32,906 nucleotides of DNA from Armatimonadota bacterium. Lineage in GTDB: Bacteria; Sysuimicrobiota; Sysuimicrobiia; Sysuimicrobiales; Humicultoraceae. A program made the translations under genes and the position numbers. The notes beneath the pieces were generated by a model. It had not been told where the DNA came from. It made no database searches and saw only the letters and a program-made list of their open reading frames with translations. Where the stretch lies: assembly GCA_031081715.1 (NCBI GenBank), contig JAVHMA010000023.1, positions 24,009-56,914 of the forward strand. Direction: 5' to 3'. Position 1 is the stretch's first letter; the number at the start of each line of letters is the position of its first letter. Below, piece by piece: positions 1 through 32,906 of this stretch.

Positions 1-317
1 TCCTCGCCGTAGACGCCGCCGATCGCGCGGATCACGTCGTCGGAATTCGCGTCCAGCGCGGCCGCCGCGGCGCGGAACTGCGCCGTGCGGCCCGCCAGCG
101 CCCCGGCGGTCGCGCTCGCGGCCAGGGCCGCGTGCTCGGTCAGCAGGTTGTTCAGGGCTACGCGGAGGTCCGCGGCCCTCGTCATCGAGGTCGCCATCGA
201 CGGGGCACCCGCGCCCCGCACGTTCCGGGCCGGAAGGGCCAGCGCCGCCGCGACGACCGCGATCCCCGCGGCCGCCACCGTCACGCGCATCCATCGGTTG
301 AGCGTCATGCCCGTCAT
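1..317 (-). CDS. secreted protein of unknown function, 3' end beyond window
   Basis: An open frame reads leftwards off the window start. It begins at an ATG whose upstream bases include GAGAGGAG; a second in-frame ATG lies three codons in. The N-terminus has a basic stretch and then an Ala/Val-rich hydrophobic segment (about residues 11-29), so the product is probably exported. The following part is helical and Ala-rich, with a Leu-Asn-Asn-Leu-Leu-Thr-Glu-His stretch. I recall similar helical secreted domains in proteins loosely annotated as copper-related in Gram-positives, but I cannot name the family with certainty. It lies 27 bases downstream of the blue-copper protein gene and is probably co-transcribed with it, divergent from the ECF sigma factor. 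The C-terminus is not visible. Confidence 0.7.
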   Translation of the reverse strand, partial: MTGMTLNRWMRVTVAAAGIAVVAAALALPARNVRGAGAPSMATSMTRAADLRVALNNLLTEHAALAASATAGALAGRTAQFRAAAAALDANSDDVIRAIGGVYGE

Positions 318-344
318 CAACTCCTCTCGGTGAGGTTTCCGTGG

Positions 345-719
345 TCAGTCCCGGACGACGATTTCTCCCCGCATGTGCGGATGGCGGTTGCAGAAGTACG
401 CGACCGCGCCGGCGCGCGTGAAAGTGAACTCGAACTTCGCGTCCTTGCCCGGCAGCGTCTGGTTGAACAGGTCCACCCGGCGCTCGGCGGTGCCCGATGT
501 TACGGTGTGCGTGACGTCGTCGTGGTTGGTCCACACGACCCGCGCGCCGGTCCTCAGCTCGACCCGCGCCGGTTTGAACTGGAACGTGTCGACGGCCACC
601 GCCGTCGGCTCCGATGCCTGCGCCGCGGGCGCCGGTTTGGGTGCCCCCAGGGCCAGCGCCGCGGCGAGCGCCGCTGCCGCGACGACGACGCGGGCCGCAC
701 TCCGAACACAATCGTGCAT
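345..719 (-). CDS. small exported blue-copper (cupredoxin/plastocyanin-like) protein
   Basis: A 124-residue protein with an N-terminal hydrophobic export segment (about residues 8-34) followed by one cupredoxin domain. The type-1 copper ligands are visible: His71 in the Asn-His-Asp-Asp-Val-Thr-His stretch, then Cys110, His113 and Met116 in a C-x2-H-x2-M arrangement near the C-terminus. This matches small single-domain electron carriers outside the membrane. The ATG is chosen over longer in-frame starts because AGGAGG sits seven bases upstream and the signal peptide begins there. It heads a leftward pair with the secreted protein at the window start and is divergent from the ECF sigma/anti-sigma pair, which may control it. 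The redox partner cannot be told from the sequence. Confidence 0.9.
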   Translation of the reverse strand: MHDCVRSAARVVVAAAALAAALALGAPKPAPAAQASEPTAVAVDTFQFKPARVELRTGARVVWTNHDDVTHTVTSGTAERRVDLFNQTLPGKDAKFEFTFTRAGAVAYFCNRHPHMRGEIVVRD

Positions 720-865
720 GGTCTCACCTCCTCGCCAACCCGTTCGCATCGCCCCGGTGGCCGGATTGGTCGATCGAACGCACCGGCCTGGCGGACGACC
801 GCCCCCGCCGGCCTGCCGGCGGACATCCGCCACGGCTTCCCGCGCGTAGTGAGGGGTAGGGGAGC

Positions 866-1492
866 GTGGTGCATGCGATCCGGACAGGAACGGTCCAGCG
901 CCCCGTCCAACCAGCCGTGTCGGTGGACAACGACCGCGTGGGAGGCGATGAAGAGGCGTTCTTGCGGCGCGTGGCGCACGGGGACGAGCGTGCCTTTCGA
1001 GCGATCTACGACCGGTACGCGCGGTCGGTCTACTCGCTGGCGGTGGGCCTGCTCCGGGACCCGCAGCAGGCAGAAGAGGTCACCCAGGAGGTGTTCCTCG
1101 CGATCTGGCGCGGCGCAGCGCAATTCGACGCGGACCGGGGCCGCGCCCGGACCTGGATCCTGTCGCTCGCCCACCACCGGACGGTCGATGCGATCCGCCG
1201 CCAGCGGGTGCGCGCGGCGGAGCCGCTCGACCCGGCCGTGCCCGCGCCGTCGGATGCGGCGGAGGAGGCGATTCGCGGCGTGGAGGGCGCCCGCGTCCGC
1301 GATGCCCTCGCCCGGCTTTCGCCGGTCCAGCGGGAGGCGATCGGCCTCGCCTACTACGGGGGCTACACGCAGGAGGAGATCGCCCGCCGGCTCGGCGTAC
1401 CGCTCGGGACGGTGAAGACCCGCATGCGTGACGGCATGATGCGGCTGCGCGACCTGCTGGGGAATGCGCGCTCCGAAGTGGAGACGACGTGA
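866..1492 (+). CDS. ECF (extracytoplasmic function) RNA polymerase sigma factor
   Basis: A 208-residue sigma-70 family protein with regions 2 and 4 only, as in ECF sigma factors. Region 2 (about residues 37-105) has the Tyr-Asp-Arg-Tyr start, the acidic EEVTQEVFL helix and a Trp-rich promoter-melting segment. Region 4 (about 140-195) has the SPVQREAI start and a TQEEIARRLGVPLGTVKTR helix-turn-helix. The spacing resembles the SigK/RpoE-like ECF groups. The first 28 residues are not conserved-looking, so the true start may lie later; GTG at 866 or 869 follows AGGGGAG. The stop overlaps the anti-sigma GTG start (GTGA), which indicates coupled translation of the pair. Target genes are unknown; the divergent cupredoxin pair is the obvious candidate. 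Confidence 0.94.
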   Translation: MVHAIRTGTVQRPVQPAVSVDNDRVGGDEEAFLRRVAHGDERAFRAIYDRYARSVYSLAVGLLRDPQQAEEVTQEVFLAIWRGAAQFDADRGRARTWILSLAHHRTVDAIRRQRVRAAEPLDPAVPAPSDAAEEAIRGVEGARVRDALARLSPVQREAIGLAYYGGYTQEEIARRLGVPLGTVKTRMRDGMMRLRDLLGNARSEVETT

Positions 1493-2190
1493 CGCACGAG
1501 GAGATCCGGGAGTCGCTCGCGGCCTACGCGCTGGACGCGGTGGACGAGGACGCGCGGCGCACGGTCGAGACCCACCTGCAGGCCTGTTCGGAGTGTGCGG
1601 CCGAAGTCGAGGCCCTGCGCGGCGCGGCAGCCGCGCTGGCCGCGGGTGTGCCCGTAGTGGCGCCGCCACCAGGCCTGCGCGCCCAGGTGCTGGCCGCGGT
1701 GCGCGGGGAGCGGACCACCACGCGGGTCCCGCGCATCTGGATCGCCGGGCTGGCCGCAGCCGCGGGACTGATCATCGCGCTGGCCGGATTGTCGTTCTCA
1801 CTGAGTCGAGAGCTGGCCGCGCAGCGGGCGCAGCTGGCGGCGCAGGAGCAGCTCGTCGCGATGGTGGGGAGACCCTCGGCGCGCGCCATTACGCTTCAAG
1901 GGACGGTGGAGGGCAACGTGCGCTTCGTCTACGATCCCCAGAGCCGGCAGGGCATGCTGGTCGTTACCCGGCTCCGGGATCCCGGCCGCGGGCTCGTCTA
2001 TCAGCTCTGGCTGGTAGCGGGACAGACGCCTGAGAGCGCCGGCGTGTTCCGGCCCGCCCCTGACCGACCGGTTCTCCTGCCCGTGACCGCCGACTTCGGC
2101 CGCTACGGCGCCGTGGCAATCTCGGTCGAGCGCGCGCCGGTGGGCGCGCCGCGGCCGACCTCGGCGCCCGTGCTGTCTTCTTCGCTCTGA
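1489..2190 (+). CDS. membrane-anchored zinc-type anti-sigma factor (RskA-like)
   Basis: A 233-residue protein that should bind and hold the sigma factor encoded just upstream. The N-terminal cytoplasmic domain carries the zinc anti-sigma signature H-x3-C-x2-C (His29, Cys33, Cys36). One membrane helix follows at about residues 83-105. The rest (about 110-233) is an extracytoplasmic beta-rich domain with a Val-Tyr-Gln-Leu-Trp-Leu-Val motif, as in the RskA C-terminal family. Anti-sigma factors of this type release their partner after a redox change at the zinc site or after proteolysis of the outer domain. The GTG start overlaps the sigma stop codon. The neighbouring copper protein makes a redox or copper cue plausible, but that is inference. 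Confidence 0.92.
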   Translation: MTHEEIRESLAAYALDAVDEDARRTVETHLQACSECAAEVEALRGAAAALAAGVPVVAPPPGLRAQVLAAVRGERTTTRVPRIWIAGLAAAAGLIIALAGLSFSLSRELAAQRAQLAAQEQLVAMVGRPSARAITLQGTVEGNVRFVYDPQSRQGMLVVTRLRDPGRGLVYQLWLVAGQTPESAGVFRPAPDRPVLLPVTADFGRYGAVAISVERAPVGAPRPTSAPVLSSSL

Positions 2191-2322
2191 GGGGACGCCG
2201 CGCATGCACGCGCCGCCTGAGACTGCTAGGGACCGCACGACCAGCTCCCTGTCCGAAGTGACAGCAGTCGCCTGGATCGCGAGCGGAGATGCTCTAAGGT
2301 AGGGACCGGCAGGGGGTGCGCC

Positions 2323-4149
2323 GTGAGAACCGAGCAGACGACCGGTCAGTTCGTCCGCGCCGCCACGCTCGCCGAGGTGCGAGCGAGCGGGTGCGTCGTG
2401 GCGCAGCTCAACGGGCATGCGGTCGCGCTCTTCGCGCACGGCGACCGCGTCTACGCGCTCGACAACCGCTGCCCGCACATGGGTTTCCCGCTGCACCGTG
2501 GCACCGTGCGCGACGGCATCCTGACCTGCCACTGGCACCACGCACGCTTCGACCTCACGAGCGGCGGCACGTTCGACCCGTGGGCCGATGACGTGCGCAC
2601 GTTCCCGGTCGAGGTCCGCAACGGCGAGGTTTGGGTAGACGTCGGCGCGCGCGCCGACACTGGCGCCTACGCGCGTGGCCGGCTACGCGAGGGACTGGAG
2701 CGGAACATCCCCCTGGTGCTCGCCAAGACCGCCATCGCGCTCGGCGGTCCCGGCGACGACCCGGTGGCCCCCTTTGCGATGGGGCTCGAGTTCGGCGCGC
2801 GCTACCGGCGCGAGGGATGGGGCCAGGGGCTGACCATCCACGTATGCATGATGAACTTGATCCCCGTGCTGGATGCCGGGGACCGGCCGCTCGCGCTCTA
2901 CCATGGCCTCTCCGCGGTCGCCGCGAACAGCGACGGCGCGGCACCGCGCTTCCCCCTGGGCCCGCTGCCCGGGGCCGGCGCCGACGGGGAGGCGCTGAGC
3001 CGCTGGTTCCGGCAGTTCATCGAGGTTCGGGACACCGAAGGTGCCGAGCGCGCGCTGATCTCAGCGGTGCAGGGAGGCGCGAGCCCAGGGGCGCTCGCGG
3101 GGATGCTCTTCGCCGCGGCCACCGACCACCGCTACCTCGAAGGCGGGCACGTGCTCGACTTCATCAACAAGGCGTGCGAGGCGCTGGACGCGGTGGGGTG
3201 GCAGCGCGCGGGCGAGGTGCTGCCAAGCCTCGTCCCGGCGCTCGCCGCGGCCGACCGCATGGAGGAGTCCAACCAGTGGCGGCACCCGGTGGATCTTGTC
3301 GAGATTCTCGAGGCGGCCTTCGAGGAGCTGCCCGCCGCGCACGAGGACGGGCGCGCGCGGCGGGGTAACACCGCTGTGGGCGCGCACCTGATCGCCCTTC
3401 TCCTCGGCGAGGACGCGGGCGCGATCGCGAGGGCGTTGCTCGATGCGCTGCGGTCCGGGACGCCGCCGGAGCGCCTCGCGGCGGCCGTCGCCTACGCCGC
3501 GGCGCTGCGGATCGCGCAGTTCCCGACGAGCAACGAGTTCGGCGACTGGGACACCGCGCTCCACACTTTCACGTTTGCGAACGCGGTGCACCAGGGGGTG
3601 CGCCGGGCGCCGTCGGTCGAGTTGCTGCGCGCCGTCTTCGACGCGGCGATGAGCGTCTACCTCGACCGCTTCCTCAATGTGCCGCCGGTGCGGCTGCCCT
3701 CGCCGGACGAGTTCGCCGACGTGCCGGCCGGCGACGCGAGCACGGTGCACAGTGGCGCCGGCGGCGACCGCGACAGCGTCCTGGCTGACCTGACCCCGCT
3801 GCTCGACCGCCAGCAGCAGGTCAACGAGGCGGGCCGCTTGGTCGCCGGCTACCTCTATCGCGGCGGCGACCCTGACCGGCTGGTGGCGACGCTCGGCCGG
3901 CTGCTGCTGCGTGAGGACCGCAACTTCCACACCATCCAGATGGTCGAGGCCGCCGTACGGCAGTTCGCCGGCCTGCGCGGCGATCCGTCAGCCAGCCGGC
4001 ACGGCACGCCGCCAGAGGCGGCGGTCCATGTGCTCGTCGCCGCGGCCCGGTACCTGGCCGCGCACTCGCCGACCATGCGGGCGCAGGGCCAGACCTATCG
4101 CATCGCGCAGCGGCTGCACCGGGGCGAGCGGCTGTTCGAGGACGACTGA
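2323..4149 (+). CDS. Rieske [2Fe-2S] domain fused to a large helical domain of unknown function
   Basis: A 608-residue protein. Residues about 10-112 form a Rieske ferredoxin domain with both cluster-binding boxes: Cys50-Pro-His52 and Cys69-His-Trp-His72, the latter in an Ala-Arg-Phe-Asp context as in soluble dioxygenase-type ferredoxins. The remaining 490 residues are predicted helical and rich in conserved-looking His, Asn, Trp and Asp (for example His-Val-Cys-Met-Met-Asn-Leu, Glu-Ser-Asn-Gln-Trp-Arg-His, and Ala-Asn-Ala-Val-His-Gln). No classical Rieske-oxygenase catalytic domain is seen. A distant link to questin-oxidase-like proteins is possible but not shown. The GTG start follows an AGGGGG ribosome site, and the Rieske domain begins soon after. 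An oxidoreductase role is likely; the substrate is unknown. Confidence 0.85.
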   Translation: MRTEQTTGQFVRAATLAEVRASGCVVAQLNGHAVALFAHGDRVYALDNRCPHMGFPLHRGTVRDGILTCHWHHARFDLTSGGTFDPWADDVRTFPVEVRNGEVWVDVGARADTGAYARGRLREGLERNIPLVLAKTAIALGGPGDDPVAPFAMGLEFGARYRREGWGQGLTIHVCMMNLIPVLDAGDRPLALYHGLSAVAANSDGAAPRFPLGPLPGAGADGEALSRWFRQFIEVRDTEGAERALISAVQGGASPGALAGMLFAAATDHRYLEGGHVLDFINKACEALDAVGWQRAGEVLPSLVPALAAADRMEESNQWRHPVDLVEILEAAFEELPAAHEDGRARRGNTAVGAHLIALLLGEDAGAIARALLDALRSGTPPERLAAAVAYAAALRIAQFPTSNEFGDWDTALHTFTFANAVHQGVRRAPSVELLRAVFDAAMSVYLDRFLNVPPVRLPSPDEFADVPAGDASTVHSGAGGDRDSVLADLTPLLDRQQQVNEAGRLVAGYLYRGGDPDRLVATLGRLLLREDRNFHTIQMVEAAVRQFAGLRGDPSASRHGTPPEAAVHVLVAAARYLAAHSPTMRAQGQTYRIAQRLHRGERLFEDD

Positions 4150-4229
4150 GGCCCGCCGGCGCAGCTGGCGCGCGCAGGTGTACGCGGGGAAGCGGAGGGC
4201 AGCGCCGCGGCAGCGACGAACGTCACACC

Positions 4230-4910
4230 GTGCACCTGGGCGGCGTGCGTGACGTCCTCCGGGTTGTCGGACCGAGGCGGTTCATCTTCGAGGTCGTCCC
4301 CTGGACGGTCCGGCGGCGGTACGTGTTCTACGCGCTGACCTTGCCGGCCGCGACGCGGCCGTCGTCGCTGGACGGCTTCCGGCTGGAACCCGCCACCGAA
4401 GCCGACCTGCCGTTGTTCGTGGCCGCGCGCCCGGAGCGCTACACGCTGCCCGCGCTCGCGCAGCGCCTGCGCGACGGGCACCTCGCGTTCGTCGGGCGCG
4501 TGGGCGAAGCGGTCGTGCACCTGCGCTGGGTCTTTACCCGGACCGTGCACGTCCCATACCTCGGCCGACAGATTGTCCTGGAGGGCGGGGACGTGCTGCT
4601 GGACGAGATCTACACCATGCCCGCCTGGCGGCGGAAGGGCGTGGAGGGCGCGGTGGCCGTCGCGATGCCGCGCATGCTGCACGCGATGGGCTACCGGCGC
4701 ATCCTCTGCGCCATCGCATCGTGGAACCTGGCGCCGCAACACGTGGCCGCCGCGCACGGGTACGTGCGGCTCGGCTCGGGCGGATACTGGGCGCTGCCTG
4801 GCCGCCGGCGGTACTTCTGGGAGGGAGCGGTGGAGGACCGATTCGACGGGACCCTGATCCTCGGCCGCCCGGCCGGCGCTGGGAGGGAGCGCGCGGGGGT
4901 CGTGGTATAA
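4230..4910 (+). CDS. GNAT-type N-acyltransferase-like protein
   Basis: A 226-residue protein whose residues about 48-205 look like a GNAT fold: a substrate-side beta region, then an Arg-Arg-Lys-Gly-Val-Glu-Gly segment after Met-Pro-Ala-Trp in the position of the acetyl-CoA pyrophosphate loop, and a later Trp-Asn-Leu-Ala-Pro followed by Ala-Ala-His-Gly-Tyr, typical of the last GNAT helix and strand. The loop is less glycine-rich than the consensus. The acceptor substrate is unknown. No clear ribosome site precedes the GTG, so the start is uncertain; the domain would survive a later start. Its stop codon lies inside the probable -10 box of the tRNA gene downstream. Confidence 0.7.
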   Translation: MHLGGVRDVLRVVGPRRFIFEVVPWTVRRRYVFYALTLPAATRPSSLDGFRLEPATEADLPLFVAARPERYTLPALAQRLRDGHLAFVGRVGEAVVHLRWVFTRTVHVPYLGRQIVLEGGDVLLDEIYTMPAWRRKGVEGAVAVAMPRMLHAMGYRRILCAIASWNLAPQHVAAAHGYVRLGSGGYWALPGRRRYFWEGAVEDRFDGTLILGRPAGAGRERAGVVV

Positions 4911-4911
4911 T
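4906..4911 (+). promoter_or_regulatory. probable -10 box of the tRNA-Gly promoter
   Basis: A perfect TATAAT stands 12 bases before the first base of the tRNA and overlaps the stop codon of the GNAT-like gene. In sequence this GC-rich it is conspicuous. A recognisable -35 box is not seen at 16-18 bases upstream, so this is a partial promoter call. Confidence 0.5.
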
Positions 4912-4923
4912 ACGCCGTAGCGG

Positions 4924-4998
4924 GCGGGTGTAGCTCAGCGGTAGAGCATCGGCTTCCCAAGCCGAGGGTCGCGGGTTCAAATCCCGTCGCCCGCTCCA
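4924..4998 (+). tRNA. tRNA-Gly (anticodon CCC)
   Basis: The sequence folds into a full cloverleaf. The 7-bp acceptor stem pairs GCGGGTG with CGCCCGC (one G-T pair), the D arm has GCTC/GAGC, the 5-bp anticodon stem TCGGC/GCCGA encloses the loop TTCCCAA with anticodon CCC, and the T arm GCGGG/CCCGT has the TTCAAAT loop. The discriminator base is T and the CCA end is encoded. CCC reads the glycine codon GGG. A TATAAT box lies just upstream. Confidence 0.97.
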
Positions 4999-5097
4999 GT
5001 GCAGGTCTCGTGTTCCCGCCTCGCGGCAGCACGCCCCGCCGTTCCTGGTTGCCGAACGCAAGAGACGCAGGCGCGCCCGCCGGTAGGTGCCGGGGTC

Positions 5098-5994
5098 TCA
5101 CGCCGGCATCTTGGGATCGAGGGCGTCGCGCAGCCCGTCGCCCAGAAGGTTGAACCCGAGTACCGTCACGGCGATCGCCAGCCCCGGCAGGGTCGCGATG
5201 TGCGGCGCCAGGGTGATGAAATCGCGGCCGGTGCTGACCATCAGTCCCCAGGACGGCGTCGGCGGCTGGACGCCCAGGCCGAGGAACGACAGCGCGGCTT
5301 CTAACAGGATGGCGCTCGCCATGTACAGCGCCGAGTACACGATCAGGATCGAGATGCAGTTCGGCAGCACGTGCCGGACCACGACGCGCCCGGTGCCGGC
5401 TCCCGCGGCGCGAGCGGCCTGCACATACTCTTGCTCCTTGATGGCGAGTACCGAGCCCCGGATGACGCGCGCGAATCCAGGTGTGGCCCAGACGCCGACC
5501 GCGAGGATGGTATTCTGCAACCCCGGGCCCAGGGCGCTGACGATCGCGATTGCCAGTAGCAGGTAGGGGAACGCGAGCAGCACGTCAAGCGTGCGCATGA
5601 GCGCCTCATCCACGGCGCCGCCGACGTAGCCGGCGACCGTGCCGAGCGCGGTGCCGAGGACGGCCGCGAAGAGCACGGAGACGAGGCCGACCATCAGCGC
5701 GATGCGGCTGCCGTAGATCAGCCGGCTCGCGATGTCGCGGCCGAACTCGTCGGCGCCCAGCAGGTATTTGCCACCCGGCGGCATCCGTTTGTCCTCGAGC
5801 GACTGCCGCGCCGGGTCAGCCGGCGCGAGCGCCGGGGCGAGCATCGCGGCGCACGCGAGTAGGGCCACGATCAGCAACCCGGCCAGGGCCAGTCGGTTGC
5901 GTCGGAAACGCCGCCACAGGGCGGCGCCGGTGGAGCGATAGGCGACCGGCAGACGCCCGGTCTCCTCCTGCATCGTTAGGCCCTGCCGTGCCAT
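5098..5994 (-). CDS. peptide-type ABC importer permease, DppC/OppC family
   Basis: A 298-residue inner-membrane permease of the binding-protein-dependent family. The N-terminus has the DppC-type OppC_N segment with one membrane helix (about 33-55), then Leu-Gly-Ala-Asp-Glu-Phe-Gly-Arg-Asp before the multi-helix core. The EAA loop that contacts the ATPase is visible as Glu-Tyr-Val-Gln-Ala-Ala-Arg-Ala-Ala-Gly. It ends with the usual Asn-Leu-Leu-Gly-Asp-Gly-Leu-Arg-Asp-Ala-Leu-Asp-Pro. The chosen ATG starts two bases after the stop of the DppB-like gene, indicating coupled translation; an in-frame ATG seven codons later is the alternative. No ATPase gene follows; the next gene to the left is the convergent tRNA. 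The substrate (peptides, nickel or other) cannot be told. Confidence 0.95.
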   Translation of the reverse strand: MARQGLTMQEETGRLPVAYRSTGAALWRRFRRNRLALAGLLIVALLACAAMLAPALAPADPARQSLEDKRMPPGGKYLLGADEFGRDIASRLIYGSRIALMVGLVSVLFAAVLGTALGTVAGYVGGAVDEALMRTLDVLLAFPYLLLAIAIVSALGPGLQNTILAVGVWATPGFARVIRGSVLAIKEQEYVQAARAAGAGTGRVVVRHVLPNCISILIVYSALYMASAILLEAALSFLGLGVQPPTPSWGLMVSTGRDFITLAPHIATLPGLAIAVTVLGFNLLGDGLRDALDPKMPA

Positions 5995-5996
5995 CG

Positions 5997-6917
5997 TCAA
6001 CGATACGAGATTCGCGGGTCGAGGTAGGCGTACGACAGGTCGACCAGCAGGTTGATGACGACGAACGTGACGGCGAGGACCAGCACCCCGCCCTGCAGCA
6101 GCACGTAGTCGCGCGCGAAGATCGCGCGCACCAGCATCCGGCCGATCCCCGGCCAGGCGAACACGGTTTCCGTGAGCACCGCCCCGCCCAGCAACTGGCC
6201 GGTCTGGAGGCCGAGCACGGTGACCGCCGGGATCAGGGCGTTGCGGAGCGCATGGCGTATCAACACCCGGCGGTTTCCCGCGCCCTTGGCGCGCGCGGTT
6301 CGGATGTAGTCCTCGCGCAGCACCTCGAGCATCGTGGATCGGGTCATACGGGCGAGCATGGCGATGGTCGGCGTCGCCAGCGTGACCGCGGGCAGGACCA
6401 GATGCGTCCACGTGCCCCGGCCACCGGCCGGGAGCCAGTTGAGCACGAGGCTGAACACGACGATGAGCACGATCCCGGTCCAGAAGATCGGCATCGAGAG
6501 CCCGAAGAGCGAGAGCACCCGCACGATGTTGTCGAACAGCGAGTACGGCCACCGTGCTGAGAGCACACCCACCGTGACACCCACGGCGATGGCAACGACG
6601 AGTGCGGTCAACCCAAGCTGCGCCGTGGCCGGCCAGACCTCCGCGATCTCCTCGTTGACACGACGGCCCTCGCGGATCGAACGGCCGAGGTCACCCTGCA
6701 CGAGCCGGCTGACATAGCGTACGTAGCGAACGGCCAGTGGCTGGTCGAGGTCGAGCGACTTCCGGAGTTTCATGACGGTGTCTGCAGTGGCACCTTCGCC
6801 CAGCATCAGCGCCGCGGGATCCCCCGGGATCAGGTCGATGGTCACCATGATGAGAAGGATGACCCCGAGCAGGACCGGGATCATCACAAGGATACGCCGG
6901 ATCAGATAGCCGCTCAC
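5997..6917 (-). CDS. peptide-type ABC importer permease, DppB/OppB family
   Basis: A 306-residue inner-membrane permease. It begins with the family's Tyr-Leu-Ile-Arg-Arg-Ile-Leu helix, followed by Leu-Ile-Pro-Gly-Asp-Pro, typical of DppB. About six membrane helices follow, with an EAA loop at Asp-Tyr-Ile-Arg-Thr-Ala-Arg-Ala-Lys-Gly, the Phe-Ala-Trp-Pro-Gly-Ile-Gly motif and a Tyr-Ala-Tyr-Leu-Asp-Pro-Arg end. The start is GTG with no strong ribosome site. It lies 100 bases downstream of the binding-protein gene and overlaps the reading of the DppC-like gene at a TGA-CG-ATG junction, so the three genes probably form one leftward operon. Confidence 0.95.
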   Translation of the reverse strand: MSGYLIRRILVMIPVLLGVILLIMVTIDLIPGDPAALMLGEGATADTVMKLRKSLDLDQPLAVRYVRYVSRLVQGDLGRSIREGRRVNEEIAEVWPATAQLGLTALVVAIAVGVTVGVLSARWPYSLFDNIVRVLSLFGLSMPIFWTGIVLIVVFSLVLNWLPAGGRGTWTHLVLPAVTLATPTIAMLARMTRSTMLEVLREDYIRTARAKGAGNRRVLIRHALRNALIPAVTVLGLQTGQLLGGAVLTETVFAWPGIGRMLVRAIFARDYVLLQGGVLVLAVTFVVINLLVDLSYAYLDPRISYR

Positions 6918-7017
6918 GCCGAGTGTCTTGGCTGAGGCCGGTTACGTGCCGGGGCGGCCGCCTGACAGCGGGACCGGATCGGGCGGCACACCCCGACCCG
7001 GTCCCGGCATCGGCGCG

Positions 7018-8601
7018 CTATCGCTGGATCCAGACGTGGCTGAAGCCCTGGTTGTACTCGATCGGATGCGGCACGAACCCGTTGACATTGGCCCGCATCA
7101 CCGCGATCTCGCGCGTCGTGTACCAAGGGATGAACATGATGTCGCGCGCGATCAGGTCCTGCGCGCGGCCATAGAGGTCCTCGCGCTCCCGCGGGGCGAG
7201 GCTCGTGCGCGCCGCGTCCACGAGTCGGTCGAACTCCGGGTTGACGTAGCGCCAGGTATTCCAGCCACGCGGCGGCGCCTGGTCGGACCGGAACAGCGGC
7301 AACATCGAGTAGTCGGCGTCGGCGGTGGTCGTCACCCAGCCGAGCGTGAACAGGTGGTAGTCCAAGGTCGCGGCGCGGACGTTGGTGAACACGGTCGCCC
7401 ATTCGAGGAACTGCACGTCCAGGCGTACGCCGATCTCGCGCAGCTGCGCCTGGTAGGCCTCAGTGATCTCGGCATCCTTGAAGTAGCGGCCGCGTGCCGA
7501 CAGGATCGAGAGCACCAGCGGTATGCCCTCGCGCTGCATGATTCCATCAGGCCCGGGACGGAACCCGGCCTCCAGCAGCAGCTGTCGGGCGCGCTGAGGA
7601 TTGTAGGGATAGAGCCTGTCCAGGCCCATCGGCTTGTAGCCGAACACGCCGGGGGCCAGGATGCCGTCGGCCGGCCCTGCCGCGCCTTCGAGGATGTTCT
7701 GCAGGATGGACTGGCGGTTCGCGGCCATAAAGAGCGCGCGGCGCACCCGCACGTCGGACAGCGGGGGCCGGGTCAGGTTCATGCCGGTGAACACGACGCG
7801 CAACCCGGTCGCCTGGGCGACCCGGAAGGCGGGGTCGCGCGCGAATGCTGCGAGCTGTGCGGGCGCCGGCACCAGCACCATGTCGGCCTCACCGGTGCGT
7901 AGGGCGATCATGCGCGCGGACTCCTCGGGAATCACGCGGAATACTATGCGATCGAGGTACGCCTTCGGTCCCCAGTAGTCGTCGTTTCGGGTGATCGTGA
8001 TGCGGTCGTTGGTGCGCCACTCCTCGAACTTGAAGGGCCCGGTGCCGACAGGGCGCCGGCTGAACTCCGCGCCCATGCGCTGCACGGCCGTGGGGCTAAC
8101 GATGCCCGCGTAGAGCATGGCGACGCTGTAGAGCAGCGGAGCGTACGGCTCGTTCGTGACGATGTCCACCGTGTAGTCGTCCACGACCTCGGCACCCTTG
8201 ATCGGGCCGGCCAGGCTGGCCCACCTGCCAGGGCTACGCGGATCGAAGGCACGGTCGAACGTGAACTTGACCGCCTGCGCGTTGAACGGCGTGCCGTCGT
8301 GGAACTTCACGTCCCGCCGCAACGTGAACCGGATGCGAGACGACGACATCACGCGCCAGGCCGTCGCCAGCCGGGGCTGAATCTTCATATCCGGCCCCAG
8401 GACAAGCAGCGGCTCCAGAATCATCTGGTAGATCCATGCCCCTGGCGCGGTTGTCTCGAAGTGCGGGTCCAGCGACACCGCGTCCACCGGTCGGGCGATC
8501 GTCAACGTGCCCCCGCGTACCGGACCAACCGGCCCAGACAACGCCGACGGCGCGAGGAGCATGACCACCAGCCCTGCGGCCACAAGCGCTGATCGTGTCA
8601 T
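7018..8601 (-). CDS. peptide-type ABC importer substrate-binding protein (SBP family 5)
   Basis: A 527-residue exported binding protein. Residues 1-23 form a signal peptide. No lipobox cysteine is seen, which is unusual for a Gram-positive-type lipoprotein and fits a periplasmic or otherwise anchored form. The family 5 signatures follow: a Gly-Gly-Thr-Leu-Thr-Ile start, Ser-Leu-Asp-Pro-His, Phe-His-Asp-Gly-Thr-Pro-Phe-Asn-Ala, and Gly-Thr-Gly-Pro-Phe-Lys-Phe. The ATG has AGGAGGAGG nine bases upstream and is the only start that gives a signal peptide. It heads the leftward operon with the two permeases. A perfect TTGACA (reverse strand of 8691-8696) lies upstream, but no convincing -10 goes with it. 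Ligand unknown. Confidence 0.94.
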   Translation of the reverse strand: MTRSALVAAGLVVMLLAPSALSGPVGPVRGGTLTIARPVDAVSLDPHFETTAPGAWIYQMILEPLLVLGPDMKIQPRLATAWRVMSSSRIRFTLRRDVKFHDGTPFNAQAVKFTFDRAFDPRSPGRWASLAGPIKGAEVVDDYTVDIVTNEPYAPLLYSVAMLYAGIVSPTAVQRMGAEFSRRPVGTGPFKFEEWRTNDRITITRNDDYWGPKAYLDRIVFRVIPEESARMIALRTGEADMVLVPAPAQLAAFARDPAFRVAQATGLRVVFTGMNLTRPPLSDVRVRRALFMAANRQSILQNILEGAAGPADGILAPGVFGYKPMGLDRLYPYNPQRARQLLLEAGFRPGPDGIMQREGIPLVLSILSARGRYFKDAEITEAYQAQLREIGVRLDVQFLEWATVFTNVRAATLDYHLFTLGWVTTTADADYSMLPLFRSDQAPPRGWNTWRYVNPEFDRLVDAARTSLAPREREDLYGRAQDLIARDIMFIPWYTTREIAVMRANVNGFVPHPIEYNQGFSHVWIQR

Positions 8602-8764
8602 ACGTTCGAGCCTCCTCCTTGAGCACGGCGGTAGTCGGCGAGCTTGACGGCCGCGCCCGCCGCGCTGGTGTCGGACCGATGTTCGCCGGGTGTCAACGGT
8701 TCCCTCCGGGGTGCGGTCTTTGCCGCGACCGATGGTTCGCCTGATCCCGTTCGCCGCCGTCTCG

Positions 8765-10924
8765 TCAAATCTCGCCCGGCGACCAGGGTTCCTCCACAAC
8801 CGCGACCTGGCCTTCGTGGACCGTCACATCGTATTGCGTGCGGTCATGCTCGCGGACCACGTCCAGGTCGAAGCGCGCCGGGCCGAGGGTCATGCCGGTG
8901 AGCCGGAGCCGCGGTAGCCAGTCGGGCAGCGCCGGATCGATCAACAGGCGCCCGCGCGGGGCATCGGCGCGCACGCCGAGGATCATGCGCAGGAGCGCGA
9001 AGACCGACCCCGCCGCCCAGCCCTGTGGGATGTTGGCCTCCAGATATTGCACCGGGAACGACCGCGGCCCGCGCTGGAGGCCGGCGAAGAGTTCGGGGAG
9101 CTGATGGGCCTGGAAATGCGCCGCGGCCTCGAAGAGCCCCTTTGCCACCGCCAGGGCCTCGGCGACGCGGCCGTAGCGCCTGAACCCGAGGGCGATAAGG
9201 CTGTTGTCGTGCGGCCACACCGCCCCGACCTGATACCCGAAGGGGTTGAACGCCGCGTGGCGACTCGACAGTGTGCGAATGCCCCAGCCGCTGAACATGT
9301 CGGAGGCCATGAGCCGGGCGACGACCCCATGCGCGTGCTCGGGCAGGGCGATGCCCGACCACAGCGCGTGCCCGGCGTTGCTCACCACGCTGCGCACGGG
9401 CCGCTTCGCGCCGTCGAGGGCGAAGTAGTACGTACGCTCTTCGGGCCACCAGAAGGTCTCAGCGAAACGCGCCCGCAGGCGCTGGGCCGCCTCGCGTAGC
9501 GCCCGGGCCCGCGGGGAGTCCCCGAGCGCCTCGTACACCTCCGCCATGCGGCGCCAGGCGTCGTAGACGTAGCCCTGGAGTTCCACCAGCGCCACCGGCG
9601 GGGCGACGTCGCGGCCGTGCTCGTCCACGACGGCATCCCCGGAGTCCTTCCACCCCTGGTGCCGGATGCCGCGAGGCGAGCGGCGCTCGTACTCCTGGAA
9701 CCCGTCGCCGTCGAGGTCGCCGTGCCGGTCGATCCACTCCAGGGCGCGGGCGGCCGACGGCAGGAGCGCCTCCACGAGCTGTCGGTCGCCAGTCCACCGG
9801 TACGCCTCGTGCAGGGCGATCAGGAAGAGAGTGGTCGCGTCCGCGGTGCCGTAGTACGGCGAGTGGGGCACCTCGCCGAAGTGGGCGAGCTCCCCGTGGC
9901 GGATCTCGTGCGGGATTTTGCCGGGCTGGGCGTCCCGCCAGTCGTCGCGCTCGGTGGCCTGCAGCGCGCCGAGGGCGCGCAGCACCGCCGGAGCCACCTG
10001 CGCGGTGACGGGCAGGGTCTGCAGGCCGACGATGAGGCTGTCCCGTCCGAACAGCGTGGCAAACCAGGGGACGCCCGCGGCCACGACGCAGCTTTCGGTG
10101 GTCAGATCGCCGCCGCCGCAGAGGCGCAAGACGGTGATGTCCTCCACGGCCTGGCGGTAGGCGCGCGCGACGTCCTCGTTGGCCGCCACACACCCGGCCA
10201 CGGACGCATACCACGTCCGCCGGTCCCGCTCGATCTCTTCGATCTCCACCAGGTCGCAGGCTACAGGGGCGTCGAGACGACGCTCCCCGAGTACCGGGAG
10301 CAGGTGCAGGCAGGCGTGCCAGGTGCGCCGCGGGGGCAGGGTGATCGCGAACTCGACGCCGCGGCGCGAGACGCGCGGCGGGCTGTCGGCCCGCGCCACG
10401 CGCAGCACCAGCCCGCGACGAAAGTCCTGGCGCTCGTACAGCCATCGGATGGTGGACGCATACGTCCGCGGTTCCACGATGGTGCGGACCGCGCGCCGGC
10501 GGGCAGGCTGCAGTCCCCGCACCTCGAACAGGTCGCGGAAGTCGCAGCCGGCCTCGACGGCGAGCGTGAAGCTGGCGGCCTCCTGCCCGTGGTTGGTGAC
10601 GTCGAGGTCCTGGTGCACGCCGCCGCGGAGCGTGGTCGCGACCCGCAGGGCGAGCGTGTTCCGTCGGATGCGCGCGCCCGCCCCCTCGACCGGCGGGTTC
10701 ACGAAGTACAGGCGGGCCGCGTAGTGCGTCACGGGTGCGGACGAGACGAGCAGCCACCGTTGTCGGTCGATCCGGATGCCGTAGGCGGACAGCAGGCGGG
10801 TGTCGCGGACGAAGAACCCCTGCTCGGCCCGCGGGTCGATCTCGCCCGCGGGAGACGTGACGAACAGGCTGGAGCCCTCCGCCAGGGTCAGCCGCGGCGG
10901 ACCCAGCTGGATCCGTGAGGACAT
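8765..10924 (-). CDS. glycogen-debranching-like glycosidase (amylo-alpha-1,6-glucosidase family)
   Basis: A 719-residue protein. Residues about 15-205 are a beta-rich N-terminal domain as in bacterial glycogen debranching enzymes (GDE_N-type), with the Phe-Phe-Val-Arg-Asp-Thr-Arg motif. Residues about 260-670 form an (alpha/alpha)6 barrel. It shows Trp-Phe-Ala-Thr-Leu-Phe-Gly-Arg-Asp-Ser, Gly-Trp-Lys-Asp-Ser-Gly-Asp, Gly-Ala-Val-Trp-Pro-His-Asp-Asn and a final Pro-Gln-Gly-Trp-Ala-Ala-Gly-Ser, all typical of this glycosidase group. It should hydrolyse alpha-glucosidic linkages in storage or compatible-solute glucans; the exact substrate is not settled. The ATG follows the stop of the glycosyltransferase gene by two bases (TGA-CG-ATG), so the two are translationally coupled. 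Confidence 0.9.
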   Translation of the reverse strand: MSSRIQLGPPRLTLAEGSSLFVTSPAGEIDPRAEQGFFVRDTRLLSAYGIRIDRQRWLLVSSAPVTHYAARLYFVNPPVEGAGARIRRNTLALRVATTLRGGVHQDLDVTNHGQEAASFTLAVEAGCDFRDLFEVRGLQPARRRAVRTIVEPRTYASTIRWLYERQDFRRGLVLRVARADSPPRVSRRGVEFAITLPPRRTWHACLHLLPVLGERRLDAPVACDLVEIEEIERDRRTWYASVAGCVAANEDVARAYRQAVEDITVLRLCGGGDLTTESCVVAAGVPWFATLFGRDSLIVGLQTLPVTAQVAPAVLRALGALQATERDDWRDAQPGKIPHEIRHGELAHFGEVPHSPYYGTADATTLFLIALHEAYRWTGDRQLVEALLPSAARALEWIDRHGDLDGDGFQEYERRSPRGIRHQGWKDSGDAVVDEHGRDVAPPVALVELQGYVYDAWRRMAEVYEALGDSPRARALREAAQRLRARFAETFWWPEERTYYFALDGAKRPVRSVVSNAGHALWSGIALPEHAHGVVARLMASDMFSGWGIRTLSSRHAAFNPFGYQVGAVWPHDNSLIALGFRRYGRVAEALAVAKGLFEAAAHFQAHQLPELFAGLQRGPRSFPVQYLEANIPQGWAAGSVFALLRMILGVRADAPRGRLLIDPALPDWLPRLRLTGMTLGPARFDLDVVREHDRTQYDVTVHEGQVAVVEEPWSPGEI

Positions 10925-10926
10925 CG

Positions 10927-11997
10927 TCAGGCGACGACCGTCTGCGGCACCCGCTCGGGCCGCCGAGGCCGGCGGTCGGCGAGCAGACGTTCGTAGGCCG
11001 CCTCGTAGTTGGCCGCCATGCGCGCGGTGCTGAAGCGCGCCTCCACGTGCCGCCGGCAGGCCTCGCGCGAGATCTCGGGGACTCGACGCACGGCCTGGAC
11101 CATCTCGTCCAGCGACCGGCAGACGAACCCGGTGACGCCGGACTCGACGACCTCCGGGGCGGACCCGCACGCCATGGCGATAACCGGCGTGCCGGTGGCC
11201 ATCGCCTCGACCATCGTCAGGCCGAACGGCTCCGGCCAGTCGATGGGGAACAGACAGGCGTAGGCGTTGCCGAGGAACTCGTCCTTACCCCGCTCGTCGA
11301 GCTCTCCGACGTACTCAACCAGCGGGTGGGCGAGCAGCGGCTTGATGGCGTGCTCGTAGTAGTCTCGATCCGCGGGGTCGACCTTCGCCGCGATCTTGAG
11401 AGGCATGCCGGCGGCGCGCGCGATCTCGATGGCGCGGTCGACCCGCTTCTCGATCGAGATGCGCCCCAGGAACGCCAGGTACTCGCCGGGCCGCGTCCGT
11501 AGCGTGTAGTGCTCCAAGGGGATGCCGTGGTACACCGTGGCGACCCAATTGGCCTCCGGCAGGTACTGGCGTTGCGCGCGACTGACCGACACCAGCGGGA
11601 GATCCCCGAAGTGCCGCGACAGGCGCTGGACCGCCGCCAGGTCCAGCCTGCCGTGCAGGGTGGTGAGCGTCGGCGTCCGCACCAGGCGCGCCAGGGGGAA
11701 GCAGGCGTAGTCGATGTGGTTGTGGATCACGTCGAAATCATCGGCCTGCCCGTACACCAAGCCCAGCTGGATCGTGGTCGCGGCATGCGCCTCATCCATG
11801 CGCCCGGCCAGTCGGAGCGCCTCATCGCAGCACGGGACGAGCCTGGCCGAGGTGGCGCTGTCGCCGCTCGCGAACAGCGTGACGTCGTGGCCCCGTCGCA
11901 CCAGCTCCTCGGTCAACGCCCACACCACGCGCTCCGTCCCGCCGTAGAGCCGGGGCGGCACGCTCTCGTACAAGGGGGCGACTTGCGCGATTCTCAT
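10927..11997 (-). CDS. GT4-family (GT-B fold) glycosyltransferase
   Basis: A 356-residue cytoplasmic retaining glycosyltransferase. The N-terminal Rossmann half begins Met-Arg-Ile-Ala-Gln-Val-Ala-Pro and has the Gly-Gly-Thr-Glu acceptor-side loop and Asp-Val-Ile-His-Asn-His. The C-terminal half shows Phe-Leu-Gly-Arg-Ile-Ser-Ile-Glu-Lys-Arg (donor phosphate-binding Arg and Lys) and the family E-x7-E motif (Glu-Pro-Phe-Gly-Leu-Thr-Met-Val-Glu). The ATG has GAGGTG ten bases upstream and the N-terminus is canonical. Its reading frame overlaps the end of the lipoprotein ORF by 176 bases. Coupling to a debranching-type glycosidase suggests a shared role in alpha-glucan or glucoside metabolism; donor and acceptor are unknown. 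Confidence 0.94.
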   Translation of the reverse strand: MRIAQVAPLYESVPPRLYGGTERVVWALTEELVRRGHDVTLFASGDSATSARLVPCCDEALRLAGRMDEAHAATTIQLGLVYGQADDFDVIHNHIDYACFPLARLVRTPTLTTLHGRLDLAAVQRLSRHFGDLPLVSVSRAQRQYLPEANWVATVYHGIPLEHYTLRTRPGEYLAFLGRISIEKRVDRAIEIARAAGMPLKIAAKVDPADRDYYEHAIKPLLAHPLVEYVGELDERGKDEFLGNAYACLFPIDWPEPFGLTMVEAMATGTPVIAMACGSAPEVVESGVTGFVCRSLDEMVQAVRRVPEISREACRRHVEARFSTARMAANYEAAYERLLADRRPRRPERVPQTVVA

Positions 11998-12340
11998 CGT
12001 CCAACGGCACCTCGCTCCGCGTGTCGCGGATTCTGATCTCGTGGGCCGTCACGTGGTACTGGCTGATGCGGCGTCCGATCGCGAGCACTTCCACCCCGGG
12101 CCGGATCTCGCTGATCGGCACCGGACGGCCCTCGGGGTCGAGCACGCGTGTCGCCAGGGGATCGAGGACGAGCGCGTAGACCTCGCCACGCTCGAGGACG
12201 TAGACGGTCCGGAGCGCCGTCTGCGTGCCGACGACGCGCCCCGTCAGGACGGTATGACCGTACAGTTCACACCCGACCGTGACGAGGGCGAGCATCGTCA
12301 GGCCCGCCACAGTGACGATGCGTGCTCTGCCCCGGTCCAT
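11822..12340 (-). CDS. small lipoprotein-like exported protein with unusually long 3' overlap
   Basis: The convincing part is residues 1-115: a short basic N-terminus, a hydrophobic segment and a cysteine at position 24 (Val-Thr-Val-Gly-Cys, a weak lipobox), then a beta-rich stretch that repeats 'value set by residue, then Asp-Pro' patterns seen in small exported domains of unknown function. The frame then stays open for 176 bases inside the glycosyltransferase gene, and that part is Arg-rich and looks like out-of-frame reading. Either the gene lost its own stop or a frameshift has occurred; the functional protein probably ends near 11995. The ATG is chosen because the export signal starts there; no strong ribosome site is seen. 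A TTGACA promoter lies upstream. Confidence 0.6.
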   Translation of the reverse strand: MDRGRARIVTVAGLTMLALVTVGCELYGHTVLTGRVVGTQTALRTVYVLERGEVYALVLDPLATRVLDPEGRPVPISEIRPGVEVLAIGRRISQYHVTAHEIRIRDTRSEVPLDDENRASRPLVRERAAPALRRDGARGVGVDRGAGATGPRRHAVRERRQRHLGQARPVLR

Positions 12341-12374
12341 GGCGGCGACCGTGCCCGCCGGGTTTCTCTCATTG

Positions 12375-12403
12375 TGTTTACGGATCACCGGCGGGGGTGT
12401 CAA
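12375..12403 (-). promoter_or_regulatory. candidate promoter for the lipoprotein-glycosyltransferase-glycosidase genes
   Basis: On the reverse strand a perfect TTGACA (12403-12398) is followed after 17 bases by TAAACA (12380-12375), a weak -10. It lies 35 bases before the lipoprotein ATG. The spacing is ideal but the -10 matches only three of six positions. Confidence 0.4.
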
Positions 12404-12465
12404 GGCCCTCCACATCCGGATCCGTCGGCCGCCTCTTTACGGGCGGTTGCGGACGAGGGGTGATC

Positions 12466-12494
12466 TTGACAATGTAGCCTCATGAAGCTACATT
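12466..12494 (+). promoter_or_regulatory. vapBC promoter with internal palindromic operator, probably leaderless
   Basis: TTGACA (12466-12471) is followed after exactly 17 bases by TACATT (12489-12494). A perfect 8-base inverted repeat, AATGTAGC (12471-12478) and GCTACATT (12487-12494), fills the space between and overlaps both boxes, as expected of an operator bound by the antitoxin or the toxin-antitoxin complex. The ATG of the antitoxin is at 12501, six bases after the -10, where transcription should start. There is no room for a ribosome site, so the mRNA is probably leaderless. Confidence 0.75.
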
Positions 12495-12500
12495 GAGCGC

Positions 12501-12794
12501 ATGCGGACTGTCGGCCTGCGCGAGTTGAAGAACCGCCTCAGCGCCTACGTCCGGCACGTTCGCGCCGGCGAGGTTGTGGTGGTCACGGACCGCGGGCAGG
12601 TGGTGGCGGAGCTTCGCGCGCCGGGCCACGTGCCGGCTGGCACGAAGGTGGACCCCGCGGTGGCCCGGCTCGTCAACCGCGGCCTGCTGAACCTCGGCGC
12701 GTCGAACACCGCACGTGTCTACCCGCCGCTGCCGCGTCTGTTGCGGGCCACGACGGCCGCGAAGCTACTCCGCGCCGAACGCGGCGCACGGTGA
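12501..12794 (+). CDS. VapB/Phd-type antitoxin of a PIN toxin module
   Basis: A 97-residue protein. Residues 1-50 match the Phd/YefM-type DNA-binding and dimerisation domain: Val-Gly-Leu-Arg-Glu-Leu-Lys-Asn-Arg-Leu-Ser, then a Val-Arg-Ala-Gly-Glu turn and Val-Val-Val-Thr-Asp-Arg-Gly-Gln-Val-Val-Ala-Glu-Leu. The C-terminal part should wrap the toxin. It is read from the first base or so of the message (see the promoter entry). Its stop overlaps the toxin GTG start (GTGA), the usual coupling in such modules. It probably represses its own promoter through the palindrome between the -35 and -10 boxes. Confidence 0.92.
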   Translation: MRTVGLRELKNRLSAYVRHVRAGEVVVVTDRGQVVAELRAPGHVPAGTKVDPAVARLVNRGLLNLGASNTARVYPPLPRLLRATTAAKLLRAERGAR

Positions 12795-13228
12795 CGCTGT
12801 ACGCCGAGACGAGCGCAGTCCTGGCGTGGCTGCTCGGCGAGGCCGCGGCAGCCGAGGTTCGCCACGAGCTTGGAGCGGCGGGGGAGGTCTTCACGTCCGT
12901 GCTCACGCTCGTGGAGTCCGACCGCGTCCTCATCCGGGCGCAGGTGGTGGACGGCCTCGCGGAGGGCGATGTCGTCGATCGCCGCCGGGCGCTCGCGCGT
13001 GCCGGCCGCCACTGGCACCTCGTGCAGCTCCACGAGGAGATTCTGGACCGCGCCCGCCGCCCGTTCCCGGGTGAGCCGGTCCGCACCCTCGATGCCCTGC
13101 ACCTGGCGAGCGCGCTGGCTGTGCGGGCGGCGGTGCCCGACGTGGTCATCCTGAGTCTGGACGACGACATCCGTCGGGCGGGCGCGGATTTGGGGTTCGT
13201 CATCGCGCCCGTGGACAGCCCGAGCTGA
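12791..13228 (+). CDS. VapC-type PIN-domain toxin ribonuclease
   Basis: A 145-residue PIN-domain protein, the usual VapC length. It should cut RNA using a metal bound by acidic residues. These are visible at Glu6 (in Tyr-Ala-Glu-Thr-Ser-Ala-Val-Leu), Glu42, Asp101 (in Leu-Asp-Ala-Leu-His-Leu-Ala-Ser) and Asp124/125. The first acid is Glu where most PIN nucleases have Asp; this variant occurs in some VapC groups and still offers a carboxylate. The GTG start overlaps the antitoxin stop. The 3' end faces the EthD-like gene across a nested hairpin. Confidence 0.92.
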   Translation: MTLYAETSAVLAWLLGEAAAAEVRHELGAAGEVFTSVLTLVESDRVLIRAQVVDGLAEGDVVDRRRALARAGRHWHLVQLHEEILDRARRPFPGEPVRTLDALHLASALAVRAAVPDVVILSLDDDIRRAGADLGFVIAPVDSPS

Positions 13229-13264
13229 ACTTCGTGGACGAAGGCGAGTCCGACCCCTCGCCGA

Positions 13265-13314
13265 GGTCCTCAATGCCATCGCGAGGGCGGTCCGGCCGTC
13301 GCCCTCAGAGGACC
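13265..13314. terminator. nested hairpin between convergent genes, possible bidirectional terminator
   Basis: An outer 7-bp pair (GGTCCTC with GAGGACC) encloses an inner 7-bp pair (GAGGGCG at 13283 with CGCCCTC at 13300). It lies between the end of vapC and the end of the EthD-like gene and overlaps the latter's stop. There is no T-run on either side, so its action as an intrinsic terminator is uncertain. Confidence 0.45.
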
Positions 13315-13619
13315 CGGTGCTCCTCCACGAACATCGCCCCCGACTCGCTCACGAAGTTCCGCAGGTCGCGCAGCACCTCGCGCCCCTCCGGCGAGGTCGT
13401 GGCCTGCGCGAACGCGTCCTTCGAGTCGAAATAGAGGGCCGCCACCCCGCCCACGAGCGGCTCGCCCTGCGGCGCGCCGGTGACGATGTTCACCTCGTAG
13501 CGCCGCAGCCCGGACATCCGGTCGCGCGCGAGCGGCGCGTGCACCTCGAGCCAGTAGCGTCTGAACTCCTCGGGACTCTGGCCCGGTTTGCCGCGCGCCC
13601 AGAACAGCACCTTGATCAC
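13305..13619 (-). CDS. EthD-like dimeric alpha-beta barrel protein
   Basis: A 104-residue protein with the EthD/ferredoxin-like signature: a first strand, then Pro-Glu-Glu-Phe-Arg-Arg-Tyr-Trp-Leu-Glu-Val-His-Ala-Pro-Leu-Ala, a conserved helix-turn typical of the family, and a later Tyr-Phe-Asp-Ser-Lys-Asp-Ala-Phe. Such proteins form dimers and help or carry out small-molecule degradation; some are small monooxygenase-like or lyase-like enzymes. The substrate is unknown. The GTG start overlaps the stop of the large cyclase/STAND gene upstream (GTGA), so its translation is tied to that regulator. Longer in-frame readings upstream are shadows of the regulator gene. Confidence 0.85.
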   Translation of the reverse strand: MIKVLFWARGKPGQSPEEFRRYWLEVHAPLARDRMSGLRRYEVNIVTGAPQGEPLVGGVAALYFDSKDAFAQATTSPEGREVLRDLRNFVSESGAMFVEEHRVL

Positions 13620-16396
13620 GCCCGTCCTCCCTCCGTGGCAGCCGCCGCGACCGCGGTTCCCTCCAGCGCATAGACGATCGCCTCGTCCATGGACATCGCC
13701 TGCCCGCGCGCCAAGGCGCGCTCGAAGGCCGCCTCGCCGAGCGCCGCGCGAGTGCGCTGCCGTTGCCGCTCGTACTCGGCCCGGAACAGCGCGGGCACCG
13801 GGGCACCGATCGCCTCGCGCTGCGTCTCGAACGCGCCGAACAGCGCCGCGGCCCGGTCGTAGGTGCCGAGCGAGGCGGCGGCGCACCCGAGCGCGGCCAG
13901 GCAGGTGACGATGCCGCGCTTCTCGCCGAGGTCGCGCCGCAGCGCCAAGCAGTCCTGGTAGAGCTCCATCGCGCGCCGGTGATCGCCCATCGCGGAGACC
14001 GCGATCCCGAGGTTCAGTTCGCCGTAGGCGATGTACGAGCGGTCGCCGATCTGCCGCAGCCGCACGAGCGCCTCCTCGAAGAACGCCACGGCGCCGGGCA
14101 GGTCGCCGCGGTCGCGCGCGAGCTGGCCGAGGTTGATCGAGACGATCGCGATCGCCCACGTGTGCCCGAGGGCGGTGAGCTGGCGCAGGCTCTCCTCGAG
14201 GAGCGCCTGCGCCTTCTCGGCCTCGCCCTTGGAGCGCGCGACGAACCCCAGCGTCGCGCGCGCCCAGGCGGTGGCCACGTTGTCCCCGAGTTGGGTGGCC
14301 AGGGTGAGTCCCTCGCCGCCCAGCACCTCCGCCTTGCCGTAGTTCTCGGTGCGGCACGCGTGGATGCCCAGAATCACCAGACACGACGCCTCGGTGCGCC
14401 GGTCGTTGACGTCCCGGGAAAGCGCCAGCGCCTCGGAGGCGAGCGCCTCGACCCGCTCGAAGTCGTCCAGACGCAGCGCCAGCCCGGCGGCGGCGTTCAG
14501 CAGCTTCACGCGCGCCGCGGCCGACGCGGCGTGCGCGCGCGGCAGCAGCTCGTTCATCCAACGCCAGCCTTCGGTCCAGTACCCGCGCACCTCCCAGAAC
14601 CACCACAGCGCGCCCGCGAGTCGCACGCCGGTTTCGACGTCCGGGTCGGTGCGGCTCCACTCGAGGGCTGTCCGGAAGTTATCGTGTTCGGCCTCCAGCC
14701 GGTCGAGCCACAGCTTCTGCTCGGGGCCCTGCAGGCGGAGCTCGGCCTCCTCCGCAAGTTGGAGGAAGAACGCGCGGTGCGCGCGGCGCGCGGCGTCGGC
14801 CTCGCCCGAGGCCACCAGGCGCGGCATCGCGAACTGCCGGAGCGTCTCCAGCATCCGGTAGCGCGTCTGCCGCCCCTCGCCGGGCTCGACCATGACGAGC
14901 GACTTGTCGATCAGCCGGGCGAGCAGGTCGAGGATGTCCGGCGGCGCCGCGCCGGTGGCCCGGCACACGCCCTCCGCGGTCTCGAGGGTGAAGCCACCCG
15001 CGAAGACCGAGAGGTGGCGGAACAGCCGGCGCTCGTCCTCGGCGAGGAGATCGTAGCTCCATTCGATCGCGGCTTCGAGCGTCTGGTGGTGCGGGAGGCT
15101 GCTGCGCGGCCCGCCGGTGAGCAGGCGGAAGCGGTCCTCCAGGCGCGTCGCGATCTCCTGGACCGACAGGACGCGAGTGCGCGCGGCCGCGAGCTCGATC
15201 GCCAGCGGGATGCCGTCCAGCCGCCGGGCGATCTCGCCGATCGCGCGGGCGTTCTCTGCGGTCAGCGCGAATCCGGGCCGGTAGAGGGACGCGCGCTCCA
15301 CGAACAGTCGGGCGGCGGCCGAGCGCGCCACCCCGTCGGCGTCCGCCGCGCGCGGATCGGGTACCGGCAGCGGCGGTACGGTGAAGAGCCGCTCGCCGGC
15401 GACGCCCAGCGGCTCGCGGCTCGTCGCGAGGATACGCAGCCCGGGCGCGACCTGCAGCAGCACCGTGCAGAGGGCCGCGCACGCCGCGAGCAGGTGCTCG
15501 CAGTTGTCCAGCACCAGGAGCGCCGTACGTTCGCGCAGCACCTCGGTCAACACGTCCTGCGGCGGCCGGCCGGGCTCGCGCACGCCGAGGGCGCCGGCCA
15601 CGGTCTGCGCGACGAGCTCCGGTTCGCGGAGGGGCGCCAGGTCCACGAGCCACACCCCGTCCGGGAATCGGTCGAGCAAGTCCGCCGCCGCTTGGAGGGC
15701 GAGGCGCGTCTTGCCCGCGCCGCCTGGGCCGCGCAGCGTCAGCAGCCTGGCCGAGGCGAGCAGGTGCTTCACCTCGGCCATCTCGGCGTCGCGCCCCACG
15801 AAGCTCGTGATCTGCACCGGTAGGTTGTTGGGCGCCACGTCCATCGAGCGCAGCGGCGGGAAGGCCGAGGGTAGCGCGGGGTGAGTCGCCTGGAACAGGC
15901 GCTCGGGCCGCTGCAGGTCCTTCAGCCGGTGGGGCCCAAGGTCGACGAGGCTCAGGTCCTCGGGCAGGTCGTGCGCCGCGAGCGCCGCCGTCGCCTCGGA
16001 GAGCAGGATCTGCCCACCGTGGCCCGCCGCGCAGACCCGCGCGGCGCGGTGCACGTCGAGGCCTACATAGGTGTCGGCCGAGCGCACCGCCTCGCCGGTA
16101 TGCAGGCCGATGCGGACGCGCACGCCCGCGCCCTCGGGCCAGGCATGCGCCGCGATCGCGCGCTGCGCCGCGACCGCGGCGGCGACCGCGTGCGCCGCCA
16201 CCGGAAAGACCACGAAGAACGAGTCGCCCGCGGTGCTGACCTCCACCCCGCCGGCCGCGCGGAAGATCCTACGCAGCAGGTCATCGTGGGCGGCGAGGAC
16301 CGCGGGATAGCGGTCGCCCAGCGTTTGGAGGAGCCGCGTGGAGCCCTCGATGTCCGTGAACAGGAACGTGACCGTGCCGGTCGGCAACGCCGGCAT
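13616..16396 (-). CDS. class III cyclase-like domain + STAND ATPase + TPR signalling protein
   Basis: A 926-residue cytoplasmic regulator. Residues 5-170 are a class III nucleotide cyclase homology domain with both metal-binding aspartates (Asp15 in Phe-Thr-Asp-Ile-Glu-Gly-Ser-Thr, and Asp58). The usual substrate-specifying Lys is Ser54 and the usual Asn before the Arg is His116, so cyclase activity may be altered or lost. Residues about 195-480 are a STAND/NB-ARC ATPase with a P-loop at 223-230 (Gly-Pro-Gly-Gly-Ala-Gly-Lys-Thr) and Walker B at 293-298. The remainder is TPR-like helical repeats. No DNA-binding domain is seen. The ATG has GGAGGA eight bases upstream; a longer Arg-rich extension upstream is rejected. 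It is divergent from the second importer operon. Confidence 0.9.
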   Translation of the reverse strand: MPALPTGTVTFLFTDIEGSTRLLQTLGDRYPAVLAAHDDLLRRIFRAAGGVEVSTAGDSFFVVFPVAAHAVAAAVAAQRAIAAHAWPEGAGVRVRIGLHTGEAVRSADTYVGLDVHRAARVCAAGHGGQILLSEATAALAAHDLPEDLSLVDLGPHRLKDLQRPERLFQATHPALPSAFPPLRSMDVAPNNLPVQITSFVGRDAEMAEVKHLLASARLLTLRGPGGAGKTRLALQAAADLLDRFPDGVWLVDLAPLREPELVAQTVAGALGVREPGRPPQDVLTEVLRERTALLVLDNCEHLLAACAALCTVLLQVAPGLRILATSREPLGVAGERLFTVPPLPVPDPRAADADGVARSAAARLFVERASLYRPGFALTAENARAIGEIARRLDGIPLAIELAAARTRVLSVQEIATRLEDRFRLLTGGPRSSLPHHQTLEAAIEWSYDLLAEDERRLFRHLSVFAGGFTLETAEGVCRATGAAPPDILDLLARLIDKSLVMVEPGEGRQTRYRMLETLRQFAMPRLVASGEADAARRAHRAFFLQLAEEAELRLQGPEQKLWLDRLEAEHDNFRTALEWSRTDPDVETGVRLAGALWWFWEVRGYWTEGWRWMNELLPRAHAASAAARVKLLNAAAGLALRLDDFERVEALASEALALSRDVNDRRTEASCLVILGIHACRTENYGKAEVLGGEGLTLATQLGDNVATAWARATLGFVARSKGEAEKAQALLEESLRQLTALGHTWAIAIVSINLGQLARDRGDLPGAVAFFEEALVRLRQIGDRSYIAYGELNLGIAVSAMGDHRRAMELYQDCLALRRDLGEKRGIVTCLAALGCAAASLGTYDRAAALFGAFETQREAIGAPVPALFRAEYERQRQRTRAALGEAAFERALARGQAMSMDEAIVYALEGTAVAAAATEGGRA

Positions 16397-16506
16397 GCCA
16401 GTGGTCCTCCGATCGCCGCGGCCTGCGCGCGTAGTTGGGTTCGCGGTCGCGCCGCCGCGCTCCCCCTCGGCGCCTGCCGCCCCCTCGCCGTGCCGCGGGT
16501 CTGTCG

Positions 16507-16548
16507 CGACGCATCGCGGTTCCACCTCGACGCATCGCCGTTCCCCTC
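16507..16548. repeat. two tandem 21-base repeats upstream of divergent genes
   Basis: Two adjacent 21-base units, each starting CGACGCATCGC and continuing with a GTTCC core, agree at about 17 of 21 positions. They lie in the 247-base gap between the cyclase/STAND gene (leftward) and the importer permease gene (rightward). Spacing of two helical turns fits a tandem protein-binding site, but no regulator is identified. Confidence 0.45.
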
Positions 16549-16643
16549 GGGGCGCCGCCGCACGCGCGTGCGCAGACCTGGTAGACTAGACGCACCGTGC
16601 CATGAGCATAACCACGTTACAGTAGCGATGCCCGCATGCCGGA

Positions 16644-17558
16644 ATGATCGTCGTCATCCTGCGCCGCGCGATCCGCACGGTTCCGGTGCTCCTGGGCGCC
16701 TCGGTGCTCGTCTTCGCGAGCATCCGGCTGATCCCGGGGGACCCGGCGCTGATCTTCGCCGGCGACCACGCGACCCCGGAGCTCGTCGCGCAGACGCGGC
16801 GCGAGCTCGGCCTGGACCGACCGCTGTGGGCGCAGTACGCCATCTTCCTGCGGCGCGCGGTGATGGGCGACCTGGGTACCTCTACGCGCACGGGCCGGCC
16901 GGTGGCCGGGGAGTTGATGCACCGCTACCGCATGACCTTATTGTTGGCGGGCGCGGCGATCGCCTTCAGCGTGACCGTGGGCGTCCCGCTCGGCATCGTG
17001 GCCGCCGTGCGCCGCGGCCGCGGCCCCGACAAGGCGAGCGTGGCGGTGGCGCTGCTGGGCGTCTCGCTGCCTACCTTCCTGCTGGGCGTCCTGCTGCAGC
17101 TCGTGCTCGCGGTGCGGCTGGGGTGGTTTCCCGTGGCCGGCGCGCAGTCGTGGCAGCACCTGGTCCTGCCGGCCATCAGCCTGGGCGCGTTCCCGGTCGC
17201 GCACATCACCCGGCTGCTGCGGACCAGCCTGCTCGAGACGCTGGGCGAGGACTACACCCGGACCGCGCGCGCCAAGGGCCTGCCCGAGTCAGCGGTGGTG
17301 CTCCGCCACGCGTTGAAGCCCGCCCTGATCCCGGCCGTGACCATCGTTGGGCTCCAGTTCGGCGCGATGCTGGGGGCCTCGGTCTTCGCCGAGGCCGTCT
17401 TCACCTGGCCGGGCATCGGCCGCTACCTGGTCCAGGCGATCGCCTTTCGCGACTACCCGGTTGTCCAGGGCGCGGTGTTACTGCTGGCCGCCACCTACGT
17501 GACGGCCAACCTGGCGGTGGACCTGGTCTACGCCTGGCTCGACCCGAGGACGCGGTAG
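16644..17558 (+). CDS. second peptide-type ABC importer permease, DppB/OppB family
   Basis: A 304-residue inner-membrane permease. The start resembles the family (hydrophobic helix with Arg-Arg-Ala-Ile-Arg-Thr-Val-Pro-Val-Leu), followed by Ile-Pro-Gly-Asp-Pro, about six membrane helices, an EAA loop at Asp-Tyr-Thr-Arg-Thr-Ala-Arg-Ala-Lys-Gly, Phe-Thr-Trp-Pro-Gly-Ile-Gly and a final Tyr-Ala-Trp-Leu-Asp-Pro-Arg. It is first in a rightward operon: the DppC-like gene starts on the very next base after its TAG stop. No strong ribosome site precedes its ATG. It is clearly separate in sequence from the leftward DppB-like gene at 6-7 kb. Confidence 0.95.
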   Translation: MIVVILRRAIRTVPVLLGASVLVFASIRLIPGDPALIFAGDHATPELVAQTRRELGLDRPLWAQYAIFLRRAVMGDLGTSTRTGRPVAGELMHRYRMTLLLAGAAIAFSVTVGVPLGIVAAVRRGRGPDKASVAVALLGVSLPTFLLGVLLQLVLAVRLGWFPVAGAQSWQHLVLPAISLGAFPVAHITRLLRTSLLETLGEDYTRTARAKGLPESAVVLRHALKPALIPAVTIVGLQFGAMLGASVFAEAVFTWPGIGRYLVQAIAFRDYPVVQGAVLLLAATYVTANLAVDLVYAWLDPRTR

Positions 17559-18437
17559 ATGGCGGTCGTCGCGGTGCCGCCTCCCGCCCCTGGTCCGGCG
17601 TCGCGCTTCTGGGCCCAGGTGCGCCGCGACCGGGCCGGGGTGGGCGGGCTCGTCTTGTTCGCGCTGGTGGTCGCGGGCGCGGTCGCGGGCCCGGCGGTCG
17701 TGCCCTACGATCCCCGGCAGCCGAACCTGCTCGCGGCCTTCCAGCCGCCCTCGGCCGCGCACCTGCTGGGCACCGACCAGCTCGGCCGCGACCTGTTCTC
17801 GCGCGTGGTGGCTGGCGCCCGCGCGTCGCTGCTCGGCGGGCTCGGGGCGCTGGGCGTCTCGCTGGCGCTCGGCGTGCCAGCCGGCCTGGTCGCCGGCTAC
17901 GCGGGCGGCGCCTGGGATGACCTGCTGATGGGACTGGTCGAGGTGCTGATGTCGTTCCCGGGCGTGCTGCTCGCGCTGCTGGCGGTCGCCGTGCTGGGCG
18001 CGGGGCAGCGGAACGTTGTGCTGGCCGTGGGGCTCGCCTCGGCACCGGTGTTCGCGCGGTTGGTGCGCGGCTCGGCGCTCGCGCTGCGCGAGCAGGAGTT
18101 CGTCGTGGCGGCGCGGGCACTCGGCGCGACGCCGGCGCGCGTGGTCGTCCGCCATGTCCTGCCCGGGTGCGTCCCACCGATTGTGGTCACCGCGGTCCTG
18201 CGCCTGGGCATTACAATCGTCACGGTCGCCGGGCTCGGGTTCCTCGGGTTGGGCGGCGATCCGGCGACCCCGGAGTGGGGGGCGATGCTGAGCGCCGGCG
18301 CGGAGTTTTTGCGCGCGGCGCCGCACATCGCGCTGGCGCCCGGCGGCGCGATCCTGCTGACCGTGTTGAGCGTGAACCTGTTCGGCGACGCGGTCGCCGA
18401 CGCGTTGAATCCCCGCGTGCGCGCGCGCCGCGGGTAG
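17559..18437 (+). CDS. second peptide-type ABC importer permease, DppC/OppC family
   Basis: A 292-residue inner-membrane permease. A short Pro-rich N-terminus leads into the first membrane helix (about 27-47), then Leu-Leu-Gly-Thr-Asp-Gln-Leu-Gly-Arg-Asp, a family hallmark, and the helical core with the EAA loop at Glu-Phe-Val-Val-Ala-Ala-Arg-Ala-Leu-Gly. It ends with Asn-Leu-Phe-Gly-Asp-Ala-Val-Ala-Asp-Ala-Leu-Asn-Pro. It directly abuts the DppB-like stop and is followed after 11 bases by the binding-protein gene, so the operon is tight. Confidence 0.95.
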   Translation: MAVVAVPPPAPGPASRFWAQVRRDRAGVGGLVLFALVVAGAVAGPAVVPYDPRQPNLLAAFQPPSAAHLLGTDQLGRDLFSRVVAGARASLLGGLGALGVSLALGVPAGLVAGYAGGAWDDLLMGLVEVLMSFPGVLLALLAVAVLGAGQRNVVLAVGLASAPVFARLVRGSALALREQEFVVAARALGATPARVVVRHVLPGCVPPIVVTAVLRLGITIVTVAGLGFLGLGGDPATPEWGAMLSAGAEFLRAAPHIALAPGGAILLTVLSVNLFGDAVADALNPRVRARRG

Positions 18438-18448
18438 GGGGGAGATCG

Positions 18449-20035
18449 ATGGTGCGCTTCGGTTGGCTCGTTCTGCTCGTCGTCCTGGTCCTGGCCCCGC
18501 GGCCGGAGGCGCGCTCCGCGCCGGCCGCGCCGCCCGGCACGCTGGTGTGGGCGCTGCACGTGCCGATCGACCGGCTCGACCCGCCGGCGACGTTCTCGCT
18601 GGCCACGGGCATGGTGGTCGGCCGCAACATCTTCGACCGGCTCGTCGAGCACGACGAGCGCCTGGCCATCACCCCGGGGCTCGCCACGCAGTGGACGCCG
18701 TCGCGCGACGGCCGCGCCTGGACCTTCCGGCTGCGGCAGGGCGTGCGGTTCCACGACGGGACGCCCTTCAACGCCGACGCCGTGGTGTTCAACGTGGCGC
18801 GGGCCATCGACCCGCAACTGCGCCTGCCCGCCGGCGGCTTTGCCTGGAGCGGCGTGCGCGGCGCGCGCAAGATCGACGACTACACGGTGGAGATCTTCGG
18901 CGATCAGCCGCTGGCCGCGCTGCTCAACAACATCGCCGACAGCGGGCTGGGCGCCATCCAGAGCCCGCAGGCCGTGCAGCGCGCCACCTCGCCGCGCGAC
19001 TTCGTCCCGGTGGGCACCGGGCCGTTCCGATTCGTGAGCTGGGCGCCCGACGGCGACCTCGTGCTCGAGGCGAACCGCGACTACTGGGGCCCGGCGCCGC
19101 GGGTGCAGCGGCTGATCGTCCGCGTCGCGACGACGCCGTCCACGCGCGTGAATCTGCTGGAGGCCGGCGAAGCCGACCTGGTCACGCAGGTGCCGATCCA
19201 CGAGATCGGGCGGCTGGGCCGCGCGCAGGGGCTGGAGGTCGCGGTGCGGCCGTCGACCTCGTGGACCTACATCGCCATCAACAACACGAAGCCGCAGTTC
19301 GCCGACGTGCGCGTGCGCCGCGCGCTCAACCACCTGGTGGACAAGCAGACGATCATCGACAAGATCCTCTTCGGCGTGGGGCGCGTGGCCGACTCGCCGA
19401 TCGGGTCGGCGTACCGGGCGCACAAGAGCGTCCGCGTCTACCAGTACGACCCGGGCCAGGCGCGCCGGCTGCTCGACGAGGCGGGCTGGCGGCCGGGTGC
19501 CGACGGTGTGCGCGCGAAGGACGGCCAGCGGCTGGCGGGCACGCTGTGGGTGCCCTCCGGCCGGTTCGTGGGCGGCCCGGATATGGCCCAGGTGATCGCG
19601 TCCGCCTTCCGCGGCGTCGGCGCCGACGTGCGGGTGCAGGAGATCGAGTTTCCCGTCTACCTGGCCGAGGCGCGTCGCGGGCCGCAGGAGTCGCGCATCG
19701 AGATGGTCATGGCGGGCTGGGGCACCGCCGATCCTGACACCGGGCTGCGGTCCATCCTCCACTCGCGCTCGTGGCCGCCGGCGGCCAACAACCTGGCGTT
19801 CTACCGCAACCCGCAGGTCGACGAGTTGCTCGACCGCGGCGCGGCCACGATGGACGCCAACGCGCGCATTCAGATCTACCACCGGGTGCAGGAGATCGTG
19901 ATGGACGACGCGCCCTGGTTGTTCCTCACCGAGCGGCGCGAGGCCGTGGCCTGGCGGTCCGCGGTGAGCGGCGTGCGCTTCATTCCGAGCTCGGCGGGCC
20001 TGATCGACGTGCGGCAGGCGGCGGTGACACGATGA
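18449..20035 (+). CDS. second peptide-type substrate-binding protein (SBP family 5)
   Basis: A 528-residue exported binding protein. A signal peptide covers about residues 1-25 with no lipobox cysteine. Family 5 marks follow: Arg-Leu-Asp-Pro-Pro, Val-Gly-Arg-Asn-Ile-Phe-Asp-Arg-Leu, Phe-His-Asp-Gly-Thr-Pro-Phe-Asn-Ala-Asp-Ala-Val, and Val-Gly-Thr-Gly-Pro-Phe-Arg-Phe. The ATG has GGGGGGAG four bases upstream. The TGA stop overlaps the ATG of the M20-family gene (ATGA), so the binding protein and that protein are made together, which suggests the imported compound is the ligand of the M20 protein. Confidence 0.95.
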   Translation: MVRFGWLVLLVVLVLAPRPEARSAPAAPPGTLVWALHVPIDRLDPPATFSLATGMVVGRNIFDRLVEHDERLAITPGLATQWTPSRDGRAWTFRLRQGVRFHDGTPFNADAVVFNVARAIDPQLRLPAGGFAWSGVRGARKIDDYTVEIFGDQPLAALLNNIADSGLGAIQSPQAVQRATSPRDFVPVGTGPFRFVSWAPDGDLVLEANRDYWGPAPRVQRLIVRVATTPSTRVNLLEAGEADLVTQVPIHEIGRLGRAQGLEVAVRPSTSWTYIAINNTKPQFADVRVRRALNHLVDKQTIIDKILFGVGRVADSPIGSAYRAHKSVRVYQYDPGQARRLLDEAGWRPGADGVRAKDGQRLAGTLWVPSGRFVGGPDMAQVIASAFRGVGADVRVQEIEFPVYLAEARRGPQESRIEMVMAGWGTADPDTGLRSILHSRSWPPAANNLAFYRNPQVDELLDRGAATMDANARIQIYHRVQEIVMDDAPWLFLTERREAVAWRSAVSGVRFIPSSAGLIDVRQAAVTR

Positions 20036-21279
20036 CCGACCCGGGCGTCGCGGCCACGCCGATCCTCGAGCGCGTCGAGCCCGACCGGGTGCTCGCGCTG
20101 GCCCGGGAGATGATCCGCATCCCCAGCTTTACGAAGCAGGAAAAGCGGCTCGCCGAGTGGTCGGCCGACACGATGTCGGCGATGGGGTTCGACGAGGTCT
20201 GGCAGCAGGAGGTCGAGCCCGGACGGTCCAACGTGTTCGGCCGGCTGCGCGGCAGCGGCGAGGGGCCGTCGATCCTCTTCAACGGCCATCTGGACCACAA
20301 CATGGTCTGCGACGGCTGGACCCGCGACCCGTTCGGCGCCGAGGTGGACGGCGATTGGCTCATCGGTCTCGGTGCCGCGAATATGAAGGCCGGGAACGCC
20401 GCGATGCTGGCGGCGGTGGAGGCGGTCAGGCGGTCGGGCGTGCGGCCCCGGGGCGACGTGACCATGGCGTTCGTGGTGGGCGAGCTCCAGGGCGGGCTGG
20501 GCACGCGCGCCGCGCTGGATGCGGGGCTACGCGCCGACCTGTTCTTCCTGGGCGAGCCCACCGAGCTCGGCGTGCTCACGATGCACGCCGGCGTGCTGCA
20601 GGTGCGCGTGACCGTGCGCGGCGAGATGCGGCACTACACGACGCTCGCCGGACACAAGATCCACGCGATCGAGAAGGCGATGAAGATCGCCGCCGCGCTG
20701 GGACCGAGCTACGAGACGATCCCGCCGGGCTCGTGGATGACCTTTGCGCCCAACCCGGCCTATGACGGGTTGCCGCGTATGAACCTGGGGGTGATCCGCG
20801 GCGGCATCACCCCCGAGATCCTCTCGTGGCGGCCCGCGCTGGTCCCCGACTACTGCGAGATGGTCCTCGACCTCCGGCTCGTCCCGGGGCAGAGTCCCGA
20901 GTCGGTGATGGCCGACCTCCGGCGGCTGCTCGACCGCATGCGCGCGGCGGATCCCGACCTCCGGGTCGAGGTCGAGACCGTGGAGGGCCGTACCTACTTC
21001 CCGCCGTTCGAGATACCGATCGACCACCCGGTGGTGCAGGCCGCGGTCTTCGCCCACCGCGCGATCTTCGGGCGCGAGCCGCGCGTCGGCGCGCTGACGC
21101 CGCAGAAGTACGCGGGCGCGGACTCGGCGCACATGCTCCGCGCGGGCATTCCGGGCATTCTCTACGGGCCCGCCGGCCGCTACCTGAGCGTACCAGACGA
21201 GCGCGTCGAGGTGCGCGACGTCGTGGGCGCCAGCCGCGTGTTCGCGCTGGCGGTCGCCCGCCTCTGGGGCCTGGTCTAG
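20032..21279 (+). CDS. M20-family (ArgE/DapE/carboxypeptidase G2-like) protein with altered metal site
   Basis: A 415-residue protein of the M20 fold, with a catalytic domain interrupted by a dimerisation domain (about 185-300). Family members are zinc amidohydrolases or peptidases. Here Gly-His86-Leu-Asp88 is kept and Glu151 stands in the catalytic-base position. The bridging Asp is Asn118 (Ala-Asn-Met-Lys-Ala-Gly), the second Glu of the usual Glu-Glu pair is Leu152, and the late His ligand appears to be Ser386. Glu175 in Gly-Glu-Pro-Thr is kept. I recall a group of M20 proteins in importer operons that also carry Asn in the first of these places. It may bind one metal or none. The ATG overlaps the binding-protein stop; a strong terminator follows. 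Confidence 0.9.
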   Translation: MTDPGVAATPILERVEPDRVLALAREMIRIPSFTKQEKRLAEWSADTMSAMGFDEVWQQEVEPGRSNVFGRLRGSGEGPSILFNGHLDHNMVCDGWTRDPFGAEVDGDWLIGLGAANMKAGNAAMLAAVEAVRRSGVRPRGDVTMAFVVGELQGGLGTRAALDAGLRADLFFLGEPTELGVLTMHAGVLQVRVTVRGEMRHYTTLAGHKIHAIEKAMKIAAALGPSYETIPPGSWMTFAPNPAYDGLPRMNLGVIRGGITPEILSWRPALVPDYCEMVLDLRLVPGQSPESVMADLRRLLDRMRAADPDLRVEVETVEGRTYFPPFEIPIDHPVVQAAVFAHRAIFGREPRVGALTPQKYAGADSAHMLRAGIPGILYGPAGRYLSVPDERVEVRDVVGASRVFALAVARLWGLV

Positions 21280-21298
21280 CCGGCTGGGACGACGACCC

Positions 21299-21336
21299 GG
21301 GGAGCGGCGACGCTAGTCGTCGCTCCCCTTGATCTT
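21299..21336. terminator. strong bidirectional intrinsic terminator between convergent genes
   Basis: A 13-bp stem (GGGGAGCG with CGCTCCCC, one G-T pair, then CGAC with GTCG) closes a four-base loop GCTA and is followed on the + strand by TTGATCTT. The loop contains the stop codon of the leftward excalibur-like gene. It should end transcription of the importer-M20 operon and probably also, in the other direction, that of the small secreted protein gene. Confidence 0.75.
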
Positions 21337-21789
21337 CCCGCAGACGATCCCGTTCTTGTTGGCGTCCGCCGGATGCGTGGGGACGTTGCGCACCAGCGTG
21401 TACCCCGGCGGGCACTTGCCGGCCTGGTCGTCCACCACGATGACCTCGATTTGCCCCTTCGCCGGCGCACCGGCGCCAGGCGGCTTGGTGCCGCCAGGGG
21501 AGGCGGTGGCCTTGGGCTGCGGCGTTGTAGTCGCCTTCGCCTGCGGGCCCGGCGTGGCCTTGGCGCCGGGTGTTGCGGCCGGCGCCGCCTGGCAGATGTA
21601 CCCGTTGCGGTTCCGGTCCGCCGCGTGGTTGGCTGCCTTGACCCGCACCAGGCCAGGCGTGCAGGCGTCGTTCGCGTCGTCCTGCGGCGCGGCCGGCGCG
21701 GCCGGTGCGGGCGAGGCGGCGAACCATGCGGTCGCGCCCGCGACCATCAGCGACACCAGCAGGCCGGTCGTCACCAGCAGTCTCGACAC
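21313..21789 (-). CDS. secreted protein with two excalibur-like Ca-binding repeats
   Basis: A 158-residue exported protein. The N-terminus (1-25) is a signal peptide or membrane anchor. Two similar modules follow, each framed by a Cys pair and ending in a D-x-N-x-N-G calcium-loop-like motif and Cys: Cys43 to Cys66 (loop from Asp58) and Cys126 to Cys150 (loop from Asp142). This pattern matches excalibur domains of bacterial surface proteins. A 45-residue Pro/Ala/Thr/Gly linker (about 68-111) separates them, consistent with a cell-wall or surface location. The GTG start has GGGAGG six bases upstream. The partner or ligand is unknown. Its stop lies in the loop of the shared terminator. Confidence 0.8.
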   Translation of the reverse strand: MSRLLVTTGLLVSLMVAGATAWFAASPAPAAPAAPQDDANDACTPGLVRVKAANHAADRNRNGYICQAAPAATPGAKATPGPQAKATTTPQPKATASPGGTKPPGAGAPAKGQIEVIVVDDQAGKCPPGYTLVRNVPTHPADANKNGIVCGKIKGSDD

Positions 21790-22184
21790 ACTTCACCTCC
21801 CGGGGTCATCGGCGCCGCGCCACCGCTGCCGCCGGCGTCATCGCACCCGCTCACCGTGACGGCCACCGCAGCGGACCACGATGGCGCCGGCGCGCGGGCG
21901 GAGATCGGCGCCGCCCGGGGAGCGGCCCGCCGCGTCCCGCCGCGACGCATGGATGACCGCGAGGCTGGCCGCCGGCACCGCAGCGGCGCGGCCGCGGACG
22001 AGGTGCCGCGTCAGGCATCACCGGAAATGTTCCACCGCCGGCGCCCCGACTCCCGCTCCGGCCCGCGCGACCGCGGCGACGCATCGGGCCGCGGACCGAT
22101 TGCCCCATCGGGTCCGCGAGCGCATCGTGGTGGCGGGCGAGACTTCTGTGCCCGCCGGATGACGCCGCGGCGGAGGTGGAGGGC
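21790..22184. other. 395-base gap with no recognised gene
   Basis: This stretch lies between the excalibur-like gene (leftward) and alanine dehydrogenase (rightward). It is very GC-rich and stays open in several frames, but none of the readings looks like a protein family and none has a good start. It should hold two divergent promoters; I see no clear -35/-10 pair. A GGAGGTGGAGGG ribosome site for ald ends the gap. Confidence 0.5.
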
Positions 22185-23282
22185 ATGGAGTTCGGCGTTC
22201 CGACCGAGGTCAGGCCGCACGAATACCGGGTGGGCCTCACGCCCGCCGGCGTCGACGCGCTGACCAGGGCCGGGCACCTGGTATACGTCGAGGCCGGCGC
22301 CGGCATCGGCTCGGGCTTCGCCGACGAGGAGTACCGGCAGGTGGGCGCGCGCCTGGTGTACTCTCCGGAGGAGGCGTGGCGGCGCCCGGCGGTCGTCGTC
22401 AAAGTGGCGCGGCCGACGGCCGCCGAGCACGCCTACTTTCAGGGGCAGACCCTCCTGGCGTTCCTCCACCTGGCCGTGGCCTCGCCTGACCTGGCGGCCG
22501 CGCTGCGCGACGCCGCGGTGACCGCGGTCGCCTACGAGATGATCCAGGACGACGACGGCACGTTTCCCGTCCTGCATCCTACGAGCGAGGTCGCGGGGCG
22601 GCTCGCGCCGATCATCGCCGGGTCGCTGCTCGAGACCATGACGTGCCGCGCGCCCGAGGGCCGGCCCGAGGGCCGCGGCATCCTGCTGGGCGGCGTGCCC
22701 GGGGTGCCGCCGGCGAATGTGGTGATCCTGGGCGCCGGCGTGGTGGGCGGCAACGCCGCGCGCGCCTTCCTGGGGTTGGGCGCCCAGGTGACCGTGCTCG
22801 ACGCGAACATCGCCCGGCTGCAGGCGCTGGACGAGCGACTGGGCGGTCGCGTGATCACGATGCCCGCGACCCCGCTGGCCGTCGAGAAAGCCACGGCGTT
22901 CGCCGACGTCCTGATCGGCGCCGTCTACGTCCCGGGCCAGCGCGCGCCCGTGCTCGTGACGCGCGAGATGGTGCGGGCCATGCGGCCGCGCGCCGTGATC
23001 GTGGACTTTTCGATCGACCAGGGCGGCTGCGTGGAGACGAGCCGACCCACGACCCACCGCGATCCGGTCTTCGTCGAGGAGGGGGTCATCCACTACTGCG
23101 TGCCGAATGTGCCCGCGCGCGTGGCGCGCACCGGCAGCCACGCGCTCACCAATGTGTCGCTGCCCTACCTGCTCGAGATCGGGCGCGCCGGCCCCGAGGC
23201 CGCGTTCCGGGCGAACCGGGCGCTGCGGCGCGGGCTCGCGGCGCCGGATGTCGGCGGCGCGGTACGGGGAGGGGCGGGCTGA
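22185..23282 (+). CDS. ald: alanine dehydrogenase
   Basis: A 365-residue NAD-linked enzyme that interconverts L-alanine with pyruvate and ammonia. The N-terminal domain starts with the family Gly-Val-Pro-Thr-Glu and has the pyruvate-contacting Arg15, Lys73 and His95. The Rossmann motif Gly-Ala-Gly-Val-Val-Gly is at about 183-188. The late Asp-Phe-Ser-Ile-Asp-Gln-Gly-Gly-Cys-Val-Glu-Thr-Ser-Arg-Pro-Thr-Thr-His stretch (from 274) is a signature of alanine dehydrogenases rather than of transhydrogenases. The ATG after GGAGGTGGAGGG is chosen over a GTG nine bases earlier. Its TGA stop overlaps the CoA-transferase ATG by one base. Confidence 0.96.
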   Translation: MEFGVPTEVRPHEYRVGLTPAGVDALTRAGHLVYVEAGAGIGSGFADEEYRQVGARLVYSPEEAWRRPAVVVKVARPTAAEHAYFQGQTLLAFLHLAVASPDLAAALRDAAVTAVAYEMIQDDDGTFPVLHPTSEVAGRLAPIIAGSLLETMTCRAPEGRPEGRGILLGGVPGVPPANVVILGAGVVGGNAARAFLGLGAQVTVLDANIARLQALDERLGGRVITMPATPLAVEKATAFADVLIGAVYVPGQRAPVLVTREMVRAMRPRAVIVDFSIDQGGCVETSRPTTHRDPVFVEEGVIHYCVPNVPARVARTGSHALTNVSLPYLLEIGRAGPEAAFRANRALRRGLAAPDVGGAVRGGAG

Positions 23283-24571
23283 TGCCGGTCGCCTACCAGA
23301 GCCGCCTGACCACGCCCGAGGCCGCGGTGGCCGGTATCGCCTCGGGCATGCGCGTCTTCCTCACCGGCAACTGCTCGGTGCCCCAGCGCCTGCTGGCAGC
23401 GCTGGTCGCCCGGGCCCCGGCGCTGCAGGACGTCGAGATTGTTCAGGTGCTCACGGTCGGGCCCGCCGACTACGTGGCCCCGGGCATGGAGGCGCACCTG
23501 CGCGTCAACACGCTGTTCATCAGCGACAATGTGCGCCAGGCGGTCAACGAGGGGCGCGCGGACTTCACCCCGTGCTTCCTCTCGGAGATCCCCGGGCTGT
23601 TCCAGCGCGGCCTGCTGCCGATCGACGTGGCGCTCGTCCACGTCTCCCCCCCCGACGAGCACGGGTTCTGCTCGTTCGGCATCGAGGTCGGCATCACCAA
23701 ACCCGCCGCCCAGAGTGCCCGGGTGATCGTCGCCGAGGTCAACGACCGGATGCCCCGCACGCTCGGCGACAGCTTCATCCACATCTCGAAGATCGACCAC
23801 ATCGTGCCCGTGAGCTACCCGCTCCCCGAGGTGGCGATGGCCGGCACCTCAGAGGTCGCCCAGCAGATCGCGCACCACATCGCCGGCCTCATCCCCGACG
23901 GCGCGACGCTGCAGACCGGCATCGGCGCCATCCCCGACGCGGTGTTGCGGCGGCTCGGCAATCACAAGCACCTCGGGGTGCACACGGAGCTGTTCTCCGA
24001 CGGCATCATCGACCTGATCGAGCGGGGCGTGCTGACCGGCGAACGCAAGACGCTGCACCCCGGGAAGGTCGTCGCCGGCTTCATGCTGGGCACGCAGCGG
24101 CTCTACGACTTCGTCCACGACAATCCGATCATCGAGTTGCACCCGACCAGCTACACCAACGACCCGTTCGTCATCGCCCGCAACGCGCGCATGGTGGCGA
24201 TCAACTCCGCGATCGAGGTGGACCTCACCGGGCAGGTGTGCGCGGACAGCATCGGCAGCCGGTTCTACAGCGGCGTGGGCGGCCAGCTCGACTTCATCTA
24301 CGGCGCCTCCCGCGCCGAGGGCGGGGTGCCGATCATCGCGCTGCCGGCGACCGCGCTCGACGGGACGGCCTCGCGCATCGTGCCGGTGCTGCGGCCCGGC
24401 GCGGGCGTCACCACGACACGGAATCACGTCCGGTTCGTGGTGACCGAGCACGGCGTCGCCGACCTCTACGGGAAGACGATCCGCGAACGCGCGCGGGCGC
24501 TCATTGCGATCGCCGCCCCGCGGTTCCGCGAGGACCTCGAGCGCCGGGCGCGCGAGCTCAGGTACACGTAG
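23282..24571 (+). CDS. acetyl-CoA hydrolase/transferase-family CoA-transferase
   Basis: A 429-residue family I-type CoA-transferase of the acetyl-CoA hydrolase / 4-hydroxybutyrate or butyryl-CoA transferase group. It has Gly-Asn-Cys near the start, Ser-Pro-Pro-Asp-Glu-His-Gly-Phe-Cys-Ser-Phe-Gly, and Gln-Thr-Gly-Ile-Gly-Ala-Ile-Pro-Asp-Ala-Val. The catalytic glutamate, which forms the acyl-CoA thioester link, is Glu236 in His-Thr-Glu-Leu-Phe-Ser-Asp-Gly. It moves CoA between short acyl groups; the exact pair is unknown. The ATG starts on the last base of the ald stop codon, so it is likely a partner in the handling of pyruvate- or propionate-type acids from amino acid breakdown. Confidence 0.93.
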   Translation: MPVAYQSRLTTPEAAVAGIASGMRVFLTGNCSVPQRLLAALVARAPALQDVEIVQVLTVGPADYVAPGMEAHLRVNTLFISDNVRQAVNEGRADFTPCFLSEIPGLFQRGLLPIDVALVHVSPPDEHGFCSFGIEVGITKPAAQSARVIVAEVNDRMPRTLGDSFIHISKIDHIVPVSYPLPEVAMAGTSEVAQQIAHHIAGLIPDGATLQTGIGAIPDAVLRRLGNHKHLGVHTELFSDGIIDLIERGVLTGERKTLHPGKVVAGFMLGTQRLYDFVHDNPIIELHPTSYTNDPFVIARNARMVAINSAIEVDLTGQVCADSIGSRFYSGVGGQLDFIYGASRAEGGVPIIALPATALDGTASRIVPVLRPGAGVTTTRNHVRFVVTEHGVADLYGKTIRERARALIAIAAPRFREDLERRARELRYT

Positions 24572-24672
24572 GCGACCCCCACACCGATCCGGGGTCGTGC
24601 CCCTGGACGGGGGGCGGCGCCGGCACACACCGGGTGGAAGGCGTCGCCGCGTGATCGCTGAACTAGTCCACC

Positions 24673-26106
24673 ATGTCGCAGACCGCCATCGACTATCTCG
24701 CCATCGCCCGAGAGGGCCTGCAGCCCCTCCCCGCCGTGCCCCGCCGCGTTATCGTCGTGGGCGCGGGCATGGCCGGTCTCGTGGCCGCCTACGAGCTGTT
24801 GCGCGCTGGCCACGATCCGATCGTCCTGGAGGCGCGCCAGCGCGTCGGCGGCCGCATCCACACGATGCGCGAGCCGTTCGCCCCCGGCCTCTACGGCGAG
24901 GCCGGCGCCATGCGCATCCCGCGCGCGCACTCGCTGACCATGGCCTACGTGGAGAAGTTCGAGCTCCCCACAGCGCCGTTCACCATGCACAATCGCCGCG
25001 CCTACTGCCACCTGGGCGGACGGCGCCGGCGCATCGAGGAGGTCGAACTGGACCCCGAGGGCCTGGACTTCGACTTCGCCGAGCACGAGCGGGGCCAGAC
25101 GATTCACCAGCTCTGGGGCGCGGCGCTGCGGCCCATCGTGCTCCGGCTCCAGAAGGAGGGCGACGCCGCGTGGCCGGCCATCGTCGCCGACTACGACGAG
25201 TACTCGGTGCGCGAGTTCCTCGAGGCGAACCGCTGGTCGGAGGGCGCAATCGAAGCCTTCGGCCTGCTGTTCAACTACGAGGCGCTGATGAACTCCTCGT
25301 TCCTCGAGCTGCTGCGCGAGGAGGTCGGCAACTACTACACCGACATGGTGCAGATCGTCGGGGGCATGGACCGCCTCCCGCGCGCGCTGTACGCGCCGCT
25401 GGCGGGCCGCGTCCGCTTCAGCGCGCGCATGGTGGCGATCGACCAGACCCCCGACGAGGTAATCGTCTACTACCAGACCGCGGCCGGCCGACAGCGGGTC
25501 ACCGGCGACGCGGCCATCCTGACCGTGCCCTTCCCTCTGCTGCGTCATGTGGAGGTGCTCAAGCCGTTCTCCCGGCCCAAGCAGCGCGCGATCCGGCAGC
25601 TCAAGTACGATGCCTCGGCGAAGATCTTCTTCCAGTGCAGCCGCCGGTTCTGGGAAGAAGACGACGGGATCTTCGGCGGCGGCACGGTCACCGACCTGCC
25701 GGTGCGCAACATCTATTATCCCGAGCACGGCCGGGAGACTGGCCGCGGCGTGCTGCTGGCCAGCTACACCTGGTCCGAGGACGCGCAGCGTTGGGGATCG
25801 CTGGCCGAGCACGACCGCATCGTGCAGGCCCTCGAGAACGTCGCCGAGATCCACCCCCAGGTCATGGAGTGCTTCGAGGTGGGCGCGTCCAAGATGTGGC
25901 ACGATGACGAGTTCGCCGGCGGCGCGTTCGCGCTGTTCGATCCCGGACAGCAGACACTGCTGCACGACCACATCGTCGCGCCCGAGGGGCGCATCCACTT
26001 CGCCGGCGAGCACGCTTCGCTGACCCACGCCTGGATCCAGGGCGCGATCGAATCCGGGCTGCGGGCGGCCCTGGAGGTCCACCGGGCGCCGCGGCCGGCC
26101 GGGTAG
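24673..26106 (+). CDS. flavin amine oxidase / L-amino-acid oxidase-like protein
   Basis: A 477-residue FAD enzyme. The dinucleotide-binding fold is at about 25-60 (Gly-Ala-Gly-Met-Ala-Gly, ending in Glu-Ala), followed by Arg-Val-Gly-Gly-Arg-Ile-His. The C-terminal FAD motif is Phe-Ala-Gly-Glu-His-Ala-Ser-Leu-Thr-His-Ala-Trp-Ile-Gln-Gly-Ala-Ile-Glu-Ser-Gly, as in L-amino-acid oxidases and monoamine oxidases. No signal peptide is seen. It should oxidise an amino acid or amine to a keto acid or aldehyde with ammonia and peroxide. It follows the CoA-transferase by 101 bases in the same direction and probably belongs to the same amino acid breakdown set. No strong ribosome site precedes the ATG. 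Confidence 0.9.
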   Translation: MSQTAIDYLAIAREGLQPLPAVPRRVIVVGAGMAGLVAAYELLRAGHDPIVLEARQRVGGRIHTMREPFAPGLYGEAGAMRIPRAHSLTMAYVEKFELPTAPFTMHNRRAYCHLGGRRRRIEEVELDPEGLDFDFAEHERGQTIHQLWGAALRPIVLRLQKEGDAAWPAIVADYDEYSVREFLEANRWSEGAIEAFGLLFNYEALMNSSFLELLREEVGNYYTDMVQIVGGMDRLPRALYAPLAGRVRFSARMVAIDQTPDEVIVYYQTAAGRQRVTGDAAILTVPFPLLRHVEVLKPFSRPKQRAIRQLKYDASAKIFFQCSRRFWEEDDGIFGGGTVTDLPVRNIYYPEHGRETGRGVLLASYTWSEDAQRWGSLAEHDRIVQALENVAEIHPQVMECFEVGASKMWHDDEFAGGAFALFDPGQQTLLHDHIVAPEGRIHFAGEHASLTHAWIQGAIESGLRAALEVHRAPRPAG

Positions 26107-26454
26107 GCCCGAGCGACTCGACGGCCGATCAGTTACGGGCGGGTCAGTTCCAGAGCGAGCGGTCTGGGCTGTTCTGTGTCTGCACCCATGGGCTGAACCG
26201 GGGCCGGAAGGAAGGTTGAGCTTCAGGAGGCCAGCGGACCGACTGCAGCCCGGTTGAGCCTCGATGATCTTAAGGTACTGGGCTGACCGGTAGGGCAGTA
26301 TAATGCCTGGTAAGGGCCCGGTGGGATGACGGGAACTCGGGTGGGTCAAGCGACTGCCGGGGGATGGGCAACTGGCCCTGTCGTCTTAGGCTCACAGGGG
26401 CGGCGTGTTAGGCTGATCGGTCTAAGCGTGAGTTCGGCAGCGGAGGGCACACCG
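26107..26454. other. 348-base gap at the left edge of the cassette region
   Basis: This stretch separates the metabolic genes from the accessory region. It has lower GC than its left neighbours and no recognised gene. A TATAAT box (26299-26304) stands about 100 bases before the first GTTRRRY core and could read into the cassettes, but no -35 box matches it. A small GGGC/GCCC hairpin is near 26370. The first cassette core (GTTAGGC, 26407-26413) lies near its right end, and no attC-like palindrome is found upstream of that core. Confidence 0.5.
26407..26413 (+). other. GTTRRRY core at the left end of the cassette pair
   Basis: GTTAGGC fits the integron recombination core GTTRRRY and lies 48 bases before the first cassette gene. 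Unlike the two sites to its right, it has no matching upstream arm, so it may be an attI-like site, the remnant of a truncated attC, or chance. Confidence 0.4.
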
Positions 26455-27191
26455 ATGACGAAGCTCGCCAGCAAAAGCGTTCGGTGCGGCAGTTGCCGCG
26501 CGTCGAGCGAGCACACGGTGCTGTTGAGCACCAACGCCTTCGGCAGCCCAGACCTCGACCTTCGCCCGCCAGGGATGGAGCGGTCCACGATGGACACATG
26601 GCTCCAGCTATGTCCAAAGTGCGGCTACTGCGCCCCGGACCTAAGCCAGCCGCCGCCCGACCCGGCCGTCCTACGGTCGGAGGTGTACCGCGCGGCCCTC
26701 CGGGCGGCTGAGTTCCCGGAACTGGCACGGCGGTTCTTGGCGTTCGCCGTGGCAGCCGGGCCGTCGGACCCTGCCACCGCGGCACTTGCGTACTTGCAGG
26801 CGGCGTGGGTGTGCGACGACGCTGGACAGCCCGAGCAGGCGGTCGAGAGCCGGCGGCAGTCGGCCGCGTGGTTCCGCCGGTGCAAGCCGTTCGCCGCGAC
26901 GAGCCACGGGGCCGTGATGGGCGCTATCTTGGTGGATGTGCTCCGCCGGTCCGGGCAGTTCGCCGAGGCGTCGTCCGAGTGCCAGGCCGCGCTGGCGTCG
27001 CCTGGGGCCACTGGGGTCATCCGCAAAGTGCTGGAGTTCCAGCAGCGGCTCATCGGCGGCTCGGACGCCGGACCGCACAGTCTCTCGGAGTGCGAGTAGC
27101 ACGCCGAACCGTCCACTGCAGCAGACACCGCCCGCACGAGCTTTCCGCGACGTGTAGCCTCCTCAGCGGCCGGTGCTGCTGAGCGGGGGCG
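26408..27191 (+). mobile_element. integron-type gene cassette 1 (zinc-ribbon protein gene)
   Basis: The segment runs from the cleavage point of one GTTRRRY core to the next, 784 bases, and holds one gene and an attC-like site. The gene starts 47 bases from the left boundary and stops four bases before the attC-like site. This compact gene-plus-attC layout is the definition of an integron cassette. No integron integrase gene is in the window, so the pair would be a cluster of attC sites lacking an integrase, or a distant part of a larger array. Confidence 0.6.
26455..27099 (+). CDS. zinc-ribbon protein of unknown function (DUF2225-like pattern)
   Basis: A 214-residue protein. The N-terminal third has two Cys pairs that should form a zinc ribbon: Cys11-x2-Cys14 and Cys53-Pro-Lys-Cys56 in a Cys-Pro-Lys-Cys-Gly-Tyr context. 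Between them lies Asn-Ala-Phe-Gly-Ser-Pro-Asp-Leu-Asp-Leu-Arg-Pro-Pro, a stretch I associate with cassette-like or paralogous proteins in planctomycetes. The rest (about 70-205) is helical and looks TPR-like. The ATG has GGAGGG seven bases upstream and the frame is open 43 codons further up only by chance. It is the sole gene of cassette 1. Role unknown; a sensing or RNA/protein-binding role would be a guess. Confidence 0.8.
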   Translation: MTKLASKSVRCGSCRASSEHTVLLSTNAFGSPDLDLRPPGMERSTMDTWLQLCPKCGYCAPDLSQPPPDPAVLRSEVYRAALRAAEFPELARRFLAFAVAAGPSDPATAALAYLQAAWVCDDAGQPEQAVESRRQSAAWFRRCKPFAATSHGAVMGAILVDVLRRSGQFAEASSECQAALASPGATGVIRKVLEFQQRLIGGSDAGPHSLSECE

Positions 27192-27197
27192 TTAGAC
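27103..27197 (+). other. attC-like recombination site 1
   Basis: A 95-base imperfect palindrome ending in GTTAGAC (27191-27197). The matching outer arm is GCCGAAC (27103-27109; one base off RYYYAAC). The inner arms are 27119-27135 and 27166-27181: 15 of 16 positions pair, with one bulged A (27125) in the 5' arm and one C-C mismatch. A bulged base in the 5' (L'') arm, an unpaired spacer between inner and outer arms and a loop of about 30 bases are features of integron attC sites. Confidence 0.7.
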
Positions 27198-27265
27198 GGG
27201 TGCGGATGATGCGCTGGCGGAAGGCCGAAGCAGTCGAGTAGAATGGTTTCTGGAGCTCAACGGAT

Positions 27266-27472
27266 ATGGTCTTCCGAGTCGAGATCGAACAAGAGACAGA
27301 CGGCCGATGGATCGCAGAGGTCATTGACTTGCCCGGGGTAATTTCGTATGGGACCACCCGGGATGAGGCAGTGGCGCGAGTAAAGGCCCTGGCGCTCAGA
27401 GTGGTTGCCGATCGTCTGGAGCATGGGGAAACAGCTCCGGATCTTCCGAGTATCTCCTTCGCCGCCGCATGA
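27266..27472 (+). CDS. hicB: HicB-type antitoxin
   Basis: A 68-residue protein matching the HicB partial RNase H-like fold: Phe-Arg-Val-Glu-Ile-Glu-Gln-Glu-Thr-Asp-Gly-Arg-Trp-Ile-Ala-Glu-Val, then Leu-Pro-Gly-Val and a Gly-Thr-Thr-Arg-Asp-Glu-Ala-Val-Ala helix. It is short, with no separate DNA-binding domain at the C-terminus, as in the small HicB group that precedes hicA. It should neutralise HicA. GGAGC lies about ten bases before the ATG. Its stop overlaps the hicA ATG (ATGA). With the partner toxin broken, it may be a solo antitoxin acting on other HicA proteins. Confidence 0.88.
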   Translation: MVFRVEIEQETDGRWIAEVIDLPGVISYGTTRDEAVARVKALALRVVADRLEHGETAPDLPSISFAAA

Positions 27473-27681
27473 CTGAACGGCCAAGCGCGCGGGCTCGGCG
27501 CGTCTAGGCCGCCTTGTTGCGGATCGGGTGGTCTATCAAGCGGCAGAGCGGTTCACATCGAGTTCTTTCACGGCCCGGCTGGTCCGACACAGTCTTCGCT
27601 TTCCACGACGACGAGGAGTTGGGTCCTCGGATACTGGCCAGAGTGGCGAAGCGCACAGGTCTCAGGCCGGAAGACCTGTAG
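27469..27681 (+). pseudogene. hicA: hicA toxin gene interrupted by one in-frame TAG
   Basis: From an ATG overlapping the hicB stop (ATGA), a 70-codon frame matches the HicA double-stranded RNA-binding fold. It has Arg-Ile-Gly-Trp, then Arg-Gln-Ser-Gly-Ser-His30 with the catalytic His, Val-Phe-Ala-Phe-His-Asp, and Glu-Leu-Gly-Pro-Arg-Ile-Leu-Ala with a typical end. Codon 13 (27505-27507) is TAG, within the first helix, and no indel is present. The natural stop is also TAG and many genes here end in TAG, so the codon is not reassigned. A TTG two codons after the stop could restart a shortened protein lacking part of helix 1. A single-base nonsense change (for example from CAG or GAG) would explain it. 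Confidence 0.85.
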
Positions 27682-27704
27682 GATAGAGAGGTCGAGAGGA
27701 GACC

Positions 27705-27796
27705 GTCTAGCAACGGCCTGCAGCCGGCGGCGTCGCCTGGCTTGAGCGTGACCACGTTACTCGGCTACGCTGCGGCTGAGGCCGATTTCGTTAGAC
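27705..27796 (+). other. attC-like recombination site 2
   Basis: A 92-base imperfect palindrome with outer arms GTCTAGC (27705-27711; one base off RYYYAAC) and GTTAGAC (27790-27796). The inner arms, 27714-27733 and 27767-27784, pair almost fully, with one G-T pair and two bulged G bases (27720 and 27727) in the 5' arm. Short unpaired spacers (AA and ATTTC) separate inner and outer arms. Two extrahelical bases in the 5' arm are characteristic of attC sites and determine strand choice by the integrase. This is the better of the two sites. Confidence 0.75.
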
Positions 27797-27929
27797 GCCC
27801 CGAATTGCTGCGTGTGGGTCCCACCTCGTCTTCGAGACCCGGGGCATGCCCTTGGTTCGATTCGCCCCGAAAGGCTCCGTACCCGGAAGCTTAACGCCGC
27901 CGGTTCTTCCGAGTAGAGTTCTGAGCAGG

Positions 27930-29282
27930 GTGGGCCTCGTCGAGCTGCTCAAGCGCCCGGAGGGCAAGACCCTCGAGTTCAAGCGCGAGCTGTCCGCGCC
28001 GGAGGGGGCGCTTCGGACGATCGTGGCCTTCGCGAACACCGCGGGCGGGACGCTCCTTGTCGGCGTCGAGAACCGGACCGGCCACGTGCGCGGCATTACG
28101 GAACCTCTCGATCTGGAGGAGCGCCTGGCCAATCTGATCAGCGATCAGGTGACCCCTCGGCTCGTGCCGGAGATCGAGATCCTGCCCTGGCGGCGCACGC
28201 AGGTCCCGGCGGTGCGGGTCCATCCGAGCCCGAGCCGCCCGCACTACCTCAAGCGCGAAGGATCCGACAGCGGCGTCTACGTGCGTGTGGGTTCCACCAA
28301 CCGGCGGGCCGACCGGGAGCTGGTCGAGGAGCTCCGCCGATTTGCGCGCGGCGAAGCCTTCGACGAACAGCCGATGCCGGATCTCGACTCGGAAGCGCTG
28401 AACTTCCGAGCCGCTTCCGAGTCGTTTGCGCCCATCCGCCGGATCACCCGGCGGGATCTCGAAACACTCCGCCTGGTAACGGATCACCAGGGACGCAAGG
28501 TGCCCACCGTCGGCGGGGTCCTTCTCTTCGGTCGGGATCGCCAGCGGCACTTCCCCGACGCCTGGATCCAGGCTGGACGGTTCCGGGGCCCCGACCGGAG
28601 CCGTATCCTCGGCCGCGCCGAGATCCGCTCCCATCCGGTCCGGGCCATCGAGGAGGCGATCGCCTTCGTGCAGAAGCACGGGCTCCACGGGGCCGGGATC
28701 GGCGCCGTGCGCCGCCGCGAGCGCTGGACGCTGCCGCCCGTGGCGGTCCGCGAAGCCGTCATCAAGGCGGTGGCGCACGCCGACTACGCGCAGCGTGGCG
28801 CCCCGCTGCGCATCGCGATCTTCGACGACCGGCTGGAGGTCGAGAACCCCGGGCTTCTGCCCTTCGGGCTCACCGTCGAGGACCTCCCGCGCGGGGTCTC
28901 GAAGCTTCGCAATCGCGTCATCGGGCGGGTGTTCCACCTGCTCGGGCTGATCGAGCAGTGGGGCAGCGGCGTGCAGCGCATGACGCGCGCCTGCCGCGAA
29001 GCGGGGCTCGCCCCTCCAGTCTTCGAGGAGATTGGCACGCGCTTCCGGGTGACCCTCTCGACCGCCCGCATCGGGCCACCGGTCCTCGACGAGACCGACC
29101 GGGCCATCGTGGATGCTCTGGCGGGCGGCAAGGGGCTGCTCACGAGCGAGATCGCGAGGGCGATCGGCCTCACGCCACGCGCCACGCGCACGCGGCTTGC
29201 GCGCCTGGTCGCCGGCGGGCTTGTGCGCGAGGTCGGCACGGGACCGCAGGACCCGAAGCGACGCTACTACCGGACGGAATGA
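27930..29282 (+). CDS. AlbA_2 domain ATP-binding protein with C-terminal winged helix
   Basis: A 450-residue protein from a GTG just before [17 protein letters not shown], the family start. Residues 1-125 form the AlbA_2 (schlafen-like) domain with [12 protein letters not shown]. A GHKL-type ATPase-like domain (about 245-370) shows [10 protein letters not shown] and [10 protein letters not shown]. A winged helix (about 395-445) ends the protein. An ATG at 27846 would add 28 unconserved residues. Genes of this kind often sit next to type I restriction genes as regulators or helicase-like accessories. Its stop overlaps an ATG in the hsdM frame. Confidence 0.87.
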
Positions 29283-29299
29283 CGAATCGAGGAACGCCG

Positions 29300-30884
<1,585 letters not shown>

Positions 30885-30895
<11 letters not shown>

Positions 30896-31175
30896 GCACG
30901 TGCTGAAAGAGAAGCGGGAGGAGATCCTGCGCCTGTGTGCCAAGCACGGGGCGCGCAACGTTCGGCTCTTCGGTTCCGTGGCGCGGGGGGAAGCCGATGC
31001 CCGAAGCGATGTTGATTTCCTGGTCGAGATGGAGCCCGGACGGAGCTTGTTCGACCTGGGAGGGCTTCAGTACGAGTTGGAGCATCTTCTGGGCTGCCCG
31101 GTGGACGTGGTGACCGAGCGGGGGCTCAAGGTGCGCATCCGGGATCGGGTGCTCCGGGAGGCGGTGCCGCTGTGA
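30885..31175 (+). CDS. mntA: MntA-type nucleotidyltransferase antitoxin
   Basis: A 96-residue minimal nucleotidyltransferase. The signature G-S-x10-D-x-D is complete (Gly30, Ser31, Asp42, Asp44). In studied pairs this protein transfers AMP to a tyrosine of HepT and so silences it. The ATG lies inside the last codons of hsdM, at the position where the hsdS ATG lies in the duplicated hsdM tail downstream. The stop overlaps the hepT GTG start. The module sits between hsdM and hsdS, a place where it can sense or protect the expression of the restriction genes. Confidence 0.93.
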
Positions 31176-31516
31176 GAGACCCGAGGGAACGGTTGCGCGA
31201 CATGCTGGAGGCCATCGCGGCCATCGAGCGCCACCTTTACCGCGGCAAGGTCGCCTTCGAACAGGACGAGTTGTTGCAGGGCTGGTTCGTCAGGAACCTG
31301 CAAATCATCGGAGAGGCGGCGCGGGCTTTGCCTGAGGATGTGCGGGCGCTTGCACCGGAGGTGGAATGGCCCAAGATCATCGGGATGCGGAACGTGTTGG
31401 TGCACGGATACTTCGATATTGACGCCGAGGTCGTGTGGGAGGCAGCCAGTCGCGATGCCCTGGCACTCAAGCCGCGCATTGAGCAGCTTCTGCAGCGGCT
31501 GGAGAAACAGGAATGA
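31172..31516 (+). CDS. hepT: HepT-type (HEPN/DUF86) toxin ribonuclease
   Basis: A 114-residue HEPN-domain protein with the active-site motif R-x4-H-x-Y complete (Arg73, His78, Tyr80), the tyrosine being the AMPylation site in studied pairs. Glu-Ala-Ala upstream and an all-helical pattern fit the DUF86 family. It should cleave RNA (tRNA in known cases) when released. The GTG start overlaps the mntA stop and its TGA stop overlaps the ATG of the 32-codon hsdM-tail copy (ATGA), so translation stays coupled through to hsdS. Confidence 0.93.
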
Positions 31517-31611
31517 AGCCGGTCCGTGTGGCTCGCGAGCAGCAGGCCGAGGCCAGGAAGCTCGACGCCGCCATCGCCAAGAACCTTAAGGAGCTGGGGT
31601 ATGGCGGGTGA
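31513..31611 (+). CDS. 32-codon ORF, diverged copy of the hsdM 3' end
   Basis: A short frame that aligns with the last 33 codons (including stop) of hsdM, from a Met-Lys near 30793 to the stop. The last 78 bases match at 66 positions (about 85%). The protein ends in the same Lys-Glu-Leu-Gly-Tyr-Gly pattern. The hsdS ATG (31601) lies inside its end exactly as the mntA ATG lies inside the end of hsdM. It is probably a remnant of the hsdM-hsdS junction left by insertion of mntA-hepT rather than a gene with its own function. It may still serve to carry ribosomes from hepT into hsdS. Confidence 0.8.
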
Positions 31612-32906
31612 GTGGGTGGAGAAAGCGATTGTCGATATCGCCGACGTGGCCGGGGGAAGTACCCCGTCGACACGAGACCCCGAGAACTTCGACGGCGACG
31701 TCCCTTGGATCACGCCGAAGGACTTGGCTGGTCCGCATCCACGTTACGTCAGTCGCGGCGAACGCAATCTGTCTCGCAAGGGATTACAAAGTTGCTCTGC
31801 CCAGCTGCTGCCCGAAAACAGCGTGCTGTTGTCGAGCCGGGCACCGATCGGCTACCTCGCCATCGCCGCGAACCCGCTCGCAACGAATCAGGGGTTCCGC
31901 AGCTTGGTAGTCAAGCCTGACTATGACCATGAGTATGTGTACTACTGGTTGTCTGCCAACGTTGAGCAACTCGAACGCCACGCGACGGGGTCTACGTTCA
32001 AGGAGCTTTCCGGATCGGCTCTTAAGCAGATTCGTATTCGGCTTCCGGCCGACCGCAGCGAACAACGCGCCATCGCCCACATCCTCGGCACGCTGGACGA
32101 CAAGATCGAGCTGAACCGGAGGATGAGCGAGACGCTGGAGGCGATGGCGCGGGCGCTCTTCAAGTCGTGGTTCGTGGACTTCGACCCCGTGCGCGCCAAG
32201 ATGGAGGGCCGCTGGCGCCGCGGTGAATCCCTCCCCGGCCTGCCCGCCCACCTCTACGGCCTCTTCCCCGCCCGCCTCGTGGACTCCGAGCTCGGCGAGA
32301 TTCCGGAGGGGTGGGAGGTGGGTACGCTGGGCGACGTGTGCTCCCTGAACCCCGAGGTGTGGACGAAGGAAACTAGGCCATCCGAGATCCGATACGTCGA
32401 CCTGTCCAACACAAAGTGGGGTCGAATCGAGACCGTTACGGTGTATCCGGCGGCTGAGGCGCCGAGTCGGGCACAGCGCGTGCTTCGCCCAGGCGACACG
32501 ATCGTCGGAACAGTCAGGCCGGCAAACGGCTCCTACGCCTTGATCTCCGAGCCAGGACTTACCGGCAGCACCGGCTTTGCCGTCCTTCGACCAAACAAGC
32601 CCGCATACGCTGAGGTCGTTTATCTCGCTGCCACTTCGAGAGACAACATCGACACGCTCGCTCACTTAGCCGACGGTGCGGCGTACCCGGCAGTTCGCCC
32701 TGAGGTAGTCGCCGCCACGCCTATCGTCCATCCCGACAACGATCTGCTCGAGCGGTTAGCTTCTGCGTCAGGTCCTCTGCTTGCGAAGATGGCGACGAAC
32801 GAGCGCCAATCCCGCACCCTCGCCGCCCTGCGCGATGCGCTGCTGCCCAAGCTCATCTCCGGCGAGATTCGGGTGAAGGATGCCGAACGCTTCTTGAAGG
32901 AGCGTG
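31601..32906 (+). CDS. hsdS: type I restriction-modification specificity subunit, 3' end beyond window
   Basis: An open frame of 435 codons that reaches the window end without a stop. Two target-recognition domains read the two halves of the DNA site: about residues 1-160 (Gly-Gly-Ser-Thr-Pro-Ser near the start, Ile-Thr-Pro-Lys-Asp-Leu) and about 225-400 ([10 protein letters not shown]). A conserved helical spacer (about 165-205) has [12 protein letters not shown] and Trp-Phe-Val-Asp-Phe-Asp-Pro-Val. A second spacer at about 405-425 has [12 protein letters not shown]. Both recognition domains are visibly less GC-rich than the spacers, as expected of exchanged domains. The start overlaps the hsdM-tail copy. 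Confidence 0.95.

Follow-up and report, generated by a model that had tools for sequence, protein, structure and literature searches.

Integrons acquire gene cassettes by means of the integrase IntI, whose substrates are attI and the bottom strand of attC in its folded form; recombination between the two places new cassettes beside the promoter (PMC8618304; PMC9668308; PMC9024848). Clusters of attC sites lacking an integron-integrase are termed CALINs in the framework of IntegronFinder, and were about as numerous as complete integrons in a survey (PMC9024848); loss of intI is one of three listed routes to a CALIN (PMC8618304). In the chromosomal integrons of Treponema, intI is transcribed toward attI, in the direction of the cassettes, and T. 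phagedenis has lost intI and kept its attC sites (PMC3607928). Under the name "pseudo-integrons", about one-third of intI genes were found to be pseudogenes, and integrase function is often lost (PMC2426708).

The locus described here lies in a window of 32,906 nucleotides, the whole stretch of DNA that was analysed. It contains two nearby attC sites and no IntI, and is a CALIN in which attI has been retained. Its features are as follows:

26179 to 26257, plus strand: remnant of the intI 3' end, decayed and frameshifted, about 25 codons long, from DNA alignment to the intI 3' end of locus L048
26258 to 26438, plus strand: attI region with putative Pc-like cassette promoter, from homology to attI regions 3' of intact intI
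26299 to 26304, plus strand: TATAAT, putative -10 box of Pc, at the same place in most aligned attI regions
26386 to 26395, plus strand: attI direct repeat TTAGGCTCAC, putative IntI-binding repeat, conserved in alignment A4
26408 to 26426, plus strand: attI core repeat GTTAGGCTGATCGGTCTAA, the most conserved block of A4
26432 to 26438, plus strand: junction of attI and cassette, G^TTCGGC, crossover 26432/26433; its reverse complement is the R'' of attC1
26433 to 27191, plus strand: gene cassette 1, attI crossover to attC1 crossover
26455 to 27099, plus strand: cassette gene 1, coding for a 214-aa protein of unknown function that contains cysteine pairs and matches TPR weakly
27103 to 27197, plus strand: attC1, GCCGAAC...GTTAGAC, bulged bases G27118 and A27125, covariance model match
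27192 to 27790, plus strand: gene cassette 2, attC1 crossover to attC2 crossover
27266 to 27472, plus strand: hicB-like antitoxin gene, PF15919, E 5.8e-5, below the curated cut-off
27469 to 27681, plus strand: hicA-like toxin gene, PF07927, E 5.2e-9, over the cut-off for 27514-27681
27705 to 27796, plus strand: attC2, GTCTAGC...GTTAGAC, bulged bases G27720 and G27727, covariance model match
27930 to 32906, plus strand: block after attC2 with genes for a Schlafen/AlbA_2 regulator, hsdM, an MNT/HEPN pair and hsdS, the last truncated by the contig end

attC sites and cassette register

The two imperfect palindromes are genuine attC sites. As described in the initial annotation, both end in GTTAGAC and follow soon after a gene stop, attC1 starting 4 bases past the stop at 27099 and attC2 starting 24 bases past that at 27681, with about 0.5 kb between the two sites. 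The annotation had proposed a covariance-model search and a search for related sites elsewhere in the genome, and both were positive. Model R2, for which 16 attC sites were taken from other genomes and none from this one, matched attC1 at 54.5 bits (E 2e-9) and attC2 at 39.4 bits (E 3e-6) in the 33-kb window, both on the strand of the genes; the next-best place in the whole window scored 18.8 bits, leaving only these two at a comparable score. Two further attC groups, cut by contig ends, were found in the same genome, and locus L079 on contig C39 carries a group of three attC sites at 13078-13135, 13751-13809 and 15136-15207 on the minus strand, heading to the contig end; a platform for this group, should there be one, is missing from the assembly. 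Each of the two sites in the window displays two extrahelical bases in one arm only, 6 bp apart, like the sites of relatives; A27125, G27720 and G27727 had been recognised as bulged, but the second bulge of attC1, G27118, had been missed.

In a 14-site alignment, stem cells were paired in 89.9% of cases compared to 72.1% after shuffling and at most 44% when slid, and 15 of 23 stem pairs showed changes on both sides, indicating covariation; this alignment, which was used for the first model R1 only, takes in 4 sites from the same genome and 2 sites of relatives that were later found to be wrongly oriented. The folding energy of the palindromes was modestly unusual (z -0.6 to -2.8), thus the support for attC comes from the pattern and not from stability. 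The modest energies, together with the position of the palindromes after gene stops, would also suit ordinary terminators or chance hairpins, but such a reading is ruled out by the independent covariance model and the covariation, and the two-bulge geometry, the register of the R boxes, the attI context and the lack of a T run behind the hairpins leave it with a practically negligible probability.

If circular cassettes are inserted by IntI at G^TT, the R'' of a cassette should match the R' at its opening and not the R' at its close, and this is what was observed. The box that opens cassette 1 is GTTCGGC, and the R'' of this cassette, GCCGAAC, is its exact reverse complement; for cassette 2 the opening box is GTTAGAC, and the R'' reads GTCTAGC, one base off. 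Across 16 junctions in 9 arrays, which were hand-collected from the arrays at hand in a test that was not blind, 61 of the 64 variable positions agreed between R'' and the opening R'. For the closing R' the number was 46 and after shuffling the mean was 41.4, and none of 100,000 shuffles reached the match with the opening box. Both R'' boxes are one base off RYYYAAC, as noted earlier, and the match to the opening R' accounts for most of what had appeared as deviation in these outer arms.

The passengers, initially read as a small unknown protein and a toxin-antitoxin pair, are a 214-aa protein of unknown function and a HicBA-like pair. A GGAGGG motif (26442-26447) precedes cassette gene 1, for which 14 relatives with 29-43% identity were identified; they are distributed over various bacterial and archaeal groups, among them Actinomycetota, cyanobacteria, Firmicutes and Methanofastidiosum. 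Around these distant homologues neither R1 nor R2 detected attC, and the idea that cassette 1 has travelled through other phyla as an attC cassette was set aside, with the reservation that both models are adapted to sites of this order. Genes occurring without flanking palindromes in relatives had been named as evidence against attC sites; such homologues were indeed observed, but in other phyla and with order-tuned models, and are not decisive. In hicA, an in-frame TAG (27505-27507) lies between the ATG at 27469, which overlaps the hicB stop, and the HicA core, suggesting that the toxin may be inactive or may restart at TTG 27514.

The block after attC2 contains the only hsdM of the genome, while the only hsdR is truncated where contig C21 (L080) ends and is followed on that contig by attC. 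As both genes are single-copy and attC lies behind hsdR, C21 probably continues this contig, C46, and the array would then probably extend onto C21 with the restriction operon inside it. No direct end overlap of C46 and C21 was detected, the adjacency being deduced from the single-copy hsdM and hsdR. A reading of the restriction block as one giant cassette received no support, as the R'' after hsdR, GATGAAC, fails to match the R' of attC2, GTTAGAC. This type I restriction operon, the only one in the genome, carries the MNT/HEPN pair between hsdM and hsdS. Outside the array, a small prevent-host-death-like and PIN-like gene pair was noted by eye at 12501-13228, a possible VapBC-type toxin-antitoxin pair.

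The attI region and the integrase relic

The initial annotation had overlooked the attI/promoter region and the intI relic before the array. The stretch 26268-26438 recurs once in the same genome with 80% identity, on contig C32 and again before a cassette array. The same region occurs directly 3' of an intact intI, on the same strand, at L048 in genome G034 (87%) and at L038 in G010 (70%), both of the same order. In favour of the initial reading, attC sites of this kind also occur next to intact intI genes in relatives. At L048, the attI homology lies 35 bp past the intI match, and at L039 of genome G003 an assembly gap splits intI and the conserved attI core follows about 130 bp behind it. 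Eleven attI regions can be aligned as far as an AGTT that all of them share, and beyond it they differ. A conserved platform up to G^TT with differing cassettes beyond is the behaviour of attI, and by this homology the DNA upstream of the first cassette is identified as attI, and it carries a -10 element resembling that of a promoter; no -35 box was evident in the region. Three TTAGGCTGAC-like repeats are present, the second and third being the strongest. The GTTAGGC at 26408, earlier taken as the first R' core, is a repeat internal to attI, and the true crossover lies in GTTCGGC at 26432-26438, the point at which the loci cease to be homologous. A leader reading frame running from ATG 26326 through attI into cassette gene 1 was also considered and rejected, as the frame, by eye, stops inside attI in relatives including G034 and G010.

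Immediately before attI, the positions 26179-26434 aligned with the intI 3' end and attI of L048 at 80% identity (E 4e-59), and 26179-26300 alone matched the intI 3' end and the attI start of G034 at 74% (E 2e-20). Around the catalytic tyrosine, the relic reads VCTHGLNR compared to IYTHVLNR in intact IntI, and the frame is broken. The relic starts 72 bp past the stop of an amine oxidase gene (26106). In a tblastn search it yielded E 0.87, being too short and too decayed, and its identification is based on the DNA alignment. The amine oxidase is without a close relative in the family, and the comparison did not provide an empty site.

Two more attI sites with intI relics occur in the same genome. 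On C32 the relic is shorter, with PMDSASG followed by a stop where PMDGLHPG and a stop are expected, and on C39 the third attI of the genome is accompanied by a decayed intI relic. Across the order, 28 attI matches were obtained in 16 of 43 genomes. Three are accompanied by a full or near-full length intI, one by a frameshifted intI and six by fragments or stubs; for the remaining 18, protein search revealed no intI within 1.5 kb, though contig ends truncate some of these, and attI matches of the lowest scores (<30 bits) may be due to chance. On contig C1 of G003 (L087, 643-851), intI keeps codons 1-48 and 302-319 directly before attI, which reads as an internal deletion caught half-way. On contig C8 of G016, two attI copies were observed 3 kb apart (L094, 396-445; L104, 1501-1550) with attC on either side of each and no intI found; here attI itself may have been duplicated or carried along with cassettes.

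Probable integrase loss and alternative origins

That no integrase is in view, as initially stated, also holds for the rest of the assembly. With the TIGR02249 profile, the best proteins of the genome reached 85 and 75 bits, the cut-off being 265; these are full-length XerC/XerD-like proteins on C41 and C4, and Xer-like proteins of other genomes score similarly. At a threshold of E 1e-25 no IntI candidate remained. Among integron-type tyrosine recombinases, the locus accordingly offers the intI 3' relic only. Directly visible in the DNA are the attC sites with the cassette register, the attI region with the relic before it, and the lack of a recognisable IntI anywhere else in the assembly. They make it very probable that this is the platform of a chromosomal integron whose integrase has been lost. 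The earlier classification as an integron array or an attC cluster lacking an integrase was right in substance but incomplete, as it lacked the attI/promoter region and the relic.

With no intI in view and cassettes on several contigs, the array could also be a classic CALIN, in which an IntI encoded elsewhere inserted cassettes off-target at a non-attI site that never was a platform. However, directly before the array there are the conserved attI and the 3' relic of intI, arranged as in intact integrons, which argues for a decayed platform and renders off-target insertion highly improbable. A further explanation, that the system is still active and a functional intI in an unassembled gap serves this attI and the cassettes in trans, gains some ground from the assembly, a draft of 49 contigs in which the C39 array heads to a contig end and in which a gap could harbour intI. 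Relatives with several attI per genome and few intact intI also fit, as does the finding that the foreign IntI1 can use archaeal attC sites (PMC9668308). But no IntI was found although the genome is 97% complete, all three attI sites have relics only, and the in-frame stop in hicA is consistent with an array under little selection, so that continued activity appears unlikely. Improbable as well is the idea that the unit which persists in several copies in this order is attI with its promoter rather than the integrase, with intI-less attI pads being served in trans by rare or passing integrases; if true, integrase loss need not stop cassette capture at a site.

If the locus is a platform that lost its integrase, the original order would have been intI, attI with Pc, and cassettes on one strand, and the lost IntI would have inserted the cassettes via the folded bottom strand of attC. 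A deletion would then have taken intI except for the last 25 or so codons, which have decayed since; still in place are attI and its putative promoter as well as the two cassettes, each with its attC site. The cassettes would now be fixed, transcribed from the predicted attI-borne promoter, for which the first cassette appears suitably positioned, and mobile only with IntI in trans.

Comparison with known integrase-less integrons

An integrase-less integron is already a known kind of object, and the locus adds that the manner of integrase loss is visible. As in a CALIN, at least two attC sites occur close together with no IntI near; in contrast, the attI/promoter region and the intI 3' relic are retained, so that the route of origin, loss of intI, can be read directly. 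CALIN origin has mostly been inferred so far, and the platform appears to be caught part-way, with attI intact and intI cut to its tail, while relatives display the intact state and intermediate deletions. With the Treponema integrons the locus shares an intI pointing to attI and the precedent of a species with attC sites but a lost intI; it differs in belonging to another, high-GC lineage and in the presence of several relic platforms in one genome. As with intI pseudogenes, integrase function is lost, but here nearly the whole gene is gone and what is left falls below detection by protein search. Protein-based integrase searches miss such platforms, which an attI model can recover, and this would allow the frequency of integrase loss to be measured.
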